A stretch of 64,000 bases of DNA from Paraglaciecola hydrolytica (GTDB lineage: Bacteria > Pseudomonadota > Gammaproteobacteria > Enterobacterales > Alteromonadaceae). This document shows positions 1 through 64,000 of this stretch, piece by piece (positions within the stretch are counted from its first letter, which is position 1; every line of letters starts with the position of its first letter). The stretch covers positions 62,001 through 126,000 of the forward strand of contig NZ_LSNE01000007.1 in NCBI RefSeq assembly GCF_001565895.1. Reading direction: 5' to 3'. Both the position numbers and the translations under genes were made by a program. The notes under the pieces were generated by a model, which did not search any database, was not told the origin of the DNA, and saw only the letters and a list, made by a program, of their open reading frames with translations.

Positions 1-857
1 CTGATACTGGCTTGCTCGCCAGTGAGCGTAAAACTGGCTTTGATAAACAAGCTTACAGTCGCTGGCTGGCACGTATTCGGCAGATCTGCACTGAACGTAA
101 TATTGTGCTGATTTTTGATGAGGTATTTACCGGTTTTCGCTTAGCTTATCGTGGTGCTCAAGAATTTTACGGCATTCAAGCGGATATGGTCACCTATGGT
201 AAAACCCTAGGAGGCGGTTTACCCATAGGCGTAGTGGCTGGTACTCACCAGTTAATGAAACGTTTTAAGTTAGAGCAACCGGCCCATGTATCGCTCGCCC
301 GTGGCACCTTTAATTCTCACCCTTATGTAATGGGTGCTATGAATGTATTTTTAAAACGTATTCAAAGCGCTGAGATTCAACAGCAATATCAGCAATCTGA
401 AGCCTTGTGGAATAGCCGTGTTGCCTATTTTAATCAACGTTTACAGGCTGAAAAACTGCCACTTAAGATCAGTAATATTCATTCTATTTTGTCGGTCAGT
501 TACACCCTGCCAAGCCGTTACAACTGGATGTTGCAGTTCTACCTAAAAAATCATGGCGTGGAGTTGAGTTGGACAGGCACTGGGCGTTTGATCATGAGTT
601 TTAGTTTTACAGATCAAGAATTCAAGGAGGTGGTGGAGTGTTTTGTCTCTGCCGCCCAGCAGATGCAGCAAGACCATTGGTGGTGGCAATCGCCCCAGTT
701 GAGCAATAAAACCATTAAACGTCAGTTTTTATCCGACATGTTAAGCGCGAAATTTCCAATGATAGCAGGACTATTACCCAGACCTTTACTGGCTCTGGAA
801 AAGCAGGCTCAGCAAATGCGGGCACAGCAAAACCACTTAACTAAACCAGTTAACTAA
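1..857 (+). CDS. Class III PLP aminotransferase, glutamate-1-semialdehyde aminomutase-like (5' truncated by window edge)
   Basis: The reading frame is open from base 3, so the gene begins outside the window and only about 284 C-terminal residues are seen. The segment LIFDEVFTGFR carries the cofactor-contacting Asp typical of class III aminotransferases. YGKTLGGGLPIG holds the Lys expected to form the Schiff base with pyridoxal phosphate, and RGTFNSHP matches the conserved region after it. The family includes glutamate-1-semialdehyde aminomutase and aminotransferase modules inside larger biosynthetic enzymes; which one this is cannot be told without the N-terminus. It is followed within about 12 bases by the PHP-glycosyltransferase and then a phosphatidylserine-decarboxylase-like gene. 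A role in making an amino-containing lipid or polar head group, rather than haem, is therefore inferred. Confidence 0.85.
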   Translation, partial: DTGLLASERKTGFDKQAYSRWLARIRQICTERNIVLIFDEVFTGFRLAYRGAQEFYGIQADMVTYGKTLGGGLPIGVVAGTHQLMKRFKLEQPAHVSLARGTFNSHPYVMGAMNVFLKRIQSAEIQQQYQQSEALWNSRVAYFNQRLQAEKLPLKISNIHSILSVSYTLPSRYNWMLQFYLKNHGVELSWTGTGRLIMSFSFTDQEFKEVVECFVSAAQQMQQDHWWWQSPQLSNKTIKRQFLSDMLSAKFPMIAGLLPRPLLALEKQAQQMRAQQNHLTKPVN

Positions 858-869
858 GGCGGGTTGACC

Positions 870-3611
870 ATGTCAGTGCATCTACTCAGTAAAACTAAAC
901 CAGAATTCCGACAGTCACTGGAGCAAGAGTTTGCAACGTTTATCGAGCTACAGGCCCAGCGATTTAATCCTAATAATTGCCTTAAAATCGACTTTCATTG
1001 TCATGATCACAATAGTGATGTGCCCGATGAACTTTGGGGACGCATACTACGATTACCCGAAACCTGGCTGAAAACCAAAAAACTGGTATCCACCTTAGTT
1101 GCCAATGGCAATTCAGCCCTGACAATCACTAACCACAATAATGCACGTTCTTGTTGGGAGCTAAAAGATAGCGGCCAAGATGTCTTAGTCGGCGCTGAAT
1201 TTACCTGCTACTTTCCAGAATATGAGTTGTTTATTCATGTGCTGACTTACGGTTTTAGCCGTGATCAGGAAGTGGTACTGAATAAAAAACGCCAGAATAT
1301 TTATGATTTTCTACGATATGCCGCCGACGAAGATATCCCGGTTATTTTGCCTCACCCTTTGTATTTTTATACCCGTAACGACTTAATCGACTTGTCGTTA
1401 TTTGAAAAACTGGCGGTGATGTTTTCGCGTTTTGAAGTATTAAACGGCCAGCGCGACCTGTGGCAAAGTGTCTTAACGCTTAATTGGCTACAAAGCCTAA
1501 CGCCTGAAAAAATCACTGAATACGCCAGACGGCACAATCTTAATCCAGCGACTTTTGGGGTTGATCCCAAGCAGCCTAAAGTGCTGACTGGCGGCTCGGA
1601 TGATCATACCGGAATTTTTGCAGGGCAGTGTGGCTCGTGGTTGTATGTGCCTAATTTGCAAGAAAGACTCAAAACAGAAAAGCCCTCAGAGTTAGCACTC
1701 GAAGCCCTGAAAAAAGGCAATATTGCACCTTTTGGTCAAATCGCTGAAAACCAAAAATTGAATATTTCCTTATTGGATTATTTTTCTCAAGTTGCGACCA
1801 AAATTAAAGATCCCGGTTTGTTACGTATCCTTTTACACCGTGGTTCTACCTGGGACAAAATTGGCTGTTTTGCCGTTTCTAATGTGTTGTTAGAGATGCA
1901 AAAACACAAAAAGACCATGAAGTTTTTCTCCTTTGTGCATGATGCCCTGCAAGGTAAAAAACCGAACAAACTGCTGAAGTGGCAGGTATCGAAAGACTAC
2001 AAATTTTGTATCGCTCAACTTGAACGTATTGCCGATGCCAAACGGAATAACCCTGAAAGTTATATTGATACGGTAAATACGGCGATGAGTGAGTTGTTTA
2101 CTCACTTAAATCAGTTAATTGCTAAACGTATTGCTTGTGCTATTAACAGCAATCAGGGGGTATTACTTGAGAGTTTTTCTACCGAAGAACTCACACGTAA
2201 ATTAGAAATACCCAGCCAGCTTACCGCTTTGTTTTTAGGTGATGGCAAACGCCAAGACAATATGAGCAATGTGAACATGGGCAAGCTGTTTGATAACTTG
2301 TCTTTTCCGGTACTAATCAGCGTTATTTTGGCTGGTTCCAATTTAGCCTCGACTCGGGTGCTCTACCAAAACCGTGACTTACTCAATCAATTTGCCCAAC
2401 ATCTTGGCAAAAATCAGCACAGTAAACGCGCGCTTTATTTGACCGATACCTTGTTGGATAAAAACGGTGTGTCGACGTCTTTATCAGGCAAATTGCGTGA
2501 AATCCAAAAATCTGACCTAGCCATTGATTTTTTGATTTGTCACAGCGAAGCGCAAGCTGAACCTCACTTACATGTAGTGAGACCGATAGCTGAATTTGAA
2601 GTGCAGCGTTATGGCGAGCAGCAAATTCGTATCCCCGACATCATGGAAATCGCCCGCATATTTTATGCAGGTGGTTACGACAGAATAGTGTGTTCAACCG
2701 AAGGGCCCATGGCGGTGGTCGCGCTGTTTTTGCAGCAAATGTTTAATGTGCCAAGTTTCTTTTTTATGCATACCGATTGGATCGATTTTATTAAACATAC
2801 CACCGACCTCAACCAATTTGAGCGTGACCGAGTCAGGCGTTTAATGCGCGCACTGTACAATCGTTTTGACGGCATTTTTGTGCTCAATCAAGAGCATAAA
2901 GCCTGGCTTACCGGCCACGAAATGCAGCTCAATAAAGAGCAGGTGTTTTTAACGGCACATCATACTCAGCCCTGTGATACACAAATGCAGCCGGTGCATA
3001 AAGATGTATTGATCCCCGGCGCTACCGACCTTACGCCGGTGTTGTTTATTGCCTGTCGAATTAGCCAAGAAAAAGGCATTTTTGATTTACCTAAAATTGT
3101 CGCGCTGGCCAGACAACGTTTGCCTGAGCTTAAAATAGTGATTGCAGGTGATGGGCCCGCTACTGAAAAACTCAAACAGAAAATGCCTGATGCCACTTTT
3201 GTGGGCTGGCAAAACAAAAAACAGCTGGCGTCCTTGTACTTGGGCTTAGATTTGTTTGTATTTCCCTCGCGCTTTGACACTTTTGGCAACGTCATTCTTG
3301 AAGCTTTTGTGCATGGAATGCCAACCATCGCTTATAACTGCAAGGGCCCCAAAGACATTATTCAACACGAAGTTAATGGTTATTTAGTTGATGATATTGA
3401 CGGCATGGCCGCGCGCATCGTTGAGTTTTTTAATACACCTGAAAAACAACAGCTGATGCGTCAACAGGCTCGACAACGCGCTGCCGACTATCAGGCCGAA
3501 CCTATCATGCAGCAGTTTTTAAGTGATTTAGGTTTGGATTCGCCATCGGTGTATAAGCAACAAAAGTCAGAAAGACCACCCGTTTACAACCAACAGAAGA
3601 CAGTCGCCTAG
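870..3611 (+). CDS. PHP-domain / GT4 glycosyltransferase fusion protein
   Basis: A two-part protein of about 913 residues. The N-terminal third looks like a PHP metal-dependent phosphoesterase: DFHCHDH near residue 42, ITNHNN near 92, GAEFTC, a downstream HPLYF and GGSDDHTG are the expected metal-binding His/Asp clusters. The C-terminal third is a GT4-type glycosyltransferase with RISQEKGI, VIAGDGP and the nucleotide-sugar site FGNVILEAF. The middle (about 330-560) is not recognised. ATG 870 is preferred over the in-frame TTG at 864. The stop overlaps the next start by one base (TAGTG), so the two are probably translationally coupled. Transfer of a sugar to a lipid is inferred from the decarboxylase next door; no substrate can be read from the sequence. 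Confidence 0.85.
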   Translation: MSVHLLSKTKPEFRQSLEQEFATFIELQAQRFNPNNCLKIDFHCHDHNSDVPDELWGRILRLPETWLKTKKLVSTLVANGNSALTITNHNNARSCWELKDSGQDVLVGAEFTCYFPEYELFIHVLTYGFSRDQEVVLNKKRQNIYDFLRYAADEDIPVILPHPLYFYTRNDLIDLSLFEKLAVMFSRFEVLNGQRDLWQSVLTLNWLQSLTPEKITEYARRHNLNPATFGVDPKQPKVLTGGSDDHTGIFAGQCGSWLYVPNLQERLKTEKPSELALEALKKGNIAPFGQIAENQKLNISLLDYFSQVATKIKDPGLLRILLHRGSTWDKIGCFAVSNVLLEMQKHKKTMKFFSFVHDALQGKKPNKLLKWQVSKDYKFCIAQLERIADAKRNNPESYIDTVNTAMSELFTHLNQLIAKRIACAINSNQGVLLESFSTEELTRKLEIPSQLTALFLGDGKRQDNMSNVNMGKLFDNLSFPVLISVILAGSNLASTRVLYQNRDLLNQFAQHLGKNQHSKRALYLTDTLLDKNGVSTSLSGKLREIQKSDLAIDFLICHSEAQAEPHLHVVRPIAEFEVQRYGEQQIRIPDIMEIARIFYAGGYDRIVCSTEGPMAVVALFLQQMFNVPSFFFMHTDWIDFIKHTTDLNQFERDRVRRLMRALYNRFDGIFVLNQEHKAWLTGHEMQLNKEQVFLTAHHTQPCDTQMQPVHKDVLIPGATDLTPVLFIACRISQEKGIFDLPKIVALARQRLPELKIVIAGDGPATEKLKQKMPDATFVGWQNKKQLASLYLGLDLFVFPSRFDTFGNVILEAFVHGMPTIAYNCKGPKDIIQHEVNGYLVDDIDGMAARIVEFFNTPEKQQLMRQQARQRAADYQAEPIMQQFLSDLGLDSPSVYKQQKSERPPVYNQQKTVA

Positions 3612-4519
3612 TGAAAACCGCCGTTCATACTTTAACTAAAACTGAGCAATTTAACTTTTTACTGACTAACCGTATACCACGCCGCTGGCTGACCTTGTTT
3701 ATGGGCTGGTTTAGCCAAATTGAAAGTCCACTGTTGGCCAAAATCTCTATCGCCATCTGGCAATGTTTTGCGGAAGACTTACGTTTACAAGATGCTAAAA
3801 AGCAGAAGTTTACTAGCTTAGGGGAGTGTTTTACTCGCGAACTGAAAGACGGCTTACGGCCGATTGATCAGCGTATTGACATAGTATCCAGCCCATGTGA
3901 TGCCATTGTGGGCGCCTGTGGCAGAGTCGAAGGATCTAAAGTTTTTCAGGCCAAAGGCTTTCCTTATGAGTTGAGTGAGCTCATCCCCGATGTGCGTATT
4001 GCCCATAAATACCGTAACGGGGTATTTGTAACACTGCGCCTTAAGTCCAGTATGTATCACCGTTTTCATGCGCCAGTAGACTGCCAGGTTAAGCAAGTTA
4101 ACTATATCTCTGGTGATACGTGGAACGTCAATCCTATCGCCCTTAAACGGGTCGAAAAACTGTTTTGCAAGAATGAACGTGCCGTCATCGAACTTAAGCT
4201 CGACCGACCTAACAGCAGTATTACTTTAGTACCAGTCGCCGCGATTTTAGTCGCCAGTATGAAATTTAACTTTTTGTCTCAAACCCTTAATTTGTCATAC
4301 CGAGGGGCTAATGTGATCCCTTGTGACGCCCAGTTTAGCAAAGGCGCCGAAATGGGCTATTTCCAGCATGGCTCGACCATTATTGTTTTTGCAAGCCACG
4401 AATATCAACTTTGTCCAGGCATAACACCAGGCCAGCCCATAAAAATGGGTGAGGCCTTACTTAGTGCAGAGCCTGAGTCAAACGATAGCCACACAAGCCC
4501 AGCTTACGCCGGAGCTTGA
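3611..4519 (+). CDS. Phosphatidylserine decarboxylase family protein
   Basis: 302 residues starting at GTG, which overlaps the TAG stop of the upstream gene by one base. The C-terminal HGSTIIVF matches the self-cleavage site (usually LGST) where Ser becomes the pyruvoyl cofactor and the chain splits into alpha and beta subunits. YHRFHAPVDC is the conserved His-containing segment of the family. The family decarboxylates phosphatidylserine to phosphatidylethanolamine at the membrane. The His in place of Leu before GST and the unusual neighbours suggest a paralogue acting on another amino-acid-headed lipid, rather than the housekeeping psd. That reassignment is inference; the family call is firm. 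Confidence 0.85.
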   Translation: MKTAVHTLTKTEQFNFLLTNRIPRRWLTLFMGWFSQIESPLLAKISIAIWQCFAEDLRLQDAKKQKFTSLGECFTRELKDGLRPIDQRIDIVSSPCDAIVGACGRVEGSKVFQAKGFPYELSELIPDVRIAHKYRNGVFVTLRLKSSMYHRFHAPVDCQVKQVNYISGDTWNVNPIALKRVEKLFCKNERAVIELKLDRPNSSITLVPVAAILVASMKFNFLSQTLNLSYRGANVIPCDAQFSKGAEMGYFQHGSTIIVFASHEYQLCPGITPGQPIKMGEALLSAEPESNDSHTSPAYAGA

Positions 4520-4572
4520 GTTAATTAACCCTGACCTATAACTCTTACTTTCACTGCAGCAAGGATCACTAC

Positions 4573-5208
4573 ATGACTTTTTTCGAAGAATTACAAAAAC
4601 AACGTTGGGATGATCACCGTTATTATCACCATAATCGTATTAACCAGTTTCTGCATTTACTCAGCGCCATGAGCTTTTTGGCCAGCTACATACTGGTATT
4701 CTATTATCCTGCGGCAGCGGCTTTGGTAGGTTGGTTATTAGCTATGGTATTACGCCAAACTGGGCATTTTTTCTTTGAGCCTAAATCCTATGACGAAGTT
4801 AACAAGGCCACCCACCAATACAAAGAAAGCGTAAAAGTAGGCTATAACTTGTCACGTAAAGTGGTGTTGTTATCCATTTGGGCCTTAGTCCCTGTGGTAC
4901 TGTTTTTTAAACCTGATTTTTTTGGCGCATTTACCCCAGCCAGTACTTTTACAGGTTTTATCAATAATATGGCCATCATTTGGCTATATGTTGGTTTAGG
5001 CGCAATTGCATTTAGAACAATACATTTATTTAAATTGATGGGTGTGCAATCAGGTTTAGTGTGGATGAGCAAAATCATCACCGACCCCTTTCACGATATT
5101 AAAATTTACCATAAATCACCCTATTACATTATGAAGGGTGAAATGTACGATCACATGAATGATTGGTACGAAGAAGCCTCATTTGAAAACCAGCCGGTTA
5201 AATCATAA
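4573..5208 (+). CDS. Mpo1/DUF962-like integral membrane protein
   Basis: 211 residues with about four hydrophobic segments (near residues 30-65, 95-115, 130-150). AAGGA lies 7 bases before the ATG. An N-x2-NQFLH motif near residue 23, and GHFFFEP followed by a charged loop, resemble the DUF962/Mpo1 family. Members of that family in yeast act in alpha-oxidation of 2-hydroxy fatty acids; bacterial members are uncharacterised. It follows the decarboxylase-like gene by 53 bases on the same strand. It is probably part of the same lipid-related cluster and the last gene in it, because the next gene is on the other strand. The family match is from motif memory and moderate. Confidence 0.6.
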   Translation: MTFFEELQKQRWDDHRYYHHNRINQFLHLLSAMSFLASYILVFYYPAAAALVGWLLAMVLRQTGHFFFEPKSYDEVNKATHQYKESVKVGYNLSRKVVLLSIWALVPVVLFFKPDFFGAFTPASTFTGFINNMAIIWLYVGLGAIAFRTIHLFKLMGVQSGLVWMSKIITDPFHDIKIYHKSPYYIMKGEMYDHMNDWYEEASFENQPVKS

Positions 5209-5227
5209 CTAAATTAACCTGATGTGA

Positions 5228-5301
5228 TGGTCTCCTCCCACCTTACGGTATCCATTTGCCATGATTGAGTTTGATAAAACAATCAGAACGGGAGAAGACC
5301 A
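5228..5301. repeat. Nested inverted repeat in a convergent intergenic gap
   Basis: TGGTCTCCTCCC at 5228-5239 pairs with GGGAGAAGACCA at 5290-5301 with one mismatch. A second inverted pair (TGATTG / CAATCA) lies inside the loop. It sits between the 3' ends of two converging genes. It could be a bidirectional terminator or a small non-autonomous element; there is no long T run to make it a classic terminator. Confidence 0.6.
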
Positions 5302-5443
5302 ATATTAAAATATATTCAATGATTTTTCTGCGTCCACTGCTGTCAGGTTACTAAATCTAATCTGACAGTAGTTAATTTTGTATTTGTCCGCACAGCCACT
5401 CTTCAGCAAACAGGCTATAAGCTCAAACCAATAGATGGCTGAA

Positions 5444-6388
5444 TCAAACCAAAGCCTCCATGACTTTTTGCACTTCAGCAAAAGTTGGTGGATTACAACC
5501 CACAGTGGCCACATTTAAGCTGGCGGCGATAGCACCAAAACGTAGGGCGTCGCTGAGTTTTGCCGGCGCTGCTTCTGGTGATAAAGCATGGTCTTTTAGT
5601 AATCTGGCGATCAAGGCAGAAAAATAGGTATCCCCTGCCCCAACGGTATCGCCAAAGATTTCGGCTTTATGCACACTTTGTTTGAGATTATGTTCGCTGG
5701 TGATCAAATGTGAGCCCCCTTCGCCCAGAGTCAGCACCACCATGCCATTTTCCATTCTTGCTAACATGGCCTTGGCATGAAATTCTGGCTCGCCGTACAA
5801 ACCTTTAAGGGCTAAGTCTTCATCACTGACTTTTACAATGTCGGCAAACTCAACAAAGCGCCAGATGGCCGCCACATATTGTTGATGGCTGGTTTCAACT
5901 CCTTTGCGCACGTTGACATCTATGCTGATTTTTACCCCTTTGGCTTTGAGTTTTTTTACCACAGGGATCAGCACATCTAACATTTCAGGTACTAAGGCCA
6001 AAGAGCCGGTATGAAATAACTCAATATCATCGGGTAACATGGCTAATAGTGCATCGGCTGAAATATCCAAGTCCGCCACCGACTTACGATACAAGCGATA
6101 ACTGGGTTTGCCCTCAGCGTCTTTATACACCAAGGCCAGCGAGGTGTTTTTATCCGAGCGATTGTTAGCAGGGACTTTAATGTCTTCGTCCACTACCGCT
6201 GCATAGATTTTTTCACCCATCAAATCAGTGGAAATTGGTGATAAATAGGTGCAATCAAGGCCCTGTTTGACAAAACTTCTGGCGACATTAAACGGCGAAC
6301 CACCAATGAACGATAAGTAAGAACCATCTTGTTGTTCGATCATATCAATTATAGCTTCACCAAAAACGGCTACTTTTGGTCTAGTCAT
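5444..6388 (-). CDS. PfkB-family carbohydrate kinase (probable fructokinase)
   Basis: 314 residues, normal for the family, with AGGAG 5 bases before the ATG. The N-terminal GEAIIDMI and GGSPFNVA are the PfkB substrate-side signature. The C-terminal GDTVGAGDTYFSAL is signature 2 with the catalytic Asp. The gene lies 24 bases downstream of a mannitol 2-dehydrogenase, whose product is fructose, so conversion of fructose to fructose-6-phosphate is the likely reaction. It is the last gene of a permease-dehydrogenase-kinase operon. Another keto-sugar substrate is possible if the dehydrogenase acts on a different polyol. Confidence 0.85.
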   Translation of the reverse strand: MTRPKVAVFGEAIIDMIEQQDGSYLSFIGGSPFNVARSFVKQGLDCTYLSPISTDLMGEKIYAAVVDEDIKVPANNRSDKNTSLALVYKDAEGKPSYRLYRKSVADLDISADALLAMLPDDIELFHTGSLALVPEMLDVLIPVVKKLKAKGVKISIDVNVRKGVETSHQQYVAAIWRFVEFADIVKVSDEDLALKGLYGEPEFHAKAMLARMENGMVVLTLGEGGSHLITSEHNLKQSVHKAEIFGDTVGAGDTYFSALIARLLKDHALSPEAAPAKLSDALRFGAIAASLNVATVGCNPPTFAEVQKVMEALV

Positions 6389-6412
6389 TGTGACTCCTGA
6401 TTTGTTTAGCGT

Positions 6413-7912
6413 TTAGGCGACGCTGCTTAAAATAGACTGCATGTGTTGTTTCACATCGGGCTTAGCATACAAAGCCATAACCTGTTTTTTATAAGCCGTC
6501 ACAAATTCTTTATGGCAGGTAAGGCTAGCAAAAATTGAGCTTATTTCGAGCAAGGCCAGTGAACGCTGGTTTGTTTGGCTGGCCGCTTTATGTACTTCAA
6601 CAGCCATGGCGTCGGTGATATTCAGCGCCTTACCTTGTTGGTCTACTTGTTTATCGCTGTAATAACACCATGCGGCGAGCACTAAAGTCGCACATTGGAT
6701 TTGTCCTTTATTAGACAGGTTATCCACCATAGTGGGCAATAAAAAAGTACTGAGTTTAGCCGCATTCTCCGAACAAATTCTGGCTAAGCCATCTTTAATA
6801 TTGGGATTGGCGAAACGGGCTAACAAGGTATCTTTATACTCATCCAAGTTTATTCCCGCCACAGCAGGCAAGATTGGGGTGACTTCTGTGTCCATAAAGT
6901 GGCGTAAGAATTTGGCGAACAAGGGGTCTTGCACACTTTCATCAATGGTAGCAAAACCATGCAAAGAGCCTAGTATGCCGAGCACCGAATGGCCGGCATT
7001 TAGGAGGCGGATTTTCATGTTCTCGTAAGGCGTGACATCGTCAACAAACTGGGCACCCACTTGCTCCCATTGTGGCCGAGCTAAGGTAAATTTGTCTTCG
7101 ATGATCCACTGATGAAAAGGCTCACAGGTTACTGGCCATTGATCATTAATACCGATATTTTTTTGTAAATATGCAATGTCCGCTGCAGTAGTAGCCGGCG
7201 TAATGCGATCCACCATGGCGTTAGGAAACGCCACTTCCGATTCAATCCACTGGGCTAATTCGCCATCCACCTTGCTGGCATAAGCAATCAACATCTTTTT
7301 GGCCACATCACCATTGTGCTGCACGTTGTCGCAAGACTGAATGGTAAAGGGAGCTAAACCATTTTTGCGACGTAGCTGCAATGCTGCAAGCAAGTAACCA
7401 AACACCAAACGCGGGCTTTGCGGATTAGCCAAGTCATGAATGACATCAGGATTAGTAAAATCAAACTCGCCGCTGGCAGGATTAAAGTTATAGCCCCCTT
7501 CGGTGATGGTCAGCGAGACGATTTTTGTTTCGCTACTGGCCATCTTGTTGATGACTGCTGTTGGGTCGTCACAGCCCAGTAAAAAATCACTGAGACTGCC
7601 AATCACACGATTTTCGATATTGCCATCGGGATGGCGCACAATCAGCGTATAAAGATAATCTTGTGCTGCCAGCAGGGTTTGCATTTTACGGTCTGCTTCG
7701 CGCAGCCCAACACCACAAATACCCCAACTGAGATCACCCGTTTCACTCATATAGGCGTCAGTATAATAAGCTTCATGGGAGCGATGAAAGCCGCCCACGC
7801 CCACATGTACTATGCCTTGAGTGACTTTAGAACGATCATAGTTAGGCACCAGTACAGTTGCTGGCAGTTGATTAAGTGCCGAATTGTTAAGTTTGATTGC
7901 TGGGGTTTGCAT
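6413..7912 (-). CDS. Mannitol 2-dehydrogenase family polyol dehydrogenase
   Basis: 499 residues, close to the length of Pseudomonas-type mannitol 2-dehydrogenase and related fructuronate/tagaturonate reductases. HVGVGGFHRSHEAYY near residue 35 is the N-terminal nucleotide-binding region. KIRLLNAGHSVLGILG is the polyol dehydrogenase signature, with its Lys, Asn and His. GAGGA precedes the start by about 9 bases. The enzyme oxidises mannitol (or arabitol/sorbitol) to the ketose with NAD in the cytoplasm. It sits between the NCS1-type permease and the sugar kinase, giving an uptake, oxidation and phosphorylation route into glycolysis. Substrate choice among polyols is inferred. Confidence 0.88.
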   Translation of the reverse strand: MQTPAIKLNNSALNQLPATVLVPNYDRSKVTQGIVHVGVGGFHRSHEAYYTDAYMSETGDLSWGICGVGLREADRKMQTLLAAQDYLYTLIVRHPDGNIENRVIGSLSDFLLGCDDPTAVINKMASSETKIVSLTITEGGYNFNPASGEFDFTNPDVIHDLANPQSPRLVFGYLLAALQLRRKNGLAPFTIQSCDNVQHNGDVAKKMLIAYASKVDGELAQWIESEVAFPNAMVDRITPATTAADIAYLQKNIGINDQWPVTCEPFHQWIIEDKFTLARPQWEQVGAQFVDDVTPYENMKIRLLNAGHSVLGILGSLHGFATIDESVQDPLFAKFLRHFMDTEVTPILPAVAGINLDEYKDTLLARFANPNIKDGLARICSENAAKLSTFLLPTMVDNLSNKGQIQCATLVLAAWCYYSDKQVDQQGKALNITDAMAVEVHKAASQTNQRSLALLEISSIFASLTCHKEFVTAYKKQVMALYAKPDVKQHMQSILSSVA

Positions 7913-7925
7913 AATAAATCGTCCT

Positions 7926-9683
7926 CTACGCTGATACGATAACTTGTTTACTGCGCTGCATTACCCAATAAGCAGAGGCAAAATAAATAATGGTGCAAAC
8001 AAATCCGATATTAAAAAATAGTTCTCTATTACTTTCGTAAGCAGGTATGCCCACACTCATAAACATAGTGTTAAGGGCTAAGCCCAAAGTGATAACCAAG
8101 CTCGACACAGAGATAAAACGCAGAACCTTAGTCACAACACTGTAGTCGTGCACATAGTCTGGAGCTAACTTAGTTTGCTTGGCTTGATACACCTCTACCT
8201 GCTTATCATAGGCGTCTAATTTGGCTTGCTCTTGGGGGTATTTTTGCGCGGCGCCATGGTACTTAGCCAATACGATGTAAAGCACAGAGGTAAAAAACCA
8301 AGTAGGGATAAACAAGTAATAAAACGACATCACATCTAAGGCGTTAAGGCCAAAGCCAAAGACCAAACCTAAGGACCACGACGCCACTGCAGGTGTGCTA
8401 TGGGTAAGGTTACGAAACATCGCCCAATAACGGGTAAAACCTATCCGGGGAAAGATAAAATGCTCAGTAAAAACAATGGCGCCCACCGGCACTACCAATA
8501 AACCGGCATAAGTTAATAGGGGTAACATTTGATTGAATACAAAGGGGAAACAAGCGATACACACCGCCACTATACCCACAACCAGAGTAGAACGGTTACG
8601 TGAATGGTTTTTAAAGATGGCTTGAGCCGCAAGACCTGCACGGTATAAATTAGCATTAGCCGTGGTCCAACCCGCCACAATAACTATCACTAGGCCTGAT
8701 AAACCTAAAGCTTGAAAGGCCACATCACCTGGGTCTAATTCAATAATGGATTTTTGTACGATAACCGCTGTGCCTGCACCCATAATACCGGCAGAAATCC
8801 ACGCGATATAATGACCAAACATCATGCCTGACGAGGTACATAAACCATAAGTACGGCTTTTAGCATAACGCAACAAGGCCATATCAATTAAGCCAACATG
8901 GGTAATGGTATTGGCCGCCCACGCAAAACCTATCACTTCAAGTAAACCAATACCCGGCTTACCGTCGGAATCAAGACCAGTCCACACCGACATACTGCCA
9001 ATGTGCATAAAGTCGGCCCAGCTGCTTAAGGTAGTAGCACCAATAACATGATCGGCCAAGGCCGGCATTAGTACCAGTGGCCCACTGATAAACATCACAA
9101 ATAACCAAGGCGCACAGATACGGGAAAAGTTAGAAACGGCAGTAAAACCATACATAGCAACCAATACCACTATGATGCCGACAGAAACCACCACCATAAC
9201 AAACCACAGATTAGTGGGATACCAGTTAAGTTGGGCGGGTATGCCAAAGGCAAAGCGCACGGCAGTGGCCGACACGGTAATCATAGCCGCCGAGATAACC
9301 GTGAAAATAATAACATTAACCCAGTTATACAAAGTGGTCATGGAGCCACCGGCAATTTTTTGTAGATAGGTATACAGGCTTAAGCGAGTTTCAATGGCGA
9401 TTGGCGTGGTGATCAAGGTCCAACTCAGTACCGCAAGAATATTACCAATCAACAAACCCAAGAGTATGTCTGTCATGGTGGCGCCTAAAGCGACAAAGGT
9501 GGCACCGATAACAAACTCGGTAGCGGCCACGTGCTCACCCGCATACAAACCTAAAAAGTGGGTCCAGCCCTTTAACTTATGTTTAGGTATAGGGAGCTGT
9601 TCTTCACATACATTATCTAGGTTTACACCTTGAGTATCTGCTTTCATCGTTGTTTCCAACCTTGTTGATTTACTTTGGGCCAT
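7926..9683 (-). CDS. NCS1-family permease, probably the polyol-locus transporter
   Basis: About 585 residues with roughly 12 membrane segments. GWTHFLGLYAGEH near the N-terminus and the long hydrophobic pattern match the nucleobase:cation symporter-1 family, which usually imports cytosine, allantoin, hydantoins or thiamine. Three starts are possible: TTG 9716, ATG 9683 and an ATG near 9647. None has a strong ribosome site; 9683 is taken here. The C-terminus has an extra charged segment (KYPQEQAKLDAYDKQ) between the last helices. It is first in the operon with the mannitol dehydrogenase and kinase, and shares an operator-like sequence with the divergent outer-membrane gene. The surrounding genes suggest a polyol substrate, which would be unusual for this family. 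Confidence 0.75.
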   Translation of the reverse strand: MAQSKSTRLETTMKADTQGVNLDNVCEEQLPIPKHKLKGWTHFLGLYAGEHVAATEFVIGATFVALGATMTDILLGLLIGNILAVLSWTLITTPIAIETRLSLYTYLQKIAGGSMTTLYNWVNVIIFTVISAAMITVSATAVRFAFGIPAQLNWYPTNLWFVMVVVSVGIIVVLVAMYGFTAVSNFSRICAPWLFVMFISGPLVLMPALADHVIGATTLSSWADFMHIGSMSVWTGLDSDGKPGIGLLEVIGFAWAANTITHVGLIDMALLRYAKSRTYGLCTSSGMMFGHYIAWISAGIMGAGTAVIVQKSIIELDPGDVAFQALGLSGLVIVIVAGWTTANANLYRAGLAAQAIFKNHSRNRSTLVVGIVAVCIACFPFVFNQMLPLLTYAGLLVVPVGAIVFTEHFIFPRIGFTRYWAMFRNLTHSTPAVASWSLGLVFGFGLNALDVMSFYYLFIPTWFFTSVLYIVLAKYHGAAQKYPQEQAKLDAYDKQVEVYQAKQTKLAPDYVHDYSVVTKVLRFISVSSLVITLGLALNTMFMSVGIPAYESNRELFFNIGFVCTIIYFASAYWVMQRSKQVIVSA

Positions 9684-9800
9684 TTCAATCCCAACTAAGG
9701 TCGCGACATGTCTCAAACAAAAATTGGCCGCTAGTCACCTTAAGTGACGACCCAACATTAAGACTCTTGTTTCGCGATGTAGAATACCAAGCACCATAAC

Positions 9801-9832
9801 TGGGCAATTGACATCATACTGGGCATATTCCC
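9801..9832 (-). promoter_or_regulatory. Operator-like site upstream of the polyol permease
   Basis: On the minus strand this stretch contains the 13-mer ATATGCCCAGTAT (9828-9816), identical to the left half plus centre of the palindrome at 10318-10348. A further TGCCCA-containing half-site (TGTCAATTGCCCA) follows. A TTGACA hexamer (minus strand, 9854-9849) just upstream could be the -35 of the permease promoter. It is likely a binding site of the SorC-family regulator encoded at 11192-12148. Confidence 0.55.
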
Positions 9833-10296
9833 AAACAATAGAGGTAACTGTCAATGATTTGTTAAAATTATTTTCTTAAATCATCTGTTCGTTGTTGTCT
9901 TCAAGCATGCTTAATAACAACTGTAAAACAAATATAACAATGTTAATCAAACGCTTTGTGTCATTGCTTAATCTTTAAGTAATACCATCTGCAGCAAAAT
10001 GAGTTAAATAAAACAAAACAACGTACAAGCTCTGATATCAATGGGTTTAACGGCTTTTCAATCGAGAACACAACCATTAATTACAGTGACATATCACTTG
10101 ATTAATAATTACTCTTGGGGTGTTTTTAGTCGTAGTTTTAAAGCAAAACTATCTTTTCATCCTGCCTAATTCGATCTTTTAACTGCAACGTCAGCAAACA
10201 ATAATTATTGGCTTTGTAACATTTCACAAACATATGAATTAAAAGACAAAAGATAAAAACCCTGGGTTTTTGTGAACAGAAAGTAAGCAAAAAGAG

Positions 10297-10325
10297 TTGA
10301 CGAGGTTAAACTTATTTGGTCATAT
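10297..10325 (+). promoter_or_regulatory. Sigma-70 promoter of the outer-membrane gene
   Basis: TTGACG (10297-10302), a 17-base spacer, then TCATAT (10320-10325). The -10 hexamer lies inside the 31-base palindrome, an arrangement expected for operator-controlled transcription. Confidence 0.6.
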
Positions 10326-10348
10326 GCCCAGTATATGGGCAAATGACC
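10318..10348 (+). promoter_or_regulatory. 31-bp palindromic operator overlapping the -10 box
   Basis: GGTCATATGCCCA, a five-base centre GTATA, then TGGGCAAATGACC: two 13-base arms that are inverted copies apart from one position. It covers the -10 element and probable transcription start of the gene at 10362. The same 13-mer recurs upstream of the permease, so one regulator probably binds both. The local SorC-family protein is the obvious candidate. Confidence 0.7.
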
Positions 10349-10361
10349 ACAGGATGAAAAT

Positions 10362-11123
10362 ATGTTAAAAACGACGACCAAAAACATCACAATGAGCGCG
10401 CTTTTAGTGATGGCTTGTACAACTATGCACGTAAACGCTGAGCAAAGTGGTAATGTTGATTTAAGCTTTCAAATAAAAACCAATCACTTGTGGCATGGTT
10501 TTATAGTCACTCCCTCAATTATGACGGCGGGTGAACTGACCTACATCACAGCAAGTGGCAACACTAAATTTGGTTTATGGGCTGGTGCTAGCTTTGATGG
10601 TGAATACCAAGAGTTTACCTATTTTGCATCCCATCAATTTTCTGAGCAGCTATTTGTGGAGATCGTCAATCACGGTAATCACTCCTCAATCGACGATGTA
10701 GACATATTTAACTACTCTAGTGATCCCACTAAAACCGGTAACTTTACTGACATTGGGCTGGGATATACCTTTGCGGGCGATATGCCACTGTCTTTGTATT
10801 ATTCAGTCATAGTGCAAGGTGTCGATAAATTCGAAGATGAATATACGGGCAGACGTGAACGTGCCTATACCAACTACATTGAAGCTAACTTGCCTGTATG
10901 GCAGGGTAAAGACGGCGAAACCGTTACGGTATTTGTTGGCGGAGCATTTTCTCCGACAGGTGATAAAAACTTTTACGACGACAGCGCTAATATCGTTAAT
11001 CTAGGTTTTAGCTATACCAAAAACCTGCAAATTCTTGACTATAACTTGCCCGTATCGGCCACCGCCATGTGGAATCCAGCGTTACAAAATGGCGCTTTAC
11101 AAGTGGCCTTTAGCTTTTTTTAG
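10362..11123 (+). CDS. Outer-membrane beta-barrel protein, TorF/Gcw_chp-like, of the polyol locus
   Basis: 253 residues with a signal peptide (hydrophobic stretch about residues 10-25, ending near VNA). The mature part has alternating polar and hydrophobic beta-strands and a C-terminal Phe (AFSFF), typical of outer-membrane barrels. LGYTFAGDMPLSLYYS and similar segments resemble the small TorF/Gcw_chp-type barrel group, though the family call is tentative. Its promoter carries a palindrome shared with the permease operon, so it is probably induced by the same sugar and may be the outer-membrane entry route. A rho-independent terminator follows about 20 bases after the stop. Confidence 0.7.
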   Translation: MLKTTTKNITMSALLVMACTTMHVNAEQSGNVDLSFQIKTNHLWHGFIVTPSIMTAGELTYITASGNTKFGLWAGASFDGEYQEFTYFASHQFSEQLFVEIVNHGNHSSIDDVDIFNYSSDPTKTGNFTDIGLGYTFAGDMPLSLYYSVIVQGVDKFEDEYTGRRERAYTNYIEANLPVWQGKDGETVTVFVGGAFSPTGDKNFYDDSANIVNLGFSYTKNLQILDYNLPVSATAMWNPALQNGALQVAFSFF

Positions 11124-11143
11124 CGGCTACTTTCGTGCTGAAT

Positions 11144-11177
11144 AAGCCTCAGTTGCGCAAACAAGTGGGGGCTTTTT
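11144..11177 (+). terminator. Rho-independent terminator
   Basis: AAGCCTCA pairs with a GGGGGCTT-type arm (one wobble pair and one bulge) and is followed by six T residues. It lies between the outer-membrane gene and the converging regulator gene. Confidence 0.65.
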
Positions 11178-11191
11178 TCATGCATCAACTA

Positions 11192-12148
11192 TTAGGTATC
11201 TAACAAACGCTGAGCCGTATATTCATTAGTGATCAGTGAGTTAATCAATTTAGAGCGTAAGGCGCCTAAAATAGCAATAACCTTGTCTTCACCCGCGGCA
11301 ATACCAATGACCGGTTTGCTGGAAGACATCACTAAAGGCACGCTAGCCACACGTTGATTAATATCACAATTAATCAAATTACCGTCTTTATTAAAGATCC
11401 AACTAATGACTTCACCTACCGCCCCAAGATCGCTTAGCTCTTGCAGCTCTTTTTTAGTAATAAAACCATCAATGTGCAGTGGCGACTTTTCACCCAAGTT
11501 ACCTATGCCCACAAAGGTAACATCGGCTTGTTTGGCCTGATTAAACACACTACTAATATGAGGTTGTTGATGCCAGGCCGCTCTTTCATCGGCGCGCCGA
11601 GCAATAACCGGCAAGGGCATGGGATAATGACTGGCTTGAATACGCTCTGCCATATGCACCACCACATCATATTGTGACGCAGAGCCATCTGAGGCCATGT
11701 TACCCAATAAGGATACAATGCGATGTTGAGGACAGGATAAGGAAGAAAGCTCGTCAACGCAGGCACGCATAATGCGCCCTGTGCCCATGGCGATCACTTT
11801 GGGTGTATCGCTTGTCAGATGGCGTTCTATTTCTGCCGCACCCGCTTGGCCTAAACCAAAAGTTGAGGTGGGACTATCGGACAAACCTGGTACTACTTCA
11901 CATGACAGTAAGTTAAATCTATTTTGCAATTTTTGACTCAAGGTCATGCAGTTGGCAATGGGATGATCCAGCCTTACTTTTACTAAACCAGAACTGACCG
12001 ATAATGCCACTAGGCGTTGAGCTGTTTGCCGCGAGGTAGCCAATATTTTGGCAATTTCGTCTTGGGTTTTACCCGCCACATAATACAACCACCCTGCTCT
12101 GGCGGCCTCATCTAGACGTCGTGATTCAGCCTTTGAAAGCTTAGACAT
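11192..12148 (-). CDS. SorC-family (sugar-binding) transcriptional regulator
   Basis: 318 residues with AGGAA upstream of the ATG. The N-terminus has a helix-turn-helix: GKTQDEIAKILATSRQTAQRL near residues 26-46. The rest is the SorC effector domain, a phosphosugar-isomerase-like fold, with VIAMGTGRIMRACVDEL, FVGIGNLGEKSPL and VIGIAAGEDKVIAILGAL. These regulators respond to phosphorylated sugars. The gene stands 13 bases after a HAD phosphatase in the same direction, next to the polyol genes. The palindromes at 10318-10348 and 9801-9832 are its probable targets. Whether it activates or represses cannot be read, but overlap of the operator with the -10 box points to repression. Confidence 0.85.
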   Translation of the reverse strand: MSKLSKAESRRLDEAARAGWLYYVAGKTQDEIAKILATSRQTAQRLVALSVSSGLVKVRLDHPIANCMTLSQKLQNRFNLLSCEVVPGLSDSPTSTFGLGQAGAAEIERHLTSDTPKVIAMGTGRIMRACVDELSSLSCPQHRIVSLLGNMASDGSASQYDVVVHMAERIQASHYPMPLPVIARRADERAAWHQQPHISSVFNQAKQADVTFVGIGNLGEKSPLHIDGFITKKELQELSDLGAVGEVISWIFNKDGNLINCDINQRVASVPLVMSSSKPVIGIAAGEDKVIAILGALRSKLINSLITNEYTAQRLLDT

Positions 12149-12161
12149 TGCTCTTCAATTC

Positions 12162-12836
12162 CTACTTATTAGATATAAGAGATGGTACCAGTTTGGACAA
12201 ATCACGCCAGTGTCTAAAGGCTAAATAGTCTGACTGTTCTGCCATTAAATTGGCCTCTGCGCTAAGTAAATGACTACCGCCAATATACCGACAAACGGTC
12301 ATGCCCGCTGATTTTGCTGCTTGAATGCCTGATAACGAATCTTCAAAAACCAAACATTTTTCCGCTGCTACGCCCATGCTTTTAGCTGCATGTAAAAACA
12401 AATCAGGAGCCGGTTTACCATTAGCCACTTCGGAGGTAGTAAATATATTGTCGCTAAAATATTCATTTAAGCCGGTGATCCGCAAGGCATTTAAGGTACG
12501 AGGCCGACTACTGCTAGTGGCCAAACAAAAATTAATCGTTAGCTCGCCCAATAACCACTTAATATCTGGGGTAACAACCAGCTCACGTTCAAAGTCTTTC
12601 ACTAAAGCAGTCTGGTGAGTCTGTTCAAAATCGTCAGGCAACAGCACCTTAAAATCTGCCAGTAAGCTTTGTTTTACATGAGCAAAACTACGGCCAAGAC
12701 AATTTTTAATAAAATAAGCATCATCAATAGTGATGCCTAATTCTCGCAACTGCGCCATGAGTGTTTTTTTGCTAATACCTTCACTGTCGATGAGCACCCC
12801 ATCACAGTCGAAAATAATTAATTCGTAAGCTGTCAT
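12162..12836 (-). CDS. HAD-superfamily phosphatase / phosphoglucomutase-like hydrolase
   Basis: 224 residues, a typical subclass IA HAD enzyme. The N-terminal IIFDCDGVLIDSE holds the nucleophile Asp and the second acid. LATSSSRP supplies the motif II Ser, GKPAPDLFL the motif III Lys, and LVFEDSLSGIQAAKSAGM the metal-binding acids. It resembles small sugar-phosphate phosphatases and beta-phosphoglucomutases. It forms a two-gene unit with the SorC regulator. A role in removing a phosphosugar effector or a toxic sugar phosphate is possible but inferred. Confidence 0.8.
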   Translation of the reverse strand: MTAYELIIFDCDGVLIDSEGISKKTLMAQLRELGITIDDAYFIKNCLGRSFAHVKQSLLADFKVLLPDDFEQTHQTALVKDFERELVVTPDIKWLLGELTINFCLATSSSRPRTLNALRITGLNEYFSDNIFTTSEVANGKPAPDLFLHAAKSMGVAAEKCLVFEDSLSGIQAAKSAGMTVCRYIGGSHLLSAEANLMAEQSDYLAFRHWRDLSKLVPSLISNK

Positions 12837-12871
12837 ATTTTATATTACCGCGTAATTGCCATCCCCAATTT

Positions 12872-12964
12872 TATACCCTTCATTCTTGAAACTGTAGGTT
12901 TGTTGACTGTACTCAGTTTGCTTTCAACTGCTACTTTTTGCATTGAGCGGGGGCATAACCAAAG
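12872..12964. repeat. REP-like dispersed intergenic repeat (copy 1)
   Basis: Starts TATACCC, continues CTTGAAACTGTAGGTTTGTTGACTG in pattern and ends GGGGGCATAACCAAAG. Related copies lie at 26821-26947 and 57826-57914, with shorter hairpin relatives at 34957-35032 and 38063-38109. All are intergenic. Confidence 0.6.
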
Positions 12965-13103
12965 CGGCTATGTAATTGATATTGATTGTAAACACTTCTA
13001 TCTAATCAAACAAATCGCTTGAGTGTTTTCCATGCAATAGGATATGACCACACAGTGATAAACTGCTAATATCCGACGCAGTTTGACTCAGCAAAATGAC
13101 ACA

Positions 13104-13418
13104 ATGAAACATAAAGTATCTCCAGAAGTTGAAGCACAAGCCCTAAAAATAGCTAAAGGTAGGCAAAAAGAAGGGCAGACCAAAGAGCAAACCAAGCTGA
13201 TTGCTCTGGGTATACAAAAGGGCGTTGCCGAATATAAAAAACAGCACAATATAAAACTACGGGCTATCGATAAACAGCGTAAACAAACGCTCAAACAGCG
13301 TCAAAATGACAATAGCGAAGTTGTCGAAGAAGAATTGGCAGACACGCCTATAAATTACCTGCCCTGGATTTTGTTGGCTCTTAGTTGGATAGGTTTTATT
13401 GCTTATATTGCTTGGTAG
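13104..13418 (+). CDS. DUF2956 family small membrane protein
   Basis: 104 residues from ATG 13104; the in-frame TTG at 13083 is less likely. The pattern PEVEAQALKIAKGRQKEGQ then TKEQTKLIALGI, a Lys-rich helical middle and a single C-terminal membrane segment (LPWILLALSWIGFIAYI) match the DUF2956 family of Vibrio/Shewanella-type bacteria. Function is unknown. It stands alone, with REP-like sequence upstream. Confidence 0.75.
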   Translation: MKHKVSPEVEAQALKIAKGRQKEGQTKEQTKLIALGIQKGVAEYKKQHNIKLRAIDKQRKQTLKQRQNDNSEVVEEELADTPINYLPWILLALSWIGFIAYIAW

Positions 13419-13471
13419 GTTGTTTGAACCTAGGACAATATGTGCGTTTTATATCTAGGTCATAGTCCCAT

Positions 13472-13729
13472 TTGGCTCTGTCATACCCCTTAGCTACTTA
13501 CTTCTTTGTGAATAAAAATAATACGGCCTTACATGCTGCCATAAATCTAGGTTTAAACCGAGCTATTGATGATGGCTCTTTTGATCTCATATTTCATAAG
13601 ATTTTTGCCAATGTATTAGCTAAAGCTAATTTTGCGCAAAGGAAAGTGTTCTATCTACAAAATAACTTTATGAGTGAACAAACACCCCTCAACGATAAAC
13701 GCCTGTGGTTTAGCCCCCTCAATCAATAA
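13472..13729 (+). pseudogene. C-terminal remnant of a periplasmic amino-acid-type binding protein
   Basis: The 85-residue frame reads like only the last part of a substrate-binding protein: YPLATYFFVNKNN, then LNLGLNRAIDDGSF in pattern (actual NLGLNRAIDDGSFD), ending LNDKRLWFSPLNQ. No signal peptide or N-terminal lobe is present upstream, and the frame is interrupted by stops. It is therefore a decayed fragment, not an intact gene. The nearby intact binding protein at 38250-39041 is a different type. Confidence 0.65.
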
Positions 13730-13878
13730 TTCAGTGCTTACTTATAAGCGATAAAATATTAATAGCAGTTGCACTTTAACGGTCAAACAATATGATTTTT
13801 ATCAGTCATTCCCCCAAGTACAAGCGTCACACTTGTGGTTAATCCAGGAGTTTGTGAGCCAAGAGTGAATAAATACAA

Positions 13879-14406
13879 ATGAAACACATAAAATTATTAG
13901 CCTTGTCCGGTAGTTTAAGACAGGCCTCATACAATAGTGCGGTGCTTGAGGCTTTAAAAATAATCGCGCCAGCACATATTGAAATTGTCATGGGCAACAT
14001 CGCAGATTTACCGCTGTTTAACCCGGACCGTGAAAGTGAAGTTATCCCCGCGCTGGAAACATTAAAATCGATTTTGGCACAAGCTTCCGGGCTTATCATC
14101 GCCAGCCCCGAATATGCCCACGGCATAAGCGGCCCCATGAAAAACGCACTCGATTGGTTAGTGTCGGGTGATGAGTTTCCCCATAAACCCATCATGTTGA
14201 TCAATACCTCACCACGAGCCTCACATGCTCAAGAATCTTTGCGAGAAGTACTTATCACTATGTCAGGCGACATCATTGAAAGTGCCTGTGTATCTGTGCC
14301 ACTGCTAGGCAGTGGGCTAGATAAAAATGGCATTATTGTAAACGCTGAAATATCCCATGCTCTGCAAACAGCGCTTAATGAGTTTTGTCAAAAAATAAGC
14401 CTGTAA
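13879..14406 (+). CDS. NADPH-dependent FMN reductase family protein
   Basis: 175 residues, the usual length. LSGSLRQASYNSAVL at the N-terminus is the FMN phosphate-binding loop, and SPEYAHGISGPMKNALDWL is the family signature around the isoalloxazine site. Members reduce FMN, quinones, azo dyes or chromate with NADPH in the cytoplasm. It appears to be a single-gene unit; the following gene converges on it. The physiological substrate is not evident. Confidence 0.85.
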   Translation: MKHIKLLALSGSLRQASYNSAVLEALKIIAPAHIEIVMGNIADLPLFNPDRESEVIPALETLKSILAQASGLIIASPEYAHGISGPMKNALDWLVSGDEFPHKPIMLINTSPRASHAQESLREVLITMSGDIIESACVSVPLLGSGLDKNGIIVNAEISHALQTALNEFCQKISL

Positions 14407-14536
14407 AGCGCTAAGGGAGAAATAACAGTAAAAAAACTCTGTCAGGTAAATAGCTTTTTAATGTTACTGCAAACTAGTTGTTTAACATTAACTTAGGCAT
14501 TTTTAACCATCGCTGTTACCCAACTAACGAAGATAT

Positions 14537-16822
14537 TTACAATTCGATCATTAGTTCAATATCCTGTTGGTATTGAGTAGTCAGGTTTAAGGTTTTGAGT
14601 TTGGCATCGTAACTAAATTCTACCTTGTTGCCGTTAAGCAATACCTCTTTGGGGTGCTTTTCCAATATCACTTCAAAACGACGTGCATAGCTAAGAGCTG
14701 GGCTGTTAATTAGCACCTTTTTGCCTTGATGTTTTAAACCTAGCGTTTTGATTTGATCCTTATCCAGCATGTCCACATAGCTAAATTCATTGCTGGTATT
14801 TTTATCGCCGGGAAAGGCGTGAATAGTCAGTTGTTGAGGCTGTTTTTGCCATAATTTGCTATTACCAGCATGCAGATTACCTGTAACAAACAAACTATTG
14901 GCTTTAACAAAACGCGGCAATTTAGTCAGTGGTGCATTTATGTTGATGGTTTTACCCCCCTTATAACGCACGCTGGCATCGTCAAAGTCACGCCATTGAC
15001 CTTGGGGCAAATATACATTTCGTTGCTCGCTCGGTGTAAATACCGGCGCGACTAAAATGGCATCACCCACGTAAAATTGATCCCAAATAGCATAGGTAGC
15101 GCTGTCATCCAAGTGGCGATAAGCCAAGGGCTGCATCATAGTGCCTTGTTTGTTACTGGTATTAGCCAGTGAATATAAATAGGGTACAAGCAGCATGCGA
15201 TCATCCAGTATCGCGCGAAACTGTTGTTGCACGGCCTCGCTGTATTGCCAGGGCATGCGGTCTTTACCTTCGCCGCCAGCACCATCTAGTTTGATTTCAA
15301 ACAGACCTGTCATGCTGCCAGCCTGCATCCAGCGCAAATACAAGTCTTCGGGAATATAACCTTCACCCTGATAACCGCCTACATCTGTGCCCCACACCGG
15401 AAAGCCCATAAAGGCACTGCGTGCTGCATTGGCAAAATTGGCTTGTAAACCTTCCCATGAAGTACGTGGGTCGCCCGCCCAAATTGCACTCACATATGGC
15501 TGGCTGCGATGAATAGCTGAACGCACAAAGGTAATTTGATCGTCTCCCCATCTACTACGCAAAGCTTCGTCATGCACTTTGGCCATTAGATAAGCATATT
15601 GATTACGGCGAAAAGCCGGAAGTACACTTTCATCCTGCCATTTTTCATAAACGGGAAAGCCTTCGTCGGCACGATCGATTTTATGACCTTTAACACCGTA
15701 TTGCAGTTGCTTGTCGATAATGGTTTGTTTGTAGGCTTCTACGCTGGTTTGATCACTTAAATCCATATAGCTGAAGTTGCCCAACAAATGTTTAGCAAAA
15801 GGAGTGGCACCAAAAAATGCAGGGGTGGTCCAGGTCATAAACTCTAGGCCATAGTCATCACGAATTTTAGTTATCCACTTAGCGGGATCAGCAAAAATTG
15901 GGCTGAAATTCATCTCTGACCAACCATGGGTGCCATCGCTGTAAGGCCTGTCAACAAACCACGAGGTAAAGGGCATTTGTAACTGAGTTAGTTTTTCGAT
16001 GTCATCGAGAATTTCGGCGGCACCACCATCATTTTGGTCGCGCCAGCCAATTGGCCCTAAACCCCAGGCTGGTACTTTTTTTGGGGAACCAATTAAATCA
16101 AAATAAGCCTGATGGATTTGCGCGCCGTTATCACCAAAAAACACATACCAGTCAAGCTCACCTGTGTCATGTTGGATGCGATGTATGCCATTGATAGCAA
16201 TGCTATAAGTGCCTCTGGCGAAAGTGTCAAAAAATGCTCCATAACCTAAGCTGCTCATATAAAAGGCGGAATGGGCCGAGGCAAAGTTTTCATGCATAGA
16301 GGCTTCTTCTGCGTTTACATCGACCTGAATAACGCTATTGCGTAAATCTGGTGACAGGCGGTTATCGGGCTGCAAACCTTCGGTTAAACCAAAAATATGG
16401 TCGTTCAAATCTTTTAGTTCAAGAGTGGCTTGTCTGCCCCACTTTGGCGCTGCATGTAAACGAAAACCGCCTGCAACCTTGCTAATTGTTAGATTGACAA
16501 TGCGTTCTTCATTGTCATAAACCGTGCGGTAAAACTCGACACTGGGCGCAAAGTAGCCCCTTAGCTCAAGCACATCAGCATTGCTGGCAGTTATTTCCCA
16601 GCGTTTAGCCTCTTGGTAATTAAACAGAATTTTTTCAAGCAGTAACTTACTGGTTTTGCCTTGTGTGACATCCAGTATGAGTTTGCCGTCACGGTTATCA
16701 ATTTTTAAGTTTTGGTTGTGTTGCACTAATTCAGCTGTTTTTGCCAGCGCGATATTGCCAAAAAAGTAAGCCGGTACCAGCAATACCAACAAGGTGATAT
16801 AACGTTTCATTAAATTTTGCAT
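14537..16822 (-). CDS. Exported glycoside hydrolase family 31 enzyme (alpha-glucosidase/alpha-xylosidase type)
   Basis: 761 residues. AGGA lies 10 bases before the ATG and supports this start. A signal peptide spans about residues 1-27 (ending NIALA). The GH31 barrel is clear: GLGPIGWRDQNDGG, then GVKGHKIDRADEG with the nucleophile Asp, and FPVWGTDVGGYQGE around the acid/base region. A C-terminal beta domain follows. The family cleaves alpha-linked glucose or xylose with retention. It is divergent from a GH65-like lipoprotein across a 280-base gap, so the two may share control and act together on an alpha-linked oligosaccharide in the periplasm. Confidence 0.88.
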   Translation of the reverse strand: MQNLMKRYITLLVLLVPAYFFGNIALAKTAELVQHNQNLKIDNRDGKLILDVTQGKTSKLLLEKILFNYQEAKRWEITASNADVLELRGYFAPSVEFYRTVYDNEERIVNLTISKVAGGFRLHAAPKWGRQATLELKDLNDHIFGLTEGLQPDNRLSPDLRNSVIQVDVNAEEASMHENFASAHSAFYMSSLGYGAFFDTFARGTYSIAINGIHRIQHDTGELDWYVFFGDNGAQIHQAYFDLIGSPKKVPAWGLGPIGWRDQNDGGAAEILDDIEKLTQLQMPFTSWFVDRPYSDGTHGWSEMNFSPIFADPAKWITKIRDDYGLEFMTWTTPAFFGATPFAKHLLGNFSYMDLSDQTSVEAYKQTIIDKQLQYGVKGHKIDRADEGFPVYEKWQDESVLPAFRRNQYAYLMAKVHDEALRSRWGDDQITFVRSAIHRSQPYVSAIWAGDPRTSWEGLQANFANAARSAFMGFPVWGTDVGGYQGEGYIPEDLYLRWMQAGSMTGLFEIKLDGAGGEGKDRMPWQYSEAVQQQFRAILDDRMLLVPYLYSLANTSNKQGTMMQPLAYRHLDDSATYAIWDQFYVGDAILVAPVFTPSEQRNVYLPQGQWRDFDDASVRYKGGKTININAPLTKLPRFVKANSLFVTGNLHAGNSKLWQKQPQQLTIHAFPGDKNTSNEFSYVDMLDKDQIKTLGLKHQGKKVLINSPALSYARRFEVILEKHPKEVLLNGNKVEFSYDAKLKTLNLTTQYQQDIELMIEL

Positions 16823-17102
16823 CGGTTTTCCTATTCAAAGATGGCTACGTGAGGGTAGGGATAGATGCATGCAACGGCATCTACACATTTAATCTGTTAG
16901 TTACAGTGCCACCGGTATTTTAGCTTGTAAAGTGAGTGACTGTTGTATTCATGTTATGGAAATACGTTTAGCGTTAACCAATTTAAAGAGGGGAATTGAA
17001 TGGGCTTAGTATTGGGTTACTCTTGATTCATCAATCTCATCCTTAGTTAAGGAGATGTATTTGTGATGCTCCTTTTTACTCGAAAAATTTATAAGGATCG
17101 GC

Positions 17103-19265
17103 ATGCCTGATTTTTCAAAAATTAGCATAATAATGTTGTTTACTTTGGTGATGGCTTTGAGCGCTTGTAGCAAAAATAGCAGTGATGAGGGGCGGTATAC
17201 TAGTCATAAAATAGACCGTCAGGCACTGGTTAGTCGGCACAATCCACAGTTAACCCACCTTGATTACAGCTCGCCTTTTACAGTTGGTAATGGCCAGTTT
17301 GCCTTTACGGCGGATATTACTGGTTTGCAAAGTCTGGCGGCTGATTATTTTACTCAGGGCATTCCTCTTGAAACAAAAGCTCGTTGGGCTTGGCATAGCC
17401 GTGTTAATCCAAATAATTATCAACTCGATGATGCTAATCAACACTATCAAGCTTATGGTCGCGACGCTGATTTTCCAACCAATGCAGATACCGCGGCAGG
17501 GCAATGGTTACGACAAAATCCTCACGATTTGCCATTAGCCCGTATCGCCTTGCAATATCAGGGTAAACCGCTGCAAATAGAACAACTTAGTGCGATTGAG
17601 CAACGTTTAGATTTGTGGAATGGTCAATTAAACAGCCACTATCAACTTGAGGGGAATAAGGTTGATGTGATGACCATAGCTGATGCTAAAACCGATAGTG
17701 TAGCTTTTACTATTAACTCTAGGCTGGTGGCTCAAGGTCAGTTGAGTATCAAACTGGCCTTTCCTCGTGGTTATGATCTTAACGTAAAAAATACTCCGGA
17801 TTTACTGTGGAATGAGGACAGTGCACATGTCACAACAATTCAATACCAAGACCAGCATTCCGCAGTGTTATTGCGCCAGGTCGATGATGCCCAACATTGG
17901 CTTAAACTAAGTTGGCAAGGGCAAGCTTCGCTCATGCAAGATCAAGCTCACCAATACAGCTTAAAAATAGCAAATAGTGAAACAGACACTCAGGCTTTTA
18001 GTCTGAGTGTGCAGTTCAACCCGTCAGATAGAGATTTAGTTGAGCAGAACACGTTTGCGCAAATCAGCGAGTCTGCTCAAAAAGGCTGGCAGGATTTCTG
18101 GCAAAGTGGAGCCGCTATTGATTTTAGCGGCAGCACTAGTGTTCAGGCACATGAACTTGAACGACGTATTATCCTTAGCCAGTATTTAATGGCGGTGCAA
18201 GAACGTGCGGCAATCCCCGCCCAAGAAACTGGGCTTACTAGTAGCTCATGGTACGGTAAATTTCATAGCGAAATGAGCTGGTGGCATAGTGCTCACTGGG
18301 CATTGTGGGGACGTAGTCAATACACAGAAACCCTGCTCGACTGGTATGTTAGCCATCTCGATGTGGCCAGAGATACGGCCAAACAGAGAGGACTACAAGG
18401 TGCGCGCTGGTCAAAAATGCTTGGCCCGGATGGGCGTGAAAGCCCAGGCGGTAATCCGCTGATAATCTGGAATCAGCCTCAACCTATAGACTTGGCTGAG
18501 TTGGTTTATCAAAGTAAACCCGAGCCGCAAACTCTGGCCAAATACGCTCAACTGGTTGATGAAACGGCTCAGGCTTTGTCGTCAATGTTAGTGTGGGAAG
18601 AAGACCAACAGCGTTACTCTTTGTTGCCGCCAATTTGGATTGCCCAAGAGCACTATGCAGTAACTGAGTCTAAAAATCCGTCGTTTGAATTAGCTTACTG
18701 GCGCACCGCCTTACAAACGGCCCAAATCTGGCGGCAACGTTTGGGGCAAGCCCCCCATCCTTTGTGGCAACAACAAATTGACCAACTGGCTGAGCTGCCG
18801 CAAAAAGACGGCAAGTATGTGGCCATTGAAACCATCCCTGATACTTTTGATAATATTGAAAGTCGTAATGATCACCCCGCCATGTTAGCTCCGTGGGGCT
18901 TGTTACAAGAACAACGTGTTGATCGACAAACTATGCTTAATACACTAGATGCGGTGATGAATACTTGGGATTTTGCCGAACGTATCTGGGGTTGGGATTA
19001 TCCGATGATCGCGATGACAGCCAATATGCTCAATCGCCCCCAAATCGCTATTGATGCTTTGTTGATGGATGCTCACAACAACCACTATTTAACAAATGGG
19101 CACTGTCCGCAGTTTAAGGTGGGTTTACCTGTCTATTTACCCGCTAATGGCGCATTGCTGGCCGCCGTGGCGAGAATGGCTACGACTAATGTCAATCTTG
19201 CAACATTAGGCTTTCCGGCTAATACAGAGTGGCAAGTTAAGGCTGAGGGATTTTTGCCTCAATGA
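17103..19265 (+). CDS. Lipoprotein with GH65/GH95-like (alpha/alpha)6 glycosidase features
   Basis: 720 residues; AAGGA 5 bases before the ATG. The N-terminus is a lipoprotein signal with lipobox LSAC near residue 22, so the protein is membrane-anchored. TVGNGQFAFTADITGLQSL resembles the entry segment of GH65-type enzymes. The C-terminal half is Trp-rich and helical (MSWWHSAHWALWGR, WNQPQPIDLAELVY), as in (alpha/alpha)6 glycosidases. Candidate catalytic acids cannot be assigned by eye. The divergent GH31 neighbour suggests joint oligosaccharide breakdown. The exact family is uncertain. Confidence 0.65.
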   Translation: MPDFSKISIIMLFTLVMALSACSKNSSDEGRYTSHKIDRQALVSRHNPQLTHLDYSSPFTVGNGQFAFTADITGLQSLAADYFTQGIPLETKARWAWHSRVNPNNYQLDDANQHYQAYGRDADFPTNADTAAGQWLRQNPHDLPLARIALQYQGKPLQIEQLSAIEQRLDLWNGQLNSHYQLEGNKVDVMTIADAKTDSVAFTINSRLVAQGQLSIKLAFPRGYDLNVKNTPDLLWNEDSAHVTTIQYQDQHSAVLLRQVDDAQHWLKLSWQGQASLMQDQAHQYSLKIANSETDTQAFSLSVQFNPSDRDLVEQNTFAQISESAQKGWQDFWQSGAAIDFSGSTSVQAHELERRIILSQYLMAVQERAAIPAQETGLTSSSWYGKFHSEMSWWHSAHWALWGRSQYTETLLDWYVSHLDVARDTAKQRGLQGARWSKMLGPDGRESPGGNPLIIWNQPQPIDLAELVYQSKPEPQTLAKYAQLVDETAQALSSMLVWEEDQQRYSLLPPIWIAQEHYAVTESKNPSFELAYWRTALQTAQIWRQRLGQAPHPLWQQQIDQLAELPQKDGKYVAIETIPDTFDNIESRNDHPAMLAPWGLLQEQRVDRQTMLNTLDAVMNTWDFAERIWGWDYPMIAMTANMLNRPQIAIDALLMDAHNNHYLTNGHCPQFKVGLPVYLPANGALLAAVARMATTNVNLATLGFPANTEWQVKAEGFLPQ

Positions 19266-19279
19266 ACTTTTAGCAATGA

Positions 19280-19330
19280 AGCAAGTACAGTAAATAGAAT
19301 CTAGTGAATAGTTGCTAGCTACAAGCCAAA
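19280..19330. repeat. CTAG-rich dispersed element, short copy A
   Basis: Contains CAGTAAATAGAATCTAG, then GTGAATAGTTGCTAGC and AAGCCAAAAC in the gap between two converging genes. It is the shortest of five related tracts (see 21352, 29325, 31554, 52140). Confidence 0.6.
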
Positions 19331-19427
19331 ACAAAATTCGATTTAACCCCAGACACAGCTTAGGAAAACAAAGATAAAAGTTAGTTAAGCTTTGCTCATT
19401 AGTCACACTGTTAATCAACTTTTTGAA

Positions 19428-20015
19428 CTAACAATGCATATAGGTTTGGCTCTGATTAATACCCAGAATAATGCCGTTTTTATCAAACAATAGTTCAACA
19501 CTGTCTCCATTTTTTAGATTACCGTCAATTTGATGTAAATTGCGCAGGGCAGTAATCAGTTCTTGCGATACCTGCACTATCTGTTGATCACAAGTTTGAA
19601 TTTGCCAATCACCTTCTGTTTGACGTAACACAGCTTGTTTGGTGTGGTGTAAAGCTAAGACTTGTTGTTGGGATAAATAGTCTTGGTAGTGTTTGGCATA
19701 ACGTTCGGTGATTGCCGTAGATTGTTGCTCGGCAGCCAATGAATGTAATTCGACAGTGGTATATTGTGTGGCGCTGAGCTGTGGCTCATCTGTTTGCCAT
19801 AGCTTGTAATGCCAAAATACCAAGGTGCACAGTAATAGAGTACTTGCAGCTACTGCTACGTGGCCAATGCGTTGCCAGATTTGTCGATGGTTGAACATGG
19901 ATTGGTGCGCAGCGAGTACCGCTCGTTTAATACTGGCTGGTGCGCTGTGCTGGTTTTTACGTTGACGATATAAGTCTAGTAGGGCGTCGTCATTGGGTTT
20001 ATTGGGCTTAGACAT
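19428..20015 (-). CDS. Anti-sigma factor (single-pass membrane protein)
   Basis: 195 residues from the ATG at 20015, which overlaps the end of the ECF sigma gene by 8 bases; this fixes the start. The cytoplasmic N-terminus (about 50 residues, Lys/Arg-rich) is followed by one membrane helix (VAVAASTLLLCTLVFW) and a periplasmic domain of about 120 residues. No zinc-finger HxxxCxxC motif is seen. Position, overlap and topology point to an anti-sigma factor for the upstream sigma gene; the sequence itself is not a recognised family. Confidence 0.65.
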   Translation of the reverse strand: MSKPNKPNDDALLDLYRQRKNQHSAPASIKRAVLAAHQSMFNHRQIWQRIGHVAVAASTLLLCTLVFWHYKLWQTDEPQLSATQYTTVELHSLAAEQQSTAITERYAKHYQDYLSQQQVLALHHTKQAVLRQTEGDWQIQTCDQQIVQVSQELITALRNLHQIDGNLKNGDSVELLFDKNGIILGINQSQTYMHC

Positions 20016-20595
20016 CTTGTTCCTCGGCGAGGCCTTGTAATTGTGCACGTAAGTGCTCTTTTGCATAACGTAGGCGACTTTTGATCGTTTCAATATTGTT
20101 ATGAGTAATCGTTGCGATATCTTCCAGACTAAACATTTCCTGCTGCAGACAAAATGCCTCTCGTTGCACAAAAGGCAAGTTGTCCAGTGCCTGATTAAAA
20201 CATTGCAAGTGGTCTTGGCTCTTGTTTAGCAAAGGCTCAGGGGCGACAAAAGTATCAAAATCTACCTCTTCAACTAATCTTTGATTGCGCCGGTATTCAT
20301 CGATCAACAGGTTGCGGGCTAAGGTAAATAACCAGGCTTTAAACAAACCTGAGTCACGATAGAGATGTTTTTTTTCGATGACCTTAAGCCAAGTGAGTTG
20401 ACTGATATCTTTAGCCAATGTGGCGTCAGACAAGGTTAATAAAAAGTGATAGAGGTCATTGCCACAAGCGTCATATAGTTTACTCAGTAACACCTGCTCA
20501 CCTGTCTTGGCGTAGCTCAGCATTAATGCTTCGTTACTCCAACCGGTAGAGCTGTGTCTAAATATCCACGTTTTTAATGACAAGCTAATACTCAC
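20008..20595 (-). CDS. ECF-type RNA polymerase sigma factor
   Basis: 195 residues. The start is GTG, supported by AAGGAG five bases upstream. Region 2 is seen in DISQLTWLKVIEKKHLY and FKAWLFTLARNLLIDEYRR. Region 4 is ALDNLPFVQREAFCLQ followed by FSLEDIATITHNNIETIKSRLRYA, the -35-binding helix-turn-helix. It overlaps its probable anti-sigma gene and lies 52 bases after tonB on the same strand. Target genes are not evident in the window. Confidence 0.88.
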   Translation of the reverse strand: MSISLSLKTWIFRHSSTGWSNEALMLSYAKTGEQVLLSKLYDACGNDLYHFLLTLSDATLAKDISQLTWLKVIEKKHLYRDSGLFKAWLFTLARNLLIDEYRRNQRLVEEVDFDTFVAPEPLLNKSQDHLQCFNQALDNLPFVQREAFCLQQEMFSLEDIATITHNNIETIKSRLRYAKEHLRAQLQGLAEEQDV

Positions 20596-20647
20596 TGCAA
20601 CTCCTTAACATGATTATTCTGCCTGTAATTGTAAGATTAACAACAGC

Positions 20648-21289
20648 TTATTGATCCAGTTTAAAATCCAGTTGCACCATTAGTCCTTGCTGAGCTTGTG
20701 GCACTCCCGCAACAACCTGAGGTTTATATTTCCACTTGGCTAAAGCTCTTTTAGCTTCGCGATCAAATATGCGAGCAGGTTGAGCTTCAATTACTTGGAT
20801 ATCCTGCACCTGCCCTAAAATATCAATGGAAAACAGCAGTTTAACCCAACCTTCTATACCAGCCCGCGCTGCATCGATAGGGTACTTAGGCTCCATGCGT
20901 ACTACCGGTATGGCTTGACTGTCATCTAATGCCAACAGGGTATTGTTGGGCAGGCCTGGGTCTTGAATTTTGAGGTCGGGTGTATAGTTCACAAAAAGGG
21001 TTTTGTCGTCGGGTGTTTGCTCAATAATCCTGAGGGTTTTTTCAGGATGAGGTAAAGGTTCTGGCATAGGTTTAGGACGTGGTCTTTCGATTAATGGATT
21101 TTCTTTAAAATCGGAAGTCAGTTCAATAATGGGTGACAGGCGTGGCTGGGTCAGATCTTCGCCATCAAATGCGATGAGCTTTTGCATCATCACAAACAAG
21201 GCAAAAGTGATGGCGCTGGCCATTACTATCGCAGCAGTTAACTTAAATAAAGAAGGTTTAGGGTAGTGCAGTTCTAGTGTTGCATTCAT
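20648..21289 (-). CDS. TonB-family energy transducer
   Basis: 213 residues: an N-terminal membrane anchor (about 16-36), a Pro-rich periplasmic linker (RPRPKPMPEPLPHPEK) and a C-terminal TonB domain with YPIDAARAGIEGWV and the KWKYKP end segment. It transmits the proton gradient from ExbB/ExbD to outer-membrane receptors. No exbB/exbD lies here. It is upstream of the sigma/anti-sigma pair on the same strand, possibly in one unit. Confidence 0.85.
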   Translation of the reverse strand: MNATLELHYPKPSLFKLTAAIVMASAITFALFVMMQKLIAFDGEDLTQPRLSPIIELTSDFKENPLIERPRPKPMPEPLPHPEKTLRIIEQTPDDKTLFVNYTPDLKIQDPGLPNNTLLALDDSQAIPVVRMEPKYPIDAARAGIEGWVKLLFSIDILGQVQDIQVIEAQPARIFDREAKRALAKWKYKPQVVAGVPQAQQGLMVQLDFKLDQ

Positions 21290-21351
21290 GGTATTTCTCC
21301 GGTGGTTTACAGGAGTAACGGACCAAAAATGAAAAAGGGGTTAAAAAATAA

Positions 21352-21474
21352 AAACAGTGACTAGAAGCTAGTAAATAGATTCTAGTAACCGCAGAGGCTA
21401 GTAAATAGCGGCTAGATACTAGAAAAAACTTTGGCTTTTAACTAGTCACTAGTTTCTAGCGGCTAGCCACTGCT
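21352..21474. repeat. CTAG-rich inverted element, copy B
   Basis: Has the left arm GACTAGAAGCTAGTAAATAG, a second GGCTAGTAAATAG block and an inverted right arm (TTTGGCTTTTAACTAG, then CACTAGTTTCTAG and GCCACTGCTCT). It lies directly 3' of the globin gene and 5' of tonB. It shares arms with the elements at 31554 and 52140. Confidence 0.65.
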
Positions 21475-21891
21475 CTACAAATAAATGATTTCTTTGCGGG
21501 TGGGGACCATTTTCGCCAGCAGTTTGTTTTGCACGGTATGAGGCACATTGGCCTTGGTCATGGCGGCGATAAACAAATCGACGCCAAGGTTAAAGTCACT
21601 TTCGCTGATATTCATGCCTGCATGCACTTGCTCCATGGTATCGCCAGTATAGGTGCAGGGGCCATTAGCTAACAAACACAGGTGTTCATTGAGTTTTTCA
21701 CGGAAACGTTCGATGTCTGATTCGGCAAAATAAGTAAACATGGTTTTGTTGTATTCAATTTCATGAATAAAATTATCAACTATCTGTGCGACAGTGTCTT
21801 TGCCACCCAGTTCGTCATATAAACTCATTTGAGTGCTGGCACAGCCAGTCAGTAGGCTGAAGATGAAACATAAGGTAGCGAATTTTTTCAT
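21475..21891 (-). CDS. Group 1 truncated haemoglobin carried on a lipoprotein signal
   Basis: 138 residues. A lipoprotein signal (lipobox LTGC near residue 17) precedes a globin of about 115 residues: SLYDELGGKDTVAQIVDNF, FREKLNEHLC and QVHAGMNISESDF, whose His is the expected proximal haem ligand. Truncated globins bind oxygen or nitric oxide. An exported, membrane-anchored form is uncommon. It is the last of four genes whose order is cupredoxin, GGDEF/EAL, DUF3034, globin, with only 4 bases separating it from DUF3034. A haem-based redox or gas role in the periplasm is inferred. Confidence 0.85.
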   Translation of the reverse strand: MKKFATLCFIFSLLTGCASTQMSLYDELGGKDTVAQIVDNFIHEIEYNKTMFTYFAESDIERFREKLNEHLCLLANGPCTYTGDTMEQVHAGMNISESDFNLGVDLFIAAMTKANVPHTVQNKLLAKMVPTRKEIIYL

Positions 21892-21895
21892 AGTC

Positions 21896-22759
21896 TTACC
21901 ACAATTGTCCGTTTAATGAGAGATACAAACCTGATTGCCCTGCGGCGCCCGCGATAGTGCCAAGCTCTGCCCACGCGAGAGTCAGGTTAAAGTCTTTACT
22001 GGGAATATAAGAGATAAAATAATCGGTCCAGTTATCTTCACCTAAACCTAAATTATCCGGTTTTTGGCGATATTCGATGCCCACCGCAATATTGCGTGAA
22101 AACAGTATGCCGGCCGAGGCTTCAAACATGATTTCGTAGTCGTCATTTTTTATCCCACCGAAACCTAATATACCCATTTCATTGGCTTTGGTGGCTCGTG
22201 CTGTCAGGTTCCAAACGGCGTTGTAACCAGCAATCGCGCCTAAATGTACTTTGGTAGCGGCCAGATAAAAATCGGTGCCGCTGCTGTTGTTGTCTGCCCC
22301 CACTGCGGCGGCAATATCGCCATCTTCCAAGTGTTTGTACTGCATGCCGACACTGAGTTGGGGCCAGTCTGAATACACCACGTCGCCATAGAGTCGGTAT
22401 TTTAAACCCACAATATTTTGTTTGATGTCGATACCCGCGCCTTTTATTTCAAAACGTTGTTGGGCCACGCTAACTTCCAGACTGTCATAAAAGGATAAGC
22501 TGGCACCTAACATAGTCAGGCGATAATCATCGACATCAACTTGAGTGACCACAGCACCTGCGGATATCTGATCGCGACTGTCGTAACCCGATATGGTAGC
22601 CCAAGGAACTATGCCACCGCCGCCACTACCTTCAATTTGACTTAGACCTGCGGTCGCTATCAATTTGCCGTCTGCGGCCAGTGCCACTGGAGTATGCAAA
22701 GTAACTATAGTCAGGCCAGCTTGTAATAATGCTAGTGCCGGATACTTTGGTATTTTCAT
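21896..22759 (-). CDS. DUF3034 family outer-membrane protein
   Basis: 287 residues from ATG 22759. This ATG overlaps the stop of the GGDEF/EAL gene (ATGA), so the longer upstream frame is rejected. A signal peptide ends near ALA. The mature part is beta-rich with GSGGGGIVPWATISGY near its start, typical of DUF3034, and ends in an aromatic-type terminus (GQLW). It is probably a barrel in the outer membrane. Function is unknown; it is co-transcribed with a cupredoxin, a c-di-GMP enzyme and an exported globin. Confidence 0.8.
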   Translation of the reverse strand: MKIPKYPALALLQAGLTIVTLHTPVALAADGKLIATAGLSQIEGSGGGGIVPWATISGYDSRDQISAGAVVTQVDVDDYRLTMLGASLSFYDSLEVSVAQQRFEIKGAGIDIKQNIVGLKYRLYGDVVYSDWPQLSVGMQYKHLEDGDIAAAVGADNNSSGTDFYLAATKVHLGAIAGYNAVWNLTARATKANEMGILGFGGIKNDDYEIMFEASAGILFSRNIAVGIEYRQKPDNLGLGEDNWTDYFISYIPSKDFNLTLAWAELGTIAGAAGQSGLYLSLNGQLW

Positions 22760-25092
22760 GTATTCTCCAACCAGTTTTGATTTATATGGCTTCGATACCA
22801 CTCTATAAGCGCAGCAACTGGGATGGGTTTGCAGATGTGATAACCTTGCGCGTATTCGCAATCCCAGCGCTGTAACATCGCCAGTGTTTCTTGGTTCTCG
22901 ACACCTTCTGCTACTACATCCATGCCAAAGCTTTTGGCTAACTTTAATACGGTTTGCACGATATTTTGATCACCCACTTGGGTATTTAATTTGAGTACAA
23001 AACTTTTATCGACCTTTAAGGTGTCTACGGGCAGATTTTTTAAGTAGGCCATCGACGAATAACCCGTGCCAAAATCATCAATTGCTAGGGTAAAACCATA
23101 ATCTTTAAAGGCGGTGAGATGTTTGATGGCTTTATCTGGATCTTTTACTACGTCGCTTTCAGTGATCTCAAAAGATAAGAGACTGCGTGGTAAATTACGC
23201 TCTGCAAGCTGGCTGACCACCATGGGCAACAGTTCGGGATTCATTACATCATGGGCGGATAAATTAATCGCTATGCATACATCTATACCAGCATCGAGCA
23301 ATAGCTGGCCGTCGTCCATGGCGCGGTTAATCACCCAGTTGGTGACATTCTCGATAAAACCGGCCTGTTCAGCAATGCGAATAAAATCTTCTGGTGATAC
23401 AAACCCCAGTTTTACGCTATTCCAGCGAATGAGGGCTTCAACACTCATTATTTTATTGGCACTAATGTTGAGCTTGGGTTGATAGGCTAGGCTTAGTTCT
23501 TGTTGATTACCGGCTAAGGCTTGTTTTAGCTCAATAATAATCGACAATCTGCGCAGATAACGTTGTTCAATTTCAGGATCAAAACTCAAGAGTAGTTGGC
23601 GGGTAATTTGCGCTTCGTCTAAAACGATATTCATACGTTTAAACAAAATTTGCGCCGTTTGCGCATCGGCCGGGCAATCAATTATGCCAATAGCCACTTT
23701 TAAGTTAATGATAACGCCGGTTTCTTCTATGGGGTGTTCTAATGCGAGTTTTAACTTGAGTAGTTGCTCATTACTTTGCACTACATCTGGGATCCACAGT
23801 AACTCTCCACCGGTTAAACGGGCGGCCAAGCCACCTAACGCCGAGACTCTTGACGCTAATACTTTCAAACAGATATCGCCGCTATGATAACCAAAGATGT
23901 CATTAATGCCGCGAAAACCAAAAATATTGATACCAATGGCCTGGAACGATTCTCCTAGCTGTAACTTATCATCAATGACTTTTTCGATGTGGTAGCGGTT
24001 ATTGATGCGTGTCAGTAAATCATGATTGGCTTGGAAAATGATTTTAGACTCACGGGCGCGGATGTTGTCTTGCATCAGTGAAAAGGCGCTGGAGAGATCC
24101 TGTACTTCGCTTAAATCTTCGCTATTGGTGTGTAAGGTTTGTTGGTAATTCCCATGGGAAATACGATGCGCTACCTCGGCCAGTTTTTTGAGCGGAGTAG
24201 CCAAGTTACGGGCAAACATGGCACCAAATAGCAGAGTTATCAGGATGGATAACAAAGCAACCAAGGTAATGGTGATTTGCAGTTGGTTAAATTCTGAAAA
24301 AATATGCTCGGCATTTTCCGACAGTACAACCCAAACACTTTGATCTTGTAATTCAGCTAACTGGAACTGTTTAGAGATATAAGCATGTTTTTTTAATATG
24401 GCCGTATCCCACCAGCTAAAGGAGCGTTTTTCATCCTCGATAACATTAAGTTGAGTGCCTAGTGCTAAGGTACTGGCAGAAAAAATCAGGCTATCGTTGT
24501 GTCTGACCTGCAACGATAAATCTAACTGAGTGATATTTTTAAGCTGAGTCAGTAGCTCTTTTTCTAGCTCAAAACCCACTAAGGTCAGTGCGATGGGGCG
24601 TGGCGCATCCACAGTGAGCATAATGACTTGATAGAGTTTGTCATCAAATAACATCAGTGTGGTACTGCCGCCTTCGTTGATGGTCTCTTGGACAAAGTCA
24701 GCATAAGGAAAAGGGCTGCCAATTGGCAACGCTGCAGAGGTACTAGAGGTAAGCAGGCCATCAAGGGATATCAGCGCCATTAAGTCGGCATTAATGCGAT
24801 TGCCATGGTTGAGCAATACACTGCGAATAGTGCCTTCGTCTTGGGTGGCAACTGCCTGTTTAAAACCAAAATCTGAGGTCAGTACATCGGCACTGTTATA
24901 GAGCTGTTGCTCGCGGCTGGCGAGTACTTGCTGTAACACGCCTTGGGCAATGGTGAGGTTACGATTTAATTGTTTTTGCGCGTGGCCGGAAGTGGTGACC
25001 CACATGCTGATGAGTACACCGACTGTGGTAAACAGTACCGTGCCTACAACTAGCCTAAAAATGCTTTTATTAAGTGAGGTCGCTGCCATCAA
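22756..25092 (-). CDS. Membrane sensor with HAMP, degenerate GGDEF and EAL domains
   Basis: 778 residues: N-terminal membrane helix (10-32), a periplasmic sensor of about 240 residues, a second helix (near 275-295), HAMP, GGDEF-like and EAL domains. The signature of the cyclase site reads TGGEL instead of GGDEF, so synthesis of c-di-GMP is unlikely. The EAL domain keeps EALIRW, the DDFGTGYSS loop and VDKSFV, consistent with phosphodiesterase activity. It overlaps its neighbours by 4 bases on each side (upstream cupredoxin, downstream DUF3034). The periplasmic sensor may read the redox or copper state set by these partners; that is inference. Confidence 0.88.
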   Translation of the reverse strand: MMAATSLNKSIFRLVVGTVLFTTVGVLISMWVTTSGHAQKQLNRNLTIAQGVLQQVLASREQQLYNSADVLTSDFGFKQAVATQDEGTIRSVLLNHGNRINADLMALISLDGLLTSSTSAALPIGSPFPYADFVQETINEGGSTTLMLFDDKLYQVIMLTVDAPRPIALTLVGFELEKELLTQLKNITQLDLSLQVRHNDSLIFSASTLALGTQLNVIEDEKRSFSWWDTAILKKHAYISKQFQLAELQDQSVWVVLSENAEHIFSEFNQLQITITLVALLSILITLLFGAMFARNLATPLKKLAEVAHRISHGNYQQTLHTNSEDLSEVQDLSSAFSLMQDNIRARESKIIFQANHDLLTRINNRYHIEKVIDDKLQLGESFQAIGINIFGFRGINDIFGYHSGDICLKVLASRVSALGGLAARLTGGELLWIPDVVQSNEQLLKLKLALEHPIEETGVIINLKVAIGIIDCPADAQTAQILFKRMNIVLDEAQITRQLLLSFDPEIEQRYLRRLSIIIELKQALAGNQQELSLAYQPKLNISANKIMSVEALIRWNSVKLGFVSPEDFIRIAEQAGFIENVTNWVINRAMDDGQLLLDAGIDVCIAINLSAHDVMNPELLPMVVSQLAERNLPRSLLSFEITESDVVKDPDKAIKHLTAFKDYGFTLAIDDFGTGYSSMAYLKNLPVDTLKVDKSFVLKLNTQVGDQNIVQTVLKLAKSFGMDVVAEGVENQETLAMLQRWDCEYAQGYHICKPIPVAALIEWYRSHINQNWLENT

Positions 25093-25808
25093 TTAAACTT
25101 AGATTTGAATTTAGAGGTGGTTTTGGGGGCTTCGTCAGTCACTGCTGTTTGCCCCACTAAGTTTAAATTCAACTGGATAAATCCACCCTCGGCAGAGGCT
25201 GGCAATGAGCTTATATCAACACTTTCACGTTTGGTATTTTGCGTGGATAAATTAGCATGCCAAACATTTACTAGGCTGGCTGAGTCGGGTAGTTGCACCT
25301 CACCCTGGGCGTCAGAAATAAAGGTTTTTTCGTCTTGGGCAACATATATATAACCCACCATCTGATCGTGAATATTACAACCTAAGACCACTATGCCCGG
25401 TTTATCGAACATCAGCGGTGCGTTAACGACACCTTTGAACAATTTAATTTCAAAGGGTTTGGTGGCTGAAAAACTGTAAACATGATGACGAATATCATCA
25501 CTATTAGGAAACGCAACTAACTGCCCTGCAGTGATGGTGAGTACACGCGGTAAAAACTGTTTGTTGATCTGATCCATTACCGCAATTTCTTTGTTAGCCT
25601 TATCTGCTGAGGCTATTTGTGGAATAGCGATAACGGCATCCATTATGGGTTGGTTATTTTGATCAATCAGTTTGAGGGTTTTAGCCTGGAGTGGATAACC
25701 AAGGGTTAATAATAAACCGCAAAAAAGTAATTTTTTAGCAGTGCTAAAGAGCTTGTTGCTTAAGACGTTTTGCCATGCTGCTAATAAAACTGTGTTATCT
25801 AAATTCAA
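25089..25808 (-). CDS. Methylamine-utilisation-type cupredoxin-like periplasmic protein
   Basis: 239 residues from a TTG start with an AAGG about 10 bases upstream; no ATG is available before the signal peptide. The signal peptide ends near LQA. The cupredoxin-like fold shows FPNSDDIRHHVYSFS and GCNIHDQMVGY, with His, Cys, His and Met in the order of a type 1 copper site. Similar proteins are annotated as methylamine-utilisation proteins although no methylamine genes are here. First gene of the four-gene operon ending in the globin. Copper binding is predicted from residues only. Confidence 0.75.
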   Translation of the reverse strand: MNLDNTVLLAAWQNVLSNKLFSTAKKLLFCGLLLTLGYPLQAKTLKLIDQNNQPIMDAVIAIPQIASADKANKEIAVMDQINKQFLPRVLTITAGQLVAFPNSDDIRHHVYSFSATKPFEIKLFKGVVNAPLMFDKPGIVVLGCNIHDQMVGYIYVAQDEKTFISDAQGEVQLPDSASLVNVWHANLSTQNTKRESVDISSLPASAEGGFIQLNLNLVGQTAVTDEAPKTTSKFKSKFN

Positions 25809-25982
25809 GATATAAACGCCTTATATTTTATCACTCATGAGGGCATGATTTACCCTTCAACGGAACATCTTACATGATAGGATCGCAGATATACAATATC
25901 ACTGTTTGACTTGCGCTGGGGTAGGCGAGTATACAGTTAACTATAAAAAAATTGATTAATATTGATCTAAAAAGGCGTCACA

Positions 25983-26819
25983 GTGGATTTGATTTTCAGC
26001 ATTCTCACTAATAAGTTTTTCCTCACTTTTGTTATTCCGTCCTCAGCTTTAAGCTTAAAGTTTATGCTGGTTAAATGGTGTCGTCGCCGAGCTAAAAGCC
26101 AAGGTGATGACAAACGTGATCTGATTAATAACGTTAAGAATTTTATTAATTTTGCACTTATAGTTTCGTTATTAGCTATCTGGGCCCCCGAGATCCAAAA
26201 TTTTGCCTTATCTATAGCGGCCTTTGCTGTGGCTATTGTGATTGCAACACGAGAGCTTATTCAGTGTGTGATTGGCTTTTTCTATTTAATGTCTACCCGA
26301 CCTTTTCGTATTGGAGATTGGATAGAGGTTGAAAGCCATATTGGCGAGGTAACCGAAACCGATTGGATCAAAACTACTTTGTTAGAGGTGGATCATAAAG
26401 CTTACCAATACACTGGAAAAACCTTGTTTATCCCTAATAACAAATTTTTTGCTATTCCGATTAAAAATTACAATTTTCTCAAACGTTATGCCTCTCATCA
26501 GTTTTCTATATCGCGTAATCAAAGTGTGAATCCCTATGTGTTTATGCCGCAATTATTGGCAAAAGCGCAAGAGTATTGCAGTGACTTTGTTGATGTAGGC
26601 ACCCGTTATAACCACATGATAGAAAGACGTTTGGACGTTAAAATTGCCGGCCCTGAGCCTGAAATTAGGGTTTCTACCACCAATGTAGGTGACACTGTTG
26701 TATCATTCACACTGTTTTGCCCCACCAATCGAGCGGCAGAGCTTGAGCAAGCTTTAACAACAGACTTTATGAATTTGTGGTTTGCCGAGCTGCATAAAAT
26801 AGCCAGCGATGCACCTTAG
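25983..26819 (+). CDS. MscS-family mechanosensitive ion channel
   Basis: 278 residues from GTG (AAGG 8 bases upstream). Three membrane segments, the third being AAFAVAIVIATRELIQC, the pore helix. RPFRIGDWIEVESHIGEVTE is the typical beta domain after it. It lacks the long N-terminal extensions of larger paralogues. Such channels open on sudden osmotic down-shock. It is a single gene; downstream lies a REP-like repeat and a converging gene. Confidence 0.85.
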   Translation: MDLIFSILTNKFFLTFVIPSSALSLKFMLVKWCRRRAKSQGDDKRDLINNVKNFINFALIVSLLAIWAPEIQNFALSIAAFAVAIVIATRELIQCVIGFFYLMSTRPFRIGDWIEVESHIGEVTETDWIKTTLLEVDHKAYQYTGKTLFIPNNKFFAIPIKNYNFLKRYASHQFSISRNQSVNPYVFMPQLLAKAQEYCSDFVDVGTRYNHMIERRLDVKIAGPEPEIRVSTTNVGDTVVSFTLFCPTNRAAELEQALTTDFMNLWFAELHKIASDAP

Positions 26820-26820
26820 T

Positions 26821-26947
26821 TATAGCTTCCATCCTTGCGACTGCAGGTTTGTTGGCTGCACTCACCACTATAGACAAGCGCGTTGCCCTTGGCACGGCTA
26901 AACTCCTTTGCCGCAACTGTGCAATTCCAATGATAAGGGATAGTAAA
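26821..26947. repeat. REP-like dispersed intergenic repeat (copy 2)
   Basis: Contains CTTGCGACTGCAGG, then GTTTGTTGGCTGCACTCA, and ends ATTCCAATGATAAGGG. These blocks are shared with 57826-57914. The short open frame here is not a gene. Confidence 0.65.
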
Positions 26948-26952
26948 GGGTC

Positions 26953-27621
26953 TCAAGTAATCACCGGTTCATTTTTCACAAAAATCCGGTATGACAGTGC
27001 TAATACAAAACAAATAATTGCTGGGGCGACTAGGGCGCGAAAAGCAAAGTGACTAAACAATATAGTGCCCAATGTTCCACCAGTAATAAAACCCAGAATA
27101 ATCAAGACAAACAGAATGCCTTTGCGCTTATCAAAACTTTCGCCGCGTAATTTTGCGCCGAGCATAATACCTAGGTCAGTAAAAATTCCCGTGACATGGG
27201 TCGTTCTGACAATAGCCCCGCTATATGTTGTGGCTAAGGCATTTTGTATTCCGCAAGCACATGATGCCAAAAAATGGCCATAAATAGAGCCCTTGTGCAT
27301 TAACAACATGGCTAAAATTAACAAGATCCCTTCGATGAGCAATAAAGAGTCATATTGACGTCCTGACTTGACCGATCGCCCTGATAAAAGTAAACCAGAC
27401 AGTGCTGCACCTAATAAAAAGCTCAGTAAGATGACAAGCAGATGAAATAAGGTTGCATAGTCGATATTGGCTAAGGCGCTGCCTGCTAAAGTTGCAGTAC
27501 CAGAAAGGTGGGAGATAGCTTGATGTGTTAGACCTGATAAACCAATAGCATTAATACATCCGGCGCTAAAGGCAAGAATAAAAGCACCAAATTCAACCCA
27601 GCGTGGCAATCTTTTTATCAC
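26953..27621 (-). CDS. DUF1275 (YoaK-like) membrane protein
   Basis: 222 residues with six hydrophobic segments. FSAGCINAIGLSGL near the N-terminus, CGIQNALATTYSGAIVRTTHVTG in the middle and LGAKLRG match the DUF1275 family. Function is unknown. It follows the DUF1439 gene by 9 bases on the same strand, so the two are probably co-transcribed. Confidence 0.85.
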   Translation of the reverse strand: MIKRLPRWVEFGAFILAFSAGCINAIGLSGLTHQAISHLSGTATLAGSALANIDYATLFHLLVILLSFLLGAALSGLLLSGRSVKSGRQYDSLLLIEGILLILAMLLMHKGSIYGHFLASCACGIQNALATTYSGAIVRTTHVTGIFTDLGIMLGAKLRGESFDKRKGILFVLIILGFITGGTLGTILFSHFAFRALVAPAIICFVLALSYRIFVKNEPVIT

Positions 27622-27630
27622 TTTCGCTTC

Positions 27631-28137
27631 CTAATATTCCAGCACTAATCCTTGCACTGAGAGACTGAACTTGGCGGGTTCGTTGCCCACCATGTTGAGC
27701 TCAATGCTTTCTAGATCAAGCAGTATGATGGGCGGTAAGGTTTGACCTATGGTTTGTTTGATGACTTTTACGGCTTCACTAGAATCCTGCATATTGTCTT
27801 GGCTGATAAAAAATTCATCAAGTTTAGGGCGATCAAAACGCAGAGTGTTATTCACCGTCTGGATACTCGCGGTATCTATAATTAAGCCTTCTGCGTATAA
27901 ATTTTGCTCTTGATAAGTGACTTTAATTTTAACTTCGATTTCCATTTCATTGTCTAGATATTGAATAACCACCTTGGGCTCAGAAAATACCGCTTCAACA
28001 CCCTCATAACTGCGGATAACCGGAAAACGTGTTTGTAAACTGCGGGTCATTTCTGCCGCCGTGATCGTGTATTGCTCGGCTATGGCATTGGAGCCCAGTA
28101 GTAGGGCATAAAGTAATACAGCTAGATAGATTTTCAT
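27631..28137 (-). CDS. DUF1439 family exported protein
   Basis: 168 residues with a signal peptide (residues 1-20, ending AIA). The rest is beta-rich with IKVTYQEQNLYAEGLI and TLPPIILLDLESIELNMV, resembling the DUF1439 (YceB-like) family of periplasmic lipoproteins. No lipobox Cys is visible, so it may be soluble. Function unknown; in one unit with DUF1275. Confidence 0.7.
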   Translation of the reverse strand: MKIYLAVLLYALLLGSNAIAEQYTITAAEMTRSLQTRFPVIRSYEGVEAVFSEPKVVIQYLDNEMEIEVKIKVTYQEQNLYAEGLIIDTASIQTVNNTLRFDRPKLDEFFISQDNMQDSSEAVKVIKQTIGQTLPPIILLDLESIELNMVGNEPAKFSLSVQGLVLEY

Positions 28138-28319
28138 TACACATCCTTAATTCTGGTCTCAAGCTTAATTAGTTAGTGCTTGTTGGCGACAAATAACTTT
28201 TAATACTTTTATCGACTAAACATCATCTTAGCGACTTATTGGCTGATACACATTAGTTTTAGTTGATGTCATTAAATGAATATTGGCTATTGGCCCAGCG
28301 TTGAAATTGAGGAATTGGA

Positions 28320-29315
28320 ATGTCAGATAAACCCTTAGAAAATTTTTCACGTGCGGATCGTGATGGTTTGCTGTGGTGTTACATCATTGAAGCAAATCAA
28401 AGTGCGCAACTTTGTAGCTTCGAAGAAGTAAAAGCCTATCAAGGCAGCGGTTATACTTGGGTGCATATGCAAAGCGACGAGCTAGATACGCCCCTGACCT
28501 TGGAAAAACTCGGTCTTGCTCCCGCTCGTATTGAGTCATTATGTGCCTTAGAAACCCGACCCAAGGCCCAAGATTACGCTGATGGTATGCTGATTTATTT
28601 GCGTGGTATTAATCGAAATCCTGAAGCTGACCCTGAAGATATGGTGTCGCTACGTGTATGGGTACGGGAAAAACAGCTTATTTCCTTACGCCGCAAAGAT
28701 AGGCGTTTATTGTCGGTACTAGATGTAAAAGAACGTCTCGACAATGGCGAGTGTCCAGCCAGCCCAATGGATCTAGTGGTTAACATCGTTAATTGTATTA
28801 CCGACCGTATCAGTGAAACCGTTGATGAACTGGATGACGAATTGACAGAGTTTGAATCTCAAGATGTACCTCAGCATGAATCTCGTGGGCGTTTAATGCA
28901 GGCGCGACGTCAAGCAGCTGCCCTAAGGCGCTATCTGGCACCACAACGTGATGCGCTTGAAGCCATTATCCGCGCCAATAAATATATGAGCGACGAACAT
29001 ATCCATGATATTCGGATGGATTACGACCGCATCACTCGTTATGTGGAGGATCTTGATCTGGCCAAAGAGCGCGCCATGGTGCTGCAAGATGAATTACGTA
29101 ACCGTATAGCCGAACAACAAGGCATGCGTATGTATGTACTATCGTTAGTGACCGCCATCTTTTTACCCCTGTCATTTTTAACTGGCGTGTTTGGCATGAA
29201 TGTAGGGGGCTTACCGGGCCTGGAAAATCCCGATGCTTTTACGATGCTGGCCATCGGTATGGGAGTCATTGCCCTTGGAATTACGGGTTATATGCTGTGG
29301 AAAAAGTGGATGTGA
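28320..29315 (+). CDS. ZntB/CorA-family metal ion transporter
   Basis: 331 residues with two C-terminal membrane helices. GMNVGGLPG at the end of the first helix is the variant GMN motif seen in ZntB-type proteins. The long charged N-terminal domain (ISETVDELDDELTEFE) forms the cytoplasmic funnel. ZntB moves zinc coupled to protons, CorA moves magnesium; the Pro-Gly rather than Met-Pro sequence after GMN favours the ZntB group. Single gene. Confidence 0.8.
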   Translation: MSDKPLENFSRADRDGLLWCYIIEANQSAQLCSFEEVKAYQGSGYTWVHMQSDELDTPLTLEKLGLAPARIESLCALETRPKAQDYADGMLIYLRGINRNPEADPEDMVSLRVWVREKQLISLRRKDRRLLSVLDVKERLDNGECPASPMDLVVNIVNCITDRISETVDELDDELTEFESQDVPQHESRGRLMQARRQAAALRRYLAPQRDALEAIIRANKYMSDEHIHDIRMDYDRITRYVEDLDLAKERAMVLQDELRNRIAEQQGMRMYVLSLVTAIFLPLSFLTGVFGMNVGGLPGLENPDAFTMLAIGMGVIALGITGYMLWKKWM

Positions 29316-29324
29316 TGAGAAAAA

Positions 29325-29470
29325 GCAGTAGATAGATAATAGATGCAGTAGATAGATACTAGATTCTAGTAAATAGTTAAAAGCCACAGCCACAGCCACA
29401 GCTAAAGCTAAAGCTATTTACCACTGAGGACACGGATAAATCAGTGTTTAAAAAAATGTGGTGAACGGCA
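29325..29470. repeat. CTAG-rich element copy C with short tandem tracts
   Basis: Contains AGTAGATAGATA, CTAGATTCTAGTAAATAG, then AAAAGCCACAGCCACAGCC and AGCTAAAGCTAAAGC, and ends near ACCACTGAGGACACGG. It fills the gap between two converging genes. Confidence 0.6.
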
Positions 29471-29475
29471 AGAAG

Positions 29476-30027
29476 CTAATTAGTTTTACGTTTAAACACA
29501 AACTTCGTTTCGGTTTTTGTGCCTTTATCGTCGATCACCACAAAAACATGTAGCTCATCTGGACTGACTAAACGATAGGTGTAACCTTCGAAAAACACCT
29601 CGTTGTCGCCTAACTTAACCAGTTTAAACTCCATAAATTGGTCTTTTTCCTCCCAGCCTGTCAGATCGGCTGAAAAGTGTTTAAGGCGCAGTACCAAACT
29701 GCCATCTTGTTCAAACAGGGTGAGCAATTCGTAAAATTTGACTTGCTGATTGTTCGCGAATTTAAACGAGGCCATCATGCTACCTGCTAACGGAGCTGAC
29801 CAGATTTCTTCGGTCTGGCCGCCCCATTTCTCACCTTGCCAATATCCGGCCATCCAACTGACATCGGCGATCGTTGCTGTGGGCGGCGTCATGTGTGCTT
29901 GCAGAGTTAGTGTATTGGGAAACTGCTGTTTTTCTGGATTGGCTACACCATGGAGTGATGCTGTAAGTGAGCACAAAAACAATGTGCTTAAACTGATAAA
30001 AAGACGTAATTGTTTGTTGTTTAACAT
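29476..30027 (-). CDS. DUF6265 family exported protein
   Basis: 183 residues with a signal peptide (residues 1-29). SWMAGYWQG, then FYELLTLFEQDGSLVLRLKHF and GWEEKD are the conserved blocks of the DUF6265 lipocalin-like family. Function unknown. Single gene between a CTAG element and a divergent GntP permease. Confidence 0.75.
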   Translation of the reverse strand: MLNNKQLRLFISLSTLFLCSLTASLHGVANPEKQQFPNTLTLQAHMTPPTATIADVSWMAGYWQGEKWGGQTEEIWSAPLAGSMMASFKFANNQQVKFYELLTLFEQDGSLVLRLKHFSADLTGWEEKDQFMEFKLVKLGDNEVFFEGYTYRLVSPDELHVFVVIDDKGTKTETKFVFKRKTN

Positions 30028-30179
30028 CTGCTGCTCGCTTGAATTGAAGTGCTCGGCTTATGACCGATTATTCGTTATTTGCATTTTAAAAACTATTAAT
30101 TAAACAGGTTAATAGATTGTTAATCACGGCTTGTGCCGATATTCTGTTAAAAACCAATCATTTACCTATAAGGTTGAGC

Positions 30180-31553
30180 ATGGAATCCTCGTTTATATCA
30201 TCCGCCCCGTGGTTATTATCAGTGGCTTTGGCGGCTGTACTGTTACTACTTTGGTTGATCATCAAGCTGCGTATACACGCTTTTGTGGCCCTGTGTTTGG
30301 TGAGTTTAGTCACCGCGTTGGCTGCGGGAATATCGGTGACTCAGGTAGTACCAACGCTACTGGGCAGCTTTGGCGGAACCTTGGCTTCAGTGGCTTTGTT
30401 GGTCGGCTTGGGTGCGATGATTGGTAAACTACTTGAAGTCTCCGGTGGGGCTCAGGTATTAGCTGAGCGCTTAGTGAGCTATTTTGGTGAAAAAAGAGCG
30501 CCCTTAGCTTTGGGCATTGCTTCTTTGTGTTTTGGTTTTCCGATCTTTTTTGATGCTGGCTTGATCGTCATGATGCCCATCATTTTCAGTGTGGCCAAAC
30601 GTTTTGGTGGTTCGGTATTGGCTTATGCTTTGCCTGCCGCTGGGGCTTTTGCGGTAATGCATGCCTTTGTGCCACCCCATCCTGGCCCAGTGGCTGCTGC
30701 CGACTTTTTAGGTGCGGATATGGGTTTGTTATTGTTGATCGGGTTGCTGATCGCTATACCTACCTGGTATTTAGGGGCTTATGTGTATAGTCGTTATGCC
30801 AGCCGACGTTTTCATATCCCCTTAAATTCATTGTTATTTTCTGCCGAGCCCGATCAGGAAGTCGCTGAAAAACCCAGTTTTATCAGTGTCTTAAGTATTT
30901 TGTTGTTGCCAGTTTTACTGATTTTTATGGATACCGGTTTGAATACCTTGTTAACCGCAGGGCTTATTCAGGCTGACAACTTGTTTATCGATACCTTACG
31001 TTTATTGGGCAAAACCCCAGTGGCTCTGTTGCTTACCTTGTTACTGAGCATAGTGTTGTTCAGTCGTCGTTACAGCATGGCTAAAATCGAAGCCTGGTGT
31101 GGTGATTCCTTAGCGCCTATCTGTGGGGTTATCTTGGTAACAGGTGCTGGTGGTATGTTTGGCGGAGTATTACGTGCTAGTGGTATAGGTGATGCCTTGG
31201 CTGGTTTGCTAGCTGATACCGGTATGCCCATCATAGTGGCCGGTTTTATTATTTCGGCTTGTTTACGCGTTGCACAAGGTTCGGCCACTGTGGCCTTAAC
31301 TACTACTGCCGCGTTGTTAACACCAGTGGTCGCCACTGCTACTGGTTTATCGGCCATCGACTTATGTTGTGTGGTGATAGCTATTGCTGGTGGCGCGACG
31401 GTGTTATCTCATTTTAATGACTCGGGCTTTTGGTTGGTCAGCCGTTTACTGAATATGGACGAAAAAACCACGCTAAAAACCTGGACGGTAATGGAAACCT
31501 TATTGGGCACCATTGCATTTTTATTAGCTTGCATCATTAGCGCGCTGTTTTGA
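30180..31553 (+). CDS. GntP-family gluconate-type permease
   Basis: 457 residues from ATG 30180 (AAGG 7 bases upstream); the longer frame from 30117 is rejected. About 12 membrane segments. FGFPIFFDAGLIVMMPI and FVPPHPGPVAAADFLGADMG are the GntP signatures. It imports gluconate or a related hydroxy-acid by proton symport. No kinase or dehydratase lies next to it, so substrate is open. Confidence 0.85.
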   Translation: MESSFISSAPWLLSVALAAVLLLLWLIIKLRIHAFVALCLVSLVTALAAGISVTQVVPTLLGSFGGTLASVALLVGLGAMIGKLLEVSGGAQVLAERLVSYFGEKRAPLALGIASLCFGFPIFFDAGLIVMMPIIFSVAKRFGGSVLAYALPAAGAFAVMHAFVPPHPGPVAAADFLGADMGLLLLIGLLIAIPTWYLGAYVYSRYASRRFHIPLNSLLFSAEPDQEVAEKPSFISVLSILLLPVLLIFMDTGLNTLLTAGLIQADNLFIDTLRLLGKTPVALLLTLLLSIVLFSRRYSMAKIEAWCGDSLAPICGVILVTGAGGMFGGVLRASGIGDALAGLLADTGMPIIVAGFIISACLRVAQGSATVALTTTAALLTPVVATATGLSAIDLCCVVIAIAGGATVLSHFNDSGFWLVSRLLNMDEKTTLKTWTVMETLLGTIAFLLACIISALF

Positions 31554-31870
31554 TAAAGCAGAGACTAGAGACTAGTAAATAGACACTAGAAACTAGTAAA
31601 AGCCGAAGGCAGTACATACTAGTGGCTAGTTAAGAGCAAAGCCAAAAGCCTCTGACCACAGAGGCCATAAAAATGGAATTGGTTAAATTTTTTTGGCTTT
31701 TGCTTAGCATAAGGTTTTCTCGGTGAATCGTTTTGTCTTGACTTGTCTTTTGCCTTTACTCTCTACAATTACTAGCATCTAGCATCTAGCATCTAGCATC
31801 TAGCATCTAGCATCTAGCATCTAGCATCTAGCATCTAGCATCTAGCATCTAGCATCTAGCAACTGCTTCA
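31554..31870. repeat. CTAG-rich inverted element, copy D
   Basis: 317 bases between converging genes. Left part: GACTAGAGACTAGTAAATAG, then GAAACTAGTAAAAGCC and ACCACAGAGGCC. Right part: TTTTGGCTTTTGC in inverted sense, then a heptamer array. No coding potential is seen. Confidence 0.65.
31772..31860. repeat. Tandem array of the heptamer CTAGCAT (about 12.7 copies)
   Basis: 89 bases of perfect CTAGCAT units inside the right arm of CTAG element D. Not a multiple that could encode protein in a neighbouring gene; a probable variable-number tandem repeat. Confidence 0.95.
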
Positions 31871-32773
31871 TTACCGTTTTTTAATCATCAACCACACCGC
31901 CAGCATCACCATAGTGAGTCCGGCCAAGTGATAAAGGGTAAAAGCTTCACCGAGCCAAAACACCGCCACCACTGAGGTGATGACGGGGCCACAAGTTCCG
32001 ACTACGCTGGTACGTTCTGGCCCCATACGATTTATCGCTTCGGCTACTAAGAATGAGGGAATGACAGTGGCAAATAAGGCTATAGCGGCGCAGACCAATA
32101 AGGCCGCATAACCAACCTGTAAATCGCTAAACGAATGCGTAAAACTAAAATGCAGCAAGATCACCACACTGGCCGATAACATGGCAATACAGGTAAACAT
32201 CAAACTTCCCACTTTGCCTATCAGGGGTTTACTCCACAAGGTATAGATGGCAAAACTGACAGCGCTAATAAACACCAGAGCAGTACCAAATAGTACGTCG
32301 CGGCCTAAAGTGACCATGTCGTGACCAAAAATAAGCAAGATACCGGCATAAGACAGGGCCAAAATTCCCCAGATATTCCGTGGCATAGGCGTTTTAAACA
32401 CCCAGCGGGACAGCAGTACCACTATGGTGGGAAAACAAAACAACACCACTCGTTCAAGCTGAGCACTGATGTATTGCAAGGCCCACAGATCCAGATAACT
32501 CGCCACATAATAACCGAGTATGCCCAAACCCAAAATAACGGCTAAATTGCTGGTATAAGCAGCATGCAGTTGTGGTTTTTTATGCCACAACACTAGCCCA
32601 ACAATTAAATAAATGGGCGCCGCAAATATCATGCGTAAGGCAATAAGTTGACTGCTGTCGATGCCCAATAAATAGGCTTGTTTAACCAAGATGGGTTTCA
32701 TGGAAAACAAAAAGGTGCCACCCAAGGCAAATAATAAAGCAGATAAAAAAGAGTGTTGTTTGCTGTCGTTCAT
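31871..32773 (-). CDS. EamA/DMT-superfamily membrane exporter
   Basis: 300 residues with ten hydrophobic segments in two similar halves, the EamA arrangement. LFALGGTFLFSMKPILVK begins the first half and RTSVVGTCGPVITSVVAVFWLGEA the conserved end of the second. Such transporters export metabolites or amino acids; substrate unknown. It lies downstream of leuD on the same strand but beyond a terminator, so it is probably separate. Confidence 0.82.
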   Translation of the reverse strand: MNDSKQHSFLSALLFALGGTFLFSMKPILVKQAYLLGIDSSQLIALRMIFAAPIYLIVGLVLWHKKPQLHAAYTSNLAVILGLGILGYYVASYLDLWALQYISAQLERVVLFCFPTIVVLLSRWVFKTPMPRNIWGILALSYAGILLIFGHDMVTLGRDVLFGTALVFISAVSFAIYTLWSKPLIGKVGSLMFTCIAMLSASVVILLHFSFTHSFSDLQVGYAALLVCAAIALFATVIPSFLVAEAINRMGPERTSVVGTCGPVITSVVAVFWLGEAFTLYHLAGLTMVMLAVWLMIKKR

Positions 32774-32808
32774 GGTTTTTACCGTGCACTTTAAAAGCTA
32801 GAAACAAA

Positions 32809-32830
32809 AAACGACCCAAGAGGGTCGTTT
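32809..32830 (-). terminator. Rho-independent terminator of the leu operon
   Basis: On the minus strand, a perfect AAACGACCC / GGGTCGTTT stem with a four-base loop is followed by a T-rich run. It lies about 30 bases after the leuD stop. Confidence 0.85.
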
Positions 32831-32860
32831 GTATAAAACACCAATTGGTTAATTTACATC

Positions 32861-33490
32861 TTAAGCGGTTTGCCACTTAGGTAGATTGTTTTCAAAGGCG
32901 GTGATCTGAGCGTCGAGCTCGAGAGTTAAACCAATCGCATCTAAACCTTTTAGCAGACTGGTTTTATGTTGCTCTGCGATGTCAAAGTGAAAGTTTAAGT
33001 TATTTACTGTGACACTTTGCTCTTGCAAATTAACCGTAACTGCCACTGTGGGATCGGCTGCAACGGCAGCAAATAACTGGTCAATTTCGTTACTTTTCAA
33101 TTGCACCGGCAATAATTGATTGTTGATGCAGTTACCGTAAAAAATGTCGGCAAAACTGGTGGCGATGACAATTTTAAAACCGTAATCATCTAATGCCCAC
33201 GGGGCGTGTTCACGACTTGAACCACAACCAAAATTTTCACGAGTAAGTAGTATGCTTGCTCCTTGATATTCTGCTTTGTTCAAAGAAAATTCAGGGTTTA
33301 ACACCTGTTCGTGTTGATCCAGATAACGCCAGTCGTGGAACAAATGTTTACCATAACCACTGCGCGTAACTGCAGTCAAAAATTGTTTGGGGATGATTTG
33401 ATCCGTATCTACATTGGCCTGATTTAACGGCGCGATACGACCCGTGTGGATGTTGATGCCGGCATCTGTTGTTTGAGTGTTCATATTCAT
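32861..33490 (-). CDS. leuD: 3-isopropylmalate dehydratase small subunit
   Basis: 209 residues, normal length. [13 protein letters not shown] and [16 protein letters not shown] are the substrate-loop signatures of the swivelling aconitase small domain. It pairs with LeuC to isomerise 2-isopropylmalate to 3-isopropylmalate in leucine synthesis. Last gene of leuABCD; terminator follows. Confidence 0.95.
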
Positions 33491-33522
33491 AGTTTCCTTA
33501 TAGCCTGTGCTAGTACCGGTTA

Positions 33523-34935
33523 TTATTGATAGTCGCGTACGTCGGCAAAATGACCGGCTAAAGCAGCGGCAGCAGCCATGGCTGGACTAACCAAATGGGT
33601 GCGAGCACCACGGCCTTGGCGACCTTCAAAGTTACGGTTGCTGGTGGAAGCACAACGATCACCGGCTTGGAGTACGTCGTCGTTCATACCTAGGCACATG
33701 GAGCAGCCAGGTAAACGCCATTCAAAACCGGCTTCGATAAAAATCTTATCTAGCTGTTCAGCTTCGGCTTGTTGTTTAACGGCAACCGAGCCCGGTACAA
33801 CGATGGCAGTGACGCCTTTAGCGACTTTGCCGTGTTTAGCGATAGCCGCCGCAGCGCGCATATCTTCAATACGACCATTAGTACATGAGCCGATAAATAC
33901 GTTATTTACCGCCAAATCAGACAGTTTTTGACCTGGCACCAAGTCCATGTATTTAAGGGCTTTAACCGCAGAATCTTGATCGATTGGATCACTGAAATCA
34001 CTGGGTGCAGGCACAGGGTGATTAACACCAATAACCTGACCTGGGTTAGTTCCCCACGTGACTTGTGGGGTGATGTCGTTAGCATTTAATTCAATCACGG
34101 TATCAAATACCGCATCGCTGTCAGATTTTAAGGTGGACCAATAGGCAAGGGCTTGTGTCCAGTTGTCGCCTTTAGGTGCATATTCACGACCTTGCACGTA
34201 ATCAAAAGTAGTTTGATCAGGCGCGATTAAACCTGCTTTAGCGCCAGCCTCAATACTCATGTTACAGACTGTCATGCGCTCCTCCATGCTTAAGCTGGAA
34301 ATCGCTTCACCTGTGTATTCAATCACATAACCCGTTGCGCCAGCATGACCAATTTTACCGATAATGGCCAAAATCACGTCTTTAGCGGTAATGCCTATTG
34401 GCAAGCTGCCATTCACTTGCACTTTCATGCTCTTTGCTTTGCTTTGTTTTAAGGTTTGGGTGGCAAATACGTGCTCAACCTGAGACGTACCAATACCAAA
34501 GGCCAAGGCACCAAAAGCACCATGGGTGGCTGTGTGAGAATCACCACACACCACTGTCATACCCGGTTGGATTAACCCCAATTCCGGGCCCATAACATGG
34601 ACTATGCCTTGTTTTTGATGGCCAACAGGGAACAATTGAATACCGTGTTTTTCACAGTTGTCAGCCAAGGTTTGTAGCTGCAATTTGTTGGTTGGGCCAC
34701 ACGCATCAATGGCTAATGAACGGGTAGAAATACTGTGATCCATGGTGGCGAAGGTGCGCTGCGGACAACGCACTTTACGGCCTTTGGCATCTAAACCAGC
34801 AAAGGCTTGTGGTGTGGTGACTTCATGGATCAAGTGGCGATCAATATAAATTAAACCTTCTTCACCTGTAGCAGAGGTTTGCTGAGCGCTAATAATATGA
34901 GCTTGCCATATTTTATCGTATAAGGTTGTTGCCAT
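33523..34935 (-). CDS. leuC: 3-isopropylmalate dehydratase large subunit
   Basis: 470 residues. The iron-sulphur cluster cysteines appear in [15 protein letters not shown] and [23 protein letters not shown] is the aconitase family signature. It works with LeuD, encoded 32 bases downstream. The upstream gap to leuB carries a REP-like hairpin, which may separate message stability between the two halves of the operon. Confidence 0.96.
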
Positions 34936-34956
34936 TTTACTTACTCTTTATCTGTT

Positions 34957-35032
34957 TATACCCGTCACCCTTGAAGTGTTAATGTTGTAGGCGGCGGTCA
35001 TTTACCACCCACCTGCAACTTCAAGAGTTCAG
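34957..35032. repeat. REP-like hairpin between leuC and leuB
   Basis: Begins TATACCC; CTTGAAGT at 34970 pairs with ACTTCAAG at 35018-35025, and TTGTAGGCGG pairs with CCACCTGCAA nearer the loop. It is related to the dispersed REP-like family. Confidence 0.65.
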
Positions 35033-35072
35033 TGTATTTAATTGTTACGTGTCTTAGTGTGGCTAGTTAAAA

Positions 35073-36167
<1,095 letters not shown>

Positions 36168-37724
36168 TTATACCCCTACTATCTTTACTTGTTTTTTTTG
36201 TTGGTCGATTTGATCGGCCAAATGTGTGTTATTTAATACATAAATGAGGGCTTTAACCCCTGATTCCACTATGTCAGTGGCAAGTCCAATACCGTTAAAA
36301 CGACGACCATTGTACTCGGCTATGACACTAACTTGGGCGAGGGCATTGGCACCTTCACCTTTTGAGTCCAGTTTAAAATCAACGATCTCAATAAGGTTGT
36401 GACCCAATACTTTAGTAATGGCGTTATACGCGGCATCAACAGGACCATTGCCTATGGCGGTCTCGGTTTTTTCTTCATCACCTACCATCAAACTGACGGT
36501 GGCACTGGGGATGATTTCTTTGCCTGAAGTAGCATGCAAATACTTTAATTCGTAATGGGCATGTTCATGTTTTTGCTGACTGAAAAACAACAAGGCCTCT
36601 AAATCGTAATCAAAAACCTGACCTTTTTTATCGGCCAATTTAACAAAGGCTTCGTAGACTGTTTCTAAATCAAAGTCTGACTCTTTATAACCTAGCTCCA
36701 TCAAACGATGTTTGATCACGTGGCGGCCCGAGCGAGAGGTCAAATTTAAGTTGTTTTTGTTAATACCGACACTTTCTGGTGTCATGATCTCATAGGTATT
36801 TTGCGCTTTTAAGACACCATCTTGGTGGATACCAGACGAGTGACTAAAGGCATTGGCACCGACTATGGCTTTATTGGCCTGCACTGGCATATTACACAAG
36901 TTGCTGACCAGCTTAGAAGTACGTGAAATTTCCTGACTGCGGATATTGGTGTTTAAACCCAACATGGCCTGACGGGTTTGTAAAATCATGGCGATTTCTT
37001 CTAATGAACAGTTACCTGCGCGCTCACCTAAACCATTAATCGTACATTCAACCTGACGGGCTCCTTGCTCAACTGCCGCAAGTGAGTTGGCCACGGCTAA
37101 ACCTAAGTCGTTATGGCAATGCACTGAGATGATGGCTTTGTCGATATTAGGCACGCGGTTAAACAAGTTTTTAATGATGCCACCAAACTCAGTGGGCGTG
37201 GTGTAACCCACTGTATCAGGAATATTTACTGTAGTTGCGCCAGCGTTGATAGCGGCTTCAACCATACGACACAAATAATCGATATTAGTACGGCCAGCAT
37301 CTTCACAGGAAAATTCCACATCATTGGTATAACGTCGAGCGCGTTTAACCGCTTGTACCGCCATTTCTACTATTTCGTCTTGGGTCTTACGTAATTTTGC
37401 ACCCACATGAATTTCTGAAGTAGCAATAAAGGTATGAATGCGGAAATGGTCGGCCACTTTTAGGGCTTCGCCGCAGGCATCGATATCTTTATCTAAGGCG
37501 CGAGATAAACCACACACTGTGGCGTTTTTGATTTCACGGGCAATGGTTTGCACTGATTTAAAATCACCAGGTGAAGAAACAGGAAAACCGGCTTCAATGA
37601 TGTCCACGCCAAGTCGCTCGAGAGCTAAAGCAATCTTCAGTTTTTCCTTAACGCCTAAACTGGCGGGAAGGGCTTGTTCGCCGTCCCGCAAGGTTGTGTC
37701 GAATATTTTGACTTGGTTTGACAT
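36168..37724 (-). CDS. leuA: 2-isopropylmalate synthase
   Basis: 518 residues. [14 protein letters not shown] is the DRE-TIM metal/acetyl-CoA motif (Arg, Asp), and [13 protein letters not shown] supplies the metal His pair. The C-terminal domain of about 120 residues is the leucine-binding regulatory domain. First structural gene of the operon, preceded by the leader peptide and attenuator; leucine feeds back on both enzyme and transcription. Confidence 0.96.
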
Positions 37725-37793
37725 ACCTTCTCCTGTTGCTCTGTGGTTGATGACCTGTTGTGCATTTTTGCTAGATTAAAAAATGACACATAC

Positions 37794-37820
37794 AAAAAAC
37801 CCGTGCCTTGCACGGGTTTT
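37794..37820 (-). terminator. leu operon attenuator terminator
   Basis: On the minus strand AAAACCCGTGC, a short loop, GCACGGG and a run of T. The segment GCACGGG also occurs at the end of the leader ORF and can pair with CCCGTGC, offering the competing antiterminator expected of attenuation. Confidence 0.85.
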
Positions 37821-37853
37821 GTAAAAATTAAACTAGTTTAGTTTACTTACAAC

Positions 37854-37910
37854 CTACCCGTGCAGTCTTGCTGCCAGAAGGAGTAGGATAGAGAGAAATA
37901 ATGTTTTCAT
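37854..37910 (-). CDS. leuL: leu operon leader peptide
   Basis: 18 codons (MKTLFLSILLLLAARLHG) with 7 Leu, four of them in a row. The Leu codons are varied (TTA, CTC, CTA, CTC, CTT, CTG, CTG). It lies between the promoter and the attenuator stem ahead of leuA. Ribosome stalling at the Leu run under leucine shortage would favour the antiterminator. Confidence 0.88.
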   Translation of the reverse strand: MKTLFLSILLLLAARLHG

Positions 37911-37964
37911 GGTGTATTTGACCAAAAATCTTCTATGTAAATAAACAACTCACTAAGTGCGGTA

Positions 37965-37993
37965 TTTGTAACCTTTTAGGCCAAGTGGGTCAA
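37965..37993 (-). promoter_or_regulatory. Predicted leu operon promoter
   Basis: Minus strand TTGACC, 17-base spacer, TACAAA, about 55 bases upstream of the leader peptide start. Confidence 0.55.
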
Positions 37994-38062
37994 TACTAAA
38001 GCGGATTTAAAGTTATAACTTAATGATATAAATATTATACAAAGGCTAAGTTGTTTTTAGTA

Positions 38063-38109
38063 TATACCCAAGTAACCTGAAACTCGTATCTTCAGGTTGT
38101 TTGGGTATA
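38063..38109. repeat. Perfect-ended intergenic hairpin (REP-like)
   Basis: 19-base arms TATACCCAAGTAACCTGAA and TTCAGGTTGTTTGGGTATA with only two mismatched positions and a nine-base loop. It lies between the divergent leu promoter region and the binding-protein gene. Confidence 0.75.
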
Positions 38110-38249
38110 GATATAAAAGGCAATAGATTGCATATTTTCCATGTCGACTATAATTGACTGCAAATATGACTATGACTTTTATAGTTATTGATATTAAAGC
38201 GAAGTAAACATTCCAAATGTGTCGATAACACAAGAATAGGAAACTCCAT

Positions 38250-39041
38250 ATGGCGCTCAGCGTGAGGCGTTTACGCATAACAAATATAACTAGCTCAGCT
38301 TGTGTATTTATTGTGCTGTTTTTCTCGTTCTGTTCTTATGCCGAGGAAGCAATTAGTGCTGCTGACTTAACGTATTACACGGAAAACTATCCACCCTCAA
38401 ATTATCTAGAAAACGGCAAGTTAGTAGGCATATCCGTTGAAACCTTAAAATTAATATGGAAAACCTTAGATGTAGCTGAACAAAAAATACATGTTGTGCC
38501 CTGGGCGCGGGGCTATAGCGATACCTTGAAAAATAAAAACACTGTGCTTTTTACCACCTCACGCACCCTTGATAGAGAGAGCTTATTTAAATGGGTTGGT
38601 CCTATATATACCGCCAAACATGTGCTCGTGGCACGAGCAGATTTCAAACACAATATTGTTAAAATAGAGGATGCATATCGTTTTCCCGTAGCCGCTATAC
38701 GCAATGACATATCTGAATTAGCCTTAGTGGCTGCTGGTTTTCCAAAACGAAATATCGCTCCCCTAACTAACCTACAACAAGCCTTGTTGTTGTTAGCCAA
38801 TGGCCGCTTAGATTTGATAATTATTTCTCGATCTGGTCTAAAGCAGCTTTTATTGGAAAATAATTTGCAAGCAGAGCAGTTTCAGATAGTGATAGAGGTG
38901 AACCAAGAAAGTAACTATTTTGCTTTTAATAAGCAAACACCGGATTTTGTGGTCAAGGAGTTTCAACAGGCTTTTGATAGCCTCGCAAAACAACACCAAA
39001 AGCTGCTAAACAAATACGGTTTATCGAACACTATAGACTAG
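38250..39041 (+). CDS. Periplasmic substrate-binding protein, SBP family 3-like
   Basis: 263 residues with a signal peptide (hydrophobic 17-30, ending SYA). YYTENYPPSNYLENGKLVGI is the ligand-binding opening typical of the family 3 amino-acid-type fold, and WARGYSDTLK resembles proteins of this group found in Alteromonadales. No membrane permease gene is adjacent, so it may serve as a soluble sensor or partner of a distant transporter. Ligand unknown. Confidence 0.78.
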   Translation: MALSVRRLRITNITSSACVFIVLFFSFCSYAEEAISAADLTYYTENYPPSNYLENGKLVGISVETLKLIWKTLDVAEQKIHVVPWARGYSDTLKNKNTVLFTTSRTLDRESLFKWVGPIYTAKHVLVARADFKHNIVKIEDAYRFPVAAIRNDISELALVAAGFPKRNIAPLTNLQQALLLLANGRLDLIIISRSGLKQLLLENNLQAEQFQIVIEVNQESNYFAFNKQTPDFVVKEFQQAFDSLAKQHQKLLNKYGLSNTID

Positions 39042-39048
39042 GCTGATT

Positions 39049-39699
39049 CTAGCGAAACGTCTTCCAATTGATGGAAAAAGATAACAATAGTTCACGTAAA
39101 GAAAGCAAGCGTGGTTGGCTGCGACCTTTATGATTCCAGCTATGGCCACAACTGGCGGCTAACATTAAGTTTTTGGTTGGTTTAAGTAGCTGTATTTTTG
39201 GAGCTTGAGAAGTGGTTTGCTGCGACTCACTTTGTTGAATTACCGGGAGGCCATCAAGGGTAAACCAGCCAAATTTGTTCAAATGGATTTTGCCTGTATC
39301 TATGCGATCGATGGTATCAAGCTCAATGTGTTCAAGGCCTAACTCATTCACATATACTGCAGTACATACCCCTAAGGCAGTTTGGCTCTGAAACCATAAA
39401 TAAGTTTTGTCTATTTCGCTGAGTTTTGCAGGGCAGTTTGCAGCTTGTTTGGCTTGCCAACTGGCATTGTGGATATCAATCTCAAGGGGCGATTGATGCT
39501 GTAACATGTTATACGCCGCACGTTTGATATGGTGTTTTAAACCACCAATTTGACGCTGTAATAGACTGATATTATTGAATTTTTTTTGACTAATACTGTG
39601 CAATTCACGCTCGTAGAGGGCATTACACAACTCGGCAAAATGCAGCTGACGTAAATCATCAGAAAAGATATTGACTTGTTGACTGTCGGACGTTTGCAT
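39049..39699 (-). CDS. Unrecognised conserved-looking protein next to eno
   Basis: 216 residues, no signal peptide or membrane segment. It has a basic helical N-terminal half (LLQRQIGGLKHHIKRAAYNML) and a mixed second half ending in a hydrophobic helix. I do not recognise a family. It lies 41 bases after the enolase stop on the same strand and its stop is 7 bases from the converging binding-protein gene. Coding is supported by length and composition only. Confidence 0.6.
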   Translation of the reverse strand: MQTSDSQQVNIFSDDLRQLHFAELCNALYERELHSISQKKFNNISLLQRQIGGLKHHIKRAAYNMLQHQSPLEIDIHNASWQAKQAANCPAKLSEIDKTYLWFQSQTALGVCTAVYVNELGLEHIELDTIDRIDTGKIHLNKFGWFTLDGLPVIQQSESQQTTSQAPKIQLLKPTKNLMLAASCGHSWNHKGRSQPRLLSLRELLLSFSINWKTFR

Positions 39700-39740
39700 T
39701 AAAAGTCGCTGGTCAGCTTATGCCGACCAGCTTTAAAGGC

Positions 39741-41054
<1,314 letters not shown>

Positions 41055-41082
41055 CTAATAAAATGTATTTGGATATAATTAA

Positions 41083-41109
41083 GTCTACTTTGAAACCGCC
41101 AAGGTAGAC
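41083..41109. other. Hairpin in the pyrG-eno gap
   Basis: GTCTACTTTG pairs with CAAGGTAGAC (one wobble pair, seven-base loop). There is no T run on the minus strand, so a processing or stability element is more likely than a terminator. Confidence 0.5.
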
Positions 41110-41129
41110 CCATTGCTATTACTATTATT

Positions 41130-42794
<1,665 letters not shown>

Positions 42795-42951
42795 TTACTT
42801 GTGTTGTAGTGCTTAAAAGGAGCGATTAGAGCCCTTGTTAAAAACGCACTACCAGACGGGATAGTAGTATACTTAAAAGCGGCTGTTCGGACAATTCAAA
42901 AGCTTGGATTAATGGAATTATTTTAGAGCGCAGGGCATGCGCGTTGTTTAC

Positions 42952-43299
42952 AAAGCAACAGCATGCGCTGCACGCACTAAACATGGCCTGCGGCCACAGA
43001 GCATCGCTTCGCGACCGCAATCCATTGCGTTTTTCTGACGGCGTCCCTGCCGCCCGACCATACTTTTTGCCAACAGCCGCAAAAAGTAGGCAAAAAATGC
43101 CGCTCTCCACCCAACTTTCTAATCCGCTATAAGTCTCGGCTTTGATGTCAAAACGGCGAGATGTAACTTCCCTGTAAGCCTCGCCTTGTCCAAACGTCCT
43201 GTTTGGACATTTGACAAGCCGAAACTTCTATCGGGAAAGTTGGAGTCGAGAATAAATGGCCTGCGGCCACTAAGATTATCGCTGCGCGATACAGCATGT
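42952..43299. repeat. Palindrome-rich dispersed repeat, copy 1
   Basis: Shares two conserved blocks with copy 2 (43665-43971). The left block is AAAGCAACAGCATG, then CGACCATACTTTTT, AAAAAGTAGGCAAAAAA and GCCGCTCTCCA. The right block is GTCGAGA, then CCTGCGGCCACTAAGATTA and CGCTGCGCGA. Between them is a core with its own inverted arms (CCAACTTTC / GAAAGTTGG), different from that of copy 2. Short open frames here are not supported as genes. Confidence 0.8.
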
Positions 43300-43394
43300 G
43301 CTGCATTTAGCATTGGTTGCTAAGAGTAGAATTTAATTACTGATAATTTAATAAACTGCTAAGATAAAAAGCAAAATCGATGTAGGAGTCTGTT

Positions 43395-43610
43395 ATGTCC
43401 GAAGCCCTCAAAAATTTGATGGCCAATATAGGTCAACTGAGTACTAAAGAAAAAGCGTTAGCGGCGCATTGCTTGTTATCTGCAATGGATAGCAACTCAG
43501 ATGATGATGTTGAAAAAGAGTGGACTATACAGGCCGAGCAGCGAAGTGAAGAATTAGAATCAGGTAAAGTCGAGCCACTAACCTGGGCTCAAATTAAGCA
43601 AAAACTATAA
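43395..43610 (+). CDS. Putative addiction-module antitoxin (orphan)
   Basis: 71 residues with GGAG six bases before the ATG. LSTKEKALAAHCLLSAMDS, then EKEWTIQAEQRSEELESGK and a C-terminal TWAQIKQKL match the putative addiction module component family, short antitoxins normally paired with a downstream RelE-like toxin. Here no toxin frame follows; instead copy 2 of the palindrome-rich repeat begins about 55 bases later. It is flanked on both sides by repeat copies. Confidence 0.8.
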   Translation: MSEALKNLMANIGQLSTKEKALAAHCLLSAMDSNSDDDVEKEWTIQAEQRSEELESGKVEPLTWAQIKQKL

Positions 43611-43664
43611 ACTGAATGTTTCCTATTTTATTTCATCCAGCAACAGTGATAGGAATAAAATTTT

Positions 43665-43971
43665 AAAGCAACAGCATGTGCTTCGCACACTGGCAGTCCC
43701 TGCCTTTTTTCAAGCGACATCCATGTCGCCCGACCATACTTTTTTGCAACAGCACAAAAAAGTAGGCAAAAAACGCCGCTCTCCAGCAAGGCTCTTATTC
43801 CGATTATTGACCAAATTAAGCTGGCCGCTTTTAGTCGTTCCCGACGACGAAAAGCTCAATTGGCTATCCATGCCAATTGACCTACTGAATTTGACCAATA
43901 ACCGGCGAGCCTTGAGTCGAGAGATTATGACCTGCGGTCACTAAGATTATCGCTGCGCGACATAGCATGGC
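43665..43971. repeat. Palindrome-rich dispersed repeat, copy 2
   Basis: Same outer blocks as copy 1 (42952-43299). The core is different: CAAGGCTC pairs with GAGCCTTG, with AATTTGACCAAT-type sequences near the inner arms. The region 43972-44327 after it has more short palindromes (for instance GGAGGTGCTTTAGCTCC) and no supported gene. Confidence 0.8.
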
Positions 43972-44327
43972 CTCCGGCCACAAAACCCAAGCATGGCACA
44001 ATTTCATCTAAATTTTTTTGTAGGAGGTGCTTTAGCTCCGAAGCTTTTGCTTTTTTTGCCAAAGACTCAAAGCCAGCTTACAAAAGCGGAAGACATTGAT
44101 GTTTTTTAGGTCGGCCTTCATGCCGTCACAATACAGTAAGGTCAACTCCGAGCATGTTTAAATCGGGGCAAAAATAACCACTTCTTTTTTTTATAAGAGT
44201 ATGTATATTAAGACTAATATAATTTTTTGTCTTGAAGCGTACAGTTCAAGGTAAATATAGCATGAGCTACGACTAAATAACTGTTAGGTTTCTATGCCGA
44301 GACAACTCTCATACATGGAGAATGTAA

Positions 44328-44573
44328 ATGAGAATATTATTACTATTCATATCAACAATTCTATTACAAGGATGTTTTGGTACTAAGTATGAACTTAAAA
44401 AATATTACAAAGACCCAAACTCAGCAGCAGCACGAATGATGGGTGGAACGTATGCTGGGGTCGTGGAAACCTTTAATTCTCTAGATGCTTGCCTGCAAAT
44501 GAAAGACCAAGTAGAGCGTGATGATAGAAATATCGGCTATACAAACTCAAGATTTGTATGTGATGAAAAGTAA
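44328..44573 (+). CDS. Small lipoprotein of unknown function
   Basis: 81 residues with GGAG seven bases before the ATG. A lipoprotein signal with lipobox LQGC near residue 16 is followed by a short mature domain with two further Cys residues (DACLQMK and FVCDE), which could pair. No family is recognised. It is the first gene of an AT-rich group inserted between pyrG and mutS. Confidence 0.7.
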   Translation: MRILLLFISTILLQGCFGTKYELKKYYKDPNSAAARMMGGTYAGVVETFNSLDACLQMKDQVERDDRNIGYTNSRFVCDEK

Positions 44574-44641
44574 ACACCAAACAAACTTATTAAACATCGT
44601 TACGGAAAAAAAGCAGCCTTCACTAGAGGTGTTGGTAACAT

Positions 44642-45283
44642 ATGGATGATGACCAACTAAAAAATTCAGTAGGATTTCTAAATAAAATAATAGGAGGGAC
44701 TATTAATGGTCTTCCTGAACATGTCCGAGAACCATTAATTGCAGTATCTCAATTTAGACAGACATTGGTCGATGAATCTGACCGTGGTTGCGCGTTAATG
44801 GCTGCAGCCTACCTAGATGAGCGTTTAGCTGATCTTTTGAAAGCATATTTGGTTGATGATAGATCCGTAGTAGGGCAAATGTTTGATTTTAACGGTCCTT
44901 TTGGAACATTTTCATCGAGAATTGACAGTGCATATACTTTAGGTTTATTACCTAGAAATGTAAGAGCTGATATTCAACTTGTAAGAAAAATAAGAAATGA
45001 TTTCGCGCATGTATCAAAACCAATTACATTTGAAGATCAACCAATTATCTCCCGTTGCCAAGCCCTATGTTTGGATGGGAAAGAAAGCACTGCAAGACCC
45101 CGTGGTAAATTTACTCGTTCAATGATGGCAGCAGTTGGTGTTATAGAAGTCTCTCTTCAAAATATAGAAAGGCGCACTGTTCAACCTGATCATGATATTT
45201 CTATTAATCAAAAAGGCATTGACGCCCTGAGAAGTTTTTTAGAAGAAAAAGGCTTAAAAGAACTACTGGAGTTGGTGCAATAA
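44642..45283 (+). CDS. MltR-like helical protein with an RN-x3-H motif
   Basis: 213 residues. ESDRGCALMAAAYLDERL (45-62) and FGTFSSRIDSAYTLGLL (87-103), followed by VRKIRNDFAH (114-123), match the mannitol-repressor (MltR/DUF4145-like) family layout. RNDFAH also fits the R-N-x3-H signature of HEPN-type ribonuclease domains. No mannitol genes are nearby (they are 35 kb away). The gene sits with an HNH-like zinc protein on an AT-rich island, so a defence or stress role is as plausible as a regulatory one. Function is inferred only. Confidence 0.7.
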   Translation: MDDDQLKNSVGFLNKIIGGTINGLPEHVREPLIAVSQFRQTLVDESDRGCALMAAAYLDERLADLLKAYLVDDRSVVGQMFDFNGPFGTFSSRIDSAYTLGLLPRNVRADIQLVRKIRNDFAHVSKPITFEDQPIISRCQALCLDGKESTARPRGKFTRSMMAAVGVIEVSLQNIERRTVQPDHDISINQKGIDALRSFLEEKGLKELLELVQ

Positions 45284-45332
45284 TACTACTAATAATTACT
45301 TAGCCGGATATTTGGGTGTTGGTATACTGATT

Positions 45333-46046
45333 ATGAAGTGTAAATTATGTAGGGAAGAAAAATCGTTAAAACAATCACATATAATTCCTGAGTTTTTGTA
45401 TTCTAAGTTATATGACGAAAAGCATCGGTTTCATGAAATTCATGTCGACTCAAATAGAAAAAATAAACTTCCACAAAAAGGAGTTAGAGAACCTCTTTTA
45501 TGTGGCTTGTGCGAGGAATACTTTTCAAAATTTGAGCGTTACGCTAGTTTAGTGCTAAATGGTGGTTTTGAATTAATAGCAAAAAAAATTGACGGATTAT
45601 TTTATTTTGAAGGTGTTGAATATAATAAATTCAAATTATTCTCATTGTCGATTTTATGGCGAGCCAGTATTTCATCTTTAGATTTTTTCGCAGAGGTTAA
45701 TTTAGGGGGGCATGAAGAAATTATTAGGAAAATTCTACTTTCTGGCGACGCTGGTAATGAAGGTGACTATCCTTTTATTTTGTCTCCAATTTTGCATGAA
45801 AACGAAATACAAGAAGCCTTGATAGTTAAACCTACGTTAAGCGCTGTTGATCAAAATGATGCATATCGATTTGTGTTTGGTGGAATTGTTTGGGTATTTG
45901 TTATTAGTAATAACGAAGTCCCTGATGTTGTAGTTCAAGCATCAATTAGTAAATCTGGAGTGCTAAAAATGTTGCCATGGCAAATGAGTGAAATTGGATT
46001 TTTAGTAGGTATGGCTGAAGATGCAGTTAGGAATGGTAAGTTATAA
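45333..46046 (+). CDS. HNH-like zinc-binding protein of unknown function
   Basis: 237 residues from ATG 45333; the longer frame begins at TTG 45312, and neither has a strong ribosome site. The N-terminus has C-x2-C (residues 3 and 6), SHIIPEF (His 16), then C-x2-C (57 and 60) followed by EEYFSKFE. This spacing is typical of HNH-type zinc folds found with or derived from HNH nucleases. The remaining 170 residues are not recognised. It follows the MltR-like gene by 49 bases and is AT-rich like it. The two may act together; nuclease activity is not proven. Confidence 0.65.
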   Translation: MKCKLCREEKSLKQSHIIPEFLYSKLYDEKHRFHEIHVDSNRKNKLPQKGVREPLLCGLCEEYFSKFERYASLVLNGGFELIAKKIDGLFYFEGVEYNKFKLFSLSILWRASISSLDFFAEVNLGGHEEIIRKILLSGDAGNEGDYPFILSPILHENEIQEALIVKPTLSAVDQNDAYRFVFGGIVWVFVISNNEVPDVVVQASISKSGVLKMLPWQMSEIGFLVGMAEDAVRNGKL

Positions 46047-46095
46047 ATTTCGATAACAAGCAGCTTGAAAAAAAGCCCGCAATTCGTTTGGCTTG

Positions 46096-46140
46096 TTCTT
46101 CGCTAATTTTATACATCTTACTAGATGTTAATTCGAAGAA
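46096..46140. repeat. Stem-loop between the island and mutS
   Basis: TTCTTCG (46096-46102) pairs with CGAAGAA (46134-46140), enclosing an inner ACATCT / AGATGT hairpin. It lies between converging genes at the right border of the accessory island. Confidence 0.6.
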
Positions 46141-46245
46141 AGTGATTTTTCCTCTCGACTCATTGCTCCCCTAGTACCGCAGATTAAAACGAGGCAAATT
46201 GCAGCGACGCTGTTCGCTTTTAAAAGCTCGAACCTGCTGTTCTCG

Positions 46246-48861
46246 CTATTCTTCCGCTAGTTTTTTCAACTTATACAAATAATCCAATGCCAGTTTTGGC
46301 GTCAAATCATCTGGGTTAATTTGCTGCAAGGCTACTCGTAAATCGTCGGTGGCGCTGAGCATGTCTAATTGTTTGGCGGAGGTTTGTATTGCTACCTTGG
46401 TGACACCCGTACCTGTTTCGAGTTCATGTAGTTTTTGCTTGGCGTGTTTGATCACGGTTTTGGGGACACCGGCTAATTGGGCGACTTGTAAACCATAACT
46501 TTTGTTGGCAGCGCCTTCTTGTACGGCGTGCATAAAACGTATGCTGTCATCGTGTTCTACTGCGTCTAAATGTACATTGGCCAGTTCGGGTAGGGCTTCG
46601 GCCAGTTCGGTTAGTTCAAAATAGTGAGTGGCAAACAGGGTATAAGATTGCAGTTTTTGCGCGAGGTATTCGGCGCAGGCCCAAGCTAATGACAAGCCAT
46701 CATAGGTGCTGGTACCACGGCCAATTTCATCCATTAATACCAAGCTGTTAGCGGTGGCGTTATTGAGTATGTTGGCGGTTTCTGTCATCTCTACCATAAA
46801 GGTTGAGCGGCCAGAGGCTAGGTCATCTGAGGCGCCGATACGGGTGAATATCCTGTCTATGGGGCCAATCTGGGCGTTTTCGGCGGGTACAAAACTGCCA
46901 ATGTAGGCCATCAACACTATCAATGCCGTTTGGCGCATGTAAGTCGATTTACCGCCCATGTTGGGGCCGGTAATAATTAACATGCGACGGCCTGGATTGA
47001 TGGCGATAGGGTTGGCGATAAACGGATCTTTCATTACCTGTTCGACGACCGGATGGCGGCCTTGACCAAAATTGATGCCACTCTCAGTTGAAAGGTTGGG
47101 GCAGTGGTAATCCAGCGTTTCGGCGCGCTCGGCTAAGTTAGTGAGTACATCTAACTCGGCCAAAGCATCGGCACTTTGCATTAAACGGCCAAGCTCAGGC
47201 AATAAGATATCAAACAGTTCATCGTACAAGCGTTTTTCTAAGGCCAGTGAGCGGCTTTGACTGGTGAGCACTTTGTCTTCGTGCTCTTTTAATTCGGCAA
47301 CGATAAAACGTTCGTTGTTTTTTAGAGTTTGGCGACGAATATAATCAGCGGGTACTAAGTGAGCCGAGCTGCGGCTGACTTCGATAAAAAAGCCATGCAC
47401 GCGGTTATAACCGACTTTCAGGCTGGATATGCCGGTACGTTCTTTTTCTCTGAGTTCTAATTTATCTAAATAATCGGTGGCACCTTGGGATAGGGCACGT
47501 AACTCGTCTAATTCTGGGTTGTAACCTGTTTTGATCACCCCTCCGTCGCGGATCAAAATGGGTGGGCTGTCTTCAATGGCAGACTCAAGTAAATCAGCAA
47601 ATTGCGGAAACTGACTGATTTCATTAGCCAACTGCATCAAACCCGTATTGGCACTTTGGGCAGACTCGTCAGTGACAAAACTTTGAATATCGGGCAACAA
47701 CTGAAAGGCTTGGCGTAGTCGAGAAAAGTCACGAGGGCGTGCCGAACGCAGGGCTAAACGCGCCAAAACCCTTTGCATATCCCCCACTTGTTTGAGCAAT
47801 TTTTGCAGTTGTGGATAGTCGGTATTAAGTAAGGATTTAATATTATTCTGGCGGGTTTTGAGAACCTGCCGATTGGTAAGCGGGCGGTGCAACCAACGTT
47901 GTAATAAACGACTGCCCATGGGGGTAGACGTATTATCTAATACACTGGCTAAGGTATGTTCACGGCCCCCCGAGAGGTTTTGGCTTAACTCTAAATTACG
48001 TCTGGTGGCGGCATCCATCAACACCGTATCAGTGGCGACTTCTAATTCTATTTTGCGAATATGGGGCAGGGCTGCACGTTGGGTATCTTTAACGTATTGC
48101 ATCACACAACCTGCGGCACATAAGGCTGTCGCACTATTGTTGACGCCAAAGCCATTCAATTCTTTGGTGCCAAATTGTTGATTAAGCAGGTTTAAGGCGG
48201 TGTCGTGATCAAATTCCCACAGGGGGCGGCGACGTAAACCCTTACGTGCTTCGATAAGAAAAAAATGGGCAAAGTTTTCTGGATAGAGTAATTCAACCGG
48301 ATTAGTGCGCTGTATTTCGGCGGCTAAGGCTTCAAGGTCACTAGGTTCACAGATGGCAAATCGCCCAGTGGTGACATCTAAAGTGGCATAGCCAAAAAAT
48401 TCTTTTTGACCTTGTTTAAGGCAAATCAATGCCGCGAGGATATTGTCTTGTTTGTCTTCCAGTAAGGCTTCGTCGGATACCGTGCCGGGGGTGACTATGC
48501 GCTGTACTTTACGCTCAACCGGGCCTTTGCTGGTAGCAGGGTCACCAATTTGTTCAACTATGGCCACAGACTGGCCCATTTTAACTAAGCGTGCTAAGTA
48601 GTTTTCAACCGCATGATAGGGCACTCCGGCCATAGGAATAGCATTACCACCGGATTTTCCACGGGCAGTCAGGGATATATCTAATAATTCAGAGGCTTTT
48701 TTGGCATCGTCAAAAAACAATTCATAAAAGTCACCCATGCGATAAAACAGCAAGATATCTGGATGTTCGGCTTTAATGCTTAGGTATTGCTGCATCATTG
48801 GCGTATGAGATTGTAATGCGGGACTGACTTGCCCTTGCTCTGCACTTTTATTCGACGGCAT
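46246..48861 (-). CDS. mutS: DNA mismatch repair protein MutS
   Basis: 871 residues. The N-terminal mismatch-reading motif is MGDFYELFF (Phe-x-Glu), and the ATPase shows [13 protein letters not shown] (Walker A) and [15 protein letters not shown] full-length MutS that recognises mismatches and recruits MutL. It is divergent from pncC. Confidence 0.97.
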
Positions 48862-48941
48862 AATATCTTTACTGTTCTGTTATTGTTTAGTGGCCACTTA
48901 ACTTTTAGCTGGTCAAACACACACTTTTAAAGGCGCTTTTG

Positions 48942-49439
48942 ATGACCCCAGATATAGAGTTACTCGCCCAATTGTTAGGCCAAAAGCTTGTGACCAGAAA
49001 CTGGACTATCAGCTGTGCTGAGTCCTGCACCGGAGGTGGGTTAGGATACGCTATCACTTCCATTTCTGGAAGTTCAAGCTGGTTCAAACAAGGTTTTATA
49101 ACGTATTCAAACGAAGCTAAACAACAACTGCTGGGAGTAAGTGTACAAACCCTCGCCAACTTTGGTGCGGTGTCCGAACAAACCGTCGCAGCAATGGCGC
49201 AAGGTGCAGCAAAAACCGCGGGTGCTGAGGTGGCGATTTCGGTGAGTGGCATTGCAGGCCCGGATGGTGGCACACCGGATAAACCGGTAGGCACTGTATG
49301 GTTTGGTTTTTTTATTGATGGGCAAACCCACTGCGTTACCCAGCTATTTAAAGGTGGTCGCCAGCAAGTACGTATTAAAGCAATTGAATTTGCGTTGTCT
49401 CGAGTGTTGCGCTTAATAGAGGGTAGCAAACAAGTATAG
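48942..49439 (+). CDS. pncC: Nicotinamide-nucleotide amidase (CinA C-terminal family)
   Basis: 165 residues from ATG 48942 with AAGG nine bases upstream; the in-frame TTG three bases earlier is not needed. CAESCTGGGLGYAITSISG and VSGIAGPDGGTPDKPVGT are the CinA-C signatures. Deamidates nicotinamide mononucleotide in NAD recycling. Its position between mutS and recA is conserved in gammaproteobacteria. Confidence 0.92.
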   Translation: MTPDIELLAQLLGQKLVTRNWTISCAESCTGGGLGYAITSISGSSSWFKQGFITYSNEAKQQLLGVSVQTLANFGAVSEQTVAAMAQGAAKTAGAEVAISVSGIAGPDGGTPDKPVGTVWFGFFIDGQTHCVTQLFKGGRQQVRIKAIEFALSRVLRLIEGSKQV

Positions 49440-49631
49440 GACTTTGAATGACGAACCTCTACTCATTGATTGGGGGAGTGAGAGTAAACCAGCCGCTGCA
49501 GTTATAAGGGTATAGACGTAATGACTTTGACTTTTAGGGCTGGCTAACGTACCTTTTTGCACCGCAAAATACGGCACTAACTTTTCATCAACACGTCGAA
49601 CAATATGGATTATTTGAAATGGGAATTAACA

Positions 49632-50777
49632 ATGCACTTTAGTAAAAAATTACGCTCTGCTTCTTACCTTTTATTGGCAATATTGTCAGGTTTATTAAGT
49701 GCTTGTGATAAAACGCCAGTTAACCCAGAGACTAAAATGAGTGAATTTATTGTTGGCTCTTATGCTAAAGAAAATGAGCCAAGCATTTATCGTATCCAGC
49801 TTGATCCTCAAAGTGGTGCTTTGTCAGGCTTGACGACTTTAGCCAATACCGTTAATCCCTCGTATTTAGCTTTGAGCGCAGACAATCAAACCATTTTTGC
49901 GGTTAATGAAACCGAAAAGGGCGGTGTGAGTGTTTTCAATTGGCAAGATAAGCACAATGCCTTGTCGCTGGCCTCAAAACTCAGTGATTTGGGTGATAAC
50001 CCCTGTCATATAAGTATTAGCCCCGATGGCACTATGTTGACAGTCGCCAATTATAGTTCGGGCGATATTCGTTTATTTAAAATTGAAGGTATTAGTTCAC
50101 AAGAGACCAGCTTGCGTGAATTTGCTCGCCATCAAAGTCAAGGGCAGGGTGCTCATGAACGTCAAGAAGCGCCACACATGCATTGGGTTGATTGGTCGCC
50201 AGATGGTAAGTTTATCTATTCAGTCGATTTAGGTTTAGATGAAGTTAAGGTCTATGAGCTCGACGGTGAAGCTTTATTACGGGCAAAAGTAGCGTTTAAA
50301 TTGCAAGCTGGTGATGGCCCACGCCACATGATTTTTAGTGTAAAACAAGGCTTTGCTTACATAGTTAACGAGTTGTCAAATGCACTTGTGGTAGTGCAAC
50401 AAGATTCAAGTACTGGTGAGCTAACTGAAGTCCAAAGATTGTCCGCTTTAACGGAGGAATTTACTGGAGAAAGCTATGTATCAGCAGTCAAGTTATCACC
50501 TGCTGAGGATTTTTTGTATGTGGCCAATCGTGGCAGCAACTCTATATCTGTGTTTGCAATTGTAGCAAAAGGTAAATTAGAGTTTTTGCAGGATTACACT
50601 ACCGCAGGTAACTGGCCAAGAGACTTTGTGATCTCTAACGATGGTGAGTTTTTATTGGTGGCTAATCAGTTATCAAGCGAAATCACAGTGCTGAAACGGG
50701 ATAACAAAAGTGGATTGTTGAGCAGTACTGACAGCAAAATCGCCATCTCTCAACCTACTTATATCAGTCAGTTATAG
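49632..50777 (+). CDS. Lactonase-family beta-propeller lipoprotein
   Basis: 381 residues from ATG 49632, where a GGGA precedes and a lipoprotein signal begins; the ATG at 49605 has no ribosome site. Lipobox LSAC near residue 25. Repeated blades such as NPSYLALSADNQTIFAV, NPCHISISPDGTMLTVAN and GPRHMIFSV fit the seven-bladed YbhE/6-phosphogluconolactonase-type family. The exported location argues against a pentose-phosphate role; it may open a lactone or bind a ligand in the periplasm. It is inserted between pncC and recA, which are usually adjacent. Confidence 0.8.
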   Translation: MHFSKKLRSASYLLLAILSGLLSACDKTPVNPETKMSEFIVGSYAKENEPSIYRIQLDPQSGALSGLTTLANTVNPSYLALSADNQTIFAVNETEKGGVSVFNWQDKHNALSLASKLSDLGDNPCHISISPDGTMLTVANYSSGDIRLFKIEGISSQETSLREFARHQSQGQGAHERQEAPHMHWVDWSPDGKFIYSVDLGLDEVKVYELDGEALLRAKVAFKLQAGDGPRHMIFSVKQGFAYIVNELSNALVVVQQDSSTGELTEVQRLSALTEEFTGESYVSAVKLSPAEDFLYVANRGSNSISVFAIVAKGKLEFLQDYTTAGNWPRDFVISNDGEFLLVANQLSSEITVLKRDNKSGLLSSTDSKIAISQPTYISQL

Positions 50778-50946
50778 TTAGCACTTTACACAAAACACTG
50801 GCGGGTAATCTGCGCCGCAACAACAAGATTACCCCTTTTTGACTTGAGTAAATAATTTGGCTATACCTATCTGGCTCAGATAAACGCATAACAGTGTAAC
50901 AACTATAAAATTTTGAAACCAAGTCTGATTTAATTTCATATTTCAT

Positions 50947-50974
50947 TTGCAACTGTATAACCATACAGTATACT
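50947..50974 (+). promoter_or_regulatory. recA promoter
   Basis: TTGCAA (50947-50952), 16-base spacer, TATACT (50969-50974). The spacer is exactly the LexA box, giving tight SOS repression. Confidence 0.8.
50953..50968 (+). promoter_or_regulatory. LexA binding site (SOS box)
   Basis: CTGTATAACCATACAG, matching the CTG-N10-CAG consensus with the usual AT-rich interior, inside the recA promoter. Confidence 0.92.
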
Positions 50975-51044
50975 GCGGCCATTATCTGAGTTAATCCGTC
51001 AAAAGCTAAGGCTACTGACAATACAAACGCACTAAGGACATTCT

Positions 51045-52079
51045 ATGGATGACAATAAAAACAAAGCACTTACCGCCGCCCTAGGGCAAATTGAAAAACA
51101 ATTTGGTAAAGGCGCCATTATGCGTTTGGGCGATAATAATGCATTAGATATAGATACTATTTCTACTGGCTCTTTGACCATCGACATTGCCTTAGGCATT
51201 GGCGGTTTACCTTGCGGCCGTGTAGTCGAAATTTACGGTCCAGAATCTTCTGGTAAAACGACCTTAACTTTACAAGTTATCGCTGAAGCACAAAAAGCCG
51301 GTAAAACCTGCGCTTTTGTTGATGCTGAACACGCTCTTGACCCTATTTATGCTAAAGCCTTAGGGGTTAATATTGACGAATTATTAGTTTCGCAACCTGA
51401 TACTGGCGAACAAGCCCTAGAAATTTGTGACATGTTAGTACGCTCAGGCGCAGTAGACGTAGTGGTTATTGACTCGGTTGCGGCATTAACGCCAAAAGCG
51501 GAAATCGAAGGCGACATGGGTGACTCACACATGGGTTTACAAGCTCGTTTGATGTCACAAGCCTTGCGTAAGCTGACTGCTAATATCAAACGTTCTAATA
51601 CCTTGGTGATCTTTATCAACCAAATTCGTATGAAAATTGGTGTGATGTTTGGTTCACCTGAAACCACCACCGGTGGTAATGCACTTAAGTTTTATGCTTC
51701 TGTGCGTTTGGATATTCGCCGTATTGGCGCGATCAAAGAAGGTGAAGAAATTGTAGGCAGTGAAACCCGAGTTAAGGTGGTCAAAAATAAAGTCGCCCCA
51801 CCCTTTAAACAAGCTGAGTTCCAAATTATGTACGGCCAAGGCATTTGTAAAGAAGCCGAGCTTATTGATTTAGGTGTACAGCAAAAAATGGTCGAAAAAG
51901 CCGGTGCCTGGTACAGCTACAACGGAGAACGTATTGGTCAAGGTAAAGCGAATGTGGTCAAGTATTTGAAAGAAAATACCGCGATGGCTGCTGATATCGA
52001 AAAGCGTTTGCGCGAAGCCTTATTGTTATCTAAAACCATCAAACCTGAAGCCCCAGCCGCTGTGGCAGATGTGCTGTAA
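51045..52079 (+). CDS. recA: Recombinase RecA
   Basis: 344 residues. [10 protein letters not shown] is Walker A, the long conserved core includes [14 protein letters not shown], and [14 protein letters not shown] follows the DNA-binding loop. Catalyses strand exchange and triggers LexA cleavage. Downstream there is a terminator and no recX in its usual position. Confidence 0.98.
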
Positions 52080-52111
52080 TTAAGTAAGTATTTAAGCGTT
52101 AAGCTGTATTT

Positions 52112-52137
52112 GCCCCACATTTGTGGGGCTTTTTTTT
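52112..52137 (+). terminator. recA terminator
   Basis: GCCCCAC, four-base loop, GTGGGGC, then eight T residues. Confidence 0.92.
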
Positions 52138-52139
52138 AG

Positions 52140-52460
52140 CAGTAAAAGCAGAATAAAGCAGTAAATAATGACTAGTAGCTAGATACTAGTTAACAGCCAA
52201 AAGCCAAAAGCTTCTCACCACAGAGAACACAGAGCGCTACGCTCACGGAGAAAAACAAAACGATTAATTGTTAAGCTAAAAAGATACTGGCAGCATCACT
52301 CTACTGTATTCACGCGAATTTTACGAGGTGAAGAGCGGGTGAAATAGTTTTTTATCTTTCCGTTTTTCATCCGCTTTCTCTGTGTCTTCTGTGGTAAATG
52401 GCTTTTGCTTTAAATCTTTTACTATTCACTAGTTTCTATTTGCTAGTCACTGCTCTTTGC
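52140..52460. repeat. CTAG-rich inverted element, copy E (overlaps the end of the next gene)
   Basis: Left arm: GCAGTAAATAATGACTAG, TAGCTAGATACTAG, then AACAGCCAAAAGCC and ACCACAGAGAACACAGAG. Right arm in inverted sense: CTCTGTGTCTTCTGTGG, ATGGCTTTTGC, ACTATTCACTAGTTTCTA, then GCTAGTCACTGCTCT. The right arm reaches the stop region of the next gene at 52443. It occupies the whole gap between converging recA and the repeat-protein gene. Confidence 0.75.
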
Positions 52461-55400
52461 ATAAGCCATAAAACCACGCCAGCCTAATAAAAGTAATAAC
52501 AATGCCAGACTCAGGTTTAATGCGCCGCCACTCGAGCTGGTGACTGGATCAATGTTTTTAACTATTTCTTTGGTCGATTTAACCGCTATGCCACCCGGAT
52601 CATCAATAGTACCGTTAGCTATGCCATCGGCATCATTGGGGCCGCCGTCTTGAATCATCAAGCGTACACAATCGTCACCTTTAGTCAGGCCTACTTTATA
52701 GGCTGTACTGCTTGGCGCTGGGCATACAGAGTTGACGGCTGTGGTTGAGGCTAGGCTGTTATTGGCATTTTCTACAAAGTCTTGCCAACCATGTGCCTTG
52801 CTAAATTTTCGGTAGGTGGCAAATTCAGGAATGGTCTGCTGTAAGGGCAATACAATGGCGACGGAGTTTCCTACCGGCAAAATGTCACTAATTTCAAAGT
52901 CGTAATACTCATTTTGGTGGCTAATCGTATCAGCTGTAATGAGTCCCGTTGCTTTAATTTCTTGTTCTGACAACATCACACCGTCTGATTGTTGCAACCT
53001 AGCGTATTTACCTAATTTGAGTACTAAGCCAGGTTCTGTCTCAACAAACTTGGTGACAGCAGAATTAACATGTAATGGTTGGATGTAGGTGACATCTGAA
53101 ATATCCATAAATGCTGGCAAACCATCAGAGTCGTCATCGGCAAAACCCTCTTGTATATCGCTTAAACCATCACGATCGACATCGCTGTTGGTTAAGCTAG
53201 GTTGTGTCGCTAATAGCGCAATGTTAACTACCTCGGTATTACTCAAGGCGCCTGAACCGCTGTCTGTCACTTTTACCGACAAAGACAGAATATCTCGATT
53301 AGATGATGGCAAGGTAAGTTTGTTAGGATTGATCACTGCAACCAATTGGTTGGCACTCACTTGCGCCTGGTAAGCATTTGGGATATTCCACTCAATAATA
53401 TGAGTGTCATTTGGATTGGGATCATCAATTTGTAAACTCAGTACAATATCACCATCGTCTTTGGCTACATTTGATAAGGCCAGACCTTGTTGAGTCACAT
53501 TCACGGCTAAACGAGGTGCTAGGTTTTGTTCCGTGATGGTGATGGTATGGGTTGGCTGTGAGCCTTCATTTAATCCATCGCCAAATTCAAGGATAAGCTC
53601 TTCATCACCTTCTACTTGATAATCTTCGTTTAGTTTTATTTTGATGTAAGCCACGGTACCACTTTCGAACACCACAAAATTGTCGCCAATAATGCTGTAG
53701 TCCAGCTTATCTACATCGCCTACTACGGCAAAAGGAATGTTAAAGGGATAACGCGGCGCTTGGCCCGATAAAACAATTTTAACTGTGGCGGTGCCACCTT
53801 CTGCCACTATTTGGTCTGGCTCAAAATTAACTAAGGGATAGAGGTTAATCGTTTGTTTTATATCTGCGATATTGCCTGCTTTATCTATCGCTCGCCAAGT
53901 AATGGGATACAGACCTGACTTGAGCACCTGATCACCAGATTCAAATCCCAGTGGGGTTAGGCTACAACAATTTTTCCCATCTAAACCATCGTCTGCCGAA
54001 ATGCTGGTGGCAGCCACCAACGCAGCTTTAGTTAACGTAGTGAAAATATGTTCGGCATTTAAATGTAATGCTTGGGGCACCTTAATTTTTGGCGGGTAAT
54101 CATCAATCAAAGGGTTTTTATTATCTTGTGCTTCATCACCGTTAGTTACGCCATCTGAATCACTGTCGAGCAGGGCATCGGCAGGATCTAAAGGATCAAA
54201 ACCATAAGTATTTTCAAATTGGTCACTCATGCCGTCATTGTCGTCATCAAGATCAGTGTTGTTACCTACACCGTCTTTATCACTATCTAGGGTTTCTGTT
54301 TCGTCTAAAGGCAGATCATCTAGATAATCCAATACTCCGTCACCGTCATCATCGGTATCGGTATTGTTACCTATGCCATCGTTATCGGTATCTAACCATT
54401 CTTTTGGATCAAGTGGGAATGCGTCATCGATATCAAAAACACCATCATTATCATCATCTACATCTGCATTATTGCCGATACCGTCTTTGTCGGTATCTAG
54501 CCATTCGTTTTTGTCTAATGGAAAAGGTTCGGCCGAATCGACAAAACCATCACCATCGTCATCGTTATCAATAACATTACCTAAACCATCACCATCGGTA
54601 TCTGTTGTTTCAACGGGGTCGAGTGGAAAGGCATCGTCGATATCTATTACGCCATCATTGTCATCGTCACTGTCAGCATTGTTACCAATACCATCACCGT
54701 CGGTATCTAACCATTCTGCTTTATTTAAGGGAAATGCATCGACATTATCTAATACACCATCGTTATCATCGTCGGTATCCAAATTGTTACCGATACCATC
54801 CAGATCAGTGTCAAGCCACTCTGATACGTCTAGTGGGAAGGCATCATCACTATCAATAGTGCCATCATTATCGTCATCGCTGTCGGCATTGTTGCCAATA
54901 CCATCGGCATCGGTATCTAACCATTCCGCTTTGTTTAAAGGAAAGATATCTAGCGCGTCATCCACACCATCATTGTCGTCGTCTTGATCTGCGTTGTTAC
55001 CAATGCCATCGCCATCGGTATCTAACCATTCAAAAACATCGAGTGGAAATGCATCTGCGCTATCGATAAACGAATCATTGTCGTCATCACTGTCAGCGTT
55101 GTTACCGACACCGTCACCGTCTGTGTCCTTCGATTCACTCGCATTTAACCTAAAGGCATCTTCGCTATCTGGTACACCATCGCCATCATCATCGGTATCA
55201 GCATTGTTGCCTATGCCGTCACCATCGGTATCAAGCCATTCTGAACTATCTAAAGGAAACGCATCGTTAACGTCGGCAATGCCGTCATTATCATCATCGG
55301 CATCACCAAAGTTATTACCTAAACCATCACCGTCAGTATCTTCCCATTCATTTTTATTGAGTGGAAAGGCATCCAGACCATCGTCTACCCCATCACCATC

Positions 55401-56663
55401 GTCATCAGGGTCGGCATTGTTGCCAATGCCATCCCCGTCTGTGTCAGTATTTTCGGCCATGTCCAGAGGATCGGGATCATTGAGATCAGGTACACCGTCA
55501 CCATCATCGTCAGTGTCGGCATTATTACCAATGCCATCGCCATCAGTGTCTAGCCATTCTGTTTTGTCGAGTGGGAAGGCATCTATACCGTCTGCCACAC
55601 CATCGCCGTCATCGTCGGTATCGGCTTTGTTACCAATGCCGTCGCCATCAGTGTCTAACCACTCGTTTTTATCGAGTGGGAATGCGTCGTTTGCGTCAGT
55701 TACACCATCACCATCATCATCGCTATCGGCGTTGTTGCCTATGCCATCACCATCTGTGTCTAAGTGTTCAGCAGGGTTAGTTCTAAAGGCATCCACACCA
55801 TCAGCAAAACCATCGTTGTCATCATCGGTGTCGGCATTATCACCAATCATGTCTCCGTCATTATCAAACCATTCTGTGGGATCATCTGGCCAAACATCGT
55901 TGATGTCGACAATGCCATCGCCATCTCTATCTGGATCAGCATTGTCACCAATGCCATCGTTGTCGGAGTCTAAGGTTTCTGACGCCAGTAAGGGAAAGGC
56001 ATCATCAACGTCTAAAATGCCGTCGTTGTCATCGTCGGGATCGGCATTGTTACCTATGCCATCATTATCGGTATCTAATTGTTCGTTAGGATCTTTTGGG
56101 AAAGCATCGTAAAGGTCGATGACTTTATCGTTATCGTCATCAGAGTCAGCGTTATCACCTATGCCATCACTGTCAGTGTCTTGCCATTCAAATTTATTTA
56201 AAGGGAAGGGATCGTTGGTATCAGCAACGCCATCGTTGTCATCATCCAAGTCAGCATTATTGCCTAAACAATCTTTATCGGTATCTAGCCATTCGCGGGG
56301 ATCTTCAGGGAAAGGATCATAAACGTTGATGACAGGATCGGCATCCCAATTGTTGTCGTTTATATCCAGTACGCCGTCACCGTCGTCGTCGTTGTCATCA
56401 TAGTTACTGATGCCATCTAAATCATAGTCATAATGACGAATGGGATCATTGGGGAATAGGTCGATACTGTCGTCGTAACCATCACCATCAGTATCTATGG
56501 TAGTTAAAGGTGGTGGGCCTGGACAAGTATGTACTTGAGCATAACTCGGGTGTGGCCACGCTAAACCAAACATGGCAATCAGTGGAAAACCAATAAGCTG
56601 CAGTTTTAGCCAACGGCGCCCATGTGTGGCGCTGCTGGTTGATTTAATTTTAAACATTAACAA
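52443..56663 (-). CDS. Large calcium-binding repeat protein with GlyGly-CTERM tail
   Basis: 1406 residues. TTG 56663 is supported by AGGAG six bases upstream; ATG 56657 is the alternative. A signal peptide ends near SYA (about residue 42). About twenty tandem 35-residue repeats follow (roughly residues 50-800), each of the form LDTDGDGIGNNADTDDDGDG, with DxDxDG calcium loops of thrombospondin type 3 kind. Then come an HYR-like domain, a Calx-beta-like domain (NLYPLVNFEPDQIVAEGGTA region) and a tail with SSSGGALNLSLALLLLLLGW. That tail is the GlyGly-CTERM sorting signal, cleaved by rhombosortase in bacteria with type II secretion. A cell-surface role, possibly adhesion, is inferred. Confidence 0.9.
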   Translation of the reverse strand: MLMFKIKSTSSATHGRRWLKLQLIGFPLIAMFGLAWPHPSYAQVHTCPGPPPLTTIDTDGDGYDDSIDLFPNDPIRHYDYDLDGISNYDDNDDDGDGVLDINDNNWDADPVINVYDPFPEDPREWLDTDKDCLGNNADLDDDNDGVADTNDPFPLNKFEWQDTDSDGIGDNADSDDDNDKVIDLYDAFPKDPNEQLDTDNDGIGNNADPDDDNDGILDVDDAFPLLASETLDSDNDGIGDNADPDRDGDGIVDINDVWPDDPTEWFDNDGDMIGDNADTDDDNDGFADGVDAFRTNPAEHLDTDGDGIGNNADSDDDGDGVTDANDAFPLDKNEWLDTDGDGIGNKADTDDDGDGVADGIDAFPLDKTEWLDTDGDGIGNNADTDDDGDGVPDLNDPDPLDMAENTDTDGDGIGNNADPDDDGDGVDDGLDAFPLNKNEWEDTDGDGLGNNFGDADDDNDGIADVNDAFPLDSSEWLDTDGDGIGNNADTDDDGDGVPDSEDAFRLNASESKDTDGDGVGNNADSDDDNDSFIDSADAFPLDVFEWLDTDGDGIGNNADQDDDNDGVDDALDIFPLNKAEWLDTDADGIGNNADSDDDNDGTIDSDDAFPLDVSEWLDTDLDGIGNNLDTDDDNDGVLDNVDAFPLNKAEWLDTDGDGIGNNADSDDDNDGVIDIDDAFPLDPVETTDTDGDGLGNVIDNDDDGDGFVDSAEPFPLDKNEWLDTDKDGIGNNADVDDDNDGVFDIDDAFPLDPKEWLDTDNDGIGNNTDTDDDGDGVLDYLDDLPLDETETLDSDKDGVGNNTDLDDDNDGMSDQFENTYGFDPLDPADALLDSDSDGVTNGDEAQDNKNPLIDDYPPKIKVPQALHLNAEHIFTTLTKAALVAATSISADDGLDGKNCCSLTPLGFESGDQVLKSGLYPITWRAIDKAGNIADIKQTINLYPLVNFEPDQIVAEGGTATVKIVLSGQAPRYPFNIPFAVVGDVDKLDYSIIGDNFVVFESGTVAYIKIKLNEDYQVEGDEELILEFGDGLNEGSQPTHTITITEQNLAPRLAVNVTQQGLALSNVAKDDGDIVLSLQIDDPNPNDTHIIEWNIPNAYQAQVSANQLVAVINPNKLTLPSSNRDILSLSVKVTDSGSGALSNTEVVNIALLATQPSLTNSDVDRDGLSDIQEGFADDDSDGLPAFMDISDVTYIQPLHVNSAVTKFVETEPGLVLKLGKYARLQQSDGVMLSEQEIKATGLITADTISHQNEYYDFEISDILPVGNSVAIVLPLQQTIPEFATYRKFSKAHGWQDFVENANNSLASTTAVNSVCPAPSSTAYKVGLTKGDDCVRLMIQDGGPNDADGIANGTIDDPGGIAVKSTKEIVKNIDPVTSSSGGALNLSLALLLLLLGWRGFMAYAKSSD

Positions 56664-56717
56664 TACCCACTCCTGAGCTATTTACGACGTTTTACTCTTC
56701 ACTCTTTTGTGCAGGAA

Positions 56718-57335
56718 CTAATTACCATAATACGTTGGGCTGGAGCTGAAATTAATCGTGATGCCCAAAAATACGGAACTCAGGTTGCCAAACTCTGACA
56801 TTTTTGGAAAATGTTTTACTCCCGCAAACGCAGAGAGGTTCTGGGTCAATTTATAGTGGCCTGAAATGGCTAAAAATCCGTTGATGTCGCCCGTTTCAGA
56901 AAAATATTTTTCTTCACCAAGGTCGGCCCAAGTAAACTTGTTGTCGGTTAATGAAGCCGCAGCACCTATTTGGTATTCCATTACAAAACGTCTCATCGTA
57001 GGATTTCGTGAGTTGAATTGATGACGATAAGATAAGGATGCTTCAGCGCTATGTATAGGGAACTTTAAGGTGCTGTTATTCCACTCTACATATACTTCAT
57101 CATAGCGACTGAAACCTAAACTCCAATAAAAAGGACTTTTACGAGAGAAATTATCGGCAACAAATATCGAGTAGCCTTGGGTTTCATATTCGCTACCTTG
57201 GTGAGCGCTGACGCCCATTTCTAAGGCGTGTGTTGGCAAAGAAAACGTTAATAAAGACAAAATTGTTAGAAGAGCGGAGGCAATTTGCCCCCTAAAAGCC
57301 ACTTTTTGCCCAATCAAACTGTTAATAATCATCAT
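56718..57335 (-). CDS. Small outer-membrane beta-barrel protein
   Basis: 205 residues with a signal peptide (ending HALE near residue 38). The mature part has alternating strands such as WSLGFSRYDEVYVEW and AEASLSYRHQF, fitting an eight-strand barrel. It lies directly upstream of the large repeat-protein gene on the same strand (54 bases apart) and may be its partner or anchor, though that is inferred. Family not recognised. Confidence 0.65.
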   Translation of the reverse strand: MMIINSLIGQKVAFRGQIASALLTILSLLTFSLPTHALEMGVSAHQGSEYETQGYSIFVADNFSRKSPFYWSLGFSRYDEVYVEWNNSTLKFPIHSAEASLSYRHQFNSRNPTMRRFVMEYQIGAAASLTDNKFTWADLGEEKYFSETGDINGFLAISGHYKLTQNLSAFAGVKHFPKMSEFGNLSSVFLGITINFSSSPTYYGN

Positions 57336-57489
57336 AAATTCCTATCTTAAAATAACTGCACCTATCATTAGATAGATTTTTGCAAGTATTAAACCAACAA
57401 TGCCTTGCTTCACTAAAACAAACAGAATGAGCTGATTAATTCCTCTATTGCTTTTACTTGCGATTCGTAGCCGTCTCTTGTTACTGCCC

Positions 57490-57807
57490 TTAAGCTTGTT
57501 GTGAGATTTTGCCAAATTGTTTGGCCCAACTTGCTGGAAATTTGCCTTGTAGCACATAAGAGAAGGCAATCAGTTCGGCGATAACGTGATAAAGCTGTTC
57601 AGGAATTTCTTGGCCTAAGTCTAAGGTGGCTAAAAAATCACTTAAGTAGGGATCTTCATGAACTAACACTCCACTTTGTTTGGCGATGTCGATGATTTCT
57701 TGGGCTAAGTCACCAAAACCTTTGGCTACCACTGTAGGTGTTGAAGATTCATCACCTTGTTGGTATTTAAGGGCTACTGCACTTTTATTTTTGGGTTCTT
57801 TATCCAT
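57490..57807 (-). CDS. FlhB C-terminal-domain homologue
   Basis: 105 residues with GGAGA five bases before the ATG. SAVALKYQQGDESSTPTVVAKGFGDLAQEI and VLVHEDPYLSDFLATLDLGQEIPEQLY match the cytoplasmic domain of the flagellar/type III export switch protein FlhB, without the membrane part and without the NPTH autocleavage site. Such stand-alone proteins (YlqH-like) accompany FliK-like proteins, as here. It may modulate export-substrate switching. Confidence 0.82.
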   Translation of the reverse strand: MDKEPKNKSAVALKYQQGDESSTPTVVAKGFGDLAQEIIDIAKQSGVLVHEDPYLSDFLATLDLGQEIPEQLYHVIAELIAFSYVLQGKFPASWAKQFGKISQQA

Positions 57808-57825
57808 CTAACTCTCCATTATCCG

Positions 57826-57914
57826 TTATGCCCAGTATCCTTGAAACTGCAGGCATGTTGGCTGCATTCATTTGCCGCCATGTCATTCCAATGATAAGGG
57901 GATATAACCGAAGT
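57826..57914. repeat. REP-like dispersed intergenic repeat (copy 3)
   Basis: TATCCTTGAAACTGCAGG, then CATGTTGGCTGCATTCA and ATTCCAATGATAAGGG, ending GATATAACCGAAG. It lies between the FlhB-like and FliK-like genes. Confidence 0.65.
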
Positions 57915-57940
57915 AAGTACAACAATGAAGGGGATCGTGA

Positions 57941-60331
57941 TCATGCTTTAGCCTTGAATATATGATAACTACGCTGATCGAGACTCTCTGGGATTTTACC
58001 CAATTGGCACTGGCTTTTTGTGACCTCAATACCCAAGGACACTAAACGTCTTTTTAACAAAGGCAAAAAATTCATGAGTTGTTTAAGTACCCCATCGTTA
58101 GAGGCATAAAAATCGATTTCTAGCTCATCCGGCCGTAGTCTTGCTTTACTCAGTAGTTCTCCTAATTCACCAACACTTAACTTCAAGGTGAGTTGCCAAC
58201 TTTGTGGACTATCTATTTGTTGTTCGGCCTGTTTTTCTTTGTGTTCTTCGCGTTTGATCAGCAGTTCAATATTCTTAAATACCCCGCCAAAAGCCGTAGG
58301 TAAGTTGTAATAAAAAGTCTCTTGGCCTTGCAACAATTTGTCGGCATTGCTCAATTTATTGCTTTGGTGTTCAGACAACAAGCGCCCAATTTCACGCATC
58401 AGCTGTTGCCGTTGTTCTAATTGCGCAAAGTCTTGCATGGTGCGCACCGGGTTTGCTGGACTGGCCGTTTTACTACTGTCGTTAAATAACGAAGGTAATA
58501 TCTGTGCGATGCGCTCGGCCTGACTGGGTTGATTACGCATTAAACGTGCGGCAAGTGAGACTTGCAACAAGGTAATCAAGCCACTGAGCAAACCTTGGCT
58601 GGCAGGTGGTGCGACAAGTTGCACACTCGACGTTGAAAGCATTGGCGCTGTTAATAGCTGTTTGATCTGACTAGCATCTTGTTCTTTGCCCTGAGGTAGG
58701 GTTTGAGTTAATTCCTGACTGATTTGTTTCAACCAATTTTGGGTTCCCGCTTCAGCAAAGCCTTTTAGGTTAGCCGGATCACTGAGGATTTTATTAATAT
58801 TGTTTAATACTGTACTGGCTAGCTCTGCTTTAGGTAACGAGACCCGTAACAAGTTTTGTAATAACTCAGTTTGTTGTGTTTTATCGTTTAAAAGTTGTGG
58901 GGTGATCAGGCTTTTAATACTGGGATTATTTTCGATAAGTTGTAACAAGGCCTTGTTATCTAATAAAGGATTTGCCGTTGATTTAATTTGTTCAACGGGT
59001 TTGTTGTTTTCACTCACAGGCAGTGGACTTTTATCGCCAGTCACTTTGGGTGCAACGAGGTCTGATGTGGTGCCTGATGGCGTTTTAGTTTCTTTGGCGC
59101 CAGCTTCATTTGTACTCAACAAAACCTGGTTAGAGACTTGCGTGGGTTTAACAGTTTCTGCATTGTTTTTATGCAATAAATGGTCGATTTTTAGACTATC
59201 GAGGCCGGTAATTTTTAAGGGTTTTAAACTGTCAATTTGGGGGGCACTAAGGGGGAGGTTGGCCACCAGTTTTGGGTGTTGGATCAGTAAGGCCGCTTCA
59301 CCAGAAGGTTTAATTTGCAAACTGACTTTATCAGGCACCAAACCTAGCAGTTTATTTAAAATTTCTTGATTAGCTTGGGTATTGTTTTGCACTAACTGAC
59401 TTATTAGGGTTTTAAGCGGTATGGCTAATTCGACAGTTTGGCGAGTAGCTTGTTCACCCAGTAAACCTTTGATAAGTGGCGCGGCTTGCTCTGTGCTTAG
59501 ATTTAACTTGAGAGATTGGATTGGCTGCCCATTGGCCAACAATTTATCGCTTTGGCGGTTTTCTTGAATTGTTATACTGGCGGGCTTATCTAGAGTGTTG
59601 ACCGACAAAACATGGCTTAAGGCCTGAGGCACTCGATTGCTCAAAATGACTTGGTCAGCATTTTTGGCATGTTCAGCTTTAGCAAGGGTTACGTCAGGTT
59701 GGTTCAGTTTAACAATATTAAGTTGCCAATCTTTGCCTTTGGCGCTAACTTCAACCGTGACTTTATCACCAGCGACCAAAGCCAATGTTTGATTGGCGCT
59801 TAAACTTGTTGCCGCTAGATTAAGTGGCAGACTCAATTTTAGTGACTCAAAGTTGAGGCTCAAGGATTGATTATTTTTTTCAACGAGTGTGGCGGCTAAT
59901 GTCACCAAAGCATGTGGACTTAAGCCAACATTTGTCGACTTTAACTGTGGTAAGGCCGCACTGATGAGTTGATTTAACTGTTGGGCGGGTAATTTTAGTA
60001 ATAGCTGTGCTAAGGATTCCGGTATGGGAATTGTGCTGACATTACTACTGGCACCCGTGCTGAAAAACTGTAATTGTGGGCTTGGTTGGGTATTAACTTG
60101 TACCTGATAACGCTGACCATTATTGAGCTGGCCTTGTAAATTGGTATTGGGTAATAAGGCAGCTTTTATTTGGGCGCTATTTGTTGGGTTTAAACTAATT
60201 AAGTTGCCTTCTAACTGTTTAACAATAACCTCAATTGCTTGGCGCGCCACATCTGAATTGGGCGCGGCTTGGCTCAATTGGCTTAGCGCTTGGGTGAGCT
60301 GAAAATTAGTATTGAGTGGGATCTCTGTCAT
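57941..60331 (-). CDS. FliK-like flagellar hook-length control protein
   Basis: 796 residues from ATG 60331; the longer frame starts with a TTG lacking a ribosome site. The long, Gln/Leu/Ser-rich N-terminal region is typical of FliK spacers. The C-terminal part (SWQLTLKLSVGELGELLSKA, then LRPDELEIDFYA and LLKRRLVSLGIEV) is the hook-length control domain. It is about twice the usual length of FliK. The companion FlhB-like protein lies just downstream; no other flagellar genes are present, so this may be a separate paralogue. Confidence 0.82.
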   Translation of the reverse strand: MTEIPLNTNFQLTQALSQLSQAAPNSDVARQAIEVIVKQLEGNLISLNPTNSAQIKAALLPNTNLQGQLNNGQRYQVQVNTQPSPQLQFFSTGASSNVSTIPIPESLAQLLLKLPAQQLNQLISAALPQLKSTNVGLSPHALVTLAATLVEKNNQSLSLNFESLKLSLPLNLAATSLSANQTLALVAGDKVTVEVSAKGKDWQLNIVKLNQPDVTLAKAEHAKNADQVILSNRVPQALSHVLSVNTLDKPASITIQENRQSDKLLANGQPIQSLKLNLSTEQAAPLIKGLLGEQATRQTVELAIPLKTLISQLVQNNTQANQEILNKLLGLVPDKVSLQIKPSGEAALLIQHPKLVANLPLSAPQIDSLKPLKITGLDSLKIDHLLHKNNAETVKPTQVSNQVLLSTNEAGAKETKTPSGTTSDLVAPKVTGDKSPLPVSENNKPVEQIKSTANPLLDNKALLQLIENNPSIKSLITPQLLNDKTQQTELLQNLLRVSLPKAELASTVLNNINKILSDPANLKGFAEAGTQNWLKQISQELTQTLPQGKEQDASQIKQLLTAPMLSTSSVQLVAPPASQGLLSGLITLLQVSLAARLMRNQPSQAERIAQILPSLFNDSSKTASPANPVRTMQDFAQLEQRQQLMREIGRLLSEHQSNKLSNADKLLQGQETFYYNLPTAFGGVFKNIELLIKREEHKEKQAEQQIDSPQSWQLTLKLSVGELGELLSKARLRPDELEIDFYASNDGVLKQLMNFLPLLKRRLVSLGIEVTKSQCQLGKIPESLDQRSYHIFKAKA

Positions 60332-60552
60332 AACAGCGTTATCGGCCAAAAGTCAGATTGCTTAGTTCGATTAAACATTAGCAGTAGCGCTGAGCAGGAT
60401 CTATCTCTTATTTTGTGCCAATGAGTCCTTAGACAATTTCCTGTTACAAATTGTGTGGTCAAATCCGCCAGAAACTTAACAGCTCTGTTAGGTATCATCA
60501 GGTCATTATGCTATTATCCGCGCGTTTATTTTTTCATATTTTGAGGGATACT

Positions 60553-61182
60553 TTGGTTGTACTGAGCGCCCATGATTTGTCGGTAGTTAAAAGCGATAGG
60601 TTATTGTTTGATAAGCTTAATTTTTCAGTTGAGCAGGGTGGCTTGTTATATGTCAAAGGGCCTAATGGCGCGGGTAAAACTAGTTTGTTGAGAGTCTTGT
60701 GTGGCTTGCTTGATAGCGAAAGCGGAGAAGTCAATTTTAAGCAACAAGCTATCCACAGCGTTAGCAGTTCATTTCATCATCAATTAGTTTATTTTGGCCA
60801 TAAAGCCGGGCTGAATTTGCGTTTAAGTGCCATTGAAAATCTTGATTTTTGGTGTAAACAGCATGAGCAGAACGTAAGTATTGAACAAATTTACCAAACA
60901 CTGGCTGAATTGCAGTTAGTGGGTTTAGAAGAGCTACCCATTGGGCATTTATCTGCAGGGCAACAACGGCGTGTGGCCTTAGCCCGTTTATGGTTTAAGA
61001 GTAGCGCGTGTTTATGGATATTGGATGAGCCCTTCACGGCCTTAGATACTAGTGGCATTAGTTTATTAATGAATAAAATTGCGGATTTTTTACGCAGCGG
61101 TGGGGCAGTAGTGATGACTTCCCATCAGGACTTAGAACTGGATTATCCTAAACAAGAATTAGTGTTGGAGTATCGCATTTAA
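60553..61182 (+). CDS. ccmA: Haem exporter ATP-binding protein CcmA
   Basis: 209 residues from TTG 60553, preceded by GAGGG with five-base spacing, which gives the usual CcmA length; longer frames start at 60508 or 60451. GPNGAGKTSLLR is Walker A, HLSAGQQRRVALARLW the ABC signature and LWILDEPFTALD Walker B. Powers release of haem-loaded CcmE from CcmC in System I cytochrome c maturation. One-base overlap with ccmB. Confidence 0.92.
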   Translation: MVVLSAHDLSVVKSDRLLFDKLNFSVEQGGLLYVKGPNGAGKTSLLRVLCGLLDSESGEVNFKQQAIHSVSSSFHHQLVYFGHKAGLNLRLSAIENLDFWCKQHEQNVSIEQIYQTLAELQLVGLEELPIGHLSAGQQRRVALARLWFKSSACLWILDEPFTALDTSGISLLMNKIADFLRSGGAVVMTSHQDLELDYPKQELVLEYRI

Positions 61183-61847
61183 TGACTCCTTTATGGGCTT
61201 TGTTCAAACGTGATTTGACCCTGGCTTTTCATCAGCGTGCAGAATTAATACAGCCTCTGATCTTTTTTATGCTGGTGGTGAGTTTGTTTCCTTTAGGGGT
61301 AGGGCCCAACCCTGCAACTTTGCAAATGATTGGTCCTGGGGTTATTTGGGTGGCGGCGATTTTATCGTCATTAATGGGGCTAGAACGTTTGTTTCGTGAT
61401 GATTTTCAGGATGGATCGCTGGAGCAATTGTTGTTATCAGGCAGTGCTTTACCACTTGTGGCCTTAGTAAAAGTGACCACCCATTGGTTAACCAGCATCT
61501 TACCTCTACTGATTTTATCCCCCCTGTTAGCATTGTTTTTACACTTGAACGAAGCCATGTATTGGGCTTTGTTGGCAACACTGATACTCGGTACACCCTT
61601 ATTGAGTTTGCTGGGTGCCATCGCGGTGGCACTGACTGTTGGTTTAAATCGCGGTGGTGTATTACTCGCCTTATTATTGGTGCCGATATTTATTCCCTTA
61701 CTTATTTTTGCCACATCGGCAGTGGATGCAGCGGCATTAAGCTTGCCATATAATGCACAACTGGCGATTATTGGCGCTATGTTGTTGTTTGCCCTTGCTT
61801 TGGCGCCTTTTGCCACAGCCTATGCTTTAAGAGTGAGTCAAAACTGA
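61182..61847 (+). CDS. ccmB: Haem exporter permease CcmB
   Basis: 221 residues with six membrane segments. GVIWVAAILSSLMGLERLFRDDFQDG is a conserved CcmB segment. Starts inside the ccmA stop (TAATG) and its stop overlaps ccmC by one base (TGATG). Confidence 0.93.
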   Translation: MTPLWALFKRDLTLAFHQRAELIQPLIFFMLVVSLFPLGVGPNPATLQMIGPGVIWVAAILSSLMGLERLFRDDFQDGSLEQLLLSGSALPLVALVKVTTHWLTSILPLLILSPLLALFLHLNEAMYWALLATLILGTPLLSLLGAIAVALTVGLNRGGVLLALLLVPIFIPLLIFATSAVDAAALSLPYNAQLAIIGAMLLFALALAPFATAYALRVSQN

Positions 61848-62635
61848 TGTGGAAGTGGTTACATCCTTACGCTAAAACCGAAAAAAGCTACCAGCTATGT
61901 CAAACGTTATTACCTTGGTTTAGTGTCTTCGGCCTGTTTACCCTGATTGTCGCGACAGTGTGGGGTTTGGCTTTTGCCCCTGCCGATTACCAGCAAAGTG
62001 ATGCGTTTCGCATTATCTACATCCATGTGCCTAGCGCGATCTTGTCAAAGATGCTCTACAGCAGCATGGCGATTGCGGCCTTTATAGGTTTAGTCTGGCA
62101 GGTTAAAACGGCCTTTATGGCGATGATAGCCTTAGCACCCATTGGTGCTATGGTTACTTTTGTCTCGCTTATCACTGGCGCAGTATGGGGCAAACCCATG
62201 TGGGGTACGTGGTGGGAATGGGATGCACGCTTGACGTCACAATTGATTTTATTGTTTTTGTTTTTTGGCGTGATGTCGCTTTACAAATCCTTTGATGATC
62301 AACAACAAGCGGGTAAAGCCGCTGGTGTGATGGCTATCGTCGGGGTAATCAACCTGCCCATCATCCATTATTCGGTTGAGTGGTGGAATACCCTGCATCA
62401 AGGTGCAACCATCCTGAAGATGGATAAACCTTCAATGCCACCCGAGATGTTATGGCCCTTGTTACTGGCAATTGTCAGCTGGGCCTTAGTTAGTGGGGCG
62501 ATCTTTTTACTGCGTTTACAAAACGAAATTATCCGCCGCGAAATCAAGCGTCCTTGGGTACTTGCTATGGTTTCGCAGGTTCAAGACGTCAATACTGGCG
62601 ATAACAATTCACCTAAACCAGAGCAGGCTCAGTAA
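61847..62635 (+). CDS. ccmC: Haem lyase/transfer protein CcmC
   Basis: 262 residues with six membrane segments. YIHVPSAILS and the Trp-rich WGKPMWGTWWEWDARLT are the haem-handling signature; conserved His residues lie either side. It loads haem onto CcmE. One-base overlap with ccmD. Confidence 0.95.
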   Translation: MWKWLHPYAKTEKSYQLCQTLLPWFSVFGLFTLIVATVWGLAFAPADYQQSDAFRIIYIHVPSAILSKMLYSSMAIAAFIGLVWQVKTAFMAMIALAPIGAMVTFVSLITGAVWGKPMWGTWWEWDARLTSQLILLFLFFGVMSLYKSFDDQQQAGKAAGVMAIVGVINLPIIHYSVEWWNTLHQGATILKMDKPSMPPEMLWPLLLAIVSWALVSGAIFLLRLQNEIIRREIKRPWVLAMVSQVQDVNTGDNNSPKPEQAQ

Positions 62636-62841
62636 TGCACTTTGAAACGATGAGTGATTTTTGGAATATGGGTGGTTATGGCCTGTATGTATGGTTGGCC
62701 TTTGGTTTAGGTTTATTGAGTGTGGCGGTGTTGTGGCTGGAGTCGTGGTGGACTAAAAAAGGTCTGTTGGCAAAAGTACAGGCTGAACAAAAACGCCAGC
62801 AGCGCATCAAAAAAGCCAGTACGTCACTCGTTTCCCCTTAA
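62635..62841 (+). CDS. ccmD: Haem exporter protein CcmD
   Basis: 68 residues: one membrane helix (GGYGLYVWLAFGLGLLSVAVLWL) and a basic tail. Small size and the place between ccmC and ccmE fit CcmD, which links CcmE release to the CcmAB complex. Confidence 0.9.
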   Translation: MHFETMSDFWNMGGYGLYVWLAFGLGLLSVAVLWLESWWTKKGLLAKVQAEQKRQQRIKKASTSLVSP

Positions 62842-62860
62842 TTAACAGCAGAATATAATT

Positions 62861-63346
62861 ATGCAACCCAGACGAAAAAAACGTTTATTTGCCGTGTCGG
62901 CCATTGTTTTAGTGGTAGGCGCTGCCATCGGTTTGATGCTCTATGCCTTAACCCAAAGCATTGATTTGTTTTATACCCCCTCAGAAATTTTTGAAGGTAA
63001 AAACGGTAAAAAACCGGCCATCGGCCAGCGTTTACGCATAGGCGGTATGGTAGTGCCGGGCAGTGTGCTGCGCGACCAATCAACCCTCGCGGTAAGTTTT
63101 GATTTGGTTGATATCGGTCCGATTGTGACAGTAAGTTACCACGGCATATTGCCGGACTTATTTCGCGAAGGCCAGGGCATAGTGGCGACGGGAGTTTTGA
63201 CCGAGAGTAATCATATTGAAGCTCATGAAGTATTAGCCAAACATGATGAAGAATATATGCCGCCGGATTTGGCAGAAAAAATGAAGGGTATTAAACATAT
63301 TAAACCCAGCGAAGCCGCTTATGGCACTCCAAAAACCAGTGAATAA
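62861..63346 (+). CDS. ccmE: Haem chaperone CcmE
   Basis: 161 residues: N-terminal membrane anchor, then a periplasmic beta-barrel. [12 protein letters not shown] includes the His that binds haem covalently and the flexible tail motif with Tyr. Carries haem to CcmF. Confidence 0.95.
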
Positions 63347-63357
63347 GGTAAGTTAGT

Positions 63358-64000
63358 ATGTTGGCTGAATTAGGTAATTTAGCGCTGGTGATGGCGCTGT
63401 TAATGTCGTTGTTGCTGGCGATTTATCCCATGTGGGGTGCATACAAAGAACACCCGCAGTTGATGGCCATGGCTAAACCCCTCGCTATTGGCATGTTTGT
63501 ATTTACCGCCTTTGCCTATGGCTGTTTGACTCAGTCATTTTTAAACGACGACTTTACCGTGGCCTATGTGGCTAATACCTCAAATTCCACCTTACCGATT
63601 TATTACAAAATCACTGCGGTTTGGGGCGGTCACGAAGGTTCGTTTTTATTATGGGTGATGATTTTTTCGATTTGGACGGTGGCTGTTGCCTTATTCAGTA
63701 AAGCGATTCCAATCAAAATGGTTGCTCGAGTACTAGCTATATTGGGCGCTGTGGGCTGTGGCTTTTATTTGTTTATGTTACTGACTTCTAACCCCTTTGA
63801 GCGTTTATTGCCGTTTTTTCCGATAGATGGTCGTGATTTAAATCCCCTGTTACAAGACTTTGGCATGATCATTCATCCGCCCATGTTGTACATGGGCTAT
63901 GTAGGTTTTTCGGTGGCTTTTGCCTTTGCCTTAGCGGCCTTGATTTCAGGACAGTTAGATTCAACGTGGGCTCGTTGGTCGCGCCCTTGGACATTAGCGG
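63358..64000 (+). CDS. ccmF: Cytochrome c haem lyase subunit CcmF (3' truncated by window edge)
   Basis: The first 214 residues are seen, from ATG 63358 with AAGG about 9 bases upstream. WGGHEGSFLLW is part of the Trp-rich haem site, and GMIIHPPMLYMGY follows. Large multi-membrane protein of System I. Confidence 0.93.
   Translation, partial: MLAELGNLALVMALLMSLLLAIYPMWGAYKEHPQLMAMAKPLAIGMFVFTAFAYGCLTQSFLNDDFTVAYVANTSNSTLPIYYKITAVWGGHEGSFLLWVMIFSIWTVAVALFSKAIPIKMVARVLAILGAVGCGFYLFMLLTSNPFERLLPFFPIDGRDLNPLLQDFGMIIHPPMLYMGYVGFSVAFAFALAALISGQLDSTWARWSRPWTLA

Follow-up and report, generated by a model that had tools for sequence, protein, structure and literature searches.

Four adjoining genes occupy positions 21475-25808 on the minus strand of the 64,000-nt stretch of DNA analysed here (the window), with neighbours that overlap or nearly touch (Table 1). 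Because the 3' end of the gene for the cupredoxin-like protein (CUP) reads TGATG, its stop codon shares one base with the ATG of the sensor-phosphodiesterase gene (EAL protein) at 25089. The EAL protein gene in turn overlaps the DUF3034 gene by four bases (ATGA, 22756-22759), and four bases separate DUF3034 from the globin gene. A 185-bp gap bearing a repeat parts this operon from downstream TonB, sigma and anti-sigma genes (19428-21289), which look like a separate unit. The Paraglaciecola hydrolytica genome also holds a second copy, devoid of the globin. The original prediction had described an overlapping or nearly touching set made of a cupredoxin-like protein, a sensor with degenerate GGDEF and intact EAL, a DUF3034 protein and a lipoprotein truncated globin, and each of these assignments was borne out by the junctions above and by the profile, fold and residue analyses below.

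Table 1. Genes of the four-gene operon and the evidence for their assignment
Feature	Position	Strand	Evidence
CUP, secreted cupredoxin-like protein, 239 aa	25089..25808	-	invariant columns, AF2, Foldseek, profile matches
Membrane sensor-phosphodiesterase (EAL protein), 777 aa from ATG at 25089	22756..25089	-	Pfam, EAL-residue conservation
DUF3034 predicted outer-membrane beta-barrel, 287 aa	21896..22759	-	PF11231, AF2, fold matches, conservation
Lipoprotein group-1 truncated globin, 138 aa	21475..21891	-	PF01152, PDB profile matches, conservation in 70 sequences

The first in-frame start codon of CUP is TTG, and no ATG lies ahead of the mature region. CUP matched no Pfam family, and its match to the pseudoazurin family model was weak, far below the cut-off. 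Its AF2 model (single chain, pLDDT 89.4) adopts the cupredoxin fold, with Foldseek PDB matches to the NirK cupredoxin domain (E 2.2e-6), amicyanin (3.4e-6), pseudoazurin (4.2e-5, rmsd 2.8, target TM 0.55) and plastocyanin; a profile search also retrieved NirK and amicyanin. The full His-Cys-His-Met set of type-1 copper ligands (H108, C144, H147, M150) is invariant in alignments A1 and A6 and kept in all 38 CUP rows checked (37 distinct loci). A type-1 copper site is plausible from these residues, and we infer that CUP would be loaded with copper. Blue copper proteins are electron carriers. CUP resembles amicyanin, pseudoazurin and plastocyanin in fold, across about 95-110 residues, and in ordering its ligands H-C-H-M, but it is longer, with extra N- and C-terminal strands in the AF2 model, its conservation reaches well past the ligands and it is linked to sensors. 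The NCBI name 'methylamine utilization protein', carried by 9 of 13 plasmid relatives of CUP, was unsupported by gene context in the two examined, and MauG-like genes lie near CUP in only a few loci.

Pfam divides the EAL protein into dCache_3 (residues 39-213, E 9.6e-9), HAMP (293-346, E 1.2e-6), a degenerate GGDEF domain (TGGEL, E 2.5e-12) and EAL (522-756, E 7.1e-66), numbered from the open reading frame list, which starts the protein one codon earlier, at TTG 25092. Eleven EAL-domain residues, some of which we take to be catalytic, are conserved throughout the 70 readable rows (a further row, the 71st, comes from the split gene of L109 and is gapped at these positions), and the window protein has the metal- and substrate-binding residues of the domain. 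A canonical GGDEF motif was found in 7 of the 70 rows; its degenerate form in the window protein rules out a diguanylate cyclase. The architecture is predicted to be EAL-only, of the phosphodiesterase type. The protein has a weak NCBIfam match to LapD-type c-di-GMP receptors and presumably shares with them the layout of periplasmic domain, HAMP, GGDEF and EAL. In LapD the EAL domain is inactive, whereas the window protein has complete EAL residues.

The DUF3034 protein (PF11231, E 4.7e-105) was modelled by AF2 as a single chain with 12 long strands (pLDDT 80.4) that form an antiparallel transmembrane barrel, predicted to lie in the outer membrane; its conserved Gly-rich N-terminal segment (27-60) was modelled with low confidence. 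The nearest folds are FapF (Z 18.8, rmsd 2.9 over 211), KdgM (Z 18.5, rmsd 2.1 over 171), NanC and VhGalP.

The globin belongs to Bac_globin (PF01152, E 1.3e-15), and a profile search of the PDB retrieved HbN (1idr at E 5.4e-24, a mutant entry at E 6.8e-25) along with further truncated globins of group 1. Among 70 sequences, the lipobox Cys17 is aligned with Cys in 69, the lipobox pattern is present in 66, the proximal His90 is found in all and Cys72/Cys79 are conserved. The protein is thus like HbN in its group 1 profile and proximal His, the two features of a group 1 truncated haemoglobin, and unlike HbN in being a lipoprotein with an extra invariant Cys pair and in being apolar at B10/E7/E11 (I42/F63/L67), where HbN has Tyr/Leu/Gln. 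Position 42 is I, L or V and position 67 is L, F, M, V or I in all 70 sequences (B10 and E11 being assigned from a gap-free alignment with HbN). The TyrB10/GlnE11 pair, which we take to serve NO dioxygenation in HbN, is therefore absent throughout, and this rules out an NO dioxygenase of the HbN type.

In 64 of the 80 best named CUP relatives the four genes follow one another without interruption on a single strand, in genera including Pseudomonas, Pseudoalteromonas, Colwellia, Methylophaga, Nitrosomonas and Cellvibrio, and one more locus (L058) has them with a short ORF interposed. Gaps of at most 20 bp were counted at the three junctions in at least 62, 61 and 64 of the 64 loci, these counts being lower bounds because each gene was taken to begin at its most upstream start codon. 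The flanks vary, 63 upstream neighbours falling into 36 families and 62 downstream neighbours into 48. Of the 25 DUF3034 loci that a search for relatives gave from other genomes, 21 have this order, one of them with its EAL gene split over two frames. The association exceeds chance. The original prediction gave, as one outcome that would refute it, a gene order confined to close relatives; distant genera carry the same four genes between differing flanks. It also knew of no characterised system of this kind, and a search of one limited literature collection found no paper on the four-gene system. Four genes travelling together across distant bacteria point to a widespread signalling system.

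CUP also recurs beside one family of sensors, made of a dCache-like domain and HAMP, whose outputs are an EAL phosphodiesterase, a class III cyclase, a histidine kinase or a Ser/Thr kinase. Two samples were drawn. For the phylum sample, 70 matches gave 52 loci (10 were already in the set, 7 short cupredoxins were left out and two matches formed one locus) and then 50, after removal of L239, which has no CUP by the overlap rule, and of one locus below 95 bits. A sensor lies within three genes in 39 of these 50 CUP loci of at least 95 bits, with 36 EAL, 1 cyclase and 2 hybrid histidine kinase outputs; L239 is a further CUP-EAL pair outside the 50. For the class sample, 40 loci were hand-picked, strongest first and then some longer frames, other weak or short matches being left out, and 32 were kept after removal of L204 (no CUP ORF) and seven below 95 bits. 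A sensor was found within three genes in 25 of the 32, with 13 EAL, 6 Ser/Thr kinase, 4 cyclase, 1 histidine kinase and 1 frame-broken EAL outputs. Seen from the sensor side in the class sample, CUP lies within three genes of 30 of the 36 full-length sensor matches examined (five of which had served, with other CUP-linked sensors, to build the profile), and no CUP is near five (L284-L288). Full-length matches, 39 in total, were those with E 1.1e-19 or better starting by model position 144; G104, G205 and G244 were left out.

No linked sensor was seen in 11 of the 50 phylum-sample and 7 of the 32 class-sample CUP loci; among such loci, the sensor is cut by the contig end in L220 and lies 2 kb away in L190. 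Twelve genomes with an unlinked CUP were searched for sensors (G176, G275, G373, G094, G619 and G647 were left out). Six have a full-length sensor elsewhere (G013, G405, G773, G533, G549, G564), that of G533 lying in a sensor-DUF3034-globin set (L295), G746 and G739 each carry another, complete operon, G291 has sensors elsewhere and G681 has a sensor cut by the contig end. G166 holds CUP, DUF3034 and globin with no sensor match at E 1e-12, and only a HAMP-level match was obtained in G635 (73% complete). Weak CUPs of 24-72 bits adjoin sensors in L276-L283, and none of the eight CUP-like loci below 95 bits reached from the CUP side has a sensor beside it; the CUP score gives no clean border.

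CUP-sensor pairs are often accompanied by an outer-membrane protein, either DUF3034 or a second family (17 members of about 400-450 aa, no Pfam match in the three tested). The hhalign probability between this family and DUF3034 (alignment A7) is 2.8%, so common ancestry is unsupported. Globin and DUF3034 are absent within three genes at 5 of 5 cyclase, 5 of 6 Ser/Thr-kinase and 3 of 3 histidine-kinase loci. These data suggest a larger class built around the cupredoxin-sensor pair, in which outputs and outer-membrane proteins can be exchanged and the version with the globin forms a single branch. The original prediction, a periplasmic redox or gas signal lowering c-di-GMP, is supported in part: the conserved unit, the EAL-only architecture and the plausible copper site are borne out, the redox or gas nature of the signal and the fall in c-di-GMP are still predictions, and neither this larger class nor the globin-free second copy was within its view.

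We propose, and hold to be somewhat better than an even chance, that CUP serves a trans-envelope receptor as an input subunit responsive to copper or redox state and that the operon belongs, as one branch, to a widespread class of envelope signalling modules. Periplasmic CUP would contact the dCache-like domain of the transmembrane receptor, its copper occupancy or redox state would alter this contact, and HAMP would relay the change to the cytoplasmic output. In the window operon the EAL domain would then hydrolyse c-di-GMP, and the signal would tip the balance from biofilm towards motility. The outer half, DUF3034 barrel and haem globin lipoprotein, may supply or gate what CUP reports on, for which electrons, a small gas or a metal are candidates. 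Genomic evidence establishes the pairing of CUP with the sensor, and the kept gene order, the retained copper ligands and the constancy of the sensor under changing outputs favour this proposal. Counting against it are the CUP loci with no linked sensor, the sensors with no CUP near them, the CUP-DUF3034-globin sets that lack the EAL gene, the blurred border of the CUP score and the lack of any regulator motif standing out upstream of CUP.

A rather unlikely alternative is that CUP, barrel and globin form an electron-transfer or detoxification set, in which CUP might for example carry the electrons for removing NO or O2 at the envelope, and that the EAL protein merely reports on this set or is co-expressed. 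It agrees with the occurrence of CUP-DUF3034-globin without an EAL gene in Marinomonas (L064, L073), G549 (L237) and G013 (L050) and of DUF3034-globin without CUP (L053, L054, L206), which indicate that the outer half is able to function independently of the sensor; DUF3034 also occurs with neither CUP nor globin (L207-L210). The match of the globin to HbN and its group points the same way. So do MauG-like di-haem genes, which separate CUP from a hybrid kinase in L259 (L260 has a fragment) and directly adjoin a weak CUP without a sensor in L197, and additional MauG-like hits by tblastn in the stretches of L204 and L262. Against it, CUP-sensor pairs lacking globin and DUF3034 within three genes are common (CUP-EAL in 11 of the 50 phylum-sample loci and in 6 of the 32 from the class sample), and the distal pair of HbN is missing from all 70 globins. 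We regard as unlikely a trans-envelope redox wire for signalling, in which a haem globin on the outer membrane and its partner barrel would hand on electrons, or a redox state set by a gas, to CUP as the plug-in input of one receptor family; the receptor outputs would then span c-di-GMP, cyclic nucleotides, and histidine and Ser/Thr phosphorylation.

A copper-homeostasis operon, in which the barrel imports or senses copper, CUP stores or chaperones it and the sensor gauges copper-loaded CUP for the biofilm choice under copper stress, seems quite improbable. The complete ligand set of CUP would fit, as would the copper transporter PcoB among the barrel fold matches, but this match is generic and far down (rank 29, Z 12.9), no copper-resistance genes were recognised in a non-systematic look at the neighbourhoods, and none of 80 regions upstream of CUP contains a CueR-like site at up to 2 mismatches. 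In these regions, none of 11 regulator consensus patterns (FNR/ANR, CueR, Fur, NsrR, ArcA, CopR, NorR, FleQ, sigma-54, CRP, RpoE), rose clearly above four single-base shuffles (FNR-like 18 versus 9-15, CopR-like 12 versus 5-11, NorR-like 61 versus 44-58). Common expression only, through inheritance of an operon whose genes share no mechanism, would accommodate the partial sets L050, L053, L054, L064 and L206, but is very improbable as the association outlasts low identity (19-48% to the window CUP in alignments A5 and A6), re-orientation (globin and DUF3034 turned round yet adjoining CUP-EAL in L221, L248, L249, L251, L252 and L254), output swapping and changed flanks.

The closest parallels to CUP as a proposed input subunit are NspS-MbaA of Vibrio cholerae and YfiR-YfiN(TpbB) of Pseudomonas, where a soluble periplasmic protein controls a membrane enzyme of the GGDEF/EAL or GGDEF type whose gene is adjacent. 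In those systems a solute-binding or YfiR-type protein acts as partner and no haem lipoprotein takes part, whereas the window operon has a putative type-1 copper protein and a haem lipoprotein; the likeness is one of gene linkage. We know of no case in which an NspS- or YfiR-type partner also serves cyclases and kinases. Throughout Proteobacteria, a blue-copper family is tied here to receptors that use four kinds of output. Should CUP be the sensing element, bacteria would have a general readout of copper or redox state outside the cytoplasm that sets biofilm and motility. A role would then be given to DUF3034, the conserved lipoprotein globin, the second outer-membrane family (no Pfam match in three members tested) and proteins labelled 'methylamine utilization protein'. 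This idea is directly testable in cultivable marine bacteria.

The four genes, which the original prediction had described as overlapping or nearly touching, are joined in gene order by TGATG, ATGA and a 4-base gap. A survey of this order showed that it is kept far beyond close relatives. Among the 80 best named relatives of the cupredoxin-like protein (CUP), 64 have CUP, EAL sensor, DUF3034 and globin strictly consecutive on a single strand, a share biased upwards because these 80 are the closest among at least 591 confirmed matches; a looser adjacency rule gave likewise 64/80, with L058 and L130 making the difference between both sets. The genera spanned by the 80 are Alteromonas, Pseudoalteromonas, Colwellia, Thalassotalea, Pseudomonas, Methylophaga, Hahella, Cellvibrio and Nitrosomonas. 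In the strict set, gaps of 20 bp or less were found at 62, 61 and 64 of the 64 junctions, counts that are lower bounds as gaps were taken from the most upstream start codon. The flanks vary, the upstream neighbours (n = 63) falling into 36 families and the downstream ones (n = 62) into 48 by blastp single linkage.

The relatives search found DUF3034 in 26 of 60 genomes, own genome counted, and the order was present in 21 of the 25 DUF3034 loci outside it, including L031, where the EAL gene is broken across two frames. The exceptions are L050 (EAL gene absent), L052 (DUF3034 divergent, no globin seen) and L053 and L054 (DUF3034 and globin alone). At six loci (L221, L248, L249, L251, L252, L254) globin and DUF3034 are inverted yet still adjoin CUP-EAL, and the Marinomonas loci L064, L073, L093 and L095 hold CUP-DUF3034-globin or CUP by itself. 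Large plasmids also carry class members (L296, Caballeronia; L297, Comamonas); on the former the order is DUF3034, globin, CUP, and the gene annotated next to CUP is no more than a short cache protein. At L109, L031 and L172 the operon is otherwise normal, yet its EAL gene is broken into two or more frames, through either sequencing error or decay.

Coordinates of the operons, their neighbours and the MauG-like genes
Feature	Location	Strand	Basis
Four-gene unit: CUP, dCache_3-HAMP-GGDEF-EAL membrane protein, DUF3034, lipobox globin	window 21475-25808	minus	Pfam families; CUP by fold and profile
CTAG-rich intergenic repeat	window 21330-21480		
TonB-like gene, then ECF sigma factor and probable anti-sigma gene	window 19428-21289		
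Own-genome second operon: CUP, dCache-GGDEF-EAL protein, 405 aa outer-membrane-like protein	L003:5109-9317 (G000:C5, ~893-897 kb)		
MauG-like di-haem gene between CUP and PAS-rich hybrid histidine kinase	L259:2721-7329		
MauG-like fragment between CUP and hybrid histidine kinase	L260:6263-10175		
MauG-like di-haem gene directly adjoining weak, sensor-less CUP	L197:5556-7446		

The CTAG-rich repeat, with 15 more partial matches in the genome, some overlapping, separates the unit from the TonB gene. The ECF sigma and probable anti-sigma genes overlap, the latter having no Pfam match; the same neighbours adjoin the unit in L044.

The proposed cupredoxin nature of CUP is supported as to fold and ligand set. 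The model (pLDDT 89.4) matches solved type-1 copper proteins over ~95-110 residues, the ligand region aligns by profile with nitrite reductase and amicyanin, and the four ligands (H108, C144, H147, M150) are invariant in both CUP alignments (A1, A6) and kept in 38/38 diversity-chosen rows (37 distinct loci, L100 and L168 being the same locus), cyclase- and kinase-linked CUPs included. Conservation extends past the ligands (FPNSD..RHHVYSFS, GCNIHD.M), a stretch that would fit a docking face around the copper site. NCBI names 9 of 13 plasmid relatives 'methylamine utilization protein'. The degenerate GGDEF with intact EAL also holds across relatives: since the eleven EAL residues are complete in 70/70 readable rows and a canonical GGDEF is left in 7/70, the four-gene branch looks, by sequence, like dedicated phosphodiesterases.

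The globin belongs to group 1 by profile, with the lipobox Cys aligned in 69/70 and the proximal His in 70/70, in agreement with a lipoprotein-anchored truncated globin; two additional cysteines, C72 and C79, are present in 70/70. In a gap-free HbN alignment, B10 is I/L/V, E7 mostly F/L and E11 mostly L/F, residues that exclude the HbN pattern. Such an apolar pocket would suit NO/CO sensing or electron transfer better than stable O2 binding. Besides the MauG-like genes in the table, further tblastn matches lie in stretches of L204, L262, L182, L127, L054 and L079; this may mean that a haem partner occurs there in a different guise, or simply that MauG-like genes are common around cupredoxins.

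DUF3034 is a predicted 12-strand barrel (pLDDT 80.4), nearest in fold to FapF, KdgM, NanC and VhGalP. The Gly-rich stretch that follows its signal peptide (residues 27-60) is conserved, and is modelled at low confidence. At 17 other CUP loci, L003 counted, it is replaced by one family of ~400-450 aa, whose members have an N-terminus resembling a signal peptide and in most cases end on, or close to, an aromatic residue; judged by sequence, they are probably barrels too. This family showed no Pfam match in three members tested and no detectable relation to DUF3034, and accompanies EAL sensors as well as sensors with a histidine-kinase (L170) or cyclase (L180) output. At L003, where the 405 aa protein lacks a Pfam match, neither DUF3034 nor globin adjoins.

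In the class sample, CUP-profile matches, short cupredoxins of other kinds included, occurred in 78/369 genomes and DUF3034 in 18/369, own genome counted in both. CUP adjoins DUF3034 in 11 of these 18; the remaining seven include L206, which has the globin, and two loci at or near contig ends (L205, L211). At many CUP loci the partner sensor has the same kind of periplasmic part and a different output: class III cyclases (L179, L180 by Pfam; L169, L181, L226 by our own profile only), a histidine kinase (L170) and two hybrid kinases (L259, L260), each recognised by Pfam, and Ser/Thr kinases (L185, L187, L188 by Pfam; L189, L191, L192 by our own profile only). For CUP loci of at least 95 bits, a partner sensor stands within three genes in 39/50 (phylum sample) and in 25/32 hand-picked loci (class sample); L239, one more CUP-EAL pair, was kept out of these counts by the overlap rule. 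Conversely, CUP lies within three genes of 30 of the 36 full-length sensor matches examined with a profile which, being built from CUP-linked sensors, five of them among the 36, leans to that subfamily. CUP is 2 kb off in L190 and none is nearby in L284-L288; weak scores beside sensors were 24 bits (L282) and 43 bits (L283).

A full-length sensor stands elsewhere in six genomes with a sensor-less CUP (G013, G405, G773, G533, G549, G564), an EAL sensor in G549 and G564, which look Marinomonas-like from their neighbours. In G533 a sensor-DUF3034-globin set (L295) complements a solitary CUP (L222), and one of two such sensors in G013 (L289) has its own CUP. The sensor profile found no match at E 1e-12 in G166, and only a HAMP-level one in G635 (73% complete). 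Second complete operons occur in G746 (L240) and G739 (L238).

The four-gene unit is thus real, widely conserved and apparently unstudied: searches of an open-access library, with few subscription papers in its scope, yielded no paper on the operon or on CUP-sensor pairs, so that a published study may exist, and the papers there that mention DUF3034 concern other matters. The best reading of CUP is a copper-protein input subunit of a receptor family with exchangeable outputs. On this reading the CUP-sensor module is a variant of the known principle by which a periplasmic partner controls a membrane signalling enzyme, and would be categorically new only if the barrel and the haem globin are shown to pass electrons or a gas-dependent redox state to CUP as the receptor input.
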